Source: Blastococcus sp. TF02A-26
GTDB taxonomy: Bacteria > Actinomycetota > Actinomycetes > Mycobacteriales > Geodermatophilaceae
Length of the DNA: 64,000 nucleotides
Direction: 5' to 3'
Assembly: GCF_003319125.1 (NCBI RefSeq)
Contig: NZ_QOHG01000020.1
Coordinates: 1 to 64,000 of the forward strand
Shown: in pieces, positions 1 to 64,000 of the stretch
Layout: each line of letters opens with the position of its first letter
How positions within the stretch are numbered: position 1 is the stretch's first letter
Translations under genes and position numbers: made by a program
Notes under the pieces: generated by a model
Told to the model about the DNA's origin: nothing
What the model saw: only the letters and a program-made list of their open reading frames with translations
Database searches by the model: none

Positions 1-22
1 TACGGGCGTTAGCGTGGGACAC

Positions 23-80
23 GAGAACCTCCGAGCAGGTGTTGGGCCTTCGACAAGCCACACCCCACTCGGAGGTTCTC
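23..80. terminator. Long inverted repeat downstream of the sigma factor gene
   Basis: A perfect 13-bp inverted repeat (GAGAACCTCCGAG at 23-35 and CTCGGAGGTTCTC at 68-80) encloses a 32-nt loop that can pair further inside (GGTGT with ACACC). It lies 65 bp past the stop of the minus-strand sigma factor gene, so a transcription terminator is the simplest reading. There is no T-run. What lies on the far side is outside the window. Confidence 0.55.
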
Positions 81-144
81 CTTCGTTCAAGCCCGCCCGA
101 CCGTCACCAACGTCCTGGCTGGGTACAGCTAGGCGGCCTGCCGG

Positions 145-945
145 TCAGGCGATGTCGGCGAGCTTCGTGCGCAGGTGCAGCACCGCCTTGGTGTGCAGCT
201 GGCAGATGCGGCTCTCGGTGACCCCGAGGACCCGGCCGATGTCGGCGAGGGTGAGCCCCTCGAAGTAGTAGAGGCTGACGACGACCTTCTCCCGCTCGGG
301 GAGCTGCTCGACCGCGCGGGCCAGCAGCTGGCGGGCCTCGCCGTGCTCGGCCATCGCCTGGGGATCGAGGGCGGAGTTGTCCTTGAGGGTGTCGACGAGC
401 CGGGGGGCGCCGCCGTCGTCGTCGGTGAGCAGCTCGTCGAGCGCGACCACGTTCACCAGCGAGAGCTGGCCGAGGAACTTGCGGACCTCCTCGACGTCCA
501 TGTCCATCTCGGCGGCCACCTCCTCGTCGGTGGGGCTGCGCTGGAGCCTGCTCTCGAGGTCGGCGACGGTCCGCTCGAACTGACGGGCCTTGCTCCGGAC
601 CGACCGCGGGATCCAGTCGGTGGTGCGGAGCTCGTCGATGATCGCGCCGCGGATGCGGGCCATCGCGTAGCTCTCGAACTTGACCTCCCGCGAGGGCTGG
701 TAGCGGGTGATCGCGTCGATCAGACCGAAGGTGCCGTAGGAGGCGAGGTCGGCCTGCTCCACGTGCGCGGGCAGCCCGGAGCCCACCCGGCCGGCGACGT
801 ACTTCACCAGGGGGGCGTAGTGGAGGATCAGCCGGTCCCGCAGGGCGGGGTCGCGGTCCTCGACGTAGTCGCGCCACAGCGCCGCGATGGCGGCATCGGT
901 GTCCTCGTTGGACTCGTCGACCGTGTCGATCGTCGCCTCGGGCAC
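145..945 (-). CDS. whiG: RNA polymerase sigma factor, WhiG/FliA family
   Basis: This 266-aa sigma-70 family protein directs RNA polymerase to flagellar or sporulation promoters. Region 2 is visible ([14 protein letters not shown], then the [15 protein letters not shown] stretch), followed by region 3 ([12 protein letters not shown]) and a region 4 helix-turn-helix ([20 protein letters not shown], then [10 protein letters not shown]). I chose the GTG at 945 because a GGGGGAG ribosome site lies 7 nt before it. A longer reading to an ATG at 1035 adds 30 residues without a domain. The position next to xerC matches the whiG region of other Actinobacteria. Whether it serves motility or development cannot be told from sequence alone. 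Confidence 0.9.
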
Positions 946-1031
946 GGTGTGACTCCCCCGCTCGCTGATGGGTCCGGAAGAACGGCCCCGTGGTTGCGTT
1001 GCTCTCACGGTATCGGCAGCCGTCGGGAGGT

Positions 1032-1967
1032 TCACGCGCGCGGATGGGCCTGTGCGTGCACCGCGCGGAGCCGTTCCACCGTCACGTGCGTGTAGATCTG
1101 CGTCGTCGCGAGGCTGGCGTGGCCCAGCAGCTCCTGGACCGAGCGCAGGTCCGCACCGCCCTCGAGCACGTGCGTCGCCGCCGAGTGCCGCAGCCCGTGC
1201 GGTCCGATGTCCGGCGCTCCCGGGGTCGCCGCGACCGCCGCGTGGACCGCGCGCCGGGCCTCCCGGGGGTCCAGCCGGCCGCCGCGTGCACCGAGCAGCA
1301 GGGCGGGGCCCGAGCGGTCGGTGGCCAGCGCAGGCCTGCCCCGCGTGAGCCAGGCGTCCAGCGCCCGCTCGGCGGGCAGCCCGTACGGGACGCTGCGCTC
1401 CTTGCGGCCCTTCCCCAGCACGCGCAGGAGGCGGCGGTCCCGGTCGACGTCGTCGACGTCCAGTCCGACCAACTCGCTGACGCGGATGCCGCTGGCGTAG
1501 AGGAGCTCGAGCACGAGGGTGTTCCGGAGGTCGAGTGGCTCCTCCGCGCCCGCGGACGACTCGACGACCGCCTGCGCCTGCGCCGGCGCGAGCACCTCCG
1601 GCAGGGTCCGGTGGGCCTTGGGGCTGACCAGCCGCAGACCGACGTCCTCCGAGGTGAGTCCGGTCCGGCGCAGCCAGCCGGTGAACGACCGGGCCGACGC
1701 GGCGCGCCGCGCGGTGGTGGCCCGGCTGTCGCCCGTGGTGCGGCCCTTGGCGAGCCAGCTGCGCAGGGCGGCGAGATCCAGCTCGTCGACCCGGGTGCCG
1801 CTGCGGCGGGCGAGGTGGTCGAGCAGCGAGACGGCGTCGGTGACGTAGGCCCGGACGGTGTGCTCGGACAGCTCCCGTTCCCCGCGCAGGTGCTCCTCGT
1901 AGTCGTCCACGACCGCGGCCAACGCTGGCGGCAGGCTCGCGCGCAGCTGGGCTGTGGAGGCGGGCAC
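1032..1967 (-). CDS. xerC: Tyrosine recombinase XerC
   Basis: A 311-aa site-specific tyrosine recombinase that resolves chromosome dimers at dif together with XerD. The N-terminal SAM-like core-binding domain ([21 protein letters not shown]) precedes the catalytic domain. The catalytic residues are visible: Arg in [11 protein letters not shown], the HxxR pair in [10 protein letters not shown], His in [10 protein letters not shown] and the Tyr nucleophile in TQIYTHV. The length is normal for the family. The GTG at 1967 (reading [10 protein letters not shown]) is chosen for family length; its ribosome site is weak. Confidence 0.93.
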
Positions 1968-2075
1968 GGGGGAACCGTCCGTCGGGGTGGTCGGCCGGTC
2001 AAGCGGGCGCGCCGCCCGGCCCGGCGGTCCGCGATGCCGCGGGGAGGCCGGTCCGGCCGGTGGTAGGGATCGGGC

Positions 2076-2879
2076 ATGGCACACGACTTCGACGCGCTGC
2101 TCCGCCTGCATGCCCGGGGGGACGACGCGTTCGAGAACGAGCCGCTCGTCGAGGGGCACCTGTACGGCGGGTACACCCTGGGCCTGGCGGTGCGCGCCGC
2201 TGCGCGGACGGTCGCCCCGGGCCTGCTCCCGCACTCGGTGCACGCGGTCTTCCCCTCCGGCGGTGAGCTCGGGAGCCCGCTGACGTTGGGGGTGCGCGCG
2301 GTCCGGAACGGTCGGTCCAGCGCGGTCCGGCTGGTGACCGTGGAGCAGGGGCGGCGCACGCCGCTGCTCCTGACCGCCTCGTTCCACGCCGGAGGGCCCG
2401 GCCCCGACTGGTCCTCGCCGTTGCCCGCCATGCCCACTCCGCCCGAGGAGATCGCCGCAGACGAGGTCCGGCTGATGGGGATGGACCCGTTCGAGTTCCG
2501 CCCGGCCGGAGCGCACCGGGTCGACGCCGGAGCCGACGTCTACGCCCCGCTGCACCCCTACTGGGTGCGTCCGCACCTGCCGCTGCCCGACGACCCCGGC
2601 CTGCACGCCGCCGTCGTGGCGTTCGTGTCCGACTACATGGTCTTCGCCGCCGCCCAGGTGCCCGGTCCGCCGCCGCCCCCGGAGACCCGGGGGGTGACCA
2701 TGGACCACACGCTGTGGTTCCACGCTCCCGTCGACGCCGGGGAGTGGCTGCTCTACTCCGCCGAGCCGACCCGCGTCTGCGGCGACCGCGGACTGGTCCG
2801 CGGGACCGTGCGCACCCGCGACGGCGCCGTCGTGGCCTCCTTCGCGCAGGAGGTCATCACCTTCACGCCGCGGGGCTGA
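2076..2879 (+). CDS. Acyl-CoA thioesterase, TesB-like hot-dog family
   Basis: A 267-aa protein with two hot-dog-like halves, as in TesB-type and Thioesterase-like superfamily enzymes. The N-terminal half has the family feature [22 protein letters not shown], where the chain passes over the acyl site. The C-terminal half has [23 protein letters not shown] and the [13 protein letters not shown] ending typical of these enzymes. It should hydrolyse acyl-CoA esters; the substrate chain is unknown. It starts 108 bp from the divergent xerC and is the only plus-strand gene in this stretch. Confidence 0.78.
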
Positions 2880-2893
2880 GATCCCGCCCCGCC

Positions 2894-4120
2894 TCATCGG
2901 GCCGGCCGCGGTGCTGGTGCCAGCCGCCAGCCGGTGCCGGTCCACTCGACCAGCCGGGCGACCTCGAGCGCCGGCAGCTGTTGCAGCACCTCGACGACGC
3001 TGCAACCGGCCACCGCGGCCAGCCGTTCGGGGCTGACCCCGCGGCGCACCGGACACGCGTCGAGCACCCGCCGCGCCAGGTCCGACAGCTCGTCCCGGAG
3101 TCCCGGGGCCACCGCAGGCACCGGCGCGAGGTCCTCCCCGAGCCGGCCGACCTCCTCGATGACGTGCGCAGCGCTGCCGACGAGCACCGCTCCCAGCTCC
3201 TGGTCCCGGACCAGTTCGTGGCAGCCGACGCTCATCGCCGACGTCACCGGACCCGGGACGGCCATGACCGGCCGTCCGAGCCGCTTCGCCCGGCGCGCCG
3301 TCGCCTGGGCACCCGAGCGGGCCGCAGCCTCCACGACGACGGTGCCACGGGCGAGGGCGGCGATGAGCCGGTTCCGGACGAGGAACCGGTGCCGGTGCGG
3401 CGCCGCGCCCGGCGGCCACTCGCTGATCACCAGCCCCTCCTGGGCGATCCGCTCGAGGAGCGCGCCGTTGCCGCTCGGGTACACGCGGTCGACCCCGCAG
3501 GCGAGCACGGCCACCGTCGGTGCGCCCGCCGCGAGCGCGCCGCGGTGTGCGGCGGCGTCGATGCCGTACGCGCCGCCGGAGACGACCGTCCACCCCCGCT
3601 CCCCCAGCCGGTGGGCGAGGTCGCCGGCCACGTGCTCGCCGTAGGCCGTGGAGGCCCTGGCGCCGACGAGGGCCACCGACCGGTCCACCACGTCGGCCAG
3701 CCGGCCCGGCCCCCGCACCCAGAGGGCCACGGGTGGCACCGGCGCCACCGTCCGGTCGGTCATCTCGCGCGAGTCGGCCGGCTCTCCGCTGACCGCCACG
3801 GTGAGGGCGTGCAGGGCCAGGGCCGGCCACTCGTCGTCCTCCGGGACGACCAGCCGGGCACCGCACCGCTCGGCGCGGCGCAGGTCGGCCAGGCTGGCGT
3901 CCTGCTGCCCGCGGACGCCCACGAGCGCCTGCACGGCCTCGGGCCCCCGGCCCGCCCGGAGCAGGCGGACCGCCTCGACGGGCCCGTGCTGCTCCACGAA
4001 CCGCCAGAAGACGAGGCTCCCCGGTTCGGCGGCCCGGCTGAGCCAGGCCCGTGCCCGCCGCACGACCGCGAGGACCTCCTCCGCTCCCGGACCGTCGAGG
4101 TCGACGCCCACCGCGGTCAC
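2894..4120 (-). CDS. dprA: DNA processing protein DprA (Smf)
   Basis: A 408-aa DprA/Smf protein, which loads RecA onto incoming single-stranded DNA in naturally competent bacteria. An N-terminal helical region is followed by the Rossmann-like DprA domain with [42 protein letters not shown] and [19 protein letters not shown]-terminal winged-helix DprA_WH region ends the protein. The GTG start overlaps the comM stop (GTGA at 4117-4120), which indicates translational coupling. Its function in non-competent Actinobacteria is unclear. Confidence 0.93.
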
Positions 4121-5637
4121 GCCGCGACCCGCTGCAGGCGCATGCCGAGTGCCTCGGCGACGTGCTCGGGACCGGGGACCGACCGCCCGGCGAGGTCGGC
4201 CAGCGTCCAGGCGACGCGGAGCACCCGGTCCAGCCCCCGCACCGAGAGCACACCGCGCTCCAGCGCCCGCTCCGCCAGCCGCGAGGCCGACCGGGGCACC
4301 ACCCACCGCTCGCGCAGCAGGCGGCCGGGCACCTGGGCGTTGAGTGTCAGACCGCTCCCCCGCATCCGCTCCTGCGCAGTGGCGCGTGCGGCGGCGACCC
4401 GGGCGGCCACGACCGCGGAGCTCTCGGGGGCCTCGATCCCGTCCAGCCAGCTCGCCCGGGTGACGGGCGGGAGATCGACGCGTAGGTCGATGCGGTCGAG
4501 CAGCGGGCCGGACAACCGCGACTGGTACCGCCGCCGCTCGGCGGCGCTGCAGGTGCAGGCGGCGTCCCCCGCCGCTGTCGCGCACGGGCACGGGTTCGCG
4601 GCCAGCACGAGCTGCGCGCGGCACGGGAAGGTCGCCGACCCGGCGGCCCGCGAGATCGTCACCGACCCCCGCTCCAGCGGCTGGCGCAGCGTGTCCAGGA
4701 CCGCGCGCGGGAACTCCGGGCTCTCGTCCAGGAAGAGGACGCCGCGGTGCGCCCGGCACAGCGCGCCGGGGCGGATGAGCCCCGACCCGCCCCCCACGAG
4801 CGCCGCCATGGTCGCCGAGTGGTGCGGCGCCTCGAACGGGGGGCGGGTGACCAGCGGCGCGCCTGAGGGCAGGGTCCCGGCGACGGAGTGGATCGCCGTC
4901 ACCTCGAGGGCGGACTGCTCGTCGAGCGCCGGCAGCAGACCGGGCAGCCGCTCGGCGAGCATCGTCTTGCCCGCACCCGGCGGACCGGCCAGGAAGAGGT
5001 GGTGGCCTCCCGCGGCGGCCACCTCGACCGCCCGGCGGCCGACGGCCTGGCCCACGACGTCGCCGAGGTCCGGGCCCGGCGGCGGCTCGGGCAGCACCCC
5101 GCGCACGTGCGGCTCCAGCAGCGCACGGCCGGTCAGGTGGGCGAGCAGCTCCCGCAGGGACGAGGCCGGCAGGACGGTGACGCCGTCCACCAGGGCCGCC
5201 TCGTCGGCGTTGCCCACCGGCACGACGACCTGCCGGTGCCCCGCCTGCCGCGCCGCGAGGACGGCGGGCAGCACCCCGCGGATCGCCCGCACCGTCCCGT
5301 CGAGCCCCAGCTCGCCGAGCAGGACCAGGTCCGCCACCGCACCCGCGGGCACCACCTCGGCCGCGGCGAGCACCCCTGCGGCCAGCGCGAGGTCGAAGCC
5401 ACTCCCCTGCTTGGGCATCGAGGCCGGCGACAGCCCGATCGTCACCCGTCGCAGCGGCCAGCTGGCGCCGGCGTTCACGACGGCGGCCCGGACCCGGTCG
5501 ACCGACTGGCGCACGACGGCGTCGGGAAGACCGACGAGGACCACGCCCGGGACCCCCGCCGACATGTCGACCTCGACCTCGACCAGCGCTCCGTGCACCC
5601 CGGCCAGACCGACCGACCAGGTGCGGGCCAGGCTCAC
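4117..5637 (-). CDS. comM: YifB/ComM family magnesium-chelatase-like AAA ATPase
   Basis: A 506-aa protein of the ComM group, helicases that extend heteroduplex during natural transformation. The N-terminal ChlI-like domain begins [22 protein letters not shown]. The AAA+ core has Walker [10 protein letters not shown] and Walker B VLFLDE. A Cys-rich [15 protein letters not shown] insert and the C-terminal Mg_chelatase_C domain follow. It starts with GTG overlapping the yraN stop and ends overlapping dprA. Order yraN-comM-dprA is the usual actinobacterial one. Confidence 0.93.
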
Positions 5638-5993
5638 GAGAAGGCCGCCGGCAGGTGGGTGACGACCGCCGGTGCGCCCCCGCGGAGGAGCACCCCCACG
5701 ACGTCGAAGCGCAGGTCGGGGGCGTGCTCGTCATGGGCGGCGAGCCAGCGCTGGGCCAGCAGGCGCAACCGGCGCTGCTTGGTCGACGTGACGGCCTCGA
5801 CGGGGTGGCCGAAGCCGACCTCGCGGCGGGTCTTCACCTCGCAGAAGACGATCGCGTCCCCGTCGCGGGCCACGATGTCGAGCTCGCCCTCGCGGCAGCG
5901 CCAGTTCCGGTCGAGCAGCCGCAGTCCGCGGTCGGTCAGGTAGCGGGCGGCGATGCGCTCACCGCGCTGGCCCAGTTCGGTCGTCGTTCGCAC
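5634..5993 (-). CDS. YraN/UPF0102 family nuclease-like protein
   Basis: A 119-aa protein of the UPF0102 family, which has a Holliday-junction-resolvase-like fold. The expected nuclease residues are seen in ELGQRGERIAARYL and in GELDIVARDGDAIVFCEVKTRR, that is, the E, D and ExK triad. It begins the yraN-comM-dprA operon with a GTG start. The biochemical role is not established. It shares DNA-transaction context with comM and dprA. Confidence 0.9.
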   Translation of the reverse strand: MRTTTELGQRGERIAARYLTDRGLRLLDRNWRCREGELDIVARDGDAIVFCEVKTRREVGFGHPVEAVTSTKQRRLRLLAQRWLAAHDEHAPDLRFDVVGVLLRGGAPAVVTHLPAAFS

Positions 5994-6123
5994 CCGGCGA
6001 CCGTGGCGGGTCTGCGGTCCGCCGACCAGCGTCCGGAACGCTCTGTGGACGGGGGCGGGGCCTGTGGACGGACCGGGCGGATCCGTCGGCGCCGGCGGTG
6101 AGGGTCACCGCATGCGCATCACA

Positions 6124-6444
6124 TCAGGGCAGGCGTGGGCCGTCCGGCAGCTCGAGGTCGGGCTTGTCGAGCTCCTCGACGTTGACGTCCTTGAACGTCA
6201 GCACCCGCACGTTCCGCACGAAGCGGGCCGGGCGGTACATGTCCCACACCCAGGCGTCGGACAGCTTGAGCTCGAAGAACACCTCACCGCCGGCCTCCCG
6301 GACCTGGAGGTCGACCGAGTTCGCCAGGTAGAAGCGCCGCTCGGTCTCCACCACGTAGGTGAACTGGCGGACGATGTCCCGGTACTCGCGATAGAGCTGC
6401 AGCTCCATCTCGGTCTCGTACTTCTCCAGGTCCTCGGTGCTCAT
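6124..6444 (-). CDS. DUF2469 family protein
   Basis: A 106-aa conserved actinobacterial protein of unknown function. The N-terminus MSTEDLEKYETEMELQLYREYRD and the motif WDMYRPARFVRNVRVLTFKDVNVEEL are characteristic of DUF2469. The ATG overlaps the rnhB stop (ATGA at 6441-6444), and this pairing with rnhB is the usual actinobacterial arrangement. No membrane segment or metal site is seen. Confidence 0.92.
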   Translation of the reverse strand: MSTEDLEKYETEMELQLYREYRDIVRQFTYVVETERRFYLANSVDLQVREAGGEVFFELKLSDAWVWDMYRPARFVRNVRVLTFKDVNVEELDKPDLELPDGPRLP

Positions 6445-7196
6445 CGCGGCTCTCCGGAGATGCGCATGGACCCATCATCGACCATCGCCGTGGCGCCGGT
6501 CAGCCGGGAGTCGCGACCGGCGTGTGCCGCGGCCGCTCGGGCGACGTTGACGAAGCGCCGGCGGTGCTCCGGACAGGGGCCGTGGCGGTCGAGGGCGGCG
6601 CTGTGCGCATCGGTGATGTAGCCCTTGTGCACGGCGAAGTCGTACTCGGGGAACCGCTCGTGGAGGTCGAGCATGATGCGGTCCCGCGTCACCTTGGCCA
6701 GGACGGATGCCGCGGCGACGCAGGCGGCCACCCGGTCGCCCTTCCACACCGCGAGCGTCGGCCGGGCCAGGCCGCTCACCGGGAAGCCGTCGGTGAGCAC
6801 GTAGTCGGCGCCGGGGTCGAGCAGCCAGACGGCCCGGCGCAGCGCCTCGATGTTGGTGACGTGCATCCCCCGCGCGTCGAGGTCGGGCACGGGCATCACC
6901 ACGACCGACCACGCGACGGCGCGCTCGACGACCTCGGCGTACACGCGCTCGCGGGCTGCGGCGGTGAGCAGCTTGGAGTCCGCCAGCCCGGGCACCCGGC
7001 CCCGCCGGCCAGAGGGCAGCACGCACGCGGCGGCGACCAGCGGCCCGGCGCAGGCGCCGCGACCGGCCTCGTCGGCTCCGGCGATCGCGGAGAACCCCCG
7101 ACGGCGGAGCCTTCGCTCCATGTCCCAGAGCGCGTCGGGCCGGTCGTCGGGAGCCGGGGCACCCACGGGACGCAGGGGGGCGGTACGGACTGCCAT
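6441..7196 (-). CDS. rnhB: Ribonuclease HII
   Basis: A 251-aa RNase HII, which removes ribonucleotides from RNA-DNA hybrids. The catalytic acidic residues lie in GADEAGRGACAGP (D and E), in the VLTDGFP motif (D) and in a later Asp. The LADSKLL and SVLAKVTRDR motifs of the family are present. An N-terminal extension of about 40 residues precedes the domain; the annotated ATG reads MAVRTAPLRPVG, and a start nearer the domain is possible. Confidence 0.93.
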   Translation of the reverse strand: MAVRTAPLRPVGAPAPDDRPDALWDMERRLRRRGFSAIAGADEAGRGACAGPLVAAACVLPSGRRGRVPGLADSKLLTAAARERVYAEVVERAVAWSVVVMPVPDLDARGMHVTNIEALRRAVWLLDPGADYVLTDGFPVSGLARPTLAVWKGDRVAACVAAASVLAKVTRDRIMLDLHERFPEYDFAVHKGYITDAHSAALDRHGPCPEHRRRFVNVARAAAAHAGRDSRLTGATAMVDDGSMRISGEPR

Positions 7197-7256
7197 CGCC
7201 TCCCGACCCTACGACGCCGACGGCGACGGGTCGGCACCCGGCGGGACCCCGACGCG

Positions 7257-7292
7257 CCACGAGCCGGCCCCCGGGAGGGGGCCGGCTCGTGG
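7257..7292. terminator. Strong GC-rich hairpin terminator after the response regulator
   Basis: A perfect 16-bp stem (CCACGAGCCGGCCCCC at 7257-7272 and its complement at 7277-7292) with a 4-nt GGGA loop. It lies about 80 bp past the stop of the minus-strand regulator gene and about 60 bp before the rnhB start, so it should separate the two units. Confidence 0.75.
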
Positions 7293-7372
7293 ACCGGTGC
7301 GACCCCGAGGGGCCGCGGGCGCCGGGCCGGATCGCTGAGGAGGCGAACCGTCCGGACCGGCGCCGGGCTCCG

Positions 7373-8092
7373 TCAGACCTCGGCGGTCTCGACCGGGGCG
7401 GCAGCGTGGGCGCCACAGGTGCACCCGGTGCCGGTCGAGCGCGAGGAGAGGACCAGGGAGACCGCGTGCGCCCGGTCGCGGGCACCCAGCTTGCGCAGGA
7501 TGGCCTTGACGTGGCTCTTGACGGTGTCCTCGCTGATGAAGAGGTTGCGGCCGATCTGGCGGTTCGACTGGCCCTGCAGCAGCTCGTCGAGGACGTCGGA
7601 CTCGCGACGGGTCAGCGGCACCTCGGGGGCGAACGGCTTGGCGGCCGGCACGGCGGAGGGCTCCACCCGGCGGATCTGCGGGTCGACCACGGTGCGGCCG
7701 GCACGGGCGGCCAGGATCGCCCAGCCCAGGAGGGTCGGGCTGGTGTTGATCATCAGGTACCCACGGACACCGGCGGCGACGGCCTCGTTGACCACGGCCG
7801 GGTCCTCGGAGGTGGCCAGGGCGACGATGGCGACGCGGGGGAAGCGGCGGCGGAGGTCGCGGCACGCGGCGAGCGTGGCGGCGCGGCCGGAGCCGAGCTC
7901 GACGACGACGGCGTCGGGGCGGGCGGTCTCGACCAGGGTCAGGGCCCGGCGCAGCTCGCCCGGGGTGCCGACCGACTGCATCCCGGCGGTCTCGTTGATC
8001 ATGCTGACCAGCCCGCGGCGCAGGACCGGGGCGTCGGCGAGGATGAGCACGCGAGTGACGCCGCGGGCGGTGCTCGCCATGGGTGCAGACAC
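7373..8092 (-). CDS. Atypical LuxR-family response regulator with degenerate receiver
   Basis: A 239-aa protein with an N-terminal receiver-like fold (about residues 13-130) and a C-terminal LuxR/GerE helix-turn-helix (LTRRESDVLDELLQGQSNRQ, then SEDTVKSHVKAILRKLGARDR). Key receiver residues are altered: the acidic pair is A19-D20, the phospho-acceptor position is E65 (VVVEL instead of the usual VxxDL), and the conserved Lys after GYL is replaced (GYLMIN). It is therefore unlikely to work by ordinary phosphorylation. No histidine kinase is nearby. The GTG at 8092 has a GGAG site 6 nt upstream. Orphan atypical regulators of this kind (BldM, WhiI) control development in Streptomyces; that comparison is analogy only. 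Confidence 0.85.
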   Translation of the reverse strand: MSAPMASTARGVTRVLILADAPVLRRGLVSMINETAGMQSVGTPGELRRALTLVETARPDAVVVELGSGRAATLAACRDLRRRFPRVAIVALATSEDPAVVNEAVAAGVRGYLMINTSPTLLGWAILAARAGRTVVDPQIRRVEPSAVPAAKPFAPEVPLTRRESDVLDELLQGQSNRQIGRNLFISEDTVKSHVKAILRKLGARDRAHAVSLVLSSRSTGTGCTCGAHAAAPVETAEV

Positions 8093-8441
8093 TGGAGACT
8101 CCGTTTCACACGTTCGGGGTGGTGCTTACACACCATCCATCGGACGAGTGAGAGAACTGCTTGACACTTCTTCCGACATTATTTTCGCCATTGTCGGAGC
8201 GGGCTGGAAAGCGCGACCGAATCCCAATGGTAACAGTTCTCCGGATTGTCGACTTGACGATAGGCCATTCGACGACCATTCGACGACCGATCGAGGAGGA
8301 CGCCAACGCTCCGCCGTGACCCCTCGGACGGCTTGCGACGGGGCCCGGACGGCCGGGAGGCACGGCCCCCCGGGCGTGCGACATCCCGCGACCTCTCGGA
8401 ACGGGGGGGCCGGGATCAGGAAGCGGAGTCGGGGATCCGGC
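8093..8441. promoter_or_regulatory. 349-bp intergenic region upstream of the atypical response regulator
   Basis: No gene was found. The region is unusually AT-rich around 8160-8290. It holds a small dyad TGGTG-N6-CACCA at 8120-8135, a 7-bp dyad TCCGACA-N13-TGTCGGA at 8172-8198 with an AT-rich centre, and a perfect 11-bp tandem repeat CATTCGACGAC at 8266-8276 and 8277-8287. These are candidate operators or promoter elements for the regulator. The part next to lepB can form a GGCCCCCC/GGGGGGGCC hairpin, a possible lepB terminator. Confidence 0.55.
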
Positions 8442-9446
8442 TCAGGCGGCGGGACGACGGCGAGTGCCGCGGCGCAGCCGCCGGCGACGGCGCCAGGCGA
8501 CGACCGGGACGGCGCCCACGAGGCCGAGGACGTGCGGAGCGGCGACCGCGGCGGCTCCGGTCACCGGCGCACCCGAGGCGGCGGCGCCCTGGATGTCGGG
8601 GTCGTCGAGGGCGCCGAAGCGGTCGAGCGGCCACACGATCAGGGCGGCCTTGCCGATGACGTCGTCCACCGCGATGGTGCCGGAGTACTGGTCGCCCATG
8701 TGCTGCTTGGAGTCGGCCGAGGCGGAGCGGTGGTCACCCATCACCCAGAGCCGACCCTCGGGGACGGTGACCGGCCCGAAGCCCCGGGTCTCGATGGGCG
8801 TGTTCTGGTAGATGTAGGGCTCGTCGAGCGGTTCTCCGTCGACGACGACCCGACCCTCGGGGTCGCAGCACTCCACGGTCTGCCCACCGACGGCGATGAC
8901 CCGCTTCACGTAGTCGTCCTCGCTGGGCGGAGCGACGCCGATCGCACGGCCCAGCCACAGCAACCCGCTGGAGAACCAGTTGCCGGGCTCGGCGACCTCG
9001 ACCTCGGGCGACCAGGTGTCCGGGCCCTCGAACACGACGATGTCGCCGGGCTCGGGCTCGCCGAACCAGTACGGCACCTTGTTCACCAGGACACGGTCAC
9101 CGGTGCAGCCCGGGCACCCGTGCAGCGTGGTCTCCATCGACCCGGACGGGATGAAGAACGCCTGCACCAGGAACGTCTTGACCAGCAGCGCGAGGACGAA
9201 CGCCACCAGGAGCAGGACCGGCAGCTCGCGCAGCAGCGACGGCTTCTTGTCCGGCTCGGGCTTGCGGCCACCCCACCACGTCCGCTTCCGGCGCGCCGAG
9301 GCCGACCCCGGGGTCGCCTCGGCGGACGAGGAGGAGGCGGAGGAGGACGCCGCGGCCTCCCGCTTGGCGTCTCCGGAGCCCCCGCCGCCGGATCCGTCGT
9401 CCCCCGGGACGACGTCGGCGGGCCCCCCGTGCCGGTCGCTGCTCAT
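8442..9446 (-). CDS. lepB: Signal peptidase I
   Basis: A 334-aa type I signal peptidase, which cleaves signal peptides from exported proteins at the outer face of the membrane. A long Ser-rich, basic cytoplasmic N-terminus (about residues 1-70) leads into a membrane segment (LPVLLLVAFVLALLVKTFLV). The catalytic Ser is in FIPSGSMETTL and the catalytic Lys in YVKRVIAVGGQTV; the MGDHRSASADSKQHMG box follows. A second hydrophobic stretch near the C-terminus (APHVLGLVGAVPVVAW), with an Arg-rich tail, suggests two membrane spans. Placement next to rplS is typical. Confidence 0.94.
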   Translation of the reverse strand: MSSDRHGGPADVVPGDDGSGGGGSGDAKREAAASSSASSSSAEATPGSASARRKRTWWGGRKPEPDKKPSLLRELPVLLLVAFVLALLVKTFLVQAFFIPSGSMETTLHGCPGCTGDRVLVNKVPYWFGEPEPGDIVVFEGPDTWSPEVEVAEPGNWFSSGLLWLGRAIGVAPPSEDDYVKRVIAVGGQTVECCDPEGRVVVDGEPLDEPYIYQNTPIETRGFGPVTVPEGRLWVMGDHRSASADSKQHMGDQYSGTIAVDDVIGKAALIVWPLDRFGALDDPDIQGAAASGAPVTGAAAVAAPHVLGLVGAVPVVAWRRRRRLRRGTRRRPAA

Positions 9447-9509
9447 CGAGAGCAGCGTACGGGCGCGGGGAGCCCGCCGTGTCGAGGCAGGTCCAGCCGG
9501 CGCGGAGTG

Positions 9510-9866
9510 TCAGCGCGCGACGGTCTCCCGCTTCTCCTTGATCTTGGCGGCCTTGCCGCGCAGCTCGCGGAGGTAGTACAGCTTGGCGCGACGCACGTCA
9601 CCGCGGGTCAGCACCTCGATCTTCTCGACGACCGGGGTGTGCACCGGGAAGGTGCGCTCCACGCCGACGCCGAAGCTGACCTTGCGGACGGTGAAGGTCT
9701 CGCGGATCCCGCCACCCTGGCGGCGGATGACCACACCCTGGAAGACCTGGATGCGGGAGCGGTTGCCCTCGACGACGCGCACGTGCACCTTGACGGTGTC
9801 CCCCGCGCGGAACGTGGGGATGTCGTCGCGCAGCGAGTCGGCGTCGAGTACGTCCAGGGTGTTCAT
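9510..9866 (-). CDS. rplS: 50S ribosomal protein L19
   Basis: A 118-aa L19 at the 30S-50S interface. The family motifs [20 protein letters not shown] and [21 protein letters not shown] are intact, and the C-terminus [20 protein letters not shown] is typical. Length is normal. It lies between lepB and the trmD operon, the conserved arrangement. Confidence 0.97.
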
Positions 9867-9904
9867 CGTCGGCAGTCCTCAGCTCTAGCGGTGGTCTCAG
9901 CGGT

Positions 9905-9935
9905 GACGGACAGCGGGGCGCCCCGGCTGTCCGTC
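9905..9935 (-). terminator. Hairpin between the NUDIX gene and rplS
   Basis: A 10-bp stem (GACGGACAGC at 9905-9914 and GCTGTCCGTC at 9926-9935) with an 11-nt G/C loop. It lies 39-69 nt upstream of the rplS start and about 85 nt past the NUDIX stop. It may end the rpsP-trmD-NUDIX transcript, or be a leader structure of rplS. Confidence 0.5.
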
Positions 9936-10018
9936 CCGGGGAGCTGCGGCTCAGGCGTGTGCCGAGCCCCATCGGCGAGGCCGACGGTCGTGCAGCAGCT
10001 AGCCATTCTGCCACGACT

Positions 10019-10519
10019 TCACGCGACGAAGCGCGGCGGCCCCTGGTGCGGGCCGCGCAGCAGCGCGGCCAGAGCGTCGGCGAGGTCGGCGGGCGCGAAC
10101 GTCTCCCCGGAGGAGGCGATCTCCTCGACCGTCCACCAGCGGTGCGGCTCGTCGCCCAGCACCTCCAGCTCGGTGCGTCCCGAGCCGTCGACGGTGTGCT
10201 CGACGTCGCGCAGCACAAAGAACGTCTCGCGCGAGTCGATGTCCAGCCCGCCGAAGGCAGCCACGTGCCGGCGGAACCAGACCGGCCCCTCCAGGGCCGC
10301 CGGATCGGCCTGCAGACCGATCTCCTCGGCCAGCTCGCGGACGGCGGCCTGGCGCACCGACTCGCCGTCCTCCACTCCCCCGCCGGGCGTGTACCAGAAC
10401 AGCACGTCCTCGGGGGTCTCGTCCGGACCGGACAGCCGGGCGCCGAGCAGCAGCACCCGTCCGGCGGGGTCCAGCACGACGACGCGGGCCGTCGGCCGCA
10501 CCCACGCCCGGTCAGTCAC
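10019..10519 (-). CDS. NUDIX hydrolase
   Basis: A 166-aa NUDIX domain protein. The NUDIX box is complete: GGGVEDGESVRQAAVRELAE followed by EIG. It should hydrolyse a nucleoside diphosphate linked to another group; the substrate is unknown. The GTG start overlaps the trmD stop by 8 bp, so it belongs to the rpsP-khpA-rimM-trmD operon. Confidence 0.9.
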   Translation of the reverse strand: MTDRAWVRPTARVVVLDPAGRVLLLGARLSGPDETPEDVLFWYTPGGGVEDGESVRQAAVRELAEEIGLQADPAALEGPVWFRRHVAAFGGLDIDSRETFFVLRDVEHTVDGSGRTELEVLGDEPHRWWTVEEIASSGETFAPADLADALAALLRGPHQGPPRFVA

Positions 10520-11249
10520 CGTCGAGGACCGCGCGGTCGGCGTCGGTCAGCGCCTCGGCGGGCAGCGCCGCGAGGAGGTCCGGACGGCGCTCGGCCGTCC
10601 GCCGCAGCGACTCCGCGCGCCGCCACCGGGCGATCGCGGCGTGGTCGCCGGAGAGCAGCACCGGCGGGACGTCGTGGTCCCGCCACGACGCGGGCCGGGT
10701 GTAGGAGGGCCCTTCGAGCAGGCCGTCGGCGTGCGAGTCGAACTCGACCGACTCGCGGTTGCCGACGACACCGGGAATGAGCCGGGTGACCGCCTCCACC
10801 ATCACGAGGACGGCGGACTCGCCACCGGCGAGCACGTAGTCCCCGATCGACACCTCCGAGACCGGTCCGGCTCCGGCGGCCCAGTCGGCGACCCGCTGGT
10901 CGATGCCCTCGTACCGGCCGCAGGCGAAGACCAGACCCGGTTCGGCGGCCCAGGAGGCGGCCACCGCATGGGTGAAGGGCCGGCCGGCGGGCGTGGGGAC
11001 GACCAGGCGGGTACCGGGCGGGCGGACGGCCTCCAGCGCCCGCGCCCACGGCTCGGGACGCATGACCATGCCGGGGCCGCCGCCGTAGGGCGCGTCGTCG
11101 ACCGTGCGGTGCAGGTCGTCGGTCCACTGCCGCAGGTCGTGCACGCCGATGGAGACCAGCCCGCGCTCGGCGGCCTTGCCGAGCAGGGACTGGCCCAGCG
11201 GGGCCAGGTACTCGGGGAAGATCGTGACGACGTCGACGCGGAAGCTCAC
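10512..11249 (-). CDS. trmD: tRNA (guanine-N1)-methyltransferase
   Basis: A 245-aa TrmD, which methylates G37 of tRNAs next to the anticodon, using SAM bound in a trefoil knot. Motifs are VDVVTIFPEYL, DDAPYGGGPGMVMRPEP, FACGRYEGIDQRV and SIGDYVLAGGESAVL. Length is normal. Its start overlaps the rimM stop by 4 bp. Confidence 0.97.
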   Translation of the reverse strand: MSFRVDVVTIFPEYLAPLGQSLLGKAAERGLVSIGVHDLRQWTDDLHRTVDDAPYGGGPGMVMRPEPWARALEAVRPPGTRLVVPTPAGRPFTHAVAASWAAEPGLVFACGRYEGIDQRVADWAAGAGPVSEVSIGDYVLAGGESAVLVMVEAVTRLIPGVVGNRESVEFDSHADGLLEGPSYTRPASWRDHDVPPVLLSGDHAAIARWRRAESLRRTAERRPDLLAALPAEALTDADRAVLDGD

Positions 11250-11785
11250 AGCTCCAGCAGTCCCTCGGGCGGGTCGACGACCAGGAAGCCGCCGGCGACG
11301 TCCACGGTCGGAACGATCGCCGACACGAAGGGGATCAGCGCCTCGGCCGCGTCGGGGCGCCGCACGACCAGCAGGTCCTGGGCCTCGTGCCGCACGGCGG
11401 TCACCTCGCCGATGACCGAGCCGTCGGGGAGCTGCGCGGCGAGCCCGACCAGCTGGTGGTCGTAGAAGGAGTCCGGCTCCTCGAGCTCGGGCAGGTCGGC
11501 GACCGGGACCAGCAGCAGGGTGTTGCGCAGGGCGTCGACGTCCTCGCGGTTGACGTAGGTCTCGCCGGAGGGCGCGGACAGCTGCAGCAGCAGCGTCCCG
11601 CTGTGCCAGCGCTTCGCGACGACGGTGAGCGGGCCGCGCGCGGCGGGATCGGTCAGCAGGACCGAGCCGGGGGCGAACCGCAGGTCGGGGTCGTCGGTGC
11701 GGACCTCGACGGTCACCTGACCACGAACACCGTGGGGTCGGCCGATCCGGCCGACCACCACGGTGTCGTCAGGGGTGGTGCTCAA
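11246..11785 (-). CDS. rimM: Ribosome maturation factor RimM
   Basis: A 179-aa RimM for 16S rRNA processing and 30S head assembly. The N-terminal RimM domain has VVGRIGRPHGVRGQVTVEVR. The PRC-barrel part has DSFYDHQLVGLAAQLPDGSV and the ending LIPFVSAIVPTVDVAGGFLV. It sits between khpA and trmD in the conserved operon. Confidence 0.96.
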   Translation of the reverse strand: MSTTPDDTVVVGRIGRPHGVRGQVTVEVRTDDPDLRFAPGSVLLTDPAARGPLTVVAKRWHSGTLLLQLSAPSGETYVNREDVDALRNTLLLVPVADLPELEEPDSFYDHQLVGLAAQLPDGSVIGEVTAVRHEAQDLLVVRRPDAAEALIPFVSAIVPTVDVAGGFLVVDPPEGLLEL

Positions 11786-11796
11786 GGGTGGTGCGC

Positions 11797-12033
11797 TCAG
11801 CGCCCGTCGGTGTCGACGACGTCGACCCGCAGGCCCCGGCCACCGACGCCGGTCATGACGGTGCGCAGCGCCTTGGCGGTGCGCCCACCACGGCCGATGA
11901 CCTTGCCGAGGTCGTCGGGGTGCACCCGGACCTCGAGGGTCTTGCCGCGACGGTTGGTGAGCAGGTCGACCTGGACGTCCTCCGGGTGGTCGACGATGCC
12001 CTTGACCAGGTGCTCGAGCGCCTCTTCCACCAC
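11797..12033 (-). CDS. khpA: KH-domain RNA-binding protein KhpA
   Basis: A 78-aa KH protein. The GxxG loop is GRGG in DDLGKVIGRGGRTAKALRTV. Such proteins bind RNA, often with KhpB/EloR, and usually lie between rpsP and rimM as here. It begins 4 bp after the rpsP stop. Confidence 0.95.
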   Translation of the reverse strand: MVEEALEHLVKGIVDHPEDVQVDLLTNRRGKTLEVRVHPDDLGKVIGRGGRTAKALRTVMTGVGGRGLRVDVVDTDGR

Positions 12034-12036
12034 GTC

Positions 12037-12495
12037 TTACTCGGCGGGCGTCTCGGCAGCGGCGTCCGCCGGAGCGGCGTCCTCTGCGGCGGGAGCGGCG
12101 TCGGCCTTGGGAGCGGCCTTCTTCTTCGGCGTGGTGGCGCCGGCGGCCGGCTCGTCCCCACCGGCGAGGACGGCGGCCTCGTAGAGGGCCTTCTTGTCCG
12201 GCTTCGGGGCGGCGACCTTCATGGGCGGCGGCGCGGCCTCGCCCTTGAACTTCTGCCAGTCACCGGTGACCCGGAAGATGGCGGCGACGGCCTCGGTCGG
12301 CTGCGCGCCGACGCCCAGCCAGTACTGCGCGCGCTCGCTGTCGACCTCGATGTAGGAGGGGTCCTCCTTGGGGTGGTACTTGCCGATCGTCTCGATCGAG
12401 CGGCCATCGCGCTTGGTGCGCGAGTCGGCGACGACGATGCGGTAGTACGGCGCGCGCATCTTGCCCAGGCGCATGAGCTTGATCTTGGTGGCCAC
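12037..12495 (-). CDS. rpsP: 30S ribosomal protein S16
   Basis: A 152-aa S16. The core begins [20 protein letters not shown] and continues through the [20 protein letters not shown] motif. The core ends near residue 90; an Ala/Pro/Lys-rich tail of about 60 residues follows, as in many Actinobacteria. The GTG start at 12495 has a GGAGAACACGAG ribosome site. It is the first gene of rpsP-khpA-rimM-trmD-NUDIX. Confidence 0.96.
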
Positions 12496-12627
12496 GGTGG
12501 CTCGTGTTCTCCTCGAACGCTGTCTGTCGGTTGCTCGCCGGACGGACGCGTGGGGTACGCCGGGGCGGAGCCAGGGACACGGCCGAGGCGCGGTGAGAGG
12601 GCCGCGCGACGCCGTGTTCGACAGTCC

Positions 12628-13062
12628 ATGATGCCAGACGTGGGAGCGGGCGGAGAACGGGGCGGTGACACCAGCCGGGGTCTGCTGCACCACGTGGAGC
12701 TGTGGGTGCCTGACCTGGGCCGCGCCGAGCGCTCCTGGGGCTGGCTGCTGACCCGGCTGGGCGCCGTGCCGTACCAGTCGTGGGAGCACGGCCGGTCGTG
12801 GCGGGCGGGCGACGTCTACGTCGTCGTCGAGCAGTCCCCCGACCTCGCCGGCGACCGGCACGAGCGCCGGGCACCGGGCCTGAACCACCTCGCGTTCCAC
12901 GCCGGGACGGCGGAGCAGCTCGACGCCCTCGTCGCCGAGGCGCCGGCGCACGGGTGGCGGCTGATGTTCGCCGACCGCCACCCGTTCGCCGGGGGCCCGG
13001 ACCACCGCGCCGCCTACCTGGAGGACGGCGACGGCTTCGAGGTCGAGCTGGTCGCGCGCTGA
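12628..13062 (+). CDS. VOC/glyoxalase superfamily protein
   Basis: A 144-aa single vicinal-oxygen-chelate domain. It begins [20 protein letters not shown] and carries [11 protein letters not shown] and [13 protein letters not shown], with the His and Glu positions that bind the metal. It could be a dioxygenase or isomerase; the substrate is unknown. There are two consecutive ATG codons (12628 and 12631) and no clear ribosome site, so the exact start is uncertain. It is divergent from rpsP. Confidence 0.75.
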
Positions 13063-13072
13063 CGACCCGGGG

Positions 13073-13414
13073 TCAGACGTCCTCGGTCACGAGGAAGCCG
13101 CTCCAGCCGTCGTAGGTCCCGCCGTGGCGATCGACGACCGCCACGACCTCCCGGGTGAAGGCCGCGGCCGTCTCGTGATCCACCGGGGTCTCCTTGCCGA
13201 ACGCCAGCCAGACGGTGAGCATGCGCCGCCGCAGGCCGTCGATCCCGTACCCCAGCGCCTCGAGCTCCCCGGCGGCGGCGAGCGCCGCAGACCTGGACCT
13301 GAACCCGGCCAGGTGGTCGAGCCGACGCGGACGGTGCACCTGGTCCCCGTAGCCGAGGTTCACCTCCACCAGCTCGGCCGTGGACTCCAGCTGCCGGGTC
13401 ATCTCGTTCGACAC
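13073..13414 (-). CDS. RraB-like regulator of ribonuclease E family
   Basis: A 113-aa protein resembling the RraB family (inhibitors of RNase E in enterics). The region [20 protein letters not shown] (followed by LGYGI) and the C-terminal [20 protein letters not shown], with YDGWSGFLV after it, match the family pattern of two alpha-beta repeats ending in YDGWE. Its target in Actinobacteria is unknown. It is convergent with the VOC gene, with stops 10 bp apart. Confidence 0.7.
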
Positions 13415-13461
13415 CCGGCGAGTCGACCACGAGCCCCCGTACCCGCCGCGGAGACCCGCCG

Positions 13462-15210
13462 TCAGCCGCGGACCGCAGCCAGCACCCGGTCCCGCGCCTC
13501 GGCCACCGGGACCTCCTGGCGGTCACCGGTCGCCCGGTCCCGCACCTCGATGACGCCGTCGGCCAGGCCGCGGCCCACGGTGACGATCGTCGGCATGCCG
13601 AGCAGCTCGGCGTCCTTGAACTTCACCCCCGGCGACACCTTCGGGCGGTCGTCGTAGAGGACGGTCAGCCCCGCGGCGACCAGCTCGTCGGCCAGCGACG
13701 CCGCGGCCTCGAACACCGCGGCGTCCTTGCCGGTGGCGACGACGTGCACGGCGGCCGGCGCGATCTCCCGCGGCCAGACGAGGCCGAGCTCGTCGTGCGT
13801 GGACTCCGCGATCGCGGCCACGGCCCGGGAGACGCCGATGCCGTAGGAGCCCATCGTGACGGTGACGAGCTTGCCGTTCTCGTCGAGGACCTTGAGGTCC
13901 AGCGCCTCGGCGTACTTGCGGCCCAGCTGGAAGATGTGGCCCATCTCCACGCCGCGGGCGAGCTCCAGCGGCCCGGAGCCGTCGGGGGCCGGGTCGCCGG
14001 GCAGCACCTCGGCGGCCTCGACGACGCCGTCCCAGGTGAAGTCGCGGCCGGCCACCAGGTCGAACACGTGCTTCCCGGGCTCGTTGGCGCCGGTGATCCA
14101 CCGGGTGCCGGGGACCACGCGGGGGTCGACGAGGTAGCGGATGCCCGACTCGCTCTCGGCCCCGAGCACCTGGGGCCCGATGTAGCCCTTCACGAGCGCC
14201 GGGTGCTCGTCGAAGTCCGCGAACGGCTCGACCTCGGCGGGGGCGACCTGCGCCTCCAGCCGCTTGGCGTCGACCTCGCGGTCGCCGGGGATGCCGATGA
14301 CCAGCGGCTCGCGCGTGCCGTCGGGGTGCACGAGCGTGACGACGACGTTCTTGAGCGTCGAGGCCGCGGTGTACCCGGCCTCGGGGAACTTCTCCTGCGC
14401 GACGGCGACGAGGGTCTCGATGGTGGGGGTGTCGGGGGTGTCCTCCACGTGCGCCTCGGGCAGCCCGTCCAGCGGGATCGCGTCGGGCACGACGGTGGTG
14501 ACCGCCTCGACGTTGGCGGCGTACCCGCCGGCGGAGCGGACGAAGGTGTCCTCGCCGATCTCGGTGGGGTGCAGGAACTCCTCGCTGCGCGAGCCGCCCA
14601 TGGCGCCGGACATCGCCGAGACGATCACGTACTCCAGTCCCAGCCGGTCGAAGATCCGGATGTAGGCGTCCCGGTGCGCGGCGTAGCTCTTGTCCAGCCC
14701 GGCGTCGTCGACGTCGAAGGAGTAGCTGTCCTTCATGGTGAACTCGCGGCCACGGAACAGCCCGGCCCGGGGCCGCGCCTCGTCCCGGTACTTGGTCTGG
14801 ATCTGGTACAGCGACAGCGGCAGGTCCTTGTACGACGAGTACAGGTCCTTCACCAGGAGCGTGAACATCTCCTCGTGGGTGGGGCCGAGCAGGAAGTCGT
14901 TGCCGCGGCGGTCCTGCAGCCGGAACAGGTTCGGGCCGTACTCGGTCCACCGGTTGGTCGCCTCGTAGGGCTCGCGCGGCAGCAGCGCCGGGAAGTGCAC
15001 CTCCTGCGCGCCCATCCGGTCCATCTCCTCGCGGACCACGCGCTCAACGTTGCGGAACACCCGGTAGCCCAGCGGCAGCCAGGTGAACCCGCCCGGGGCG
15101 GCGCGGCGGATGTAGCCGGCGCGCACGAGCAGGCGGTGGCTGGGCACCTCGGCGTCGGCGGGGTCGTCGCGGAGGGTGCGCAGGAACAGGGAGGACATCC
15201 GGAGGAGCAC
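13462..15210 (-). CDS. proS: Prolyl-tRNA synthetase, bacterial type
   Basis: A 582-aa class II synthetase with the editing insertion of the bacterial type. The N-terminus [20 protein letters not shown] parallels other bacterial ProS. Motif 2 lies around [20 protein letters not shown] and motif 3 near [17 protein letters not shown]. The anticodon-binding domain ends the protein. The GTG at 15210 has a GGGAGG site and matches the longer family N-terminus; an internal ATG four codons in is the alternative. Confidence 0.97.
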
Positions 15211-15256
15211 GGCGGAGATCCTCCCAGGCGGCTCCGTGGCGCCGCCCGCCGGTTTC

Positions 15257-16342
15257 CTACCGGTACACCCGACCGCGCAGCAGGGTGAGCGACGGGCGCG
15301 CCAGGACGTCGAGGTCGGCCCGCGGGTCGGCGTCGTAGACGGTCAGGTCCGCGGGGGCGCCGTCGGCGATGGTCGGCAGGCCCAGCCACGTGCGCGCCGC
15401 CCACGACCCGGCCGCCAGCGCGGCCTCGTTCGGCAGCCCGGCGGCGGCCAGCGCGCGGATCTCGTCGGCCACCCGGCCGTGGTCGATGCCGCCGCCGGCG
15501 TCGGTGCCGGCGAACACGGGGACGCCGGCCTCGTGCGCGGCCCGGACGACGGCGCCGGAGTTCGCGTACAGCCGCCGCATCGTCGAGGCGTACTGCGGGA
15601 AGCGCTTCTCCCCCGCCTCGGCGAACCCCGGGAAGTTCTCCACGTTGACCAGCGTGGGGACGACGGCGGTGCCGCGGGCGGCCATCTCGCCGATCAGCTC
15701 CTCGGTCAGCCCGGTGCCGTGCTCCACGCAGTCGATGCCGGCCCGGATCAGGTCCGGCAGCGCGTCGGTGCCGAAGGTGTGCGCGGTGACCTTCGCGCCC
15801 TCCTCGTGGGCGGCGGCGATGGCCGCGGCGACGACGTCGGCCGGCCACTCGGGCGCGAGGTCACCCACCGAGCGGTCGATCCAGTCGCCGACCAGCTTCA
15901 TCCAGCCGTCGCCCCGGCGGGCCTGCACCCGCACCTCCGCGACGAGGTCCTCGGGCTCCAGCTCGATGCCCAGGCCCGGCAGGTAGCGGCGGGTGCGGGC
16001 CAGGTGCCGGCCGGCCCGGATGATCCGCGGCAGGTCCGGCTCGTCGTCCAGGGCGCGGGTGTCGACCGGCGATCCGCAGTCGCGCAGCGCCAGCACCCCG
16101 GCGTCCCGCTCGGCGACCGCCTGCTCGCGCAGGCCGTCGAGGGTCTCGACGTGGCCGCCGCCGCGGGCGATGCCGACGTGGCAGTGCGCGTCGACCAGCC
16201 CGGGCAGCAGGAACCCGCCGCGCGAGACCGTCTCGGCGCCGGCCACCGGCTCGGTGGTGAACCGGCCGTCACGGACCCACAGGTCGCGGTGCTCGCCCTC
16301 GGGGAGGACGACACCGGCCAGGTGCAGCGCGGGGGCGGTCAC
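15257..16342 (-). CDS. Amidohydrolase family protein
   Basis: A 361-aa metal-dependent hydrolase of the imidazolonepropionase/amidohydrolase type. Metal ligands are visible: HxH in [11 protein letters not shown], a Lys in [11 protein letters not shown], His in [11 protein letters not shown] and VEHGTGL, and Asp in [13 protein letters not shown]. The C-terminal strand [14 protein letters not shown] closes the composite beta domain. The substrate is unknown. It starts 5 bp from the ffh stop and is probably co-transcribed with ffh. Confidence 0.85.
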
Positions 16343-16346
16343 CGGC

Positions 16347-17912
16347 TCAGCGCCCGCGGTCCTTGAACTGGTCGAAGTTCAGCTTGGTCAGGTCCGGCAT
16401 CGCCTGGCCCGGCGGCAGGCTCGGCATCCCACCCGGCATGCCACCGGGGAGTCCGCCGAACGGGTTGCCGCCGGGGAGACCGGCACCGCCCATCGGCCGG
16501 CGGGCGGGGGCCTTGCCCTTGCCCTTCTTGCCCTTGCCCTTCTTCGACTGCGCCTGCATCTGGCGGCCGCGGGCCTTCTTCGACATGGGGCCCATGCCGG
16601 GCATGCCCATGCTGCCGGCCATCTGGCCTATCATCTTCTGGGCCTGGGCGAACCGCTCCAGCAGCTGGTTGACGTCGGTGACGCTGACGCCGGAGCCGTT
16701 CGCGATGCGCACCCGCCGCGAGGCGTTGATGATCTTGGAGTTGACCCGCTCCTCGGGCGTCATCGAGCGGATGATCGCCGCGGTGCGGTCCAGGTCGCGG
16801 TCGTCGACCTGCTTGAGCTGCTCCTTCATCGCCCCGGCGCCGGGCAGCATCCCCAGCAGGTTGGCGATCGGGCCCATCTTGCGGATGGCGAGCATCTGCT
16901 CGAGGAAGTCCTCGAGGGTGAAGCCCTCGCGGGAGGCGAGCTTGCCGGCCATCCGCTCGGCCTGGTCGGCGTCGAACGCCTGCTCGGCCTGCTCGATGAG
17001 GGTGAGGACGTCGCCCATGCCGAGGATGCGCGAGGCCATCCGCTCGGGGTGGAAGACGTCGAAGTCGGTGAGCTTCTCGCCGGTCGAGGCGAACATGATC
17101 GGCTGGCCGGTCACGTACCGGACCGACAGCGCCGCACCACCGCGGGCGTCGCCGTCGAGCTTGGTCAGCACGACGCCGGAGAAGCCGACCCCGTCGCGGA
17201 ACGCCTCGGCGGTGGTGACCGCGTCCTGGCCGATCATCGCGTCGACGACGAACAGGGTCTCGTCGGGGTTCACGGCGTCGCGGATCCCGGCGGCCTGGGC
17301 CATCAGCTCGGCGTCGATGCCCAGCCGGCCGGCGGTGTCGACGACGACGACGTCGTGCATGGTGCGGCGGGCGTGGTCGATCGAGTCCCGGGCGACCTGG
17401 ATCGGGTCGCCGACCCCGTTGCCCGGCTGCGGCGCGTAGACGTCGACCCCGGCCTGGCCGGCCACGATGGAGAGCTGGTTGACCGCGTTGGGCCGCTGCA
17501 GGTCGGCGGCGACGAGCAGCGGCGTGTGGCCCTGGCTCTTCAGCCACATGCCGAGCTTGCCCGCGAGCGTGGTCTTACCGGCGCCCTGGAGGCCGGCGAG
17601 CATGATGACCGTGGGCGAGGTCTTGGCGTAGCGCAGCCGGCGCGTCTCGCCGCCGAGGACCTGGATGAGCTCCTCGTTGACGATCTTGATGACCTGCTGG
17701 GCGGGGTTGAGCGCCTGCGAGACCTCCGAGCCGCGGGCCCGCTCCTTGACCGCGTTGATGAAGGTCCGCACCACCGGCAGCGCGACGTCGGCCTCCAGCA
17801 GCGCGATGCGGATCTCGCGCGCGGTGGCGTCGATGTCGGCCTCGGTCAGCCGGCCCTTGCCGCGCAGACCGGTGAAGACCTTGTCCAGGCGGTCGGAGAG
17901 GGTCTCGAACAC
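16347..17912 (-). CDS. ffh: Signal recognition particle protein Ffh
   Basis: A 521-aa SRP54 GTPase. The NG domain has GLQGAGKTTLAGKLG, DTAGRLG and TKLDGDARGG. The M domain has FLEQMLAIRKMGPIANLLGM and GSGVSVTDVNQLLERFAQAQ. The C-terminus is rich in Lys, Gly, Met and Pro (GLPGGMPGGMP). It guides membrane proteins to FtsY, encoded at 25.4 kb. The GTG start has a GAGGACG site, and a TAGCCT hexamer at 17966-17971 is a likely -10 element. Confidence 0.97.
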   Translation of the reverse strand: MFETLSDRLDKVFTGLRGKGRLTEADIDATAREIRIALLEADVALPVVRTFINAVKERARGSEVSQALNPAQQVIKIVNEELIQVLGGETRRLRYAKTSPTVIMLAGLQGAGKTTLAGKLGMWLKSQGHTPLLVAADLQRPNAVNQLSIVAGQAGVDVYAPQPGNGVGDPIQVARDSIDHARRTMHDVVVVDTAGRLGIDAELMAQAAGIRDAVNPDETLFVVDAMIGQDAVTTAEAFRDGVGFSGVVLTKLDGDARGGAALSVRYVTGQPIMFASTGEKLTDFDVFHPERMASRILGMGDVLTLIEQAEQAFDADQAERMAGKLASREGFTLEDFLEQMLAIRKMGPIANLLGMLPGAGAMKEQLKQVDDRDLDRTAAIIRSMTPEERVNSKIINASRRVRIANGSGVSVTDVNQLLERFAQAQKMIGQMAGSMGMPGMGPMSKKARGRQMQAQSKKGKGKKGKGKAPARRPMGGAGLPGGNPFGGLPGGMPGGMPSLPPGQAMPDLTKLNFDQFKDRGR

Positions 17913-17965
17913 AAGCCGTCCTCAGGGGAGAGTTCGGGCGCGGGCAGACCGCGCCTCCTACCCCC

Positions 17966-17971
17966 AGGCTA
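17966..17971 (-). promoter_or_regulatory. Candidate -10 element for ffh
   Basis: TAGCCT on the minus strand, 54 bp before the ffh start and just past the stop of the zinc-ribbon gene. It fits the TANNNT pattern of actinobacterial housekeeping promoters. No good -35 is seen. Confidence 0.4.
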
Positions 17972-17985
17972 CCGAGCGGTGAGCC

Positions 17986-18177
17986 TCAGGCGGCCCGGCG
18001 GACGGCGAACGTGACGGCGACCGGAGCGGGGTCGGCCAGCAGCGCGGTGCCGCAGTCGGCGCAGACCCACTCCGGGCAGTCGCCGCCGTCGTCGGTGTGC
18101 CCGTCGGCGCAGGGTGGCTGCACGAACTCCCGGGCGTCGCCGCAGTCGGGGCAGGGCCACTCACGGGTGTCGGACAC
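17986..18177 (-). CDS. Small zinc-ribbon-like protein
   Basis: A 63-aa protein of unknown function. Six Cys residues (C9, C12, C23, C34, C39, C42) and one His suggest a structural zinc site: CPDCG near the start and CPEWVCADCG in the middle. GTG at 18177 has an AGGAG site 5 nt upstream; a second in-frame GTG two codons earlier is less well spaced. It lies between glnD and ffh, in the same direction. Confidence 0.7.
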   Translation of the reverse strand: MSDTREWPCPDCGDAREFVQPPCADGHTDDGGDCPEWVCADCGTALLADPAPVAVTFAVRRAA

Positions 18178-18259
18178 GCGCACTCCTCTCGACCTCCGTC
18201 GGGACCGGTCCGTCCCGACGAGCCGAGGAGAACACGGACCACCGACAGGACCGCGGACC

Positions 18260-20653
18260 TCAGCCCGGCGTGTCCCCGCCCCCCGGCCCGACGGGCACCG
18301 GCTCGGTCGTCCCGCGCGTGGCGCTGACCAGCGCGGCCTCGATCCGCACCCGCTGGGCGGCGTCGATCGGCTCGCGGGTGGAGTTGCACACGTAGAAGTA
18401 GTCGGCCGCGTCGGCGCCCAGGGTCTCGATCCGCGCGGAGGTGACGTCCAGCCCCTCCCCCGCAAGCGCGGCGGTGAGCCGGTGCAGCAGCCCCGCCCGG
18501 TCACCGGCCCGCACCTCGACGATGCTGTTCTGCTCCCCGCTGACCTCCGAGTCGTGCCAGGAGATCCGCGGCGGCGCGGCGCGCACGCCGTCCTGCCGGT
18601 AGTCCGCCTCGCGCTGCCGCAGCCGCTCCGCCAGCGGCAGCGTGCCCTCGAGGGCCGCGCGGACGGCGTCGGCGAGGATTGTCGCCACCGGCGCCCGGCC
18701 GAAGCGCGGGCGCACGGCGAACACCGCCGTCGCGCGGCCGTCGAGCACGTTCACCTTGGCCGCGCGGACGTCGAGCTGGTTCAGCGCCATGACACCGGCC
18801 AGCACGCTGAACAGGCCCGGCCGGTCCGGTGCGCCCACGGTGATCTGCTGGCCGTCGGCGACGTCCTCGATCCCGACCGTCACCGCGACCGCGGCCCCGG
18901 TGGACTCCGCCGCCGTGACCTGGGGCTGTGCGGCCTGCAGCACCGGCTCGGGCTCCGGGACGGTGCTGGTGCCCATGAAGCCCTGCACCCGCGCGACGAG
19001 CGCCGCCACGAGGTGCGCCTTCCACGGCGACCAGGCCGAGACGCTGGTCGCCGCGCCGTCGGCCTGGGCCAGCGCGTGCAGCAGCTGGAGCAGCGCCGGG
19101 TCGCCGCCGAGGGTCTCGCTGACCCGCGAGATGGTCGCCGGGTCGTCGATGTCGCGCCGGGTGGCGGTGTCGGGCAGCAGCAGGTGGTGGCGGACCATCG
19201 CCGCGATCGTCGCCACGTCGGCCGGGGCGAACCCCATGCGCGTGGCGATCTCGGCGCCGATCGGCTCCCCCACGACGCTGTGGTCGCCCGGCCAGCCCTT
19301 GCCGATGTCGTGCAGCAGCGCGCCGACCAGCAGCAGGTCCGGGCGGTCGACGTCCCGGGTCAGCTCGGCCGCGGCAGCCGCCGCCTCGACCAGGTGGCGG
19401 TCGACGGTGAAGCGGTGCCAGGGGTGCCGCTGCGGCAGCGACCGCACCCGGTCCCACTCCGGTAGCACGCGGGCCAGCAGCCCCTCCTGGTCCAGCTGCT
19501 CGAGCACCGGGACCGCGCTGCGGCCGCTGGCCAGCAGCCGCAGGAACGACCACCGCACCTCGGCCGGCCAGGGCTCGGGCAGCGGCGGGCTGTGCACCGC
19601 GAGGACCTTGAGCGTGTAGGGCGACAGGAGCAGGTCGGCGCGGGCCGCGGCGGCCGCGCCCCGCAGCACGAGACCGGGGTCGGCCGCGGGCCGGGCGTCC
19701 CGGGCGAGGACGACCTCGTCGCCCTGCCGGACGACGCCCTCGGCGAGCGGCTCGCGGTGCACCCGGCGGTAGCGGCCACGGGGACGGCGGACCAGCGCGG
19801 ACTCCACCCGCCGCCAGGTCTCGTCCGCCACGAACGCCAGTCGCCGGCCGGCGAGGCTGACCCGGCGGAGGAGCTCGTCCTCGTCGGCGAGCCCGAGCGC
19901 CACCGCGACGGGCCGCTGCTCCTGGCGCACCAGGACGTCTGTGGGGCGACCCGAGCGGCGGCGGAGCTCGTCGCGGACGTCGAGCAGGAAGGCGTAGGCC
20001 TCCTCCGCCTCGGCGGAGGGCTCGTCGGCCAGCTGTGCGGCGGCGACCGCGCGCAGGACCTGGCCCTCGCGGAGCCCGCCGTAGGCCTCCTTGAGGTCCG
20101 GCTCGAGGAGGAAGGCGAGCTCGCCGACCTTGCGGGCCCGCTCGCGGCGCAGGTCGCGCAGCTGCGGCAGCAGCCGGGACGCCGACTGGCGCCAGCTGCC
20201 GAGGGTGGCGGTGCGCAGCCGGGCACCCAGGTCCGCGTCGCCGGCGATCAGGCGGGCGTCGAGCAGGCCCAGTCCGGCCTTGACGTCGGTCGAGGCCACG
20301 GTGACGGCCTCGGAGATCGAGCGGACCGAGTGGTCCAGCCGCAGTCCGGCGTCCCACACCGGGTACCAGAGCGCGTCGGCCAGCGCGGCGATCTCCGGCC
20401 GGCCGTCGTGCACGAGCACCAGGTCCAGGTCCCCGTGCGGCGGCGGCTCGCGGCGGCCGAGGCTGCCGACCGCGACCAGCGCGAGGCCCTCGCTGCCGGA
20501 GCGGGGCGTCGCGGCGCCGCGGCGCGGGACCGGCGGCGGGGTGCCCGCGATCGCGTCCGCGAGCAGACCGGTCAGCCAGGTGTCCAGGGTCTGCACCCGC
20601 TGCGCCCGCGTCAGCGCCGGCAGCGAGTCGGTGTCGAGCAACGTCTCCCCCAT
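18260..20653 (-). CDS. glnD: PII uridylyltransferase / uridylyl-removing enzyme GlnD
   Basis: A 797-aa bifunctional nitrogen sensor that modifies PII. The nucleotidyltransferase motif is GSLGRREPPPHGDLDLVLVH. The HD hydrolase domain follows (LLLVGALLHDIGKGWPGDHS, with MVRHHLLLPDTA). Two C-terminal ACT domains (ITVGAPDRPGLFSVLAGVMA and VEVRAGDRAGLLHRLTAALA) sense glutamine. It follows glnB after 92 bp. In some Actinobacteria GlnD adenylylates PII; which nucleotide is used here cannot be read from sequence. Confidence 0.95.
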   Translation of the reverse strand: MGETLLDTDSLPALTRAQRVQTLDTWLTGLLADAIAGTPPPVPRRGAATPRSGSEGLALVAVGSLGRREPPPHGDLDLVLVHDGRPEIAALADALWYPVWDAGLRLDHSVRSISEAVTVASTDVKAGLGLLDARLIAGDADLGARLRTATLGSWRQSASRLLPQLRDLRRERARKVGELAFLLEPDLKEAYGGLREGQVLRAVAAAQLADEPSAEAEEAYAFLLDVRDELRRRSGRPTDVLVRQEQRPVAVALGLADEDELLRRVSLAGRRLAFVADETWRRVESALVRRPRGRYRRVHREPLAEGVVRQGDEVVLARDARPAADPGLVLRGAAAAARADLLLSPYTLKVLAVHSPPLPEPWPAEVRWSFLRLLASGRSAVPVLEQLDQEGLLARVLPEWDRVRSLPQRHPWHRFTVDRHLVEAAAAAAELTRDVDRPDLLLVGALLHDIGKGWPGDHSVVGEPIGAEIATRMGFAPADVATIAAMVRHHLLLPDTATRRDIDDPATISRVSETLGGDPALLQLLHALAQADGAATSVSAWSPWKAHLVAALVARVQGFMGTSTVPEPEPVLQAAQPQVTAAESTGAAVAVTVGIEDVADGQQITVGAPDRPGLFSVLAGVMALNQLDVRAAKVNVLDGRATAVFAVRPRFGRAPVATILADAVRAALEGTLPLAERLRQREADYRQDGVRAAPPRISWHDSEVSGEQNSIVEVRAGDRAGLLHRLTAALAGEGLDVTSARIETLGADAADYFYVCNSTREPIDAAQRVRIEAALVSATRGTTEPVPVGPGGGDTPG

Positions 20654-20745
20654 CGGATCGGCGTCGGCGCCGGTGAGCGCCGGGGGTGGGAACGCGTCGG
20701 CCGGGGTGGCGGGGTCGCCCCGCCGCCCCGGCCGACGTCGGTCCG

Positions 20746-23472
<2,727 letters not shown>

Positions 23473-23476
<4 letters not shown>

Positions 23477-23814
23477 GCCGCCGCAACCGCGGGTTCCTCC
23501 TCGCCGGCCTGCTGGTGGCCCTGCTCATCGCCGGCGTCGGCAGCTACTACGCCTCCGCCTCCCCCGACGGCCTCGAGTGGTCGGCCGAGGAGGAGGGCTT
23601 CGGGCACACCGCCGAGGACAGCGCCGTGGCCGACTCCCCGCTGGCCGACTACGCCGTCAGCGGGGTCGACGACGGCCGGCTGTCCGGCGGGCTCGCCGGC
23701 GTCATCGGGGTCGCGGTCACCCTGGTGCTGGCCGGCGGCCTCACGATGGCGCTGCGCCGCCGCTCCGGTGGGACCCCGGACCGGGAGCCGGCTCCCGCGG
23801 ACCTGGGCGGCTGA
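23473..23814 (+). CDS. PDGLE-domain accessory subunit (CbiN/NikN-like)
   Basis: A 113-aa membrane protein with two spans: GFLLAGLLVALLIAGVGSYY near the N-terminus and GLAGVIGVAVTLVLAGGLTM near the C-terminus. Between them is the ASPDGLEW motif that defines the PDGLE family, the small partner of CbiM/NikM in metal ECF transporters. The GTG start overlaps the cbiM stop (GTGA). Confidence 0.9.
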
Positions 23815-24597
23815 GTGGGGGCCGGGCACGGCGGTGCCCTCGGCGCCGTCTACGTCCCGGGCTCCAGCGTCGTCCACCGGCTGGCGGCGCACGTCAAGCT
23901 GGTCGGGGTCCTCGCCTTCGCACTGGTCGTCGTGGCGACGCCGGTCGGCGCCGGCTGGGCGTGGGCGGCCTACGCGGGCTTCCTCGCCCTGGTGCTGGGC
24001 GCTGCCGCGGTCGCCCGCCTGACGCCCCGCCGGCTGGTGCGCGGGCTGGCGGTGGAGATCCCGTTCGTCGTCTTCGCGCTGCTCATGCCGTTCGTGGCCC
24101 GCGGACCCCGGATCGAGGTCGCCGGGCTGTCGCTGTCGGAGAGCGGCCTGGCCGCCGGGGGCGGGCTGCTGGCCAAGGCCACCCTCTCGGTCCTGGCCGC
24201 CACCGTCCTCGCCGCCACCACCGAGGCGCGGGAGCTGCTGCGCGGACTGGAGCGGCTGCGGCTGCCCGCCGTCCTCGTGCAGATCCTGTCGTTCATGATC
24301 CGCTACGCCGACGTCGTGTCCGGCGAGCTGCGCCGGATGCGGGTGGCCCGCGAGTCCCGCGGCTTCCGGCCCCGCCACCTCGGCGCGCTGAAGGTGCTCG
24401 GACCCGCCGCGGCCTCGCTCTTCGTCCGCTCCTACGAGCGCGGCGAGCGGGTCCACCTGGCGATGCTGTCCCGCGGCTACACCGGCCGGCTCGCCGGGGA
24501 CCCGGCCGCCGCGGTGGCCCCCGCCCAGTGGGCCGTCGGGCTGAGCCTGCCCCTGGCCGCCGCGGCCGTGCTCGGGGCGGGGATGCTGGTCGGGTGA
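23815..24597 (+). CDS. cbiQ: ECF transporter transmembrane (T) component CbiQ
   Basis: A 260-aa EcfT protein with about five or six membrane segments. The two coupling motifs that touch the ATPase are present: ARESRGF near residue 180 and LSRGYTG near residue 220. The GTG start directly follows the PDGLE stop. It transmits ATPase motion to CbiM. Confidence 0.93.
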   Translation: MGAGHGGALGAVYVPGSSVVHRLAAHVKLVGVLAFALVVVATPVGAGWAWAAYAGFLALVLGAAAVARLTPRRLVRGLAVEIPFVVFALLMPFVARGPRIEVAGLSLSESGLAAGGGLLAKATLSVLAATVLAATTEARELLRGLERLRLPAVLVQILSFMIRYADVVSGELRRMRVARESRGFRPRHLGALKVLGPAAASLFVRSYERGERVHLAMLSRGYTGRLAGDPAAAVAPAQWAVGLSLPLAAAAVLGAGMLVG

Positions 24598-25343
24598 CCG
24601 CCGCCGTCCCCTCCCTGCTCGTGGAGGACGTGGCGTTCGCCTATCCCGACGGGCACCAGGCGCTCTACGGCGTGGACCTGCGGATCGATCCGGGCGAGCG
24701 GGTGGCGCTGCTGGGCCCCAACGGCGCGGGCAAGACCACGCTGGTGCTGCACCTCAACGGCGTGCTGCGCGGCGGCCGCGGCCGGGTCACCGTCGCCGGT
24801 CTCCCGGTGGAGAAGCGGACGCTGCAGGAGGTGCGGCGCCGGGTCGGCGTCGTCTTCCAGGACCCCGACGACCAGCTGTTCATGCCCACCGTCGGCGAGG
24901 ACGTCGCCTTCGGCCCGCGCAACCTCGGGCTGCCCGAGGACGAGGTCGCCGCGCGGGTGGCCGCCGCCCTCGACCAGGTGGGGATGGCCGGCGTGGCCGA
25001 CCGGCCGCCGCACCACCTGTCGTTCGGCCAGCGCCGCCGGGTCGCCGTCGCCACCGTGCTGTCGATGCACCCCGAGGTGCTGGTGCTGGACGAGCCGTCG
25101 TCCAACCTCGACCCGGCCGGCCGCCGCGAGCTGGCCGAGGTCCTGACGAGCCTGCCGGTGACGATGCTGATGGTCACCCACGACCTGCCCTACGCCCTGC
25201 AGCTGTGCCCGCGGTCGGTGGTGCTGGACGGCGGGGTGGTGGTCGCCGACGGGCCGACCCGGGAGCTGCTCGCCGACGCCGACCTGCTGGCCCGGCACCG
25301 GCTGGAGCTCCCGTACGGCTTCGACCCCACGCGGGTGCCGTAG
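24594..25343 (+). CDS. cbiO: ECF transporter ATPase CbiO
   Basis: A 249-aa ABC ATPase. Walker A is LLGPNGAGKTTLVLHLNG, the Q-loop region VGVVFQDPDDQLFMPTVGED, the signature HLSFGQRRRVAVATVLSMHP (LSFGQ in place of LSGGQ) and Walker B VLVLDEPSSNLDP. The switch His is in VTHDLPYAL. The GTG start overlaps the cbiQ stop. It powers the CbiM/Q transporter. Confidence 0.95.
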   Translation: MTAAVPSLLVEDVAFAYPDGHQALYGVDLRIDPGERVALLGPNGAGKTTLVLHLNGVLRGGRGRVTVAGLPVEKRTLQEVRRRVGVVFQDPDDQLFMPTVGEDVAFGPRNLGLPEDEVAARVAAALDQVGMAGVADRPPHHLSFGQRRRVAVATVLSMHPEVLVLDEPSSNLDPAGRRELAEVLTSLPVTMLMVTHDLPYALQLCPRSVVLDGGVVVADGPTRELLADADLLARHRLELPYGFDPTRVP

Positions 25344-25344
25344 C

Positions 25345-25383
25345 GGAGTCGCTCGGTGACGGTTTCCGTCACCGAGCGACTCC
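25345..25383. terminator. Perfect 18-bp hairpin between cbiO and ftsY (bidirectional)
   Basis: The arms are 25345-25362 and 25366-25383 with a TTT loop; the left arm is GGAGTCGCTCGGTGACGG. It starts 2 bp past the cbiO stop and ends 3 bp before the ftsY stop, so it can end both convergent transcripts. A close relative lies at 56651-56693. Confidence 0.8.
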
Positions 25384-25385
25384 AC

Positions 25386-26612
25386 TCACTCCCCGCCGAC
25401 GAGGGCCTCGGCGAAGGCCTCGGGCTCGAACGGCGCCAGGTCGTCGGCGCCCTCCCCCAGGCCCACGAGCTTCACCGGGATCCCGAGCTCGCGCTGCACC
25501 GAGACGACGATGCCGCCCTTCGCCGTGCCGTCGAGCTTGGTCAGGACGACGCCCGTGACCTCCACGGCCTCGGTGAACACGCGGGCCTGCACGACGCCGT
25601 TCTGACCGGTCGTCGCGTCGAGGACCAGGAGGACCTCGGTGACCGGCGACTGCTTCTCCACGACCCGCTTGATCTTCCCGAGCTCGTCCATGAGGCCGGA
25701 CTTGGTGTGCAGCCGCCCCGCGGTGTCGACGACGACGGTGTCGACCTCGGCCTCGACGCCGGTGCGCACCGCCTCGAAGGCCACCGACGCGGGGTCGGCG
25801 CCCTCCCGGCCGCGCACGGTCAGGACGCCGACCCGCTCGCCCCAGGTCTCCAGCTGGTCGGCGGCGGCGGCGCGGAAGGTGTCGGCGGCACCGAGCACGA
25901 CGCTGCGGCCGTCACCGACGAGGACGCGGGCGATCTTGCCGACCGTCGTGGTCTTCCCGGCGCCGTTGACGCCGACCACCAGGACGACACCCGGGCGCCC
26001 CTCGGTCCGCTGGACACCCAGGCTGCGGTCCAGGTCCGGCCCGAGGACGGCGGTCAGCTCGCGGACCAGGAGAGCACGCAGGTCGGCGCCCGAGGCCGTG
26101 GCCAGCACCATCGACTGGGTGCGCAGCCGGTCGACGATCTGGGTGGTCGCCGCGATGCCGACGTCGGCGGCCAGCAGGGTCTCCTCGATCTCCTCCCAGT
26201 CGTCCTCGGTCAGCTTCTCGCGGGCCAGGACGGTGAGCAGGCCACGCCCCAGGGACGACTGCGAGCGGGCCAGGCGGGCGCGCAGCCGGACCAGCCGGCC
26301 GGCCGAGGGCGGCGGGGTCTCGAAGACCAGCCCCGGCTCGGCCTCGGCGGGCGGCAGCTCGACGGGCACGTCGGGCCGGGTCTCCTCCGCGGCGGTCGTG
26401 CCCTGACCGCTCGCGGTGGCACCGACCTGCGCCCCGGGCTCGGCCGAGGGCGCCCGCGGCGGGGCCTGTGGAGGGCGCGGGCGGGTCAGCGTGGTGCCCG
26501 CGACGGCGTCGTCGTCCAGACGGGTGGTGCGCCGGCCACGGCCCACCAGCAGGCCGGCCCCGACGAGCAGGGCGACGACGAGGATCGCGATCGCGATCAG
26601 CACGAACTCCAT
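25386..26612 (-). CDS. ftsY: Signal recognition particle receptor FtsY
   Basis: A 408-aa SRP receptor. Unlike the E. coli protein it starts with a membrane segment (EFVLIAIAILVVALLVGAGL), then an acidic and Pro-rich linker, then the NG GTPase: GVNGAGKTTTVGKIARVL, TFRAAAADQLETWGERVG, DTAGRLHTKSGLMDELGKI and TKLDGTAKGG. It receives Ffh-ribosome complexes at the membrane. Confidence 0.96.
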   Translation of the reverse strand: MEFVLIAIAILVVALLVGAGLLVGRGRRTTRLDDDAVAGTTLTRPRPPQAPPRAPSAEPGAQVGATASGQGTTAAEETRPDVPVELPPAEAEPGLVFETPPPSAGRLVRLRARLARSQSSLGRGLLTVLAREKLTEDDWEEIEETLLAADVGIAATTQIVDRLRTQSMVLATASGADLRALLVRELTAVLGPDLDRSLGVQRTEGRPGVVLVVGVNGAGKTTTVGKIARVLVGDGRSVVLGAADTFRAAAADQLETWGERVGVLTVRGREGADPASVAFEAVRTGVEAEVDTVVVDTAGRLHTKSGLMDELGKIKRVVEKQSPVTEVLLVLDATTGQNGVVQARVFTEAVEVTGVVLTKLDGTAKGGIVVSVQRELGIPVKLVGLGEGADDLAPFEPEAFAEALVGGE

Positions 26613-26686
26613 GCCGCCCAGTCTCCCAGGAGAGCTCCAGCCCGCAGCGACGGCGACGTCCGGGCGCGAGTGGGACGCTGACCGAC

Positions 26687-28402
26687 ATGCCGCTGACCGC
26701 CGGGAGCACCCCGGCCCTCCTGATCGGGCCCCTGCTGCGGCACGTCGACCCGGTGTCGGCCACCGTGTGGGTGGAGACCGACCGCGCCTGCGAGGTGGAG
26801 GTGCTCGGCCGCCGCGCCCGCACCTTCTGCGTCGGCGGCCACCACTACGCGCTGGTCGTGGTCGAGGGTCTGGAGCCGGGCAGCACCACGCCCTACGAGG
26901 TGCACCTGGACGGCGCGCGCGTCTGGCCGGACGCCGCGTCGTCCTTCCCGCCCAGCCGGATCCGCACCCCGGGCCGCCCGGGGCCCTTCACGATCGCGTT
27001 CGGCTCCTGCCGGTACGCCAGCCCGAGCACCGTCGGCCTGTCGGAGGGCATCCCGCCCGACGCGCTGGACGTCTACGCCTCGCGGATGGCCGACCGCCCC
27101 CAGGAGGAGTGGCCCGACGCCCTCGTCCTGCTCGGCGACCAGGTCTACGCCGACGAGCTCACCGCGCCGACCCGGGAGTGGCTGGCCCTGCGCCGGGGCG
27201 AGCCGGTGCCCGACGACGCCCAGGTCGCCGACTTCGAGGAGTACACCCGGCTCTACGCCGAGTCCTGGACCGATCCGCAGGTGCGGTGGCTGCTGTCGAC
27301 GATCCCGTCCTCGATGGTCTTCGACGACCACGAGATGATCGACGACTGGAACACCTCCGCCGCCTGGCGCCGCGAGGTGACCGCCACCGACTGGTGGTCC
27401 GACCGCATCTCGGGCGGCCTGGTCAGCTACTGGGTCTACCAGCACCTGGGCAACCTCAGCCCCCAGGAGCTGGCGGACAACGCCACCTGGCAGGCGATGC
27501 AGGGCCGGACCGACGGCGGGGACGACGCCGGGCCACCTGTCGGCTCTGCCGACGTCGAGGCCCTGCTGCGCGCGATGGCCGCCGCCGCCGACAGCGAGCC
27601 GGCGTCCATCCGCTGGAGCTACGTGCGGCACTGGGGAGACGTGCGCCTGGTCATGGTCGACAGCCGGGCCGGCCGGGTCCTCGACGAGCAGGCCCGCCGC
27701 ATGGTGGACGACGCCGAGTTCGACTGGGTCGAGGCGGCGATGCGCCGGGCGGTCGAGGAGGGGGTGGAGCACGTCGTCGTCGGCACCTCGCTGCCCTGGC
27801 TGCTGCCGCACGCGATCCACGAGGTCGAGCGCTGGAACGAGACGCTCGCCGTCCGGCACGAGGGACGGCTGCGCGGCCGGCTGTCCGAGAAGCTGCGCCA
27901 GGCCGCCGACCTGGAGCACTGGGCCGCGTTCGGGCACTCCTTCGAGCGCCTCGGCCGGGCGGTCACCTCGCTCGCGCGGGGCGAGGCCGGCCGCGCGCCG
28001 TCGACGGTCCTGGTGCTCTCCGGCGACGTGCACCACGCCTACGCCGCGGAGCTCACCGAGCCCGGCGGCCTCACCAGCCGGGTGCACCAGCTGACCGTCT
28101 CGCCGTTGCACAACCAGGCCCCCCACCCGATCAAGGTCGGTTTCCGGATCGGCTGGAGCCGCTGGGCCCGCCGGCTGACGACGGGCATCGCGAAGCTCGC
28201 CCGGGTCGCGCCCTCCCCGCTCGACTGGACCAAGGCGGCCGGGCCGTTCTTCGGCAACCAGGTGGGCGAGCTCGTGCTCGACGGCCGCGGCGCCCGCTTC
28301 CGGCTGCTGGTCGCCGACGAGAGCACCCGGGAGTCCGAGGAGCTCCAGGAGGTCCTGGACCTGCCGCTCGCCGACCCGGTGGCCGCGCAGGTGCGGGGCT
28401 GA
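26687..28402 (+). CDS. PhoD-like metallophosphatase
   Basis: A 571-aa alkaline-phosphatase-D-like phosphohydrolase. A short N-terminal beta domain precedes the catalytic domain. Metal motifs are FGSCRYA, LVLLGDQVYADE, VFDDHEMIDDWNTS and VLVLSGDVHHAYAAELTE. No signal peptide is seen at the ATG, so it is probably cytosolic, unlike secreted PhoD. The substrate is unknown. It is divergent from ftsY. Confidence 0.85.
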   Translation: MPLTAGSTPALLIGPLLRHVDPVSATVWVETDRACEVEVLGRRARTFCVGGHHYALVVVEGLEPGSTTPYEVHLDGARVWPDAASSFPPSRIRTPGRPGPFTIAFGSCRYASPSTVGLSEGIPPDALDVYASRMADRPQEEWPDALVLLGDQVYADELTAPTREWLALRRGEPVPDDAQVADFEEYTRLYAESWTDPQVRWLLSTIPSSMVFDDHEMIDDWNTSAAWRREVTATDWWSDRISGGLVSYWVYQHLGNLSPQELADNATWQAMQGRTDGGDDAGPPVGSADVEALLRAMAAAADSEPASIRWSYVRHWGDVRLVMVDSRAGRVLDEQARRMVDDAEFDWVEAAMRRAVEEGVEHVVVGTSLPWLLPHAIHEVERWNETLAVRHEGRLRGRLSEKLRQAADLEHWAAFGHSFERLGRAVTSLARGEAGRAPSTVLVLSGDVHHAYAAELTEPGGLTSRVHQLTVSPLHNQAPHPIKVGFRIGWSRWARRLTTGIAKLARVAPSPLDWTKAAGPFFGNQVGELVLDGRGARFRLLVADESTRESEELQEVLDLPLADPVAAQVRG

Positions 28403-28420
28403 GAGTGGAAGGCTGACGGG

Positions 28421-29236
28421 GTGACCGACGACCTCCTCCGGCCCGCGCCCGGGCCCGACCAGCCGCCGATCCCCGTCCGCCTCGTCACCTTCAACACCCA
28501 CCACGGGGTGGGCACCGACGACCGGCACGACCTCGCCCGGCTCGCCACCGTGCTCGCCGCCGTCGACGCCGACCTCATCTGCCTGCAGGAGGTCGACCGG
28601 CGGTTCGGCGCGCGCAGCGAGGACGTCGACCAGGCTCTGCTGCTCTCCCGGGCGCTGGACATGCAGCTGGCCTGGGGGCCGGCCATCGACGAGCCCCGGC
28701 GCGACGGCGGCGCGGACCGGCGTCAGTACGGCAACGCGCTGCTGTCCCGGCTGCCGGTGCTCGTCAGCGACGTGCACCGCCTGCCCGGCACCGGCGAGCC
28801 GCGCAGCGCCCTGCAGACCATGGTCGAGCTCGACGGCAGCTCGCTGTGGGTGACCGCGACGCACCTGACGACGAACTCGGCGGCCGAGCGGGCCGAGCAG
28901 GTGGCCGCGCTGGCCGGTCTGCACACCGCGGGCATGGCGGCCGGCGTGGTGGTCGGCGACTTCAACGCCGCACCCGACGCCCCGGAGCTGCAGCCGCTGC
29001 AGGAGCGCTTCACCGATGCGTGGGAGCTCGCCGAGGCGACAGAGGACCGCGCCGGCTGGCGGTTCTGGACCAGCGGCCAGGGCATGACCCACCCCGCCGG
29101 CGCTCCCCGCCGCCGCATCGACCAGGTCTGGGTCTCGCCCGGCGTCACCGTGACCGCGGCGCGGGTGCTGGACGGCGAGGGCGCCTCGGACCACCTGCCG
29201 CTGGTGGTCGACCTGCTCGTCCCCTCCGGCGTGTGA
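28421..29236 (+). CDS. Endonuclease/exonuclease/phosphatase family protein
   Basis: A 271-aa EEP-fold hydrolase. Motifs are LVTFNTHHGVGTDDRHDLAR, LICLQEVDRRFG, VVVGDFNAAPDAPEL and the terminal SDHLPLVVDLL with its catalytic Asp-His. It starts 19 bp after the PhoD-like gene and is likely co-transcribed. The substrate (DNA, phospholipid or phosphoinositide-like ester) is unknown. Confidence 0.85.
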   Translation: MTDDLLRPAPGPDQPPIPVRLVTFNTHHGVGTDDRHDLARLATVLAAVDADLICLQEVDRRFGARSEDVDQALLLSRALDMQLAWGPAIDEPRRDGGADRRQYGNALLSRLPVLVSDVHRLPGTGEPRSALQTMVELDGSSLWVTATHLTTNSAAERAEQVAALAGLHTAGMAAGVVVGDFNAAPDAPELQPLQERFTDAWELAEATEDRAGWRFWTSGQGMTHPAGAPRRRIDQVWVSPGVTVTAARVLDGEGASDHLPLVVDLLVPSGV

Positions 29237-29256
29237 CGGCGCCCCGGGGCGACCGA

Positions 29257-29316
29257 GGCATGGGTACCGATACCTGCGTCGTCGAGGCTGCGGGCGCGGG
29301 TATCGGTACCCATGCC
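29257..29316. terminator. 18-bp perfect inverted repeat between convergent genes
   Basis: Arms GGCATGGGTACCGATACC (29257-29274) and GGTATCGGTACCCATGCC (29299-29316) enclose 24 nt. It lies between the stops of the EEP gene (29236) and smc (29325). A bidirectional terminator is likely, though the loop is long and each arm also contains a GGTACC palindrome. Confidence 0.6.
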
Positions 29317-29324
29317 CGTGGCGG

Positions 29325-32300
29325 TCAGGCGGGTTCGGGCTCCCGCAGGCGCTGGCTGATCACGCCGGTGATGCCGTCGCCGCGCATGCTCACGCCGTAG
29401 AGGGCGTCGGCGATCTCCATCGTCCGCTTCTGGTGGGTGATGACGATCAGCTGCGAGGTCGCCCGCAACTGCTCGACGAGGGTCAGCAGCCGGCCCAGGT
29501 TGACGTCGTCCAGCGCGGCCTCGACCTCGTCGAGCACGTAGAACGGCGAGGGGCGGGCGCGGAAGATCGCCACGAGCAGCGCCACGGCCGTCAGCGACCG
29601 CTCGCCACCGGAGAGCAGCGACAGCCGCTTGACCTTCTTGCCCGGTGGCCGCGCCTCGATCTCGATGCCGGTGGTCAGCATGTCCTCGGGCTCGGTCAGC
29701 GTGAGCCGCCCCTGCCCGCCGGGGAAGAGGACGGCGAAGACCTGCTCGAACTCCCGCTGCACGTCGGCGAACGCGGCGGCGAAGACGTCGTGGATGCGGT
29801 CGTCGACCTCGCGGACGACGGTGAGCAGGTCGCGACGTGTGGCCTTGAGGTCCTCGAGCTGGGTGGCGAGGAAGGTGTGCCGCTCCTCCAGCGCCGCGAA
29901 CTCCTCCAGCGCGAGCGGGTTGACCTTGCCCAGCGTCGCGAGGTCGCGCTCGGCGCGGGCCGCCCGCCGCTCCTGCGCCGCCCGGTCGTAGGGCACCGGC
30001 TCGGGCTCGGGTTCCCCCGCCGCCTGCGCCGTGGCGACCTCGGCCGGGGACGGCGGCACCGGCGCGGCGGGCCCGTACTCGCCGACCAGCGTCGGGAGGT
30101 CGACGCCGAACTCCTCGGCCGCCCGGCCCTCAAGCGACTCGATCCGGTAGCGCTGCTCGGCGCGGGCGACCTCGTCGCGGTGCACCTCGTCGGTGAGGCG
30201 CTCGAGCTCCGCGGTCGCCGCCCGCACCCGGCTGCGGACCTCCAGCAGCTCGGCTTCGGCGGCGCTGCGCCGACGGGCCAGCTCGTCGCGCTCGGTGGCC
30301 GCGCGGGAGAGCGAGCCGGCCAGCGCGGTGAGCGCCGCCTCGGCGTCGGCGCGGACCCGCCCGGCGACGACGGCGCCCCGCTCCCGGGCGGCGCGGGCGG
30401 CCGCGGCCCGCTCACGGGCGGCGCGCTCCTGCCGGGCCTGCCGGCGCAGCGAGTCGGCCCGGCCGGTCAGCGCCCGGGCCCGCTCCTCCGCGGTGCGCAC
30501 GGCCAGCCGGACCTCCGTCTCTGCCTGTCCCGCCGCGGCGACCTCCAGGCGCAGCCGGTCGCGGTCGGCCGACGAGGGCTCGTCCTCCAACGGCACCGCC
30601 TCGGCGGAGGCGAGCCGCTCCTCCAGCTCGGCGAGCGTGGTCTCCGCCTGCTCCAGCGCCTGCTCGGCCCGCACCCGCGCGGCTGCCGACCGCTCGGCCT
30701 CCGCGGCGGCGGAGCGGGCGGCGGCACCGAGCTCGGCCAGCTCCGTCGCGACGGCCGAACGGCTGCGGTCGGCGGCCTGGCGGGCGGCCAGCGCCGTCTC
30801 CACGTCCGCCGAGCGCACCCGCGCGGTCTCGCGGGCGGCGGTCAGCTCGTCGGCCAGCGCGGCCGCACGGCCCGCGGCAGCCGCGAGCGCCCGTCCGGCC
30901 TCCTCCACCCGGGCCCGGACCTCGAGGCCGGTGGGGGCGTCGGCCTGGCCGCCGGTCGCCCAGTCGGCGCCGACCAGGTCGCCGTCGGCGGTCACCGCCC
31001 GCGCGCGGGGGTGGGTGGAGACGAGGGCGGTCGCGGCGGCGAGGTCGGGCACCACGGCCACCCGGTCCAGGGCGCGCCCCAGCGCGGGGGCGAGCTCGGC
31101 GGGGGCCTCGACGAGGTCCAGCGCCCAGCGGACGCCCTCGGGCAGCTCGGGCCAGCCGTCCCGCGGCAGCGGTGGGAGACCGGCGGTGACCAGGAGGGCG
31201 GCCCGGCCGCCGGCGCCGTCCTTGAGGTGGGCCAGCGCCGCGGCGGCCTCGGCCACCCCGGTGACGACGACGGCGTCGGCCATCCCGGCGAGCGCGGCTG
31301 CCAGGGCGGTCTCGGCTCCGGGCGCGACCGTGACCCGGTCGGCCAGCGGGCCGAGCACCCCGGGCAGGCCGGCGGCGAGGACCGCGGCCGCGCCGTCGGC
31401 GGGGGCCAGGCCGGAGGCGAGGGCGTCACGGCGGGCCTGCGCTCCGGCCCGATCGCGCTCGGCGGCGCGCTCGGCGGCGGTGAGCTCGGTGACCACGCGG
31501 GCGGCCTCGGCGTGCGCGGCGACGGCGTCGGAGTGCGCGGTGACCAGCGCGACGTCCTCGTCCTCCTGCTCGGTCAGCGCCGCGCGGCGCTCGGCGAGCC
31601 GGTCGGCGGCGACCTCGGCCCGCTGCGCGGCCTCGCCGGCGGCGACGGCCAGCCGGTCGATCTCGGCCTGGCCGGCGGTGACCCGGGAGCGCGCGGCGGC
31701 GACCTGCCCGGAGAGCCGGGCCAGCCCCTCGCGGCGGTCGGCCAGCGCCCGGCTGGCCGCGACCCACGCCTTCTCCGCGGCGGCCAGCGCCCGGTCGAGC
31801 TCGCCCCGGGCGGCGACGGCGGCGGCCAGTCGGCTCCGCTCGGCCTCGAGCCCCTCGGCGAGCTCGGCCTCGGTGGCCGCGATCCGGTCGGCCTCGGCCT
31901 CGAGCTGCTCGGGATCGCGGCCGCCGGTGCTCGCCACCACCGGCGTGGCGAGGTGCCGGTGCCGCTCCCCGGCCAGCGCCGCGACCGCGCGGAACCGCTC
32001 GGTCAGCGCCGACAGCCGGTACCAGGTGTCCTGCGCGCCGCCGAGCAGCGGCGCGTTGGCCGCCAGGGTCGCCTCGAGCGCGGCCTCGCGGCTGGCGACA
32101 GCGGACAGCTCGGCCTCGACGACGGCCCGGCGCTCCCGCGCGGCGGTCTCGTCGGCGACCTCCTTGTCCAGCGCCTCGCGCAGCCGCACCAGGTCGTCGG
32201 CGAGCAGTCGCAGCCGGGCGTCGCGCAGGTCGGCCTGCACCCCGGCCGCACGGCGGGCGACCTCGGCCTGCCGTCCCAGGGGCTTGAGCTGGCGGCGCAG

Positions 32301-32891
32301 CTCGGCGGTGAGGTCGCCGAGGCGGTCGAGGTTGGCCTGCATCGCGTCGAGCTTGCGCAGCGCCTTCTCCTTGCGGCGCCGGTGCTTGAGGACGCCGGCC
32401 GCCTCCTCCACGAAGGCACGGCGGTCCTCGGGGCGGCCGGAGAGGACGGCGTCGAGCTGGCCCTGCCCGACGATGACGTGCTGCTCGCGGCCGATGCCGG
32501 AGTCGCTGAGCAGTTCCTGGACGTCGAGCAACCGGACCTTGTCACCGTTGATCTCGTACTCGCTCTCGCCGGAGCGGTACATGCGGCGGGTGATCGAGAC
32601 CTCGGTGTACTCGATCGGCAGAGCGCCGTCGGTGTTGTCGATGGTCAGCGTGACCTCGGCCCGGCCCAGCGCCGGGCGGCCGGCGGTGCCGGCGAAGATG
32701 ACGTCCTCCATCTTGCCGCCGCGGAGGCTCTTCGCGCCCTGCTCCCCCAGCACCCAGGCGATGGCGTCGACGACGTTGGACTTGCCCGACCCGTTCGGGC
32801 CGACGACGGCGGTGATACCCGGCTCGAGGCGCAGGGTCGTCGGGGACGCGAAGGACTTGAAGCCCTTGAGCGTCAGGCTCGACAGGTGCAC
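29325..32891 (-). CDS. smc: Chromosome segregation protein SMC
   Basis: A 1188-aa SMC ATPase that organises and segregates the chromosome with ScpA and ScpB. The N-terminal head has Walker A VVGPNGSGKSNVVDAIAWVL. Two long coiled coils flank a hinge (about residues 500-660). The C-terminal head has the signature LSLLSGGERSLTAVALLVAI and Walker B PFYVLDEVEAALDDVN. The coils are very rich in Ala, Arg and Glu. Length is normal. Confidence 0.97.
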   Translation of the reverse strand: MHLSSLTLKGFKSFASPTTLRLEPGITAVVGPNGSGKSNVVDAIAWVLGEQGAKSLRGGKMEDVIFAGTAGRPALGRAEVTLTIDNTDGALPIEYTEVSITRRMYRSGESEYEINGDKVRLLDVQELLSDSGIGREQHVIVGQGQLDAVLSGRPEDRRAFVEEAAGVLKHRRRKEKALRKLDAMQANLDRLGDLTAELRRQLKPLGRQAEVARRAAGVQADLRDARLRLLADDLVRLREALDKEVADETAARERRAVVEAELSAVASREAALEATLAANAPLLGGAQDTWYRLSALTERFRAVAALAGERHRHLATPVVASTGGRDPEQLEAEADRIAATEAELAEGLEAERSRLAAAVAARGELDRALAAAEKAWVAASRALADRREGLARLSGQVAAARSRVTAGQAEIDRLAVAAGEAAQRAEVAADRLAERRAALTEQEDEDVALVTAHSDAVAAHAEAARVVTELTAAERAAERDRAGAQARRDALASGLAPADGAAAVLAAGLPGVLGPLADRVTVAPGAETALAAALAGMADAVVVTGVAEAAAALAHLKDGAGGRAALLVTAGLPPLPRDGWPELPEGVRWALDLVEAPAELAPALGRALDRVAVVPDLAAATALVSTHPRARAVTADGDLVGADWATGGQADAPTGLEVRARVEEAGRALAAAAGRAAALADELTAARETARVRSADVETALAARQAADRSRSAVATELAELGAAARSAAAEAERSAAARVRAEQALEQAETTLAELEERLASAEAVPLEDEPSSADRDRLRLEVAAAGQAETEVRLAVRTAEERARALTGRADSLRRQARQERAARERAAAARAARERGAVVAGRVRADAEAALTALAGSLSRAATERDELARRRSAAEAELLEVRSRVRAATAELERLTDEVHRDEVARAEQRYRIESLEGRAAEEFGVDLPTLVGEYGPAAPVPPSPAEVATAQAAGEPEPEPVPYDRAAQERRAARAERDLATLGKVNPLALEEFAALEERHTFLATQLEDLKATRRDLLTVVREVDDRIHDVFAAAFADVQREFEQVFAVLFPGGQGRLTLTEPEDMLTTGIEIEARPPGKKVKRLSLLSGGERSLTAVALLVAIFRARPSPFYVLDEVEAALDDVNLGRLLTLVEQLRATSQLIVITHQKRTMEIADALYGVSMRGDGITGVISQRLREPEPA

Positions 32892-32983
32892 GGGGACGAG
32901 AGGTTAACGGAGGGCGGCCGGACCGGACCGGGATCCGCGACGCCCGCGCCGGGTGAGGCGGGTGGGAACGGGCCGGTGCGCAC

Positions 32984-32989
32984 TAGGCT
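32984..32989 (+). promoter_or_regulatory. -10 element of the ferredoxin gene (probable leaderless start)
   Basis: TAGGCT ends 6 nt before the GTG start at 32996, so transcription probably begins on or near the start codon. No ribosome site precedes the gene. Confidence 0.5.
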
Positions 32990-32995
32990 CGCGTC

Positions 32996-33205
32996 GTGGC
33001 CGGCTACCAGGTGGACGCGGACTTCGATCTCTGCGAGTCCAACGCCGTGTGCATGGGCATCGCGCCCGAGGTCTTCGAGGTCCGCGACGACGGGTACCTC
33101 TACATCCTCCGGGAGAACCCGCCGGAGGAGCTGATGAGCCGGGTGCACGAGGCCGTGGCCGCGTGCCCGAAGCGCGCGCTGAGCGTCACGCCGCTGCCGG
33201 ACTGA
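32996..33205 (+). CDS. [3Fe-4S] ferredoxin
   Basis: A 69-aa small ferredoxin. Three Cys ligands (C13, C19, C57) in C-x5-C and ACPKRAL fit the actinobacterial 3Fe-4S type that feeds cytochromes P450. The usual CxxHGxC motif reads CESNAVC here, with Asn at the His position. GTG start without a ribosome site. No P450 or reductase lies nearby, so the redox partner is unknown. Confidence 0.88.
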   Translation: MAGYQVDADFDLCESNAVCMGIAPEVFEVRDDGYLYILRENPPEELMSRVHEAVAACPKRALSVTPLPD

Positions 33206-33225
33206 GGCCGGCCGGGACACGTCCC

Positions 33226-33429
33226 TCAGGCCAGGGCGGGCTCGGCGCTGTCGCCGGCCATGCTGAGCAGCTCGGAGGCGATGACGGCGTCACGGGCGGC
33301 GTCGCGCTCGGCGCGGAGCTCCTCGAGCTCGGCCTCGAGCCGGCGTACCCGCGCCCGCAGGGCGGCGTTCTCCTCGGCGACCCGGAGCTGGACCGGGCTG
33401 ACGACGTGACCGAACAGGGCCTTGGCCAT
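33226..33429 (-). CDS. Small coiled-coil protein
   Basis: A 67-aa protein of unknown function. The N-terminus MAKALFGHVVSPVQLRVAEE leads into one strong coiled coil (residues about 17-52: NAALRARVRRLEAELEELRA, then ERDAARDA). It resembles short actinobacterial leucine-zipper-like proteins. Candidate operators lie upstream (33498-33514, 33578-33593). An AGGAAGG site stands about 11 nt before the ATG. Confidence 0.65.
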   Translation of the reverse strand: MAKALFGHVVSPVQLRVAEENAALRARVRRLEAELEELRAERDAARDAVIASELLSMAGDSAEPALA

Positions 33430-33497
33430 GGCTGTGGTGGCCTTCCTACAGCGGGAGGTGTGCCCAGCGCCCCGGATCACGGTCGGCGCGGGCTCGG

Positions 33498-33514
33498 TGT
33501 CACCCAGGGTGACA
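33498..33514. promoter_or_regulatory. Dyad TGTCACC-CAG-GGTGACA upstream of the coiled-coil gene
   Basis: A perfect 7-bp dyad with a 3-nt centre. It lies 15 bp downstream of a TTGACC hexamer (minus strand, 33534-33529) and would overlap the -10 region, so a repressor site is plausible. A related, weaker dyad (GTCAC-N6-GTGAC) lies at 33578-33593. Confidence 0.45.
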
Positions 33515-33605
33515 GGGAAGGACACGCAGGTCAACGCCCACACTGCACACTCACCGTGTCCGACGGATGTCGTCTTCGTCACGCTGTGGTGACATCGCCG
33601 ACGGC

Positions 33606-34541
33606 TCAGGCGCGGGTCCGCCGGGTCCGCGGCTCCGCCGACTGCCGCCGGGTCCGCGGCTCTGCCGACTGCCGCCGGGTCCGCGGGCGTGGCTGGCAGG
33701 TCGGGCAGCTGTAGCTCGACCGGTTCATGAACGACTCCCGGCGGATCGCGGTGCCGCACCGCGGGCACGGCCGGTCCGCCTGCCCGTAGACGGCGAGGAA
33801 GCGGGAGAAGTAGCCGCTCTGGCCGTTGACGTCGACGTACAGGGAGTCGAACGAGGTGCCGCCCTGGGCGAGCGCCTCGTCCAGCACGTCGCGGACGCCC
33901 TGCAGCAGGGCCGACACCTGTGGTCGGGTCAGCGCGTCGGTGGGCCGGGCGCCGTGCAGCTTCGCGCGCCACAGGGACTCGTCGGCGTAGATGTTGCCGA
34001 CGCCCCCGATGAGCGTCTGGTCCAGCAGCGCGCGCTTGACCTCGGTGCGCCGCCGCCGCAGGGCCGCGCTGAAGGCGTCCTCGTCGAACGACGGGTCGAG
34101 CGGGTCGATGGCGATGTGCGCCAGCCGCGCCGGGAGGTCCTCCCCGACCGCGTCCTCGACGGCCAGGCCGCCGAACGTCCGCTGGTCGACGAAGCGGAGC
34201 TCGCGGCCGCCGTCGGTGAAGGTGAACCGGGCCCGCAGGTGCGTCTCGTCGGGCTGGCTCTTCTTCTCGACGAGCAGCTGACCGCTCATGCCGAGGTGCG
34301 CGACGAGCGCGCGGCCGGACGGCGTGCCGTCGGGCTCGGCCACGGGCAGCCACAGGTACTTGCCCCGCCGGTGCGCCGCGGTGAGGGTGCGCCCGGTCAG
34401 CGCGGCGACGAAGTGGTCGGTGCCCTCGAGGTGGCGGCGCACGGCCCGCGGGTGGCGCACCTCGACGGCGGCCACGGTCCGGCCGGCGACCCACTGCGCC
34501 AGACCGCGCCGGACCACCTCGACCTCGGGCAGCTCGGGCAC
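33606..34541 (-). CDS. mutM: Formamidopyrimidine-DNA glycosylase MutM (Fpg)
   Basis: A 311-aa base-excision glycosylase for oxidised guanine. The N-terminal catalytic [14 protein letters not shown] (Pro and Glu), the central [14 protein letters not shown], the helix-two-turn-helix region [17 protein letters not shown], and the zinc finger [10 protein letters not shown]...CPTCQ are all intact. About 26 extra residues follow the finger, made of repeats of PRTRRQSAE. These derive from 27-bp tandem DNA repeats near 33610-33690. The start codon is followed by the essential Pro2. Confidence 0.95.
33610..33690. repeat. 27-bp tandem repeats in the 3' end of mutM
   Basis: About three copies of a 27-bp unit (CCGGGTCCGCGGCTCCGCCG and neighbours) encode the repeated RTRRQSAEP tail of MutM. 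Copies differ at one or a few bases (for example gctccgcc and gctctgcc). The repeat keeps the reading frame. Confidence 0.8.
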
Positions 34542-34546
34542 CGGCG

Positions 34547-35335
34547 TCAGTCCCCGGTCGGGCCGGCCGGGGCGTCGGCCGAGAGCGCCCGCCAGGCGGC
34601 CTCCGCGGCCTCCTGCTCGGCGGCCTTCTTCGTGCGGCCCCCGCCACGGCCGTACTCGGTGCCCGACAGCAGCACCGCGGCGGTGAACGACTTGGCGTGG
34701 TCGGGGCCGGTGTCCTCGACCACGTAGGTGGGGGCGCCGAGGCCGCGTGCCGCGCCGAGCTCCTGCAGGCTGGTCTTCCAGTCCAGGCCCGCGCCGCGGG
34801 TGGCCGACTCGGCCAGCAGCGGGTCGAACAGGCGGTGCACGATCGCCGCGGCGACGTCCAGGCCCAGGCCGAGGTGGACGGCCCCGATCAGGGCCTCCAT
34901 GGCGTCGGCCAGGATCGAGTCCTTGTCGCGGCCGCCGGTGGCCTCCTCGCCGCGGCCGAGCAGCAGGTGCGGGCCGATGCCGCCGTCCCCGAGCCGGCGG
35001 GCGACGCCGGCCAGCGAGGTCATGTTGACCACCGACGCACGCAGCTTGGCCAGCTGGCCCTCGGGGAGGTCCGGCTGGCTGCGGTACAGCTCGTCGGTGA
35101 CGACCAGGCCGAGCACGGAGTCCCCGAGGAACTCCAGCCGCTCGTTGGTCGGCAGCCCGCCGTTCTCGTACGCGTAGGAGCGGTGGGTCAGCGCCAGCAC
35201 CAGCAGGCCGCCGGGCAGCTCGATGCCGAGGGCGTCGAGCAGCCAGGCGGCCGCGGTGTCGGCGTGGGCAGCTCCGCCCCGCGAGGTCGTCGACCCGGCG
35301 CGGGTGGCCGGGGCGGCCGCCGCGGGACTCCCCAC
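34547..35335 (-). CDS. rnc: Ribonuclease III
   Basis: A 262-aa RNase III that cuts double-stranded RNA in rRNA processing. The catalytic signature [20 protein letters not shown] and the later [12 protein letters not shown] are intact. The C-terminal dsRNA-binding domain has [14 protein letters not shown] and [18 protein letters not shown]. The GTG at 35335 ([14 protein letters not shown]) follows the rpmF stop by 11 bp. The first 20 or so residues are outside the domain. Confidence 0.94.
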
Positions 35336-35346
35336 CTGCGGTCCGG

Positions 35347-35526
35347 TCAGACCGAGAGGACCTGGCGGCCGTCGTGCTGGCCGCAGGTCGGGCACGCCTG
35401 GTGCGGGGGCTTCAGCTCGCCGCAGGCGCGGTTCGGGCACGGCGCGAGGGTGGGGGCGGTCGCCTTCCACTGCGAGCGGCGCGCGCGGGTGTTGCTGCGG
35501 GACATCTTCCGCTTCGGGACGGCCAC
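35347..35526 (-). CDS. rpmF: 50S ribosomal protein L32
   Basis: A 59-aa L32 too small for most gene callers to rank well. It begins [20 protein letters not shown]. The zinc site has four Cys: C30, C35, C45 and C48 ([20 protein letters not shown]), with an unusual C-x4-C first pair. A GAAGGAG site precedes the GTG, which follows the YceD stop by 1 bp. Order yceD-rpmF-rnc is conserved. Confidence 0.95.
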
Positions 35527-35527
35527 G

Positions 35528-36151
35528 TCAGTTCTCCTTCGGGTTGCCGCCGCCGGGGGTGCCCGGCGGAGGTGTGAGCTTGCCGGCGAGGCCGGCCCAG
35601 CGGGGGTCGACCACGTCGTGCGAGTGGTCGGCGGGGAGGTCGTCGAGGCGCTCGCCGCAGTCGACGCACAGCCCCGAGCAGTCGTCGGAGCACGTCGGGG
35701 ACAGGGGCAGGGCGAGGACGACGGCGTCGCGCACCATCGGCTCGAGGTCGATGCGCTCCCCCTCGACCAGGCGCACCTCGTCCTCGTCGCTCGTGGCCTC
35801 GGTCGTGCTGCCCTCGTAGGCGAAGAGCTCCTGCACGGGCAGGGAGAGGGTGTCCTCGATGTCGTCGAGGCAGCGGGCGCACTGGCCGACCAGCGGCGCC
35901 TCCACCGTCCCGGAGACGAGCACGCCCTCCATGACCGCCTCGAGCCGCAGGTGCAGCTCGACCGGCGCGCCCTCGGGGACGCCGATCAGCTCCACACGGA
36001 AGCCCTCCGGCGCGGGGACGGTGCGCTCCAACTCCTGCATCGACCCGGCCCGGCGGCCCAGCTCGCGCAGTTCCACGCGCCAGGGGTCGGCGGCGGGACG
36101 CCGGGCGTCCGGGGACGCGGCGCCGGAACGGGGCAGCGGTGCGGCAGGCAT
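35528..36151 (-). CDS. YceD/DUF177 family protein
   Basis: A 207-aa YceD protein; homologues affect 23S rRNA accumulation. The Cys motif is split: PLVGQCARCLDDIED and then PTCSDDCSGLCVDCGERLDD, followed by the typical DPRWAGLAGKL. It precedes rpmF by 1 bp. The first 20 residues are Pro/Ala-rich, and the ATG could be further in. Confidence 0.9.
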   Translation of the reverse strand: MPAAPLPRSGAASPDARRPAADPWRVELRELGRRAGSMQELERTVPAPEGFRVELIGVPEGAPVELHLRLEAVMEGVLVSGTVEAPLVGQCARCLDDIEDTLSLPVQELFAYEGSTTEATSDEDEVRLVEGERIDLEPMVRDAVVLALPLSPTCSDDCSGLCVDCGERLDDLPADHSHDVVDPRWAGLAGKLTPPPGTPGGGNPKEN

Positions 36152-36221
36152 GTCGGTACTCGCGGGTCGAGGAAGGGGGAGGTCCCGGCGGGGTCGTGAC
36201 CCACGTCTGGAGCAGCTGCCA

Positions 36222-36227
36222 AGACTA
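36222..36227 (-). promoter_or_regulatory. Candidate -10 element for yceD-rpmF-rnc-mutM
   Basis: TAGTCT on the minus strand, 71 bp upstream of the yceD start. It follows the TANNNT pattern. No convincing -35 was seen. The gap also holds a small hairpin near 36258-36285 (CCCTCGC and GCGAGGG arms). Confidence 0.35.
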
Positions 36228-36310
36228 CCCGATCGCGCAGCACCGCCTCGGCCCCCTCGCAGGGGCCCGCTGCGAGCGCAGCGAGGGGTGGGGGGCGAGG
36301 GGGTCCTTCT

Positions 36311-36997
36311 TCACTCGCGGAGGTTGAGCCGGGCCTGCTCGACCGAGCGCATCATGCGCTCGAGGGTGGTGCCGAAGTCGGCCAGCCGGCTGTCGACGTA
36401 CTCGTCGACCTCGGCGCGCATGCGGGCCACCTCGGTGGCGGTCTGGGCGCCGAGCTCGTCGGCGCGGGCGACGGCGCCGCGGTAGACCTCGGTCTCGGTG
36501 ACCAGCCGCTCGTGCTCGGCGGCCGCCACGGCGAGCATCTCCGCCTGCTGGGCCTGCGCGTCGGCGAGGACGGCGTCGTGGTGCGCGCGGGCCTCCTCGA
36601 CCAGGCGGGCGGCCTCGGCCTCGGCCTCGGTGAGCAGGTCCTCGGCGGCGGCCTGCGCCTGGGCCAGCAGCTCGTCGCGCTGGCGGCGGGCGACGCCGAG
36701 GATCTCCTCGCGCTGGCGGCGGGCCGAGCCGACGAGCTGCTCGCTCTCGCCGCGGGTGCGGCCGGTCAGCCGCTCGGCCTCGGCCTGCGCCTGCTCGAGG
36801 ATCTCGGTGCGCTGCTCGACGATCCGGCCGGCCTGCTGCACCTCCTCGGGGAGGTTCTCCCGCAGCTCGTCGAGCAGGTCGAGCAGGTGGTCGCGCGGCA
36901 CCATGCAGGAGCCGGACATCGGCACGCTGCGGGCGTGCTCGATGACCTGGCTCAGCTCGTCGACGACGTCGTAGAGCCGGTAGACGACCTCCGTCAT
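36311..36997 (-). CDS. sepIVA: SepIVA-like cell-division coiled-coil protein
   Basis: A 228-aa protein. The N-terminal part VVDELSQVIEHARSVPMSGS followed by CMVPRDHLLDLLDELRE matches the start of mycobacterial SepIVA (the DivIVA-like septation factor) from memory. A long coiled coil rich in Ala, Glu and Arg follows, and the end MRAEVDEYVDSRLADFGTTL with ERMMRSVEQARLNLRE also matches. The ATG overlaps the coaD stop (ATGA at 36994-36997). Position between coaD and yceD/rnc is conserved. It should act at the septum or polar membrane. Confidence 0.85.
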   Translation of the reverse strand: MTEVVYRLYDVVDELSQVIEHARSVPMSGSCMVPRDHLLDLLDELRENLPEEVQQAGRIVEQRTEILEQAQAEAERLTGRTRGESEQLVGSARRQREEILGVARRQRDELLAQAQAAAEDLLTEAEAEAARLVEEARAHHDAVLADAQAQQAEMLAVAAAEHERLVTETEVYRGAVARADELGAQTATEVARMRAEVDEYVDSRLADFGTTLERMMRSVEQARLNLRE

Positions 36998-37472
36998 GTC
37001 CCCTGCTCCCGCTGGGCCAGGAGCCGGTCGAGCACGGCCTTGGGCACGAGGCGGGAGACGTCCCCGCCGAACTTCGCGATCTGCTTGACCAGGCTCGACG
37101 AGAGGTGGCCGACCTGCGGCGCGGTCGGCACGAAGAGGGTCTCGACGTTGGCCAGCTCGCGGTTCATCTGCGCCATCTGCAGCTCGTACTCGAAGTCCCC
37201 GACCGCGCGCAGGCCCTTCACGATCACCGGGACGTCGTGCTCCCGGCAGTAGTCGACCAGCAGCCCGTGGAAGCTGTCGACGGTGACGTTGGGCAGGTCC
37301 GCGCACGCCTCGCGCAGCAGCTCCATGCGCTCGTCGACCGAGAACAGGCCGGCCTTCCCGGGGTTGACCAGCACCGCTACGACCAGCTCGTCGTAGAGGG
37401 CGGCGGCCCGGGAGATGACGTCGACGTGCCCGTTGGTGACCGGGTCGAACGAACCGGGACAGACGGCACGCC

Positions 37473-37476
<4 letters not shown>
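36994..37476 (-). CDS. coaD: Phosphopantetheine adenylyltransferase
   Basis: A 160-aa CoaD in the CoA pathway. VRRAVCPGSFDPVTNGHVDV has the HxGH-type nucleotide site (TNGH). VIVKGLRAVGDFEYELQMAQ and the downstream HLSSSLVKQIAKFGGDVSRL are typical. The GTG at 37476 overlaps the rsmD stop (GTGA) and gives normal length; a longer reading to 37548 adds residues with no counterpart. Confidence 0.95.
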
Positions 37477-38026
<550 letters not shown>

Positions 38027-38027
<1 letters not shown>

Positions 38028-38050
38028 CAGGCCTTCTCCAGGGCCGTCAT
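38027..38050 (-). other. Seven-codon micro-ORF bridging recG and rsmD
   Basis: ATG ACG GCC CTG GAG AAG GCC TGA reads MTALEKA. Its ATG overlaps the recG stop (ATGA) and its TGA shares a base with the rsmD ATG (TGATG). The 12-nt CCTGGAGAAGGC occurs both in the recG end (LEKA) and in the micro-ORF, so it seems to come from a local duplication of the recG 3' end. Any role is translational coupling, not the peptide. Confidence 0.55.
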
Positions 38051-40239
38051 GCCTTCTCCAGGTACTCGGCGCGCTCGTCGGTGGCCAGGGCGGCCACCTC
38101 CATGGCCAGGCCCGGGTGGTCGGCGAGCCCGCGCTCGGTGGCCAGCAGCGCCGTCGCCTCGGTGCGGGCACGGGCGATGAGGTCCTCGTCCTCCAGCAGC
38201 GACAGCAGCCGGATGCCCGAGCGGCGCCCGGACTGGGCGGCTCCGAGGACGTCCCCCTCGCGGCGGGTCTCCAGGTCCAGGCGGGCCAGCTCGAAGCCGT
38301 CGGAGGTGCTCGCCACGGCGGCCAGCCGCTGGCCGGTCGCCGAGGACGACGAGGCCTCCGAGACCAGCAGGCACAGCCCCGCGTGCTTGCCCCGGGCCAC
38401 CCGGCCGCGCAGCTGGTGCAGCTGGCTGACGCCGAACCGGTCGGCGTCCATGACGACCATGACGGTCGCGTTCGGGACGTCGACGCCGACCTCGACGACG
38501 GTGGTGGCCACCAGCACGTCGGTCTCCCCCGCGGCGAAGGCGCGCATCCGGGCGTCCTTCTCGTCGGGGGTGAGCCGGCCGTGCAGGACGTCGAGCCGCA
38601 GCCCGGCCAGCGGTCCCTCGCGCAGCGCCTCGGCGACGTCGAGCACCGCCAGCGGGGGCCGGCGGGCAGAGCCGTCGTCGGCGGCCGCGCCGTCGTCCTC
38701 CCCCGGCTCGTCCTCCGAGCCGCCCTTCTCCCCCTCCAGGTCGCCGATCCGCGGGCAGACCACGTAGGCCTGCCGGCCGGCGGCGACCTCCTCGCGCAGC
38801 CGCTCCCACGCCCGGTCCAGCCAGGCCGGCTTCTCGCCGACCGGCACCACCGAGCTGCTGACCCCGCCGCGGCCGCTGGGGAGCTGCCGCAGCGTCGAGG
38901 TCTCCAGGTCGCCGTAGACGGTCATCGCGACCGTGCGCGGGATCGGGGTGGCGGTCATGACCAGGACGTGCGGCGGGCGGTTGCCCTTGGCGCGCAGGGC
39001 GTCGCGCTGCTCGACGCCGAAGCGGTGCTGCTCGTCGACGACGACCAGGCCGAGGTCGGCGAAGTCGACGCCCTCCTGCAGCAGGGCGTGGGTGCCGATC
39101 ACGATGCCGGCGCTGCCGTCGGCGACCGCGGCCCGCGCCTCCCGGCGCGCGGCGGCGCGCTGCGAGCCGGTGAGCAGGACGACGCGGGTGCCGGCCGGGT
39201 CGCCGTCGAGCTCGCCGGCCCGGCCGAGCGGGCCGAGCAGCGCGGAGATGCCGCGGGCGTGCTGGGCGGCGAGCACCTCGGTGGGGGCGAGCAGCGCCGC
39301 CTGACCGCCGGCGTCGACCACCTGCGCCATGGCCCGCAGCGCCACGACGGTCTTGCCGGAGCCGACCTCGCCCTGCAGCAGCCGGTGCATGGGGGCGTCG
39401 CGGTCCAGCTCGGCGGCCAGCTCCTCGCCGACCTCGCGCTGGCCCTCGGTGAGCGCGAACGGCAGCGCGGCGTCCACCGCGTCGAGCAGGCCCCCCGGCC
39501 GGCGCGGACGGGCGATGCCGGGCTCCAGCGCCGCGGCCCGGCGGCGGGCGGCGAGGGTGAGCTGGAGGACCAGGGCCTCGTCCCACTTGAGCCGCTGCTC
39601 GGCGCGCTCGACGTCCTCGGCGCTCGTCGGCCGGTGGATGTCCAGCAGCGCGGCCGGCAGGCCGGAGAGCCCGTGCCGCGCGCGGATGTCCTCGGGCAGC
39701 GGGTCCTGCACGAAGCCGAAGCCGCCACCGGAGTCGAGCAGCAGCTTGACCGACCGCTGGATCACCCAGCTGCTGACCTCCTTGCTCGCCGGGTAGATCG
39801 GGATCAGTGCGCGGGCCCACTCCTCGTCGTCGTCACCGGTGATGAGGTGGAAGTCGGGATGGGCGAACTGCTTGGAGTTGCGGTACTCCCCCACCGTCCC
39901 GGCGAACAGGCCCCAGTCGCCCTGTGACAGCTGCCCGTGGCGGTGGTTGAAGAAGACCAGCTGCATGGTCCCGGCGCCGTCGCCGACGGTCACCTCGGTG
40001 AGCATCCCCTTGCGCTGGCGCATGGGCCGGGTGGTGACCTTGCGGACCTGCGCCAGGACGGTGACCCGGTCGCCGACCTGCAGGTCGTCGAGGCGGGCCA
40101 TCTCGCCGCGCTTGGCGTAGCGCCGCGGGTAGTGCCGCAGCAGGTCGCGCACCGTGTGCAGACCGAGCGAGGTCGCCATCGCCTTGGCCGTCTTCGGGCC
40201 CAGCACCTTGGACAGGTCGGTCGCGAGGTCGACGGCCAC
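38047..40239 (-). CDS. recG: ATP-dependent DNA helicase RecG
   Basis: A 730-aa helicase for replication fork and junction remodelling. The wedge domain (KRGEMARLDDLQVGDRVTVL) precedes the helicase motor: Walker A LLQGEVGSGKTVVALRAMAQ, DEQH box LVVVDEQHRFGVEQRDALR, motif III TATPIPRTVAMTVYGDL, and QLRGRVARGKHAGLCLLV. The GTG start lies directly after the stop of the DAK2 gene. Confidence 0.96.
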   Translation of the reverse strand: MAVDLATDLSKVLGPKTAKAMATSLGLHTVRDLLRHYPRRYAKRGEMARLDDLQVGDRVTVLAQVRKVTTRPMRQRKGMLTEVTVGDGAGTMQLVFFNHRHGQLSQGDWGLFAGTVGEYRNSKQFAHPDFHLITGDDDEEWARALIPIYPASKEVSSWVIQRSVKLLLDSGGGFGFVQDPLPEDIRARHGLSGLPAALLDIHRPTSAEDVERAEQRLKWDEALVLQLTLAARRRAAALEPGIARPRRPGGLLDAVDAALPFALTEGQREVGEELAAELDRDAPMHRLLQGEVGSGKTVVALRAMAQVVDAGGQAALLAPTEVLAAQHARGISALLGPLGRAGELDGDPAGTRVVLLTGSQRAAARREARAAVADGSAGIVIGTHALLQEGVDFADLGLVVVDEQHRFGVEQRDALRAKGNRPPHVLVMTATPIPRTVAMTVYGDLETSTLRQLPSGRGGVSSSVVPVGEKPAWLDRAWERLREEVAAGRQAYVVCPRIGDLEGEKGGSEDEPGEDDGAAADDGSARRPPLAVLDVAEALREGPLAGLRLDVLHGRLTPDEKDARMRAFAAGETDVLVATTVVEVGVDVPNATVMVVMDADRFGVSQLHQLRGRVARGKHAGLCLLVSEASSSSATGQRLAAVASTSDGFELARLDLETRREGDVLGAAQSGRRSGIRLLSLLEDEDLIARARTEATALLATERGLADHPGLAMEVAALATDERAEYLEKA

Positions 40240-41874
40240 TCACTCCACCCCCACCAGCAGCGGCACCCCCGCCGCTCCGCCGTCGTAGCGCACGACCTCG
40301 ACCGTCGGGTGGGCCGTGGCCAGGTGCCGGCACGCGGCGTCGCCGAGCTCGACGTCCGGCCCGACCACGAGGGTGGCCAGCTCGCCGCCGGCCGACAGCA
40401 GCCGGTCCAGCAGCTCGCAGGCCACCGCCACCCGGTCCGGCCCGACCACGACGACGTCGCCCTCCGCCGAGCCCAGCGTGTCGCCGGGCTGGCAGCGGCC
40501 CGCCGTGGTCAGCGCCTCCTGCTCGGCGACGGTGATCTCCGCCCACCGGGTCGCGGCCGCGGCCTCGGCCATGGTCACCACGTCGTCGCCGAAGTGCCGC
40601 GACGGGTCCGCGACGGCGAGCGCGGCCAGACCCTGCACCGGGGACCGGGTCGGGAGGACGGCGACCTCGCGGCCCAGCTCCCGGGCCCGGACGGCGGCGC
40701 GCGAGGCCACCGGGGCCAGCGCCGCGTCGTTGGGCAGGACGACGACCGCGGCGGCGGTCGAGCCGAGCACCTCGTCCAGGACGTCGTCCTCGGTCACGCC
40801 GTCCGGCCCGCAGGTGACGACGAAGACGCCCTCGGCGGCGAAGAGCTGCGCGAGGCCCTCGCTGGGGGCGATCGCCACGACAGCCCGCGTGCCCTGCACC
40901 GGGGCCGCCGGCGGGACCGGCGCCAGCGGGCTGACCGAGATCCGGTGCGGCCGCCCGGCCTCGATGCCGGCCTCGATCGCCGCGCCCACGTCGGCGACGT
41001 GCACGTGCACGTTCCACTCGCGGCCGGTCGGGGTGTCGACGCCGACGACGACGAGGCTGTCGCCGAGCTCGGCCAGCCGGGCCCGCAGCCGGGCCACCGC
41101 GGCCTCGTCGGCGTCGGCCAGCAGGTACTGGACCTCGCTGCCCGGGCCCGCGGGCGGCTGGTGCGGCAGGTCGTGGTCGCCGGGATGGGGGTGGTGGTGC
41201 CCGGCCGCGGAGCCGGTGTCGCGGTGGGCGTGCCGGCGGGCCAGGGACGGGCGGGCCGGCTCGACCCCGGTGACGGTGGTGACCAGCGCGTCGAGGACCA
41301 GGCACAGCCCCGCACCGCCGGCGTCCACCACACCCGCGTCGCGGAGCACGGCGAGCTGCCCGGGCGTGGCCTCGAGCGCCACGCGGGCGCCGTCGGCGGC
41401 GGCCCGGACGACGTCGGCGAGGTCGGTCCGGCCCTCGGCCGCCGCGGCGACCGCGGCCTCGCCGCCGGCGCGGGCCACGGTGAGGAAGGTGCCCTCCTCG
41501 GGTTCGGCGACCGCGGCGTACGCGGTGTCGGCCGCGCTCTGCAGCGCCTTGGCGAAGCCGGGCCCGTCGGCCGGTCCGGCCGTGGCGAGCTGGTCGGCGA
41601 GGCCACGCAGCACCTGGGCGAGGATCGTGCCGGAGTTGCCGCGCGCACCGAGGACCGCGCCGCGGGCGATCACCGACCACGCCGACTCGCCCTCGTCCGC
41701 CGCGTCGAGGGCGGCCACCGCCGCCTCGGCGGTGAGCAGCAGGTTGGTCCCGGTGTCGCCGTCGGGCACCGGGAAGACGTTCAGGTCGTCGAGCCGGCCC
41801 CGGGCCTCGGACAGCGCGGCGACCGCGGCCCGGCACCACCGCCCGGCCGCGGCGTCGTCCAGCACCGGCAACAC
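40240..41874 (-). CDS. DAK2/DhaL domain protein, FakA-like
   Basis: A 544-aa protein. The N-terminal DhaL (DAK2) nucleotide-binding domain has LDDLNVFPVPDGDTGTNLLL with the three Mg-binding Asp, GARGNSGTILAQVLRG and DAGVVDAGGAGLCLVLDAL. A His-rich linker (residues about 215-235) follows, then the FakA C-terminal part. In Firmicutes FakA phosphorylates fatty acids with FakB; no fakB is in the window. The partner and substrate are unproven. Confidence 0.85.
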   Translation of the reverse strand: MLPVLDDAAAGRWCRAAVAALSEARGRLDDLNVFPVPDGDTGTNLLLTAEAAVAALDAADEGESAWSVIARGAVLGARGNSGTILAQVLRGLADQLATAGPADGPGFAKALQSAADTAYAAVAEPEEGTFLTVARAGGEAAVAAAAEGRTDLADVVRAAADGARVALEATPGQLAVLRDAGVVDAGGAGLCLVLDALVTTVTGVEPARPSLARRHAHRDTGSAAGHHHPHPGDHDLPHQPPAGPGSEVQYLLADADEAAVARLRARLAELGDSLVVVGVDTPTGREWNVHVHVADVGAAIEAGIEAGRPHRISVSPLAPVPPAAPVQGTRAVVAIAPSEGLAQLFAAEGVFVVTCGPDGVTEDDVLDEVLGSTAAAVVVLPNDAALAPVASRAAVRARELGREVAVLPTRSPVQGLAALAVADPSRHFGDDVVTMAEAAAATRWAEITVAEQEALTTAGRCQPGDTLGSAEGDVVVVGPDRVAVACELLDRLLSAGGELATLVVGPDVELGDAACRHLATAHPTVEVVRYDGGAAGVPLLVGVE

Positions 41875-41938
41875 GGGCGGAGAGTACCCACGCGGACCGA
41901 CGTGACCGGGGCGCGCGACGTCGTCGCCGAGGAGCGGC

Positions 41939-41944
41939 TAGACT
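41939..41944 (+). promoter_or_regulatory. Candidate -10 element for rpmB
   Basis: TAGACT lies 73 bp upstream of the rpmB GTG at 42017. It fits the TANNNT pattern; no clear -35. Confidence 0.4.
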
Positions 41945-42016
41945 GGCCGACGGTCTGTACGCGGTCGCCGTCCGAGCGCCGCCGTGAAGTGAACGAATCT
42001 CTGGGAGTGATCCGCC

Positions 42017-42208
42017 GTGGCTGCCGTGTGCGATGTGTGTGGCAAGGGCCCCGGTTTCGGTATGTCGGTGTCGCACTCGCACCGCCGCACGCCGCGCCGT
42101 TGGAACCCGAACATCCAGTCCGTGCGGGCCCTCGTGGCTCCCGGCAACCGTCGCCGGATCAACGCGTGCACCTCGTGCATCCGCGCCGGCAAGGTCGTCC
42201 GCGCCTAG
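42017..42208 (+). CDS. rpmB: 50S ribosomal protein L28
   Basis: A 63-aa L28. It begins MAAVCDVCGKGPGFGMSVSH and ends INACTSCIRAGKVVRA; the two CxxC pairs form a zinc site (the Cys-plus form). GTG start. It stands divergent from the DAK2 gene, as in other Actinobacteria. Confidence 0.96.
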   Translation: MAAVCDVCGKGPGFGMSVSHSHRRTPRRWNPNIQSVRALVAPGNRRRINACTSCIRAGKVVRA

Positions 42209-42228
42209 GCGCTGACCCCTCGAACGTC

Positions 42229-42259
42229 GGACCCCGGAGACCAGCGGTCTCCGGGGTCC
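42229..42259. terminator. Hairpin terminator after rpmB
   Basis: A perfect 14-bp stem (GGACCCCGGAGACC and GGTCTCCGGGGTCC) with a 3-nt AGC loop and a TT tail, 20 bp after the rpmB stop. It also serves the convergent kinase-like gene that ends at 42286. Confidence 0.85.
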
Positions 42260-42285
42260 TTCGCGTGTGCCCGGGACGCGGGCGG

Positions 42286-42915
42286 TCAGTGGCCGCCGAT
42301 GCCGCGGGCCCGGGCGGCGGAGACGACCAGGTCCACCACGGAGTCCAGCGGGAACGCCGTCCCGTCGACGACGAGGTGGTAGCTGCGCGGCGAGCGCGAG
42401 TCGACGCGGTAGAAGTGCCGGACGTAGGCCTCCCGCGCGCGGTCGTTGGCCTCCATCTCGCGGCGCACCTCGTCCCGCGGCCGGCCGGTGCGGGCCACGA
42501 CGGCCGCGACCCGGCGCTCCGGCGGCCCGTCGAGCCGCACGTGGAGCGCGTCGGAGCGGTCGTGCAGCACCAGGGCGGCCGCCCGCCCCAGCACCACTCC
42601 CCCGACACCGGCGGCGATCTCGCCCAGCACCCGCTCGGTCTGCTCCCGGAAGGCCCGCTCGTCGGGCACGCCGGTCATCGGCACGACCCCGCCCACCGGG
42701 TCGGGGACGCTGCCGAGGGAGGCCACGAGCCGCCACAGGCCGCGGGCGACCCGCTCGTCGTTCTCCTCGGCCTCCTCGAGCGGGACGCCGAGCCGGCCGG
42801 CCACCTGGAACGGGATGGCGCGGTCGTGGAACGGCAGGCCCAGGCGCTCGGCCACGGCCGGCCCCACGTCGACCCCGCCGGCGCCGTAGGACGCCGAGAT
42901 CGTCACGACGCCCAC
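42286..42915 (-). CDS. Cytidylate kinase-like family protein
   Basis: A 209-aa P-loop kinase-like protein. VVTISASYGAGGVDVGPAVA is the modified nucleotide-binding loop, and FHDRAIPFQVAGRLGVPLEE, VVLGRAAALVLHDRSDALHV and the NDRAREAYVRHFYRVD stretch fit the cytidylate-kinase-like family. The true substrate is unknown. The GTG overlaps the end of the GNAT gene by 13 bp. Confidence 0.82.
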   Translation of the reverse strand: MGVVTISASYGAGGVDVGPAVAERLGLPFHDRAIPFQVAGRLGVPLEEAEENDERVARGLWRLVASLGSVPDPVGGVVPMTGVPDERAFREQTERVLGEIAAGVGGVVLGRAAALVLHDRSDALHVRLDGPPERRVAAVVARTGRPRDEVRREMEANDRAREAYVRHFYRVDSRSPRSYHLVVDGTAFPLDSVVDLVVSAARARGIGGH

Positions 42916-43475
42916 GACTGCTCCTCCCCGGTCCGCTGCCCGCCGGTCAGGTCCCCGCCGTCCAGCTGCTTGCCGAGGAAGACCGCTCCCGGCGAGTCGG
43001 CGTAGACCCCGTAGCCCGGTACCGGCCCGTAGCCGCGCGCCGCGTAGAGGGCCAGCGCCTCCGGCTGACGGTCCCCGGAGTTGAGCACGACCGCGCGGTG
43101 TCCGGCCTGCGCCGCGCTGGACTCCAGCGCGTCCATGACCAGCCCGGCCAGCCCCAGCCGGCGGGCCGCGGGTGCCACGTAGACGCGCTTGACCTCCACG
43201 ACCCCCGGCGCGTGCACCCGCCAGGCCCCGCAGGCGCCCGGCTCGCCGTCCACCTCGGCGACCAGGAACAGGCCCTCCGGCGGCACGAACTCCGCGGGGT
43301 CGACCACCGCCTCGTCCGGCCCGCCGTAGCGGGTGACGTACTCCTGCTGCACGGCGGCGACGAGCTGCTGGGCGACCGGCGAGTCGTACCCGGCCGCCCG
43401 CAACCGGACGACCCGGCCGTCGGGCAGCACGTGCCCGGTCCCGTCCGGGGTGACCCCGTCACCTGAAATGCGCAT
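42903..43475 (-). CDS. GNAT family N-acetyltransferase
   Basis: A 190-aa acetyltransferase. The acetyl-CoA site is VEVKRVYVAPAARRLGLAGL with the R/Q-x-x-G-x-A-like ARRLGLA, and the later VVLNSGDRQPEALALYAARG is typical. The ATG lies 17 bp inside thiL and has a GAGGAACGGG site. The substrate is unknown. Confidence 0.85.
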   Translation of the reverse strand: MRISGDGVTPDGTGHVLPDGRVVRLRAAGYDSPVAQQLVAAVQQEYVTRYGGPDEAVVDPAEFVPPEGLFLVAEVDGEPGACGAWRVHAPGVVEVKRVYVAPAARRLGLAGLVMDALESSAAQAGHRAVVLNSGDRQPEALALYAARGYGPVPGYGVYADSPGAVFLGKQLDGGDLTGGQRTGEEQSWAS

Positions 43476-44481
43476 GTCCCGTTCCTCCCGCACCCAGTTC
43501 CGCGGCGACCTCCGCGGCCGGCCGGCCGTCGACCCGCACGCCCGGTCCGCCGTCGGCCGCGCGCACGGTCCCGATCCCCGACCAGCCGGGTGGCAGCGTC
43601 GCACCCGCCGGGAACGTCGCCAGCAGCGCGTGGTCCTCCCCGCCGGTGAGCACCCAGCCCAGGGGGTCGGCGCCGAGAGCCGCGGCGACCTGCGGCAGCG
43701 GCCCGGGGAGGTCCAGCGTGACCGCCCGCAGCGCCGCGACGTCGACGTCCACCACCACCCCGCTGGCGTCGGCGAGGTGGCCGGCGTCGGCGAGCAGCCC
43801 GTCGCTGACGTCGCACATCGCGGTGGCGCCGGCGTCGGCGGCCGCGGGGCCGGCCGCGTACGGGGGCTCGGGCCGACGGTGCGCGCGGACCGCGGCCAGC
43901 GGACTGGAGAAGCCCCGGCGCAGCACCGCCAGCCCGCACGCCGACCAGCCCAGCCGCCCGGCCAGCGCGAGCACGTCGCCGGGCGCGGCCCCCGAGCGCA
44001 GCACCGGCCGCCGGCCCCCGAGGTCACCGAGCGCCGTCACCGACAGGACGACGGCGGCGCTGTCCGGGGCCGAGGCGACGGTGTCGCCGCCCACCACCGC
44101 GGCGCCCAGCGGACCGGCCTCGGCCGCCAGCCCGTCGGCGACCTGCTCGAGCCAGGCGGTCGGGGTGTCCGCCGGGCAGGCCAGCCCGACCAGCAGCGCG
44201 GTGGGGACGGCGCCCATGGCCGCGACGTCGGCCAGGTTCGCCGCCGCGGCCTTGTGCCCGACGTCGAGGCCGGTCGACCAGTCGCGGCGGAAGTGCCGGC
44301 CCTCGACGAGCACGTCGGTGGTCGCGACCACGCGGCCGTCGGGGGTCCGCAGCACCGCGGCGTCGTCGCCGGGGCCGACCTCGGTGGCCCGCGCCGCGCC
44401 CGCCCGGGCGACCACCCGGTCGATGAGCGCGAACTCCCCCAGGGTCCCGACGGTCTCCTCCGGGGTGCCGGGCCGTGTCAC
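43459..44481 (-). CDS. thiL: Thiamine-monophosphate kinase
   Basis: A 340-aa ThiL that converts thiamine phosphate to thiamine pyrophosphate. GTLGEFALIDRVV, GPGDDAAVLRTPDGRVVATT, LVEGRHFRRDWSTG, AAVVGGDTVASAP and AMCDVSDGLLADAGHLA are family motifs. The GTG at 44481 has a GGGGG stretch upstream; an ATG at 44520 would lengthen it by 13 residues. Confidence 0.92.
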   Translation of the reverse strand: MTRPGTPEETVGTLGEFALIDRVVARAGAARATEVGPGDDAAVLRTPDGRVVATTDVLVEGRHFRRDWSTGLDVGHKAAAANLADVAAMGAVPTALLVGLACPADTPTAWLEQVADGLAAEAGPLGAAVVGGDTVASAPDSAAVVLSVTALGDLGGRRPVLRSGAAPGDVLALAGRLGWSACGLAVLRRGFSSPLAAVRAHRRPEPPYAAGPAAADAGATAMCDVSDGLLADAGHLADASGVVVDVDVAALRAVTLDLPGPLPQVAAALGADPLGWVLTGGEDHALLATFPAGATLPPGWSGIGTVRAADGGPGVRVDGRPAAEVAAELGAGGTGHAHFR

Positions 44482-44573
44482 GGGGTGCCCCCGATCACTG
44501 CGGTAGGTTGCGAGCCGCACCGCCGCCCGGCCGCCGCACCCCGGCGGCAGCGCTGCCCGAGGAAGGTTCTCCC

Positions 44574-44807
44574 GTGGTCCACGCCTACATCCTGATCCAG
44601 ACCGAGGTCGGCAAGGCCGCGCAGGTGGCCACGACCATCGCCGACATCGCCGGGGTGACCAAGGCCGAGGACGTCACGGGCCCCTACGACGTCATCGTCC
44701 GCGCCGAGGCCGAGACCGTCGACGAGCTGGGCCGCCTCGTCGTGGCGCGGGTGCAGTCGGTGGACGGCATCACCCGCACGCTGACCTGCCCCGTCGTCAA
44801 CATCTGA
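44574..44807 (+). CDS. Stand-alone RAM/AsnC-type ligand-binding domain protein
   Basis: A 77-aa protein with only the C-terminal RAM domain of Lrp/AsnC regulators: VHAYILIQTEVGKAAQVATT, GVTKAEDVTGPYDVIVRAEA and TRTLTCPVVNI. There is no DNA-binding domain. The GTG has a GAGGAAGG site. A TAGGTT hexamer (44505-44510) is a possible -10. It could bind an amino acid and modulate a partner; the family often accompanies thiL in Actinobacteria. Confidence 0.85.
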   Translation: MVHAYILIQTEVGKAAQVATTIADIAGVTKAEDVTGPYDVIVRAEAETVDELGRLVVARVQSVDGITRTLTCPVVNI

Positions 44808-44919
44808 GCCGCTGAGCGAGCGTCCCGGGCCCGAGCCCGACGACGAGGCCGACGACCGGGCCGACGACCGCGGCGCCGTCCCCGGGGACCGGCCGGACCC
44901 GCTGCGTCGCGCCTCCCTC

Positions 44920-45447
44920 GTGCTGACGGCGATCGCCGTCCCCGTGCTCGTGGTGCTGCTCGTCCTGGCCAACCTGCGCGACGACGAGCCGGCCGACCCG
45001 CCCGTCGACGTCAGCGGCCCGAGCACCTCGGCCCGCGCCGACCTGCCGGTGCTCGAGGTCCCGGTGCCCCCGGCCACCCCCGAGACCGACGCCGCCTGCC
45101 CGCGGTTCATGACCGACCTGCCCGTCGAGCTGGCCGGTGAGCGGTCCCGGCCGGTGCGCTCGGACACCCCCTACGCCTACGCGTGGGGCGAGCCGCCGGT
45201 CGTGCTGCGCTGCGGCGTGGAGCGCCCGGCCGGCTTCGTGGTCGGCGGGCCGCAGCTGTTCGTGCTCAACGGGGTGGCGTGGTTCGTCGACACCACCGAC
45301 CCCGACGTCAACGTCTTCACCGTCGTCGACCGCTCGGTGTACGTCGAGCTGGCCATCCCGAGCAGCATCGACAGCGAGCCGGCGATCTCGCTCAGCCCGC
45401 TGATCACCGCGACGCTGCCGTACCAGGAGCCGCAGCCCGGCGCCTGA
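44920..45447 (+). CDS. DUF3515 family membrane-anchored protein
   Basis: A 175-aa reading with an N-terminal membrane segment (LTAIAVPVLVVLLVLANL) and a secreted domain (CPRFMTDLPVELAGERSRPV, AWGEPPVVLRCGVERP). The domain and position next to ddl match DUF3515. The GTG at 44920 leaves no basic residues before the membrane segment. The frame stays open and codon-like upstream to a CTG at 44812, which would give 211 aa starting MSERPGPEPDDEADDRADDR; see findings. Confidence 0.8.
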   Translation: MLTAIAVPVLVVLLVLANLRDDEPADPPVDVSGPSTSARADLPVLEVPVPPATPETDAACPRFMTDLPVELAGERSRPVRSDTPYAYAWGEPPVVLRCGVERPAGFVVGGPQLFVLNGVAWFVDTTDPDVNVFTVVDRSVYVELAIPSSIDSEPAISLSPLITATLPYQEPQPGA

Positions 45448-46149
45448 TCAGCCGGGCAGCCGCTCCAGCTGCTCGGCGACGACGGCGGCGACCTCGTCGG
45501 TGGCGGCCTCGACCGAGCCGTCCGGGACGCCGGTCACCGCGCTCACGGCCACGCTGAAGACGCCGTGCGCGCACCAGGCGAACGCCGCCGGGCCGGTCAC
45601 CCGCGTCTCCGGGTCGGGGTGCTCGACGGTGAGCAGCCGGCACCCCCCGGGCAGCGACGGCGGGTCGTGTTGCAGCGGGCCGGCGTAGTAGTCGGCCCCG
45701 TCGGCCGCGAGGTCCTCGGCGTAGGCCTCGGCCCCCGGGGCCTCGTCGAACTGGTCGACGAACACGCTGGTCACCGTGCTCCCCGGCGTCCCCCAGAAGC
45801 GCTCCCAGCCGTAGCGGTAGCCGTAGTCCTGCAGGACGGCACGCTCGTAGGCGGGGTCCTCGGCGTACCCGGCGACGTCGTCGACGGACTTCTCCCCCGC
45901 CGGCGGGGAGACCTCGGTGTCGGCGACCCGGGCCAGTCCGGACGGCACCTCGGTCACCAGCAGCGCCGAGAGCTCATCGGCCGTCGCGGGGACGACCTCG
46001 GCCGCCGCCCGGTCCGCCGCCTCCGCCGACGGCGCCGTCCCCGACGACTCCCCGTCGTCCGAGGAGCAGCCGACCGACGCGAGGACGGCCAGCGCGGCGA
46101 GGACGGCGGGCAGCGGGGCACCGGGGAGGATGCGCCGCCGGGAGGTCAC
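45448..46149 (-). CDS. Putative lipoprotein
   Basis: A 233-aa protein. The N-terminal signal ILPGAPLPAVLAALAVLASV ends at GCSSDD, giving a lipobox-like C. The rest (TADELSALLVTEVPSGLARV, EDPAYERAVLQDYGYRYGWE, AYAEDLAADGADYYAGPLQH) resembles actinobacterial lipoproteins of unknown function. The GTG overlaps the ddl stop (GTGA). The function is unknown. Confidence 0.75.
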   Translation of the reverse strand: MTSRRRILPGAPLPAVLAALAVLASVGCSSDDGESSGTAPSAEAADRAAAEVVPATADELSALLVTEVPSGLARVADTEVSPPAGEKSVDDVAGYAEDPAYERAVLQDYGYRYGWERFWGTPGSTVTSVFVDQFDEAPGAEAYAEDLAADGADYYAGPLQHDPPSLPGGCRLLTVEHPDPETRVTGPAAFAWCAHGVFSVAVSAVTGVPDGSVEAATDEVAAVVAEQLERLPG

Positions 46150-47276
46150 CGAGCGGCCGGCCCGTCGAGCGCGGCGGCCAGGAGCCGGTCGACGAGCTCC
46201 GGGTAGGCGACCCCGCTGGCGGCCCACATCCGCGGGAACATCGAGATGGGGGTGAACCCCGGCATGGTGTTGACCTCGTTGATCACCAGCCGGTCGGCGC
46301 CGTCGGGTCCCGTGCCGAGGAAGAAGTCGACCCGCGCCAGCCCCCGGCAGTCCATCGCGAGGTAGGCCCGGCTGGCGGTGGCCTGCACCAGACGGGTCTG
46401 CTCCGGCGTCAGGTCGGCCGGCACGTCGAACTCGACGGCGTCGTCGAGGTACTTCGCGTCGAAGTCGTACCAGTCGGTGCCCGGCTTGAGCCGGATCTCC
46501 GCGGGCAGGCTCGCCTCCGGCGTCCCGCCGCCGCGGGCGGCCAGCACCCCGCACTCGACCTCGCGCCCCGGGACGGCCGCCTCGACGACGACCTTCGCGT
46601 CGACGGCGGCCGCGGTGGCCACGGCGTCGGGGAACTGCGCCCAGTCGGTGACCTTGGTGATCCCGATGCTGGAGCCGGCGCGGGAGGGCTTGACGAACAC
46701 CGGCAGACCCAGCCGCTCCCGGGCCGCCTCGTCGAGCACCGCCGGATCGGGGCACAGCGCGCCGGCGGCGTCGCGGAGGACGACGTGGTCCCCCTGCGGC
46801 AGCCCGGCGGCGGCGAGGAGCTTCTTGGTGAACTCCTTGTCCATCGACGCCGCGCTGGCGAAGACCCCGGAGCCGACGTAGGGCAGGCCGCTCATCTCCA
46901 GCTGGCCCTGGATGGTGCCGTCCTCGCCGTAGGCGCCGTGCAGGACCGGGAAGACGACGTCGACCTCGACCAGGCCGTCGGCGGCGGACGCGTCGAGCGG
47001 CGCGAACCCGCGCCCGGAGGGGTCGCCGACCAGGGACACCGGCGTCCCGCCCGTGACCTCGGGCAGCTCGCCGTCGACGATCGCCAGGCGCTGCCCGGGG
47101 TCGGCGAGCACCCACCCGCCGTCCCGGGTGATCCCGACCCGGACCACCTCGTAGCGATCGGGGTCCAGGGCCGCGAGGACGCTCCCGGCCGAGACGCAGG
47201 AGATGCTGTGCTCGGCGCTGCGACCGCCGAACACCACCGCGACGCGCAGCTTCCGTGCCTGTCCGCTCATCGCCAC
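46146..47276 (-). CDS. ddl: D-alanine--D-alanine ligase
   Basis: A 376-aa ATP-grasp ligase that makes the D-Ala-D-Ala of peptidoglycan. KLRVAVVFGGRSAEHSISCV, VFPVLHGAYGEDGTIQGQLE, MDKEFTKKLLAAAG, VFVKPSRAGSSIGITKVTD and the C-terminal ARVDFFLGTGPDG with INEVNTMPGFTPISMFPRMW carry the ATP and substrate motifs. Length is normal. Confidence 0.95.
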   Translation of the reverse strand: MAMSGQARKLRVAVVFGGRSAEHSISCVSAGSVLAALDPDRYEVVRVGITRDGGWVLADPGQRLAIVDGELPEVTGGTPVSLVGDPSGRGFAPLDASAADGLVEVDVVFPVLHGAYGEDGTIQGQLEMSGLPYVGSGVFASAASMDKEFTKKLLAAAGLPQGDHVVLRDAAGALCPDPAVLDEAARERLGLPVFVKPSRAGSSIGITKVTDWAQFPDAVATAAAVDAKVVVEAAVPGREVECGVLAARGGGTPEASLPAEIRLKPGTDWYDFDAKYLDDAVEFDVPADLTPEQTRLVQATASRAYLAMDCRGLARVDFFLGTGPDGADRLVINEVNTMPGFTPISMFPRMWAASGVAYPELVDRLLAAALDGPAAR

Positions 47277-47346
47277 GGACCCTAGTCGAGCGGGCCGCGC
47301 CCGCCCGGACGGCCGCGGGGAGGGCCGTGTGGGAACCTCGTCGCCG

Positions 47347-48108
47347 ATGCCCGAGGCCCCTGCTCCCCCGACCGCGCCGCTCTCCCGGGGGGCGCGGCTC
47401 GCCGCTGCGGCGGTGCACGTCTACACCGCGCTCGGCAGCGTCCTCGCCTTCCTGATCGTGATCGCGGCCGTCGACGGCGACGTCGAGGCCGCGCTGTGGC
47501 TCGGGCTGGTGGCACTGGTCATCGACGGCACCGACGGGATGCTGGCCCGCCGCGCCCGGGTCAAGCAGGCGATCCCGTGGTTCGACGGTGCGCTGCTGGA
47601 CAACATCGTCGACTACCTGACCTACGTCTTCGCCCCCGTGGTCCTGCTCTGGACGACCGGGCACCTCCCCGAGGGCCTGCCGGGGTGGCTCCTGGCGTCG
47701 TTGCCGCTGCTGGCGTCCTGCTACCAGTTCTGCCGGGTCGACGCGAAGACCGACGACCACACGTTCCTGGGCTTCCCGAGCTACTGGAACGTCGTCGCCT
47801 TCTACGCGATCGTGCTGGACGCCAGCCAGCCGGTGCTCGCGGCGTTCCTCGTCGTCTTCTCGATCCTGGTCTTCGTGCCGATCCGCTTCCTGTACCCCTC
47901 GCGGAGCGGCACGCTGCGGACGCTGAGCCTGGTCCTGTCCGCCGTCTGGGCGGTCACGTACGCGGTGCTGCTGGTCCAGTACCCGGATCCGCACCCGCTC
48001 GTGGCAGTCGCGTCGCTGGCCTACGTCGTCTACTACTGGGGCGTCAGCTTCTACCTGACCGCCGTGGCCGCGCGCCGGCGGCGGCAGGCGGAGCGCACCC
48101 CCGCCTGA
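47347..48108 (+). CDS. CDP-alcohol phosphatidyltransferase, phosphatidylcholine-synthase-like
   Basis: A 253-aa membrane enzyme with about eight hydrophobic segments. The active site DGTDGMLARRARVKQAIPWF followed by DGALLDNIVDYLTYVF fits the Pcs form of the CDP-alcohol motif, with the LDNIVDYLTYVF part typical of phosphatidylcholine synthases. It would join CDP-diacylglycerol and choline. Assignment to Pcs, rather than another CDP-alcohol transferase, rests on motif memory. It stands divergent from ddl. Confidence 0.78.
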   Translation: MPEAPAPPTAPLSRGARLAAAAVHVYTALGSVLAFLIVIAAVDGDVEAALWLGLVALVIDGTDGMLARRARVKQAIPWFDGALLDNIVDYLTYVFAPVVLLWTTGHLPEGLPGWLLASLPLLASCYQFCRVDAKTDDHTFLGFPSYWNVVAFYAIVLDASQPVLAAFLVVFSILVFVPIRFLYPSRSGTLRTLSLVLSAVWAVTYAVLLVQYPDPHPLVAVASLAYVVYYWGVSFYLTAVAARRRRQAERTPA

Positions 48109-48115
48109 CGGCGGC

Positions 48116-49771
48116 TCAGTCCCGCCGGCGGGGGTCGCGGACGACGAGTTCGACGTTGCGGTCCCGCGGGCCGCCGGCCAGGCCGGAGCCCAGCCCCGCC
48201 CACGGCACGTTCGCCGACAGCTCCCGGTGCAGCGACGCCAGCGCCTGCGGATCGCGGGCGGCCGGGTCGAGCGCCTCCGGCGGGGTGGCGGGGCTGTCGT
48301 GGTCGAGCATCGTGCAGACCAGCGACAGGGTGCCGTCGCCGTTGTCGAGGAACTCCACCAGCCGGGCCTGGCCGGGCCAGTCGACCACCGCGCAGGTGGT
48401 GACCTCCCAGAACCCGCGCCCCGGCTCGCCCGGCGAGTGCCACGGCCGGACCTCGCTCACGTGGGTGTGGCCGTTGAGCCAGAGGACGACGTTCGGGTGC
48501 CGGTGCAGCAGGTCGACCAGGTCCGGGCCGCCGAGCACGCCCTCCTCGCCGTCGCGGACCGCCCGGAACGCCTCCGCCCGGGTCAGCGTCGTGGAGCCGT
48601 GGTGGGAGAGCAGGACGACCAGCCGGTCGGCGTTGCCGGTGCTCACCCGGGTGCCGTCGCGGTCGACGTAGGAGGACGAGACCTCGCGCAGCCGGTCGAC
48701 CAGCCAGCGCGCCTGGACGGCGTCCACCGAGCCCGCGCTCCCGCCGGTGACGCGGGTGGTGTCCAGGCAGATGACCCGCACGCCCGGCAGCCCGTCCCAC
48801 GCGTAGTACGCCGTCCCGTCGCGGTAGTTGTCCGCGGTGAAGCCGTGCCCCTCCGGCGTGCCCGGATCGGCCAGGTGCGCGGCGACGAACGACCGGCGGT
48901 CGACGATCCGCCGGTCGGCCAGCGGGGTGACCGTGCGCGACGGCGCGGTCGTGAACACCTCCGACGAGTGCGTGAACAGCCGGACGGCGTCCTCCAGCGG
49001 GAGGTCCGGCGCGATCTCCACGGGCTTCTGGTCGGCCAGGAGGTACTCCTGCAGCGCCGGTGTCGGGACGCCCACGCCCTGGATCAGCGCCTCGTGGTTG
49101 CCGTGGCAGCCCAGCCACGGCAACCGCAGCCCCTCGGCGGCGAACCCGGCGAACGCGGCCTCGAGCAGCCCGGGGCGGTGCGGGAAGCCGTGCCGGTCCC
49201 GGAACACGTCGGGCTCGCCGCTGACGTCGGGCCGCCAGAACAGGTCGTGCGGCCAGCCGGCCGCCTGCACGCCGTCGTAGGCCGTCAGCCCCGCGCCGGG
49301 GTACACGACGCCGCCGGCGAGCAGGTCCAGGTACAGCGAGAGCTCGTTCCACTGCGCGTTGTCGATCGCGTCCCCGGTGGTGACGACGACCTGCAGCGGG
49401 TGCCCGGTCCGCGGGCCGCCGCGGACGGCGTTCAGGGTGCGCACCAGCGCGTCGATGGCGTGCGCCGTCAGCGCCTCCTGCGGACGCTGCATCGGCACCA
49501 GGGCCGCCATCCGCGGGTCGGCGGCGAACCGGTTGAAGAACTCGAACCGCGCCGGGGAGCAGACGTCGGCCAGCTGCATGTCCGTGACGTGGGCCAGGCA
49601 GGCGATCGCCTCCGTCCCGGTGCGCGGCGGCTCCCAGGAGGTGCCGACCAGCTCCCGGCGCAGGTGGTGCGGCTCGCCGGGTTGCCAGGCCAGGGCGTGG
49701 TACGGGGTGTCCCGGCCCAGGCGCAGCACCTCGCCGGCGCCCAGCACCCGGTCCAGGGTCGTGCGGCTCAG
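48116..49771 (-). CDS. Metallophosphoesterase, PPA1498-like
   Basis: A 551-aa calcineurin-like phosphoesterase. Metal motifs are HVTDMQLADVCSP, VVVTTGDAIDNAQWNEL, LGCHGNHEALIQG, VVLLSHHGSTTL and VVLWLNGHTHVSEV. It fits a long actinobacterial family. The start appears to be CTG at 49771: the N-terminus then reads MSRTTLDRVLGAGEVLRLGR, a GGAGG site lies 6 nt before it, and it overlaps the upstream stop (CTGA). The nearest ordinary start, GTG at 49747, has no such site. Confidence 0.85.
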   Translation of the reverse strand: MSRTTLDRVLGAGEVLRLGRDTPYHALAWQPGEPHHLRRELVGTSWEPPRTGTEAIACLAHVTDMQLADVCSPARFEFFNRFAADPRMAALVPMQRPQEALTAHAIDALVRTLNAVRGGPRTGHPLQVVVTTGDAIDNAQWNELSLYLDLLAGGVVYPGAGLTAYDGVQAAGWPHDLFWRPDVSGEPDVFRDRHGFPHRPGLLEAAFAGFAAEGLRLPWLGCHGNHEALIQGVGVPTPALQEYLLADQKPVEIAPDLPLEDAVRLFTHSSEVFTTAPSRTVTPLADRRIVDRRSFVAAHLADPGTPEGHGFTADNYRDGTAYYAWDGLPGVRVICLDTTRVTGGSAGSVDAVQARWLVDRLREVSSSYVDRDGTRVSTGNADRLVVLLSHHGSTTLTRAEAFRAVRDGEEGVLGGPDLVDLLHRHPNVVLWLNGHTHVSEVRPWHSPGEPGRGFWEVTTCAVVDWPGQARLVEFLDNGDGTLSLVCTMLDHDSPATPPEALDPAARDPQALASLHRELSANVPWAGLGSGLAGGPRDRNVELVVRDPRRRD

Positions 49772-50946
49772 CGCCGGCCTCCGTGCGCCGGGTCCTGCGC
49801 GCGACCCCCGAGCGTCCCCAACGCCGCGGCCAGGTCGGCCACCACGTCGGCGGTGTCCTCGATGCCGCAGGAGAACCGCACGAAGCCCGGCGGGACGTCG
49901 TCCCCGCCCCACTGCGCCCGTCGGTCGAGCGTGCTGTGCGTGCCGCCGAAGCTCGTCGCGGCCGCCCACAGCCGGCAGGCACCGACGACCCGGGCCACCG
50001 CCGCCTCGTCCGGCAGCACCGCCGAGACGACGCCGTTGGGGCGCAGCATCTGCCGGGCGGCCAGCTCCGCCGACGGGTCGCCGGCCAGCCACGGCCAGCG
50101 CACCCCCGTCACCTGCGGGTGCGCGGCGAGCAGCTCCGCGACCGCGCGGGCGTTCTCCGCCTGCCGGGCCAGCCGCAGGTCCAGCGTGGCCATCGAGCGG
50201 TGCCCCAGCCACGCCTCGAACGGGCCGGGGGTGCCGCCGGTGCGGTCCCGCCACCCCTTGAGCCGGGCGTGCACGTCGTCGTCGGTCGTGCTGACGTGGC
50301 CGAGCAGCACGTCGCTGTGCCCGGTGAGCGCCTTGGTGTCCGAGCCGACGGTCATGTCCGCGCCGAGCGCCAGCGGGCGCTGCCCCAGCGGGGTCGCGGT
50401 GGTGTTGTCGACGGCGAGCAGGGCACCGGCGGCCCGGGTCGCGCGGGCGACCGCGGCGATGTCGCAGACGTCGAGCTCGGGGTTGCTCGGCGTCTCCAGC
50501 AGCACCAGCCGGGCGCCGGCGAGGTCCCCGCGGGCGGCGACCGCCCCGATCTCGAGCGTGGGCACGTACTCCACCCGCAGCCCGAAGCGGGTGAGCTCCT
50601 CGCCGCCCAGCAGCCGGGTGGCGTAGTAGCCGTCGGAGGGCAGCACGACCCGGTCCCCGGCCGCGGTGACCGCCAGGACGGCGGCGCTGATCGCGGCCAT
50701 GCCGGTCGCGAACGACAGGCAGCGGCCGCCGTCCAGCTCGCCGAGCGCGTCCTCGAGCACCCGCAGCGTGGGGTGCTCGGTGCGGGCGTAGGCGTCCGCC
50801 CCGTTCGCCCGCGGCGGCTGGTCGGCCAGGTGGAAGGGCGCGGCGAAGACCGGCGAGGGGCGCAACGGGGCGCCGGCCACGGCGGGGGGCTCCCCCGCCC
50901 GCACCGACCGCGTCCCGTCGCCCCACCCCGGGAGCAGTCCGCTCAC
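49768..50946 (-). CDS. PLP-dependent trans-sulfuration enzyme (cystathionine gamma-lyase/synthase family)
   Basis: A 392-aa fold-type I PLP enzyme. The substrate loop ADAYARTEHPTLRVLEDALG, the cofactor Lys in MTVGSDTKALTGHSDVLLGH and the C-terminal FVRFSCGIEDTADVVADLAA are typical. It could be cystathionine gamma-lyase or a related enzyme. The gene is downstream of gpsA, and its stop overlaps the phosphoesterase start. Confidence 0.85.
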   Translation of the reverse strand: MSGLLPGWGDGTRSVRAGEPPAVAGAPLRPSPVFAAPFHLADQPPRANGADAYARTEHPTLRVLEDALGELDGGRCLSFATGMAAISAAVLAVTAAGDRVVLPSDGYYATRLLGGEELTRFGLRVEYVPTLEIGAVAARGDLAGARLVLLETPSNPELDVCDIAAVARATRAAGALLAVDNTTATPLGQRPLALGADMTVGSDTKALTGHSDVLLGHVSTTDDDVHARLKGWRDRTGGTPGPFEAWLGHRSMATLDLRLARQAENARAVAELLAAHPQVTGVRWPWLAGDPSAELAARQMLRPNGVVSAVLPDEAAVARVVGACRLWAAATSFGGTHSTLDRRAQWGGDDVPPGFVRFSCGIEDTADVVADLAAALGTLGGRAQDPAHGGRR

Positions 50947-50974
50947 TCCGACTCGGCCCTGCTGATCACGCGGC

Positions 50975-51970
50975 TCACTCCGGCTTCGCTTCGCGGGACA
51001 TGATCTCCTTGACCATCTGCGCGGCGGAGACGCCCTCGTGGCAGACGCGGACGACGGCCTCGGTGATCGGCATGTCCACCCCGTGCGCCCGGCCGAGGTC
51101 CAGCACCGGACGGCAGCTCTTCACACCCTCCGCGGTCTGGCGGGTGCTCTGCTGCACCTCCTCCAGCGACATGCCCCGACCGAGCTTCTCGCCGAAGGTG
51201 CGGTTGCGCGACAGCGGCGAGCTGCAGGTGGCCACCAGGTCGCCCAGGCCGGCGAGGCCCGCGAACGTCGTCAGCTCGCCGCCCAGCGCCGCGCCCAGCC
51301 GGGCGGTCTCGGCCAGTCCGCGGGTGATCAGCGAGGCGCGGGTGTTGTCCCCGAAGCCCATGCCCTCCGCCACGCCGCAGGCCAGCGCGATGACGTTCTT
51401 GACCGCTCCGCCCAGCTCGCAGCCGACCATGTCGGTGTTCGTGTACGGCCGGAAGTACGGGGTCAGGCAGGCGGCCTGGATCGCCGCCGCCCGGTCGTGG
51501 TCCGGGCAGGCGATGACGGTGGCGGCCGGCTGCTCCTCAGCGATCTCCCGGGCCAGGTTCGGCCCCGACAGCACGGCCACCCGGTCGTGTCCCGCGCCGG
51601 TCACCTCGCAGATGACCTCGCTCATCCGCTTGGTGCTGCCCAGCTCGATGCCCTTCATCAGCGACAGCAGGCTGGCACCGGGCGGCAGCAGCGGCGCCCA
51701 GGCGCCGAGGTTCTCCCGCAGCGACTGGGACGGGACGGCCAGCACCACGACGTCGGCGCCCTCGAGCGCCTCGGCCGCGTCGGTCGTCGCCCGCAGCGAC
51801 TCCGGCAGCCGGACGCCGGGCAGGTAGTCGGCGTTCTCCCGGTCGGCGGTGATGGCCTCGGCCAGCTCCGCCCGGCGGGCGTGCAGGACGACGGTGCTCC
51901 CGGCGTCGGCGAGGACCTTGGCGAACGCGGTGCCCCACGACCCGGCGCCGAGGACGGCGACCCGCGTCAC
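50975..51970 (-). CDS. gpsA: Glycerol-3-phosphate dehydrogenase [NAD(P)+]
   Basis: A 331-aa GpsA that supplies glycerol 3-phosphate for phospholipids. The Rossmann motif is [60 protein letters not shown] and [20 protein letters not shown] follow. The start overlaps the plsC stop by 4 bp, joining two consecutive lipid steps. Confidence 0.95.
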
Positions 51971-52794
51971 GCGGCGGTCCCCGGCAGGTCCCCGGGCAGC
52001 TTCTTGCGGGGCCGCGGGGCGAACCCGGCGGGGGCCGGCTCACCACGGAGCTCGGCGAGCTGGTCGCGCACCCGTCCCATGATCAGGTCGGTGGTCTCCC
52101 GCAGCAGCTCGGGGGTGAGCGGCCGGCCCGCCCGCACCTCCGCCCGCAGCGCCGTGAGGTCGACCGGCTCCCCGACCAGGTAGTCGGTGGGCTGGCGCAG
52201 CCGCGGGTGGAACTTCTTGGCCTGGTAGTCGTGGACCCGCTGCGGGCCCCACTGGGCGACCGGGACGACCGCCGCGTCGGTGGTCAGCGCCAGCCGGGCC
52301 ACACCGGTCCTCGCCTGCATGGGCCACCAGTCGGGGTCGCGCGTCACCGAGCCCTCCGGGTAGATGACCACCAGGTTGCCCGCCTCCAGGTCGGCCCGGG
52401 CCAGCACCAGCGACCCGGTGGCGTCCGTGGCGTCGCGGGCCACCGGGATCTGCCCGGCGTGCCGCAGGATCGTGCCGGCCAGCCCCTTGAACACCGCCTG
52501 CTTGGCCAGGAAGTGCGGCACGCGGCCGTTGTCCCAGACCAGCCGCGCGCACGACAACGGGTCCAGCACCGAGACGTGGTTGGCCACGAGCAGCACCGGG
52601 CCGGTGGCGGGCAGCCGGTCGCCGTGCCGGTACCGCAGCTTGAACAGCAGCGACGCCGTCGGGTAGATCACCACGACCGCCATCCACAGCGACCACGGGA
52701 TGTGCCCCCGGGTCCGCCACTTCGACGGGCGGCGGGTCCCGCCACCCCTCACGGCCGGGCTCCCCGCGGCCTGCGGGGACGACTCCTGCGTCAC
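51967..52794 (-). CDS. 1-acyl-glycerol-3-phosphate acyltransferase family
   Basis: A 275-aa PlsC-type acyltransferase. Motif I is NHVSVLD (with the H and D), motif [13 protein letters not shown] hydrophobic segment ([20 protein letters not shown]) precedes the domain. It probably makes phosphatidic acid. It is co-transcribed with gpsA. Confidence 0.9.
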
Positions 52795-52906
52795 CGGCCC
52801 CCCTCTCGCTCGCTGTGATCCGCACCATGATCGACCCTGCGACGGGGCCGGCCGGCCACCGGGTCCCCGCGCGCGACGGGCCGCCCCGGGCCGGTGTGCT
52901 CACATT

Positions 52907-53557
52907 GTGGCCGTGGAGTGGTCCGTCGTCGTCCCCGCCAAGCGGCTGGCGGTGGCCAAGACCCGGCTCTCCCCGCTCACCGCGACCGCTCCCGACCTGC
53001 ACGCGGAGCTCGTCCTCGCCCTGCTCGCCGACACGGTCACCGCCGCCCTGGGCACCGCCGACGCGGAGGTCTCCGTGGCCGACGTCGTCGTCGTCACCGA
53101 CGACGTCCGCGCGGCCGCACTGGTGACCGGACTGGGCGCGCGCACGGTCGGCGACGAGCCCGACCGCGGACTGAACCCCGCACTCGCCCACGGCGCCGGC
53201 GCGGCGCGCACGGCCGCGGTCGCCGCGCTGTCGTCGGACCTGCCGGCGCTGCGCCCCGCGGAGCTCGCGGCCGCGCTGCGCGCCGCCGAGGGCGCCGGGC
53301 GGGCGCTGGTGGCCGACGCGGCCGGCACCGGCACGACGCTGCTGGCCGCGCGCGGGGGCGAGCTGCGCCCCCGCTTCGGCGCCGGGTCGGCCGCGGCGCA
53401 CACGGCCGACGGGGCGCTGCCGCTGGCCGGCGACTGGCCGGGGCTGCGCCGCGACGTCGACACCGCCGCCGACCTCGCCGAGGCCGTCCGGCTGGGCGTC
53501 GGCCGGCACACCGCGGCCCTGCTGCTCCGGCTGCCCGCGGTGCCCGGCAGGCCGTAG
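52907..53557 (+). CDS. cofC: Phosphoenolpyruvate/2-phospholactate guanylyltransferase (CofC/FbiD)
   Basis: A 216-aa nucleotidyltransferase in coenzyme F420 synthesis. [58 protein letters not shown] and [12 protein letters not shown] fit the family. In mycobacteria the equivalent gene (fbiD), also next to ppk, uses phosphoenolpyruvate. Two in-frame GTG codons (52907, 52913) compete as start. It implies F420 use by this organism. Confidence 0.9.
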
Positions 53558-53594
53558 CCGACACCACACCGCTGACCTGCGCAGAACCCTCGCC

Positions 53595-53616
53595 GGTCGC
53601 CCTCCGTTCATCTACC
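53595..53616 (+). promoter_or_regulatory. Candidate PHO box upstream of ppk
   Basis: Two adjoining 11-nt units, GGTCGCCCTCC (53595-53605) and GTTCATCTACC (53606-53616), follow the Streptomyces PhoP direct-repeat pattern (G-G/T-TCAYYYR-G/C). The second unit is the better match. The repeat ends 17 bp before the ppk start codon, near where a -35 would lie. Confidence 0.45.
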
Positions 53617-53633
53617 TGCGGCACGATGGCGAC

Positions 53634-55733
53634 GTGGCCGAGACGACGACGACCGAGGCGCCCGCCGCGCGCGCCGACCTGCCGCCCGACCGCTTCCTCA
53701 ACCGGGAGCTGTCGTGGCTGGACTTCAACGCGCGGGTGCTGGAGCTGGCCGAGGACGGGGACCTCCCGCTGCTGGAGCGGATGAAGTTCCTGGCGATCTT
53801 CGCCAGCAACCTCGACGAGTTCTTCATGGTGCGGATCGCCGGCCTGAAGCGGCGGCAGAGCACCGGCCTGACCGTCCGCTCCCCCGACGGGCTGACCATC
53901 CGCGAGCAGCTGTCGCGGGTCACCGAGCGCACGCAGGAGCTGGTGCACCGGCACGCGGAGTGCTTCGCCTCCGACGTCCGCCCGCAGCTGGAGGCCGCCG
54001 GCATCCGGATCGTCCACTGGGACGACCTGGACGACGCCGACGCGCTGCGGCTGCGCGAGTACTTCCGCGACCAGGTGTTCCCGGTGCTGACCCCGCTGGC
54101 CGTCGACCCGGCGCACCCCTTCCCCTACATCAGCGGGCTGTCGCTGAACCTCGCCGTCTCCGTGCGCGACCCCGACACCGGTGCGCCGCGGTTCGCCCGG
54201 CTCAAGGTGCCCAACAACGTGCCGCGCTTCGTCCGGGTCGGCCCGTCCGGGGGCGCGCAGGACGCCGCACCGGTCACCTTCCTGCCGCTCGAGGACCTGA
54301 TCGCCGCGCACCTGCCCCAGCTGTTCCCCGGCCTCGACGTGCTCGACCACCACCTGTTCCGGGTGACCCGCAACGCCGACCTCGAGGTCGAGGAGGACCG
54401 GGACGAGGACCTCCTGCAGGCCCTGGAGCGCGAGCTGGCCCGGCGGCGGTTCGGTCCCGCGGTGCGGCTGGAGGTCCACGAGTCGATGGACCCGCGGATC
54501 CTCGACGTCCTGGTCTCCGAGCTCGAGGTGGGGCCGCAGGACGTCGTCAGCGTCCCCGGGCTGCTCGACCTGGGCGCGCTGATGGCCCTGTACGACCTGG
54601 ACCGCCCCGAGCTCAAGGACGAGCCGTTCGTGCCGGCCACCCACCCGCGACTGAGCGAGGGCGAGACCCCCAAGAGCGTCTTCGCCACCCTGCGCGAGGG
54701 CGACGTGCTGGTCCACCACCCGTACCACTCGTTCGCCACGAGCGTGCAGCGCTTCATCGAGCAGGCCGCCGCCGACCCGAACGTCCTCGCGATCAAGCAG
54801 ACGCTCTACCGCACCTCGGGTGACTCGCCGATCGTGAACGCGCTGATCGAGGCCGCGGCGTCGGGCAAGCAGGTCGTCGTCCTCGTCGAGATCAAGGCGC
54901 GCTTCGACGAGGAGGCCAACATCAGCTGGGCGCGCGAGCTGGAGCGCGCCGGCTGCCACGTCGTCTACGGCCTGGTGGGGCTCAAGACGCACTGCAAGAC
55001 GGCCCTGGTGGTCCGCCGGGAGGGCGGGGTGATCCGCCGGTACTGCCACATCGGCACCGGCAACTACAACCCGAAGACGGCGCGGATCTACGAGGACCTC
55101 GGCATCCTCACCGCCGACCCGCGGGTGGGCGCCGACCTCACCGACCTGTTCAACACCCTGACCGGCTACTCCCGGCAGACCAGCTACCGGCAGCTCATGG
55201 TGGCTCCGCACGGCATCCGCTCCGGGCTGGTCGAGAAGATCCGCCGCGAGGCCCGGCACGCCGCGGACGGGCGCCCGGCCGGCATCCGGCTGAAGGCCAA
55301 CTCGCTGGTCGACGAGAAGATCATCGACGCGCTCTACAACGCCTCCTGCGCCGGCGTCCCGGTGGAGCTGTTCCTCCGGGGGATCTGCGCGCTGCGGCCG
55401 GGGGTGCCCGGCCTGTCGGAGAACATCCGGGTGCACTCCATCGTGGGCCGGTTCCTCGAGCACTCGCGGGTCTTCACCTTCCGCAACGGCGGCGAGGGCG
55501 AGTGGTGGATCGGCAGCGCCGACCTCATGCACCGCAACCTCGACCGGCGGGTGGAGGTGCTGCTGCGCGTCTGCGAGGAGGACGCCCAGCGCCAGCTCCA
55601 GGCGATGTTCGACTCGGCGATGGCCGAGGACGTGCGCTGCTGGCAGCTCGGGTCGGACGGCACGTGGACGCGGCGGGACGGCCGCGACCACCAGGCCGGT
55701 CTGGTCGCCGCCGTGGCCGAGCAGGCGGGGTGA
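53634..55733 (+). CDS. ppk: Polyphosphate kinase 1
   Basis: A 699-aa PPK1 that polymerises phosphate from ATP. The N-terminus [20 protein letters not shown] and [20 protein letters not shown], the catalytic-His region [20 protein letters not shown], and [20 protein letters not shown] are intact. The first 15 residues are Thr/Ala-rich. GTG start with no ribosome site; the message may be leaderless. Its partner downstream is the MutT1-like gene. Confidence 0.96.
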
Positions 55734-55735
55734 GG

Positions 55736-56650
55736 ATGGCCGACGCGGTGGTCGCGGCCGCCGGCGGAGTCGTCTGGCGGCGCACCCCCGGGGGCGGGAT
55801 CGAGACCGCGGTGGTGCACCGCCCGCGCTACGACGACTGGTCGCTGCCGAAGGGCAAGCACGATCCGGGCGAGGCCCTGGTCGAGACCGCCGTCCGGGAG
55901 GTCGCCGAGGAGACCGGGCTGTCCGTCGTCGTCGGCCGGCGCAGCCTGCGCACGCAGTACGCGGTCGAGGGCGGGACCAAGCGGGTGGACTACTGGTTGA
56001 TGGAGGCCGTCGGCGGGCGGTTCGAGCCGGGCGACGAGACCGACGAGCTGCGCTGGCTGTCGGTGGACGCCGCGGCCGGCCTCGTGACCCACGACCACGA
56101 CCGCGCCGTGCTGGCAGACCTGGCGCGCACCGACGTGCCGCGCTCGCCGACGCTGCTGCTGGTGCGGCACGCGAAGGCCGGCAGCCGGTCGGACTGGGAC
56201 GGCGACGACGACCTGCGCCCCCTCGATCCCAAGGGACGGCGGCAGGCACGGCGGCTGGCCGAGGTGCTGCCGCTGTTCGCGCCGACCGCGGTGCTGACGG
56301 CGGAGCGCACCCGCTGCCGGGAGACGGTGGAGCCGCTGGCCGAGGTGCTCGGGCTGCCGGTGCAGTCGCTGCCCGAGGTCGGCGAGGAGGAGTTCTCGGC
56401 CGATCCGCAGGCCGGGCTCGCCGCGATCGAGCGCTTCCTGGAGCCGCGCCCGGCCCCCGGCGTCACCGTGGTGTGCAGCCAGGGCGGGGCGATCCCCTCG
56501 ATCCTCATGGCGCTGGGCGTGCGGTGGGCGGGCGTGGCCGGGGCGCTGTGGCCGCCGGCGGCGAAGGGCAGCACCTGGGTGCTGGGCGGCCGGCCCGGCG
56601 CGCTGCTGGCCGACTACTACCGCGACTTCCCGACCGACCCCACCGCCTGA
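55736..56650 (+). CDS. mutT1: NUDIX-histidine phosphatase fusion, MutT1-like
   Basis: A 304-aa two-domain protein. The N-terminal NUDIX box is GKHDPGEALVETAVREVAEE followed by TGL. The C-terminal histidine-phosphatase domain has LLLVRHAKAGSRSDWDGDDD with the catalytic RHA. This is the layout of mycobacterial MutT1, also next to ppk, which cleans 8-oxo-dGTP and diadenosine polyphosphates. The ATG at 55736 is chosen; a GTG at 55730 overlapping the ppk stop is the alternative. Confidence 0.92.
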   Translation: MADAVVAAAGGVVWRRTPGGGIETAVVHRPRYDDWSLPKGKHDPGEALVETAVREVAEETGLSVVVGRRSLRTQYAVEGGTKRVDYWLMEAVGGRFEPGDETDELRWLSVDAAAGLVTHDHDRAVLADLARTDVPRSPTLLLVRHAKAGSRSDWDGDDDLRPLDPKGRRQARRLAEVLPLFAPTAVLTAERTRCRETVEPLAEVLGLPVQSLPEVGEEEFSADPQAGLAAIERFLEPRPAPGVTVVCSQGGAIPSILMALGVRWAGVAGALWPPAAKGSTWVLGGRPGALLADYYRDFPTDPTA

Positions 56651-56693
56651 GCGGAGTCGCTCGAGTGCGGTTTCCGCACTCGAGCGACTTCGC
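56651..56693. terminator. Hairpin terminator after mutT1, second member of a hairpin family
   Basis: A 16-bp perfect stem (56655-56670 with 56674-56689), extendable to 19 pairs with one G-U pair, and a TTT loop. It shares the outer 11-nt CGGAGTCGCTC and the GG-TTT-CC tip with the hairpin at 25345-25383, while the inner base pairs differ but remain paired. It lies between the convergent mutT1 and leuD. Confidence 0.8.
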
Positions 56694-56699
56694 TCGGGT

Positions 56700-57305
56700 T
56701 CATGCGGGGAGGGCCGGGAGGGCCTTCGGCTTCCAGGCGGGACGGTTGGCCTCGTAGGCCTCGATGTCGTCGAGGTGCCGCTCGGTCAGGCCGACGTCGT
56801 CCAGCCCCTCGAGCAGCCGCCAGCGGACGTAGTCGTCGATCTCGAACGGCACGACCGTGTCGCCGTAGGAGACGGTCTTCTCCCGCAGGTCGACGGTCAC
56901 CGGCAGCGCCGGGTCGGCCTCGATGGCGGTCCACAGCGCCTCGACCTGGTCCTGCGGCAGGATCACCGTCAGCAGGCCGGCCTTGGTCGAGTTGTTGCGG
57001 AAGATGTCGGCGAACCGCGAGCTGATGACGACGCGGAAGCCGCCGTCGAGCAGCGCCCAGTTCGCGTGCTCGCGCGAGGAGCCGGTCCCGAAGTCCGGGC
57101 CGGCGACCAGGATCGAGGCGTCGGCGTACTCCGGGCGGTTGAGCACGAAGTCCGGCTCGTTGGTCCGCCAGGCGATGAACAGGCCGTCCTCGAAGCCGGT
57201 GCGGGTGATCCGCTTCAGGTACTCCGCCGGGATGATCTGGTCGGTGTCGACGTTGCTGCGGCGCAGCGGGGCGGCGGTACCGGTGTGGGTGGTGAAGGCG
57301 TCCAT
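56700..57305 (-). CDS. leuD: 3-isopropylmalate dehydratase small subunit
   Basis: A 201-aa LeuD, swivel domain of the aconitase-like enzyme. [40 protein letters not shown] and [15 protein letters not shown] are family motifs. The ATG lies 5 bp after the leuC stop. Confidence 0.97.
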
Positions 57306-57310
57306 CGGGA

Positions 57311-58750
<1,440 letters not shown>

Positions 58751-58814
58751 TGCTGGTCCCTCCGGACGACCGGTCCCGCTGGCTTCTCAGACAGTGGGAT
58801 GCAAGTATTGCTGT
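58751..58814. promoter_or_regulatory. leuC / IclR-type divergent control region
   Basis: 64 bp between the two start codons. On the minus strand a direct repeat TCCCAC appears twice about 20 bp apart (TCCCACACAG and TCCCACTGTC), and a small palindrome GCAA-GTA-TTGC lies at 58801-58811. These are candidate binding sites for the IclR protein next door. Confidence 0.4.
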
Positions 58815-59516
58815 GTGGGACAGCCTAACCCCGTCGCCGTGCTCGACAAAGCAGTGGCCATCCTCCGCGCGGTGGCCGAGGAGCCGGCCACCCTCGCCGA
58901 GCTGGTCGCGCGCACCGGACTGCCCCGCGCCACGGCGCACCGGCTGGCGGTCGCGCTCGAGGGGCACCGGCTGGTCCGCCGCACCGCCGCGGGCGCCTGG
59001 ACCCCCGGTCCCGGCCTCGCCGAGCTCGGCCGCAGCGGCGCCGACCTGGGCGAGGTCGCCGGACGGCACCTGGCGGCGCTGCGCGACGCGAGCGGCGAGA
59101 GCGCGCAGTTCTACGTGCGCGACGGCGCCGCGCGGGTCTGCCTGGCCGCGGCCGAGCGGGCGTCGGGGCTGCGCGACACCGTCCCGGTCGGCGCCCGTCT
59201 GCCGATGACCGCCGGGTCGGCCGCGCACGCACTGCTGGCCTTCGCCCCCGCCGAGGAGGTGACGCCGCTGCTGTCGTCGGCGAGCTTCACCGCGCGCACG
59301 CTGCTCGACGTCCGCCGCCGCGGCTGGGCGCACAGCGTCGCGGAGCGCGAGCCGGGGGTGGCGTCGCTGTCGGCGCCCGTGCGGGACGCCACGGGCGGGG
59401 TCCTGGGCGCGGTCTCGATCAGCGGCCCGGTCGAGCGGCTGGGCCGCCGTCCGTCCCCCGAGGTGGTCAGCGCGGTGCTCGACGCAGCCGGCGCGATCGG
59501 CCGCGCCGCCCGCTGA
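58815..59516 (+). CDS. IclR-family regulator of leucine genes (NdgR/LtbR-like)
   Basis: A 233-aa IclR protein. The winged HTH ([39 protein letters not shown]) is followed by the IclR effector domain with [40 protein letters not shown] and [20 protein letters not shown], close to NdgR/LtbR of Actinobacteria. Those regulators control leuCD and other amino-acid genes. No ribosome site is clear before the GTG. Confidence 0.92.
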
Positions 59517-59524
59517 CTCGTCGT

Positions 59525-59539
59525 CCGGCCGAGGGCCGG
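59525..59539. terminator. Short GC hairpin between convergent genes
   Basis: CCGGCC-GAG-GGCCGG lies between the IclR stop and the stop of the small membrane gene. A 6-bp stem is weak, but it is the only candidate here. Confidence 0.35.
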
Positions 59540-59540
59540 G

Positions 59541-59888
59541 TCAGTGACCGCCCGAGCCGTCGTCCGTCCCCTCGCCCTCGGGGTGGACCTGCGTCGGGTC
59601 GACGACGATCGGGCGCAGCCACGACCAGAGCGCGAACGCCGCCGCGAACACCAGCATCGCGAGGCCGGTCCACAGGTTGGCGTTCACCCCGCCGGTCCGC
59701 GCCTCGCCGTTGTCGGAGTCGACGAGCCCGTAGACGGTGAGGACGACGCCGTAGAACCCGATCAGCGCCGCGATCACGTTGCGGACGTCGAAGGCGCCGG
59801 CCGAGTGCCCGCGGGCGGTCCCGGTCGTGCCGGCGGTGGTGGCTCCTCGGGTGCTCGGCTCGCTCATCGGGGACTCCTGGGTGCTCAT
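59541..59888 (-). CDS. Small membrane protein paired with an SSS symporter
   Basis: A 115-aa protein. A Ser/Thr-rich N-terminus leads to two membrane segments (VIAALIGFYGVVLTVYGLVD and ANLWTGLAMLVFAAAFALWS) and an acidic tail. The ATG overlaps the symporter stop (ATGA). A second Met at residue 8 is a possible start. No known family was recognised; context suggests a partner of the symporter. Confidence 0.75.
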   Translation of the reverse strand: MSTQESPMSEPSTRGATTAGTTGTARGHSAGAFDVRNVIAALIGFYGVVLTVYGLVDSDNGEARTGGVNANLWTGLAMLVFAAAFALWSWLRPIVVDPTQVHPEGEGTDDGSGGH

Positions 59889-61564
59889 CGGAAGATCACG
59901 TTGAGGGCGACGACCATGACCAGCGCGATGCCCGCCAGCGGCACCGGCGACTGGTACCAGGGCAACCGGTGGGCGTCCGGGTCGGTCCGCTGCTCGCGCG
60001 GGGTCTCGCTGTAGACCAGCCCGGCCAGCTCGTGCACCGGCTTGGGCCGGGTCACCAGCGTCACGGCGACGCTCACCAGGATGTCGACCACGAAGGCCGC
60101 GCTCGCGGCGACGAAGCTGGCGCCCTGGCCGCTGAGCGGGATCACGCCCAGCGAGGCCTCACCGAAGGCGTTCTCGCTGAACAGCGCCACCAGCACCGCA
60201 GCCAGCGTGCCGGACACCAGGCCGACCCAGCCGGCGGTCGCCGTCATCCGCTTCCAGAACATGCCGAGGATGAAGGTGGCGAACAGCGGGGCGTTGAAGA
60301 AGCCGAACAGCGTCTGCAGGTAGTCCATCAGGTTCTGGTAGCCCGACGCGATGATCGCCGTCCCGATGGCGGTGACCGTCGCACCGACCGTCGCCCAGCG
60401 GCCGACCTTCAGGTAGTAGCCGTCGGGCCGGTCCTTCTTCACGTACTGCTGCCACAGGTCGTAGCTGAAGACGGTGTTGAAGGCGGAGATGTTGGCCGCC
60501 ATGCCGGCCATGAACGCCGCCAGGAGACCGGCGATGGCGATGCCGAGCAGGCCGTTGGGCAGCGTCTCCTGCATCAGCCCGAGGATCGCGTTGTTGTACT
60601 CGAAGTCGGGGTCCGCCGCGGCCTTCGCCTCGACGACGTCCGACACCAGGACGCCGGCGATCATGCCGGGGACGACGACGATGAACGGCACGAACATCTT
60701 CGGGAAGGCGCCGATGATCGGGGTGCTCCGGGCGGCCGACATCGACTTGGTCGCCATCGCCCGCTGCACCTCGACGAAGTTCGTCGTCCAGTAGCCGAAC
60801 GAGAGCACGAACCCGAGGCCGAAGACGATCCCGATGACCGACAGCACCGGGTTGTCGAAGGTCGACAGCTGCTCGCCCGGCCAGGAGCGCAGCTGCTCGG
60901 CGTCCGCGTCGCGGACCTTGTCCATCAGCCCGTCGACGCCGCCGACGCGGTGCAGCCCGAGCAGGGTCAGCGGCAGCAGCGCGGCCACGATGACGAAGAA
61001 CTGCAGCACCTCGTTGTAGATCGCCGCCGACAGCCCGCCGAAGGTGATGTAGCTGAGGACCACGGCGGCGGCCACGACCAGCGAGAGCCAGAGCGGCCAG
61101 CCGAGCAGCAGCTCGACGATCTTGGCCAGCAGGAACAGGTTGATCCCGGCGATGAGGATCTGGGCCAGCGCGAAGCTCAGCGCGTTGACCAGGTGTGCCC
61201 CGGTGCCGAAGCGGCGGCGCATGAACTCCGGGACGCTGCGGACCTTCGACCCGTAGTAGAAGGGCATCATCACGATGCCGAGGAACAGCATCGCCGGGAC
61301 GGCGCCGATCCAGAAGTAGTGCATGGTCGGCATGCCGTACTGGGCGCCGTTGGCCGACATGCCGACGATCTCGACCGCGCCGAGGTTGGCCGAGACGAAC
61401 GCCAGGCCGGTCACCCAGGCCGGCAGCGACCGGCCGGACAGGAAGAAGTCGAGGCTGTCGGAGACCCGCCGGCGAGCGGCGGCCCCGATCATCAGGACGA
61501 CGGCGAAGTAGGCGACCACCAGCAGGTAGTCGACCCAGTTGGCGTCGAGGCGCAGATCGCCCAC
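59885..61564 (-). CDS. SGLT-like sodium/solute symporter, probable galactose uptake
   Basis: A 559-aa SSS transporter with about 14 membrane segments. VSANLGAVEIVGMSANGAQY, VLSYITFGGLSAAIYNEVLQ and VQRAMATKSMSAARSTPIIG with AFPKMFVPFIVVVPG resemble the sugar-type vSGLT. It follows galT and galK directly (stop of galK at 61596), so galactose is the likely substrate. GTG start with a GGAGG site. Confidence 0.88.
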   Translation of the reverse strand: MGDLRLDANWVDYLLVVAYFAVVLMIGAAARRRVSDSLDFFLSGRSLPAWVTGLAFVSANLGAVEIVGMSANGAQYGMPTMHYFWIGAVPAMLFLGIVMMPFYYGSKVRSVPEFMRRRFGTGAHLVNALSFALAQILIAGINLFLLAKIVELLLGWPLWLSLVVAAAVVLSYITFGGLSAAIYNEVLQFFVIVAALLPLTLLGLHRVGGVDGLMDKVRDADAEQLRSWPGEQLSTFDNPVLSVIGIVFGLGFVLSFGYWTTNFVEVQRAMATKSMSAARSTPIIGAFPKMFVPFIVVVPGMIAGVLVSDVVEAKAAADPDFEYNNAILGLMQETLPNGLLGIAIAGLLAAFMAGMAANISAFNTVFSYDLWQQYVKKDRPDGYYLKVGRWATVGATVTAIGTAIIASGYQNLMDYLQTLFGFFNAPLFATFILGMFWKRMTATAGWVGLVSGTLAAVLVALFSENAFGEASLGVIPLSGQGASFVAASAAFVVDILVSVAVTLVTRPKPVHELAGLVYSETPREQRTDPDAHRLPWYQSPVPLAGIALVMVVALNVIFR

Positions 61565-61595
61565 GGGGGCCTCCGTTGTCGTCGGGGTGGGTGGT

Positions 61596-62765
61596 TCAGA
61601 GGAGCCGGCGGGCCCCCGGCGAGGGGACGGCGAGGGAGGTCCGAGGCGCGCCGTACCCCTCTGCCCCGAATCGCCGTGTGATCACCTCGGTCACCCGATC
61701 GACGGACACGGCTGTGACCAGCACGATCGCGCTGCCGCCGAATCCGCCGCCGACCATCCGGGCGCCCTCGGCGCCGGCCTCCAGCGCGGCCGCCACGCAG
61801 GTGTCCAGCTCGGGGGTCGAGATCTCGAAGTCGTCGCGCAGGGAGGCGTGGCCGGCGGTGAGCACCGGACCCGCCGCCCGCGGGTCCCCGGTGTCGCGCA
61901 GCAGCCGCACGACCTCGAGCACGCGGGCGTCCTCGGTGACCACGTGGCGGGCGCGGCGCAGCAGGACGGCGCCGCCCTCCGTGCCGTCGTCCAGCGGGGC
62001 GAGCGCGGCGACGTCGGGCACGTCGCGCAGCGCGCGCACGCCCAGTTGCTCCGCGGCCTGCTCGCACTCCCGGCGCCGGTCGCCGTAGCCCCCGGTGGCG
62101 TGGCTGTGCGTCGTCCCGGTGTCGACGACGAGGAGCACCAGCCCCGCGGCCTCGAGGTCCAGCGGGACCTGGTGGCTGCTGCGGTCGCGGGTGTCGAGGA
62201 AGAGGGCGTGGCCGGCGGTGCACAGCAGCGACGCCGACTGGTCGAGGATCCCGGTCGGCGCACCGACGAAGTCGTTCTCGGCGGTACGGGCGACGTCGAC
62301 CAGGTCGGCGGTCGACAGCTCCGGCGCCGTCAGGTCGCGCAGCGCGAGCGCCACCGAGCACGACAGCGCCGCCGACGACGACAGCCCCATGCCCGCGGGC
62401 ACGTCGCCGTCGACCAGCACGCTCACCCCGCCCGGCACCCGGTCCCGCAGCTCCGCGACCACGCCTGCGGGGTAGCCGGCCCAGCCGTCGGGCCGCCCCG
62501 GCGCCAGGTCGGCCAGCTCCAGCTCGACGCGCTGGTCGGGGTGCTGCGCGGAGACGAGGGCGACCCGGCCGTCGGTGCGCCGGGCCACCGCCGCCCGGGT
62601 GGTCTGGCCGAGCGCCACCGGCAGGACGAAGCCCTCGTTGTAGTCGGTGTGCTCGCCGATGACGTTGACCCGGCCGGGTGCCGCCCAGACGCCCTCCGGT
62701 TCGGCGTCGAACGCCGTCGCGAAGGCCGCGCGGGCCGCTGCGCCCAGCTCGGGGTCGGGGGTCAC
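61596..62765 (-). CDS. galK: Galactokinase
   Basis: A 389-aa GHMP kinase of the Leloir pathway. The galactokinase signature GRVNVIGEHTDYNEGFVLPV, the ATP loop VPAGMGLSSSAALSCSVALA and the C-terminal MVGGGFGGSAIVLV are intact. The GTG overlaps the galT stop (GTGA). A GTG one codon upstream is also possible. Confidence 0.96.
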   Translation of the reverse strand: MTPDPELGAAARAAFATAFDAEPEGVWAAPGRVNVIGEHTDYNEGFVLPVALGQTTRAAVARRTDGRVALVSAQHPDQRVELELADLAPGRPDGWAGYPAGVVAELRDRVPGGVSVLVDGDVPAGMGLSSSAALSCSVALALRDLTAPELSTADLVDVARTAENDFVGAPTGILDQSASLLCTAGHALFLDTRDRSSHQVPLDLEAAGLVLLVVDTGTTHSHATGGYGDRRRECEQAAEQLGVRALRDVPDVAALAPLDDGTEGGAVLLRRARHVVTEDARVLEVVRLLRDTGDPRAAGPVLTAGHASLRDDFEISTPELDTCVAAALEAGAEGARMVGGGFGGSAIVLVTAVSVDRVTEVITRRFGAEGYGAPRTSLAVPSPGARRLL

Positions 62766-63853
62766 CACGTCGTGGTCCGCAGCTGTTCGGCGACGTCCTC
62801 GGGGCTGGTGTCGCTGATGAACGCCCCGATGCCGGACTCCGAGCCGGCCAGGTACTTCAGCTTGCCCGGAGCGCGACGGAAGCTGAACAGCTGGAGGTGC
62901 AGCCACCACTCCTCCCGGCCGCGGTGCACCGGCGCCTGGTTCCAGGCGGCGATGTAGTTCATCGGCTCGTCGAAGCGGTGCGCGAAGCGGCCGAGGGAGT
63001 CGCCGAAGAGCTCGGCCAGCGCCGCGCGCTCCTCGCCGGTCAGCGCGGGCAGGTCGGGCACCCGCCGGTGCGGGAACAGCTGGAGCTCGTAGGGCCACCG
63101 GGCCGCGGCCGGCACGAACGCCGTCCAGTGCTCGTTGGCGGCCACCACGCGGGGACCGCTGCGCTCGGCGGCCACGACGTCGGCGAGGAGGTCCCCGCCG
63201 GTCTCCGCCCGGTGCCGCTCGACCGAGGCCAGGATCCGCTCCACCCGCGACGGGAGGAACGGGTAGGCGTAGACCTGCCCGTGCGGGTGGCCCAGCGTCA
63301 CCCCGATCTCCTCGCCGTGGTTCTCGAACGGGAAGACGTACTCGACGCCCTCGATCGCCGACAGCGCCGACGTCCGGTCGGCCCAGACGTCGACGAGCAG
63401 CCGCAGCCGCTCCGGGCCGAGGTCGGCCGGGACGCGGTCGTGGTCGCTGGTGAAGACCACGACCTCGCAGCGGCCGAACCCGGGCCGCTGGAGGGCGTAC
63501 GGGGCACCGGGGGCGGCCGGGGGCACGTCCGGGTCGACGCCGGTGGCCAGCGACGAGAACCGGTTCTCGAAGACGACGACCTGGTACTCGGCCTCGGGCA
63601 CCTCCGTCGGCGGGCGACCGGGCCGGGTCGGGCACAGCGGGCACTGGTCGGCCGGCGGGAGGAAGGTCCGCGACTGGCGGTGCGAGGCGTAGGCCACCCA
63701 CTCCCCCAGCAGCGCGTCCCAGCGCAGCTGCGAGCGGGTGCTGACCGGGGGGAGGTCGCGGGTGTCGACGGCGTCCCGGGGAGCCGACGACCCGTCGACG
63801 TCGTAGTAGACGATCTCCCGGCCATCGGCCAGCCGACGACTGGTACGGATCAC
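62762..63853 (-). CDS. galT: Galactose-1-phosphate uridylyltransferase
   Basis: A 363-aa GalT. The catalytic HPHGQ motif is in LGHPHGQVYAYPFLP, and FENHGEEIGVT precedes it. CPLCPTR near residue 75 supplies zinc-site cysteines. It leads the galT-galK-symporter operon. No galE is in the window. Confidence 0.95.
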   Translation of the reverse strand: MIRTSRRLADGREIVYYDVDGSSAPRDAVDTRDLPPVSTRSQLRWDALLGEWVAYASHRQSRTFLPPADQCPLCPTRPGRPPTEVPEAEYQVVVFENRFSSLATGVDPDVPPAAPGAPYALQRPGFGRCEVVVFTSDHDRVPADLGPERLRLLVDVWADRTSALSAIEGVEYVFPFENHGEEIGVTLGHPHGQVYAYPFLPSRVERILASVERHRAETGGDLLADVVAAERSGPRVVAANEHWTAFVPAAARWPYELQLFPHRRVPDLPALTGEERAALAELFGDSLGRFAHRFDEPMNYIAAWNQAPVHRGREEWWLHLQLFSFRRAPGKLKYLAGSESGIGAFISDTSPEDVAEQLRTTTW

Positions 63854-63917
63854 GGAGGCGACGCTAGTCCCGCCCCTGGTCAGCCGCCTGAGCGGGGCAC
63901 CGGGGGCCCGGGAACGG

Positions 63918-63952
63918 CGAGAGCCCCCGGCCGGGGAGGCCGGGGGCTCTCG
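63918..63952. terminator. 15-bp hairpin terminator after the tRNA
   Basis: CGAGAGCCCCCGGCC (63918-63932) pairs with 63938-63952 around a 5-nt loop. It lies 6 bp downstream (minus strand) of the tRNA 3' end and 64 bp upstream of galT, so it should end the tRNA transcript. Confidence 0.75.
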
Positions 63953-63958
63953 AGCGCG

Positions 63959-64000
63959 TAGCCCCGAAGGGATTCGAACCCTCGCTACCGCCGTGAGAGG
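63959..64000 (-). tRNA. tRNA-Glu (CTC), partial at window end
   Basis: Minus strand: anticodon loop CTCTCAC (anticodon CTC), stem GGCGG, T-arm GAGGG-TTCGAAT-CCCTT, acceptor CGGGGCT with discriminator A. The GGCGGTAGC stretch is typical of actinobacterial tRNA-Glu. The 5' half lies beyond 64000. CCA is not encoded. Confidence 0.85.

Follow-up and report, generated by a model that had tools for sequence, protein, structure and literature searches.

The regulator gene, its locus and its distribution

The DNA analysed here (hereinafter, the window) comprises 64,000 nucleotides from Blastococcus sp. TF02A-26. Its minus strand encodes a regulator of 239 amino acids, running from a GTG start codon at position 8092 to a stop codon at position 7373, and carries the following features.

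145..1035, minus strand: WhiG/FliA-family sigma factor (TIGR02479, 284 bits against a cut-off of 189.6; Pfam sigma-70 regions 2, 3 and 4)
7373..8092, minus strand: orphan NarL/FixJ-type regulator with a pseudo-receiver, 239 aa (open reading frame, Pfam, alignment)
7406..7423, minus strand: C-terminal CTCGAH motif (C224, C226, H229)
7454..7618, minus strand: GerE/LuxR helix-turn-helix, residues 159–213 (Pfam), with a BldM-like 'SEDTVKSH...KLGARDRAHAV'
7703..8056, minus strand: pseudo-receiver, residues ~13–130 (alignment, conservation, fold)
8099..8102, minus strand: ribosome-binding site GGAG ahead of the start codon, kept in the upstream alignment
8137..8164, minus strand: promoter of the flagellar-sigma (FliA/WhiG) class, TCAAG-N15-TCCGATGG (conserved upstream alignment)
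8145..8159, minus strand: constrained promoter spacer CAGTTCTCTCACTCG containing a TCAC(C/T)C half-site, a candidate operator (spacer comparison)

The regulator combines a receiver domain (Response_reg, 39.3 bits versus a cut-off of 30.2, residues 15–114) with a GerE domain scoring 70.8 bits (cut-off 23.5), the architecture of the NarL/FixJ subfamily, and the LuxR-type DNA-binding domain is intact, as the preliminary description of this DNA had held. The HTH is BldM-like: residues 144–212 are 54% identical to the BldM orthologue encoded in the same genome. The NCBIfam equivalog cut-offs were not reached (MadR, 125.8 of 300; NarL, 104.3 of 250; NarP, 103.5 of 343). The top Foldseek matches to the AlphaFold2 model (mean pLDDT 86, pTM 0.58) are full-length NarL-type regulators; DevR/DosR, LiaR and NarL, for which structures have been solved, share the overall fold and the HTH with the regulator but, unlike it, retain the phosphorylation pocket. 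We found no publication on this protein in the limited literature collection that was searched.

A scan with one genome per species yielded 159 relatives. The best 80 share 78–97% identity with the regulator and carry the labels Blastococcus, Geodermatophilus, Modestobacter, Klenkia, Trujillonella and Goekera, along with one each of 'Geodermatophilaceae bacterium', 'Frankiales bacterium' and an unverified 'Bacillus sp.'. Among these best 80, 74 loci display the same arrangement on one strand, with trmD, rplS and lepB preceding and rnhB and DUF2469 following the regulator gene; of the remaining six, one (L099) is cut, so that only the rnhB side is visible, and five are second copies located elsewhere. 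When 394 genomes from the class were sampled, 12 gave matches better than an E-value of 1e-30. Two of these belong to the family (G000 and G013) and show 94–100% identity, plus a further copy at 80%; the remaining ten are 36–39% identical. Across 35 Geodermatophilaceae genomes, the regulator is present in 26 and absent from 9, five of which are less than 85% complete. As far as searched, it is special to the Geodermatophilaceae, a family of bacteria from soil and rock. Six of the 26 genomes carry two copies, and the second copies found outside of the lepB–rnhB locus (L101, L103, L104, L105, L107 and L138) all preserve both the tail motif and the relaxed form of the promoter described below. 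An acyl-CoA thioesterase gene (2076–2876, plus strand) runs against the direction of the block around it, which is otherwise mostly encoded on one strand.

Loss of the phosphorylation pocket and a conserved cysteine tail

Alignment with DevR, LiaR and NarL places A19, D20, E65, A93 and I115 of the regulator at the DD1, DD2, D, T and K positions, respectively, such that D20 (DD2) is the only pocket residue retained. The strands of the AlphaFold2 model (beta-1, 13–18; beta-3, 61–66; beta-4, 88–93; beta-5, 111–114) agree with this assignment. We then compared 85 distinct orthologues, derived from 106 sequences (35 family genomes plus the best 80 of the 159 relatives, together with the second copies of Modestobacter). 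All 85 have A19, D20 and E65; the Thr position is occupied by A in 70 and by G in 15 sequences, and the Lys position by I (50), M (25), L (9) or V (1). The fixation of A19, D20 and E65 argues against both decay and sequencing error. Since 85/85 orthologues lack the Asp of DD1, the phospho-Asp, Thr/Ser and Lys, the protein is not a canonical two-component response regulator; with a Response_reg match above the cut-off, a preserved fold and the loss of all pocket residues but D20, it is a pseudo-receiver, or atypical response regulator. Pseudo-receivers have been reported to lose DD2 more often than DD1 (PMC12632262), so that the loss of DD1 and retention of DD2 seen here reverses the commoner pattern. 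With its pocket lost, the regulator cannot use Asp phosphorylation as usually understood.

A misread canonical response regulator, with the phospho-Asp shifted or the sequence in error, would be compatible with the retained D20. We give this reading hardly any weight, however, because the end of beta-3 aligns without gaps with DevR, LiaR and NarL, and the same A19, D20 and E65 recur in all 85 orthologues, from many assemblies. As far as an alignment can, ours refutes a shifted phospho-Asp, E65 itself occupying that position. D60 is the ordinary Asp of an 'RPD' motif, five residues ahead of the phospho-Asp position.

The preliminary description had read the receiver residues in the same way (A19-D20, E65 and a non-Lys), which the alignment and the orthologues bear out, but had also suggested that E65 could mimic permanent phosphorylation, and this part was not supported. 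In this version, the regulator would be a constitutively active homodimer. Glu is reported as the commonest residue at the D position of Asp-less receivers (PMC12632262), and E65 never varies among the 85 orthologues. Nevertheless, phosphomimicry by Glu has been explained as 'perhaps' acting through binding of the conserved Thr and Lys (PMC12632262), and in every one of the 85 orthologues these positions are taken by A/G and I/M/L/V; with the usual contacts missing, a phosphomimetic E65 is improbable.

The orphan, phosphorylation-independent character regarded as likely in the same description is supported. It had also noted the lack of a nearby kinase, and none was detected among the ten neighbouring proteins that were profile-scanned between positions 148 and 10519, a set that excludes an apparent gene at ~1036–2075 and the rest of the window.

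Further features, absent from the preliminary description, are a Cys tail, a flagellar-type promoter, a WhiG gene in the window and a link with a degenerate BldM. A Cys pair is present in the C-terminal tails of all 85 distinct orthologues, spaced as CxC in 84 and as CxxC in one (L080); in 83, the CxC is accompanied by a His within four residues, mostly as CxCxxH, and L097 has a CxC with no His behind it. The rest of the tail varies in both length and sequence, with 75 distinct strings following the motif among the 85 proteins (two counted as empty). The tail pair represents the only Cys residues in 15 orthologues; 69 contain exactly three and one contains four. Among 87 NarL-family proteins from outside this group (81 of them distinct), a CxC never occurs in the last 30 residues, and only one has any Cys there. 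In the AlphaFold2 model, the last helix (207–221) ends three residues ahead of C224. The last helix of NarL-type proteins takes part in dimer contacts.

These observations are consistent with a redox or metal switch, in which the CxCxxH tails of the two subunits in a dimer would either form disulfides or bind a metal jointly near the last HTH helix and thereby control dimerisation and DNA binding. We consider this reading possible but would not bet on it. In its favour are the persistence of the Cys pair in 85/85 orthologues while the remaining tail drifts, the 15 proteins that contain no other Cys, and the location of the motif directly past the 207–221 helix, and Cys-based control is known for other pseudo-receivers, namely, RitR and HP1021, which are described as controlled via Cys rather than Asp (PMC12632262). 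For the regulator, such control is a proposal only. The Cys residues of RitR and HP1021 are reported in the linker or the receiver (PMC12632262), whereas the CxC lies in the tail behind the LuxR-type HTH. Furthermore, the tail is modelled at low confidence (~50), and the CxC may have another role, for instance, in stability or partner contact.

A flagellar-type promoter with a constrained spacer

In the window, 44 bases separate the TCAAG-N15-TCCGATGG element from the GTG start codon. To assess its conservation, we assembled the upstream regions of the window and of 74 loci with lepB upstream, which gave 75 regions, 74 of them distinct (L100 was left out because of runs of N). The strict form, TCAAG-N15-nCCG, occurs in 62 of the 74 distinct regions, compared to 7 of 3700 single-base shuffles, and the relaxed form, T[AC]AAG-N15-n[CT]CG, in all 74, compared to 23 of 3700 shuffles; the relaxed element is located 66–72 bases ahead of the start codon. 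It is also found in 26/26 family genomes carrying the regulator, although these data overlap with the 74 regions.

As a control, we examined 21 flagellar stretches of the family, 19 of which yielded a flagellin gene. TCAAG precedes all 19, with a spacing of N15 before nCCG in 18 and N14 in one, and the −10 element reads GCCGTA in 12 cases, GCCGTT in four, and GCCGAA, GCCGAT and TCCGTT in one each, rather than GCCGATAA. The regulator promoter matches the flagellin promoters of the family in the −35 element, the spacing and the CCG core. By contrast, it does not fit the published flagellar consensus, TAAA/GCCGATAA with two mismatches allowed (PMC8325347), from which its TCAA/TCCGATGG differs at four positions; the genome's own flagellin promoter, TCAA/GCCGTAGA, likewise has four mismatches. 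Given that the family flagellin promoters share TCAAG-N15-nCCG, we assign the regulator promoter to the flagellar class in the family's own variant, despite the four mismatches to the published consensus.

Genome-wide, TCAAG-N15-GCCGW has 70 matches compared to 30 for a reversed control. Most of these appear to lie in coding sequence, as judged by a rough codon-position test, and hence we claim no regulon. The convincing matches precede only fliC, the BldM orthologue and a gene of the flagellar cluster which we take to be flbD-like. The flagellin element is located at 7908–7935 of its locus (L252) and that of the presumed flbD-like gene at ~2383–2410 (L253).

The sigma factor gene at 145..1035 lies 6.3 kb from the regulator. 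A second sigma candidate, which adjoins the flagellin gene, scores 154 bits, below the cut-off of 189.6. Judging from sequence, either of these two strong FliA-family candidates (C17 and C50) is a possible user of the promoter. Matches above the cut-off were found in 48 of 57 family genomes, and the presence of the regulator and that of WhiG agree in 34 of 35, the exception being G032, which has WhiG only. RsiG, the c-di-GMP-dependent anti-sigma factor of WhiG, has been reported in 16/16 Geodermatophilaceae species (PMC8325347), and c-di-GMP may accordingly be the first input of the circuit proposed below. No regulator was detected in G032, a small family genome (74% complete) whose WhiG-family gene (L306, G032:C56:1–14000) lacks the usual dprA, yifB and rnhB neighbours.

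The 15-base spacer of the regulator promoter is itself constrained. In 11 genomes for which both promoters were read, the mean pairwise identity of the spacer is 0.602 for the regulator versus 0.383 for flagellin, and the regulator value is the higher one in 44 of 55 genome pairs, a comparison with no correction for kinship and in which G000, G001 and G002 are identical. The information content points in the same direction (17.9 bits in 17 sampled regulator spacers versus 8.0 bits for flagellin, with 17 of the 19 flagellin promoters used). This constraint suggests that the spacer is a candidate operator.

The BldM box has been described as TCACcCgnncGgGTGA (PMC4125116). In four Klenkia-type regions (L089, L092, L096 and L098), a near-perfect BldM Group I palindrome is positioned between the −35 and −10 elements, matching at 13 of 14 positions, against a maximum of 12 among 1480 shuffles, and L093 carries a symmetric variant. 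Most of the other spacers contain the TCACCC half alone. The full palindrome was rejected as a general operator, since 59 of the 74 regions score just 10 or 11, as do 4.6% of the shuffles; among those of the 10–11 regions displayed, it is mostly the left half-site that is present, and the right half is confounded by the −10 element, so that we do not claim a full operator.

The preliminary description had also pointed to repeats and dyads upstream of the gene as a sign of self-control. The repeats and dyads of this upstream region are individually weak, and so are several inverted repeats in the window; what is conserved is the sigma-factor promoter, whose constrained spacer usually carries a BldM-type half-site. 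Self-control is only hinted at, and the protein binding the spacer could be either BldM or the regulator. The direct repeats comprise two exact tandem copies of CCATTCGACGA at 8265–8286, and a third, degenerate copy at 8137–8147 overlaps the −10 element.

BldM, WhiI and the proposed circuit

The BldM orthologue of this genome (G000:C28:259935–260672; 1471–2211 of L119, minus strand) was identified from its neighbours and the tree. Next to it lie guaB and a gene for a WhiB-like protein; in Streptomyces, bldM lies with guaB and whiD. Its receiver, followed by a long linker, has D, E, G, G, Y and W at the six compared positions, which indicates that the phospho-Asp, Thr and Lys have been lost. 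In this respect, both the regulator and the BldM orthologue of the family differ from Streptomyces BldM (L172), which keeps its Asp residues. BldM has been reported to function independently of phosphorylation (PMC4125116), a feature ascribed to the regulator as well. Of 57 family genomes, 46 carry the orthologue, and its presence agrees with that of the regulator in 35 of 35 genomes, where the nine shared absences come from three genera (g5, g8 and g10) and hence might reflect a single event. Outside these 35, G459 (99% complete) carries WhiG without the BldM orthologue.

In a tree of 74 proteins, for which the program warns of long branches, the regulator group (13 rows) comes out as a single clade with a long stem (100/100), WhiI (13 rows) forms a separate clade (100/100), and the 26 BldM proteins also fall apart from the regulator group. 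Orthology to BldM was rejected because the regulator belongs to a separate clade and the BldM locus is occupied by other genes (L119/L199).

Orthology to WhiI deserved closer consideration, given the A-D pair and the WhiG-type promoter. Streptomyces WhiI is likewise a NarL-type orphan pseudo-receiver, and in L246 and L247 its DD pair also reads A-D and its Lys is lost, as seen by eye. However, WhiI constitutes a different clade, lacks the Cys tail at its C-terminal end and is located at a hemE–rnd–fadA rather than a lepB–rnhB locus; in Streptomyces, whiI (SCO6029) lies near fadA and hemE. Moreover, true WhiI (E < 1e-26) occurs in 7 of the 35 family genomes, each of which also encodes the regulator. 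Tree, locus and coexistence together speak against orthology. True WhiI was not found at this threshold in the genome of the window.

The regulator could nonetheless act in a WhiI-like mode, as an obligate heterodimer with the BldM orthologue, two co-expressed pseudo-receivers serving as a coincidence detector that requires no ligand. The WhiI–BldM heterodimer has been demonstrated in Streptomyces (PMC4125116) and is described as a coincidence detector (PMC4125116, PMC12632262). Several of our observations are in line with such a pairing, including the 35/35 co-occurrence, the BldM-type half-site within the spacer of the regulator's promoter, the lack of true WhiI in 19 of the 26 family genomes holding both the regulator and BldM, and the strict flagellar-type element that precedes the BldM orthologue at 17 of 30 loci, with weaker forms at some others. 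The other 13 of the 30 loci lack the strict element, including seven with no TCAAG[GCT]T-like start within the 600 bases searched; the regulator is separated from WhiI by tree and locus and coexists with true WhiI in 7/35 genomes; and heterodimerisation leaves the Cys tail unexplained. On balance, we treat obligate pairing as a tentative and rather doubtful alternative.

Instead, we favour, with a probability of roughly 0.6, the view that the protein is a family-specific, kinase-free regulator in a WhiG/FliA–BldM circuit, the activity of which would be set by its amount and dimer state and not by Asp phosphorylation. In Streptomyces, WhiG is held by RsiG loaded with c-di-GMP; here, free WhiG, or FliA, would drive synthesis of the regulator from the flagellar-sigma-type promoter, such that it would be produced alongside the motility genes. 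Either by itself or jointly with the BldM orthologue, the regulator would then control the motile/settled programme, and the CxCxxH tail past the last DNA-binding helix would provide an input (metal or thiol redox) replacing phosphorylation. Blastococcus has been described as comprising motile rods and/or non-motile cocci, and the strains of the study in question showed no motility (PMC9686282).

A more elaborate version can be envisaged, in which a motile/settled circuit without a kinase step leads from a WhiG/FliA sigma factor to two pseudo-receivers, the regulator and the degenerate BldM, acting jointly on DNA, the CxCxxH tail senses metal or thiols, and the role of the lost WhiI has been taken over in Blastococcus and Geodermatophilus. 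We regard this composite scenario as unlikely; if it is true, the receiver would be only a scaffold for dimerisation, and the sensing function would have shifted to the opposite end. The degenerate BldM, the absence of WhiI from many genomes, the third pseudo-receiver and expression tied to flagellar-type promoters suggest that the developmental pair BldM/WhiI of Streptomyces has been rewired in these motile, budding relatives.

How pseudo-receivers are switched is acknowledged to be an open question (PMC12632262). For the regulator, a case strongly conserved within a single family, both a candidate input site (the two Cys and the His) and a candidate partner can be named concretely, which brings the question within reach of work on one protein and two of its point mutants. 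AsfR of Actinoplanes missouriensis is comparable in that it is reported as an orphan acting in the development of a zoospore-forming actinomycete, but it consists of a receiver alone, keeps all five residues of the pocket and requires its Asp (PMC11960193).

Streptomyces whiI has been reported to be WhiG-dependent (PMC4125116). In 19 of 20 WhiI-like loci, the 500 bases upstream contain no flagellar-type element, and a promoter common to the regulator and the WhiI-like loci was accordingly discarded. The seven family genomes bearing true WhiI (G004, G007, G010, G014, G021, G028 and G031; L265, L266 and L268–L272) probably belong, judging from identical sequences, to Klenkia, Modestobacter and Goekera. 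In two genomes (G331 and G145), taken as Streptomyces because 26 of 27 genomes of one genus share the same BldM score and BldM is reported to be identical in streptomycetes (PMC4125116), whiI is preceded by TAAAG-N15-GCCGAAGG, with the same spacing as in the promoter of the regulator.
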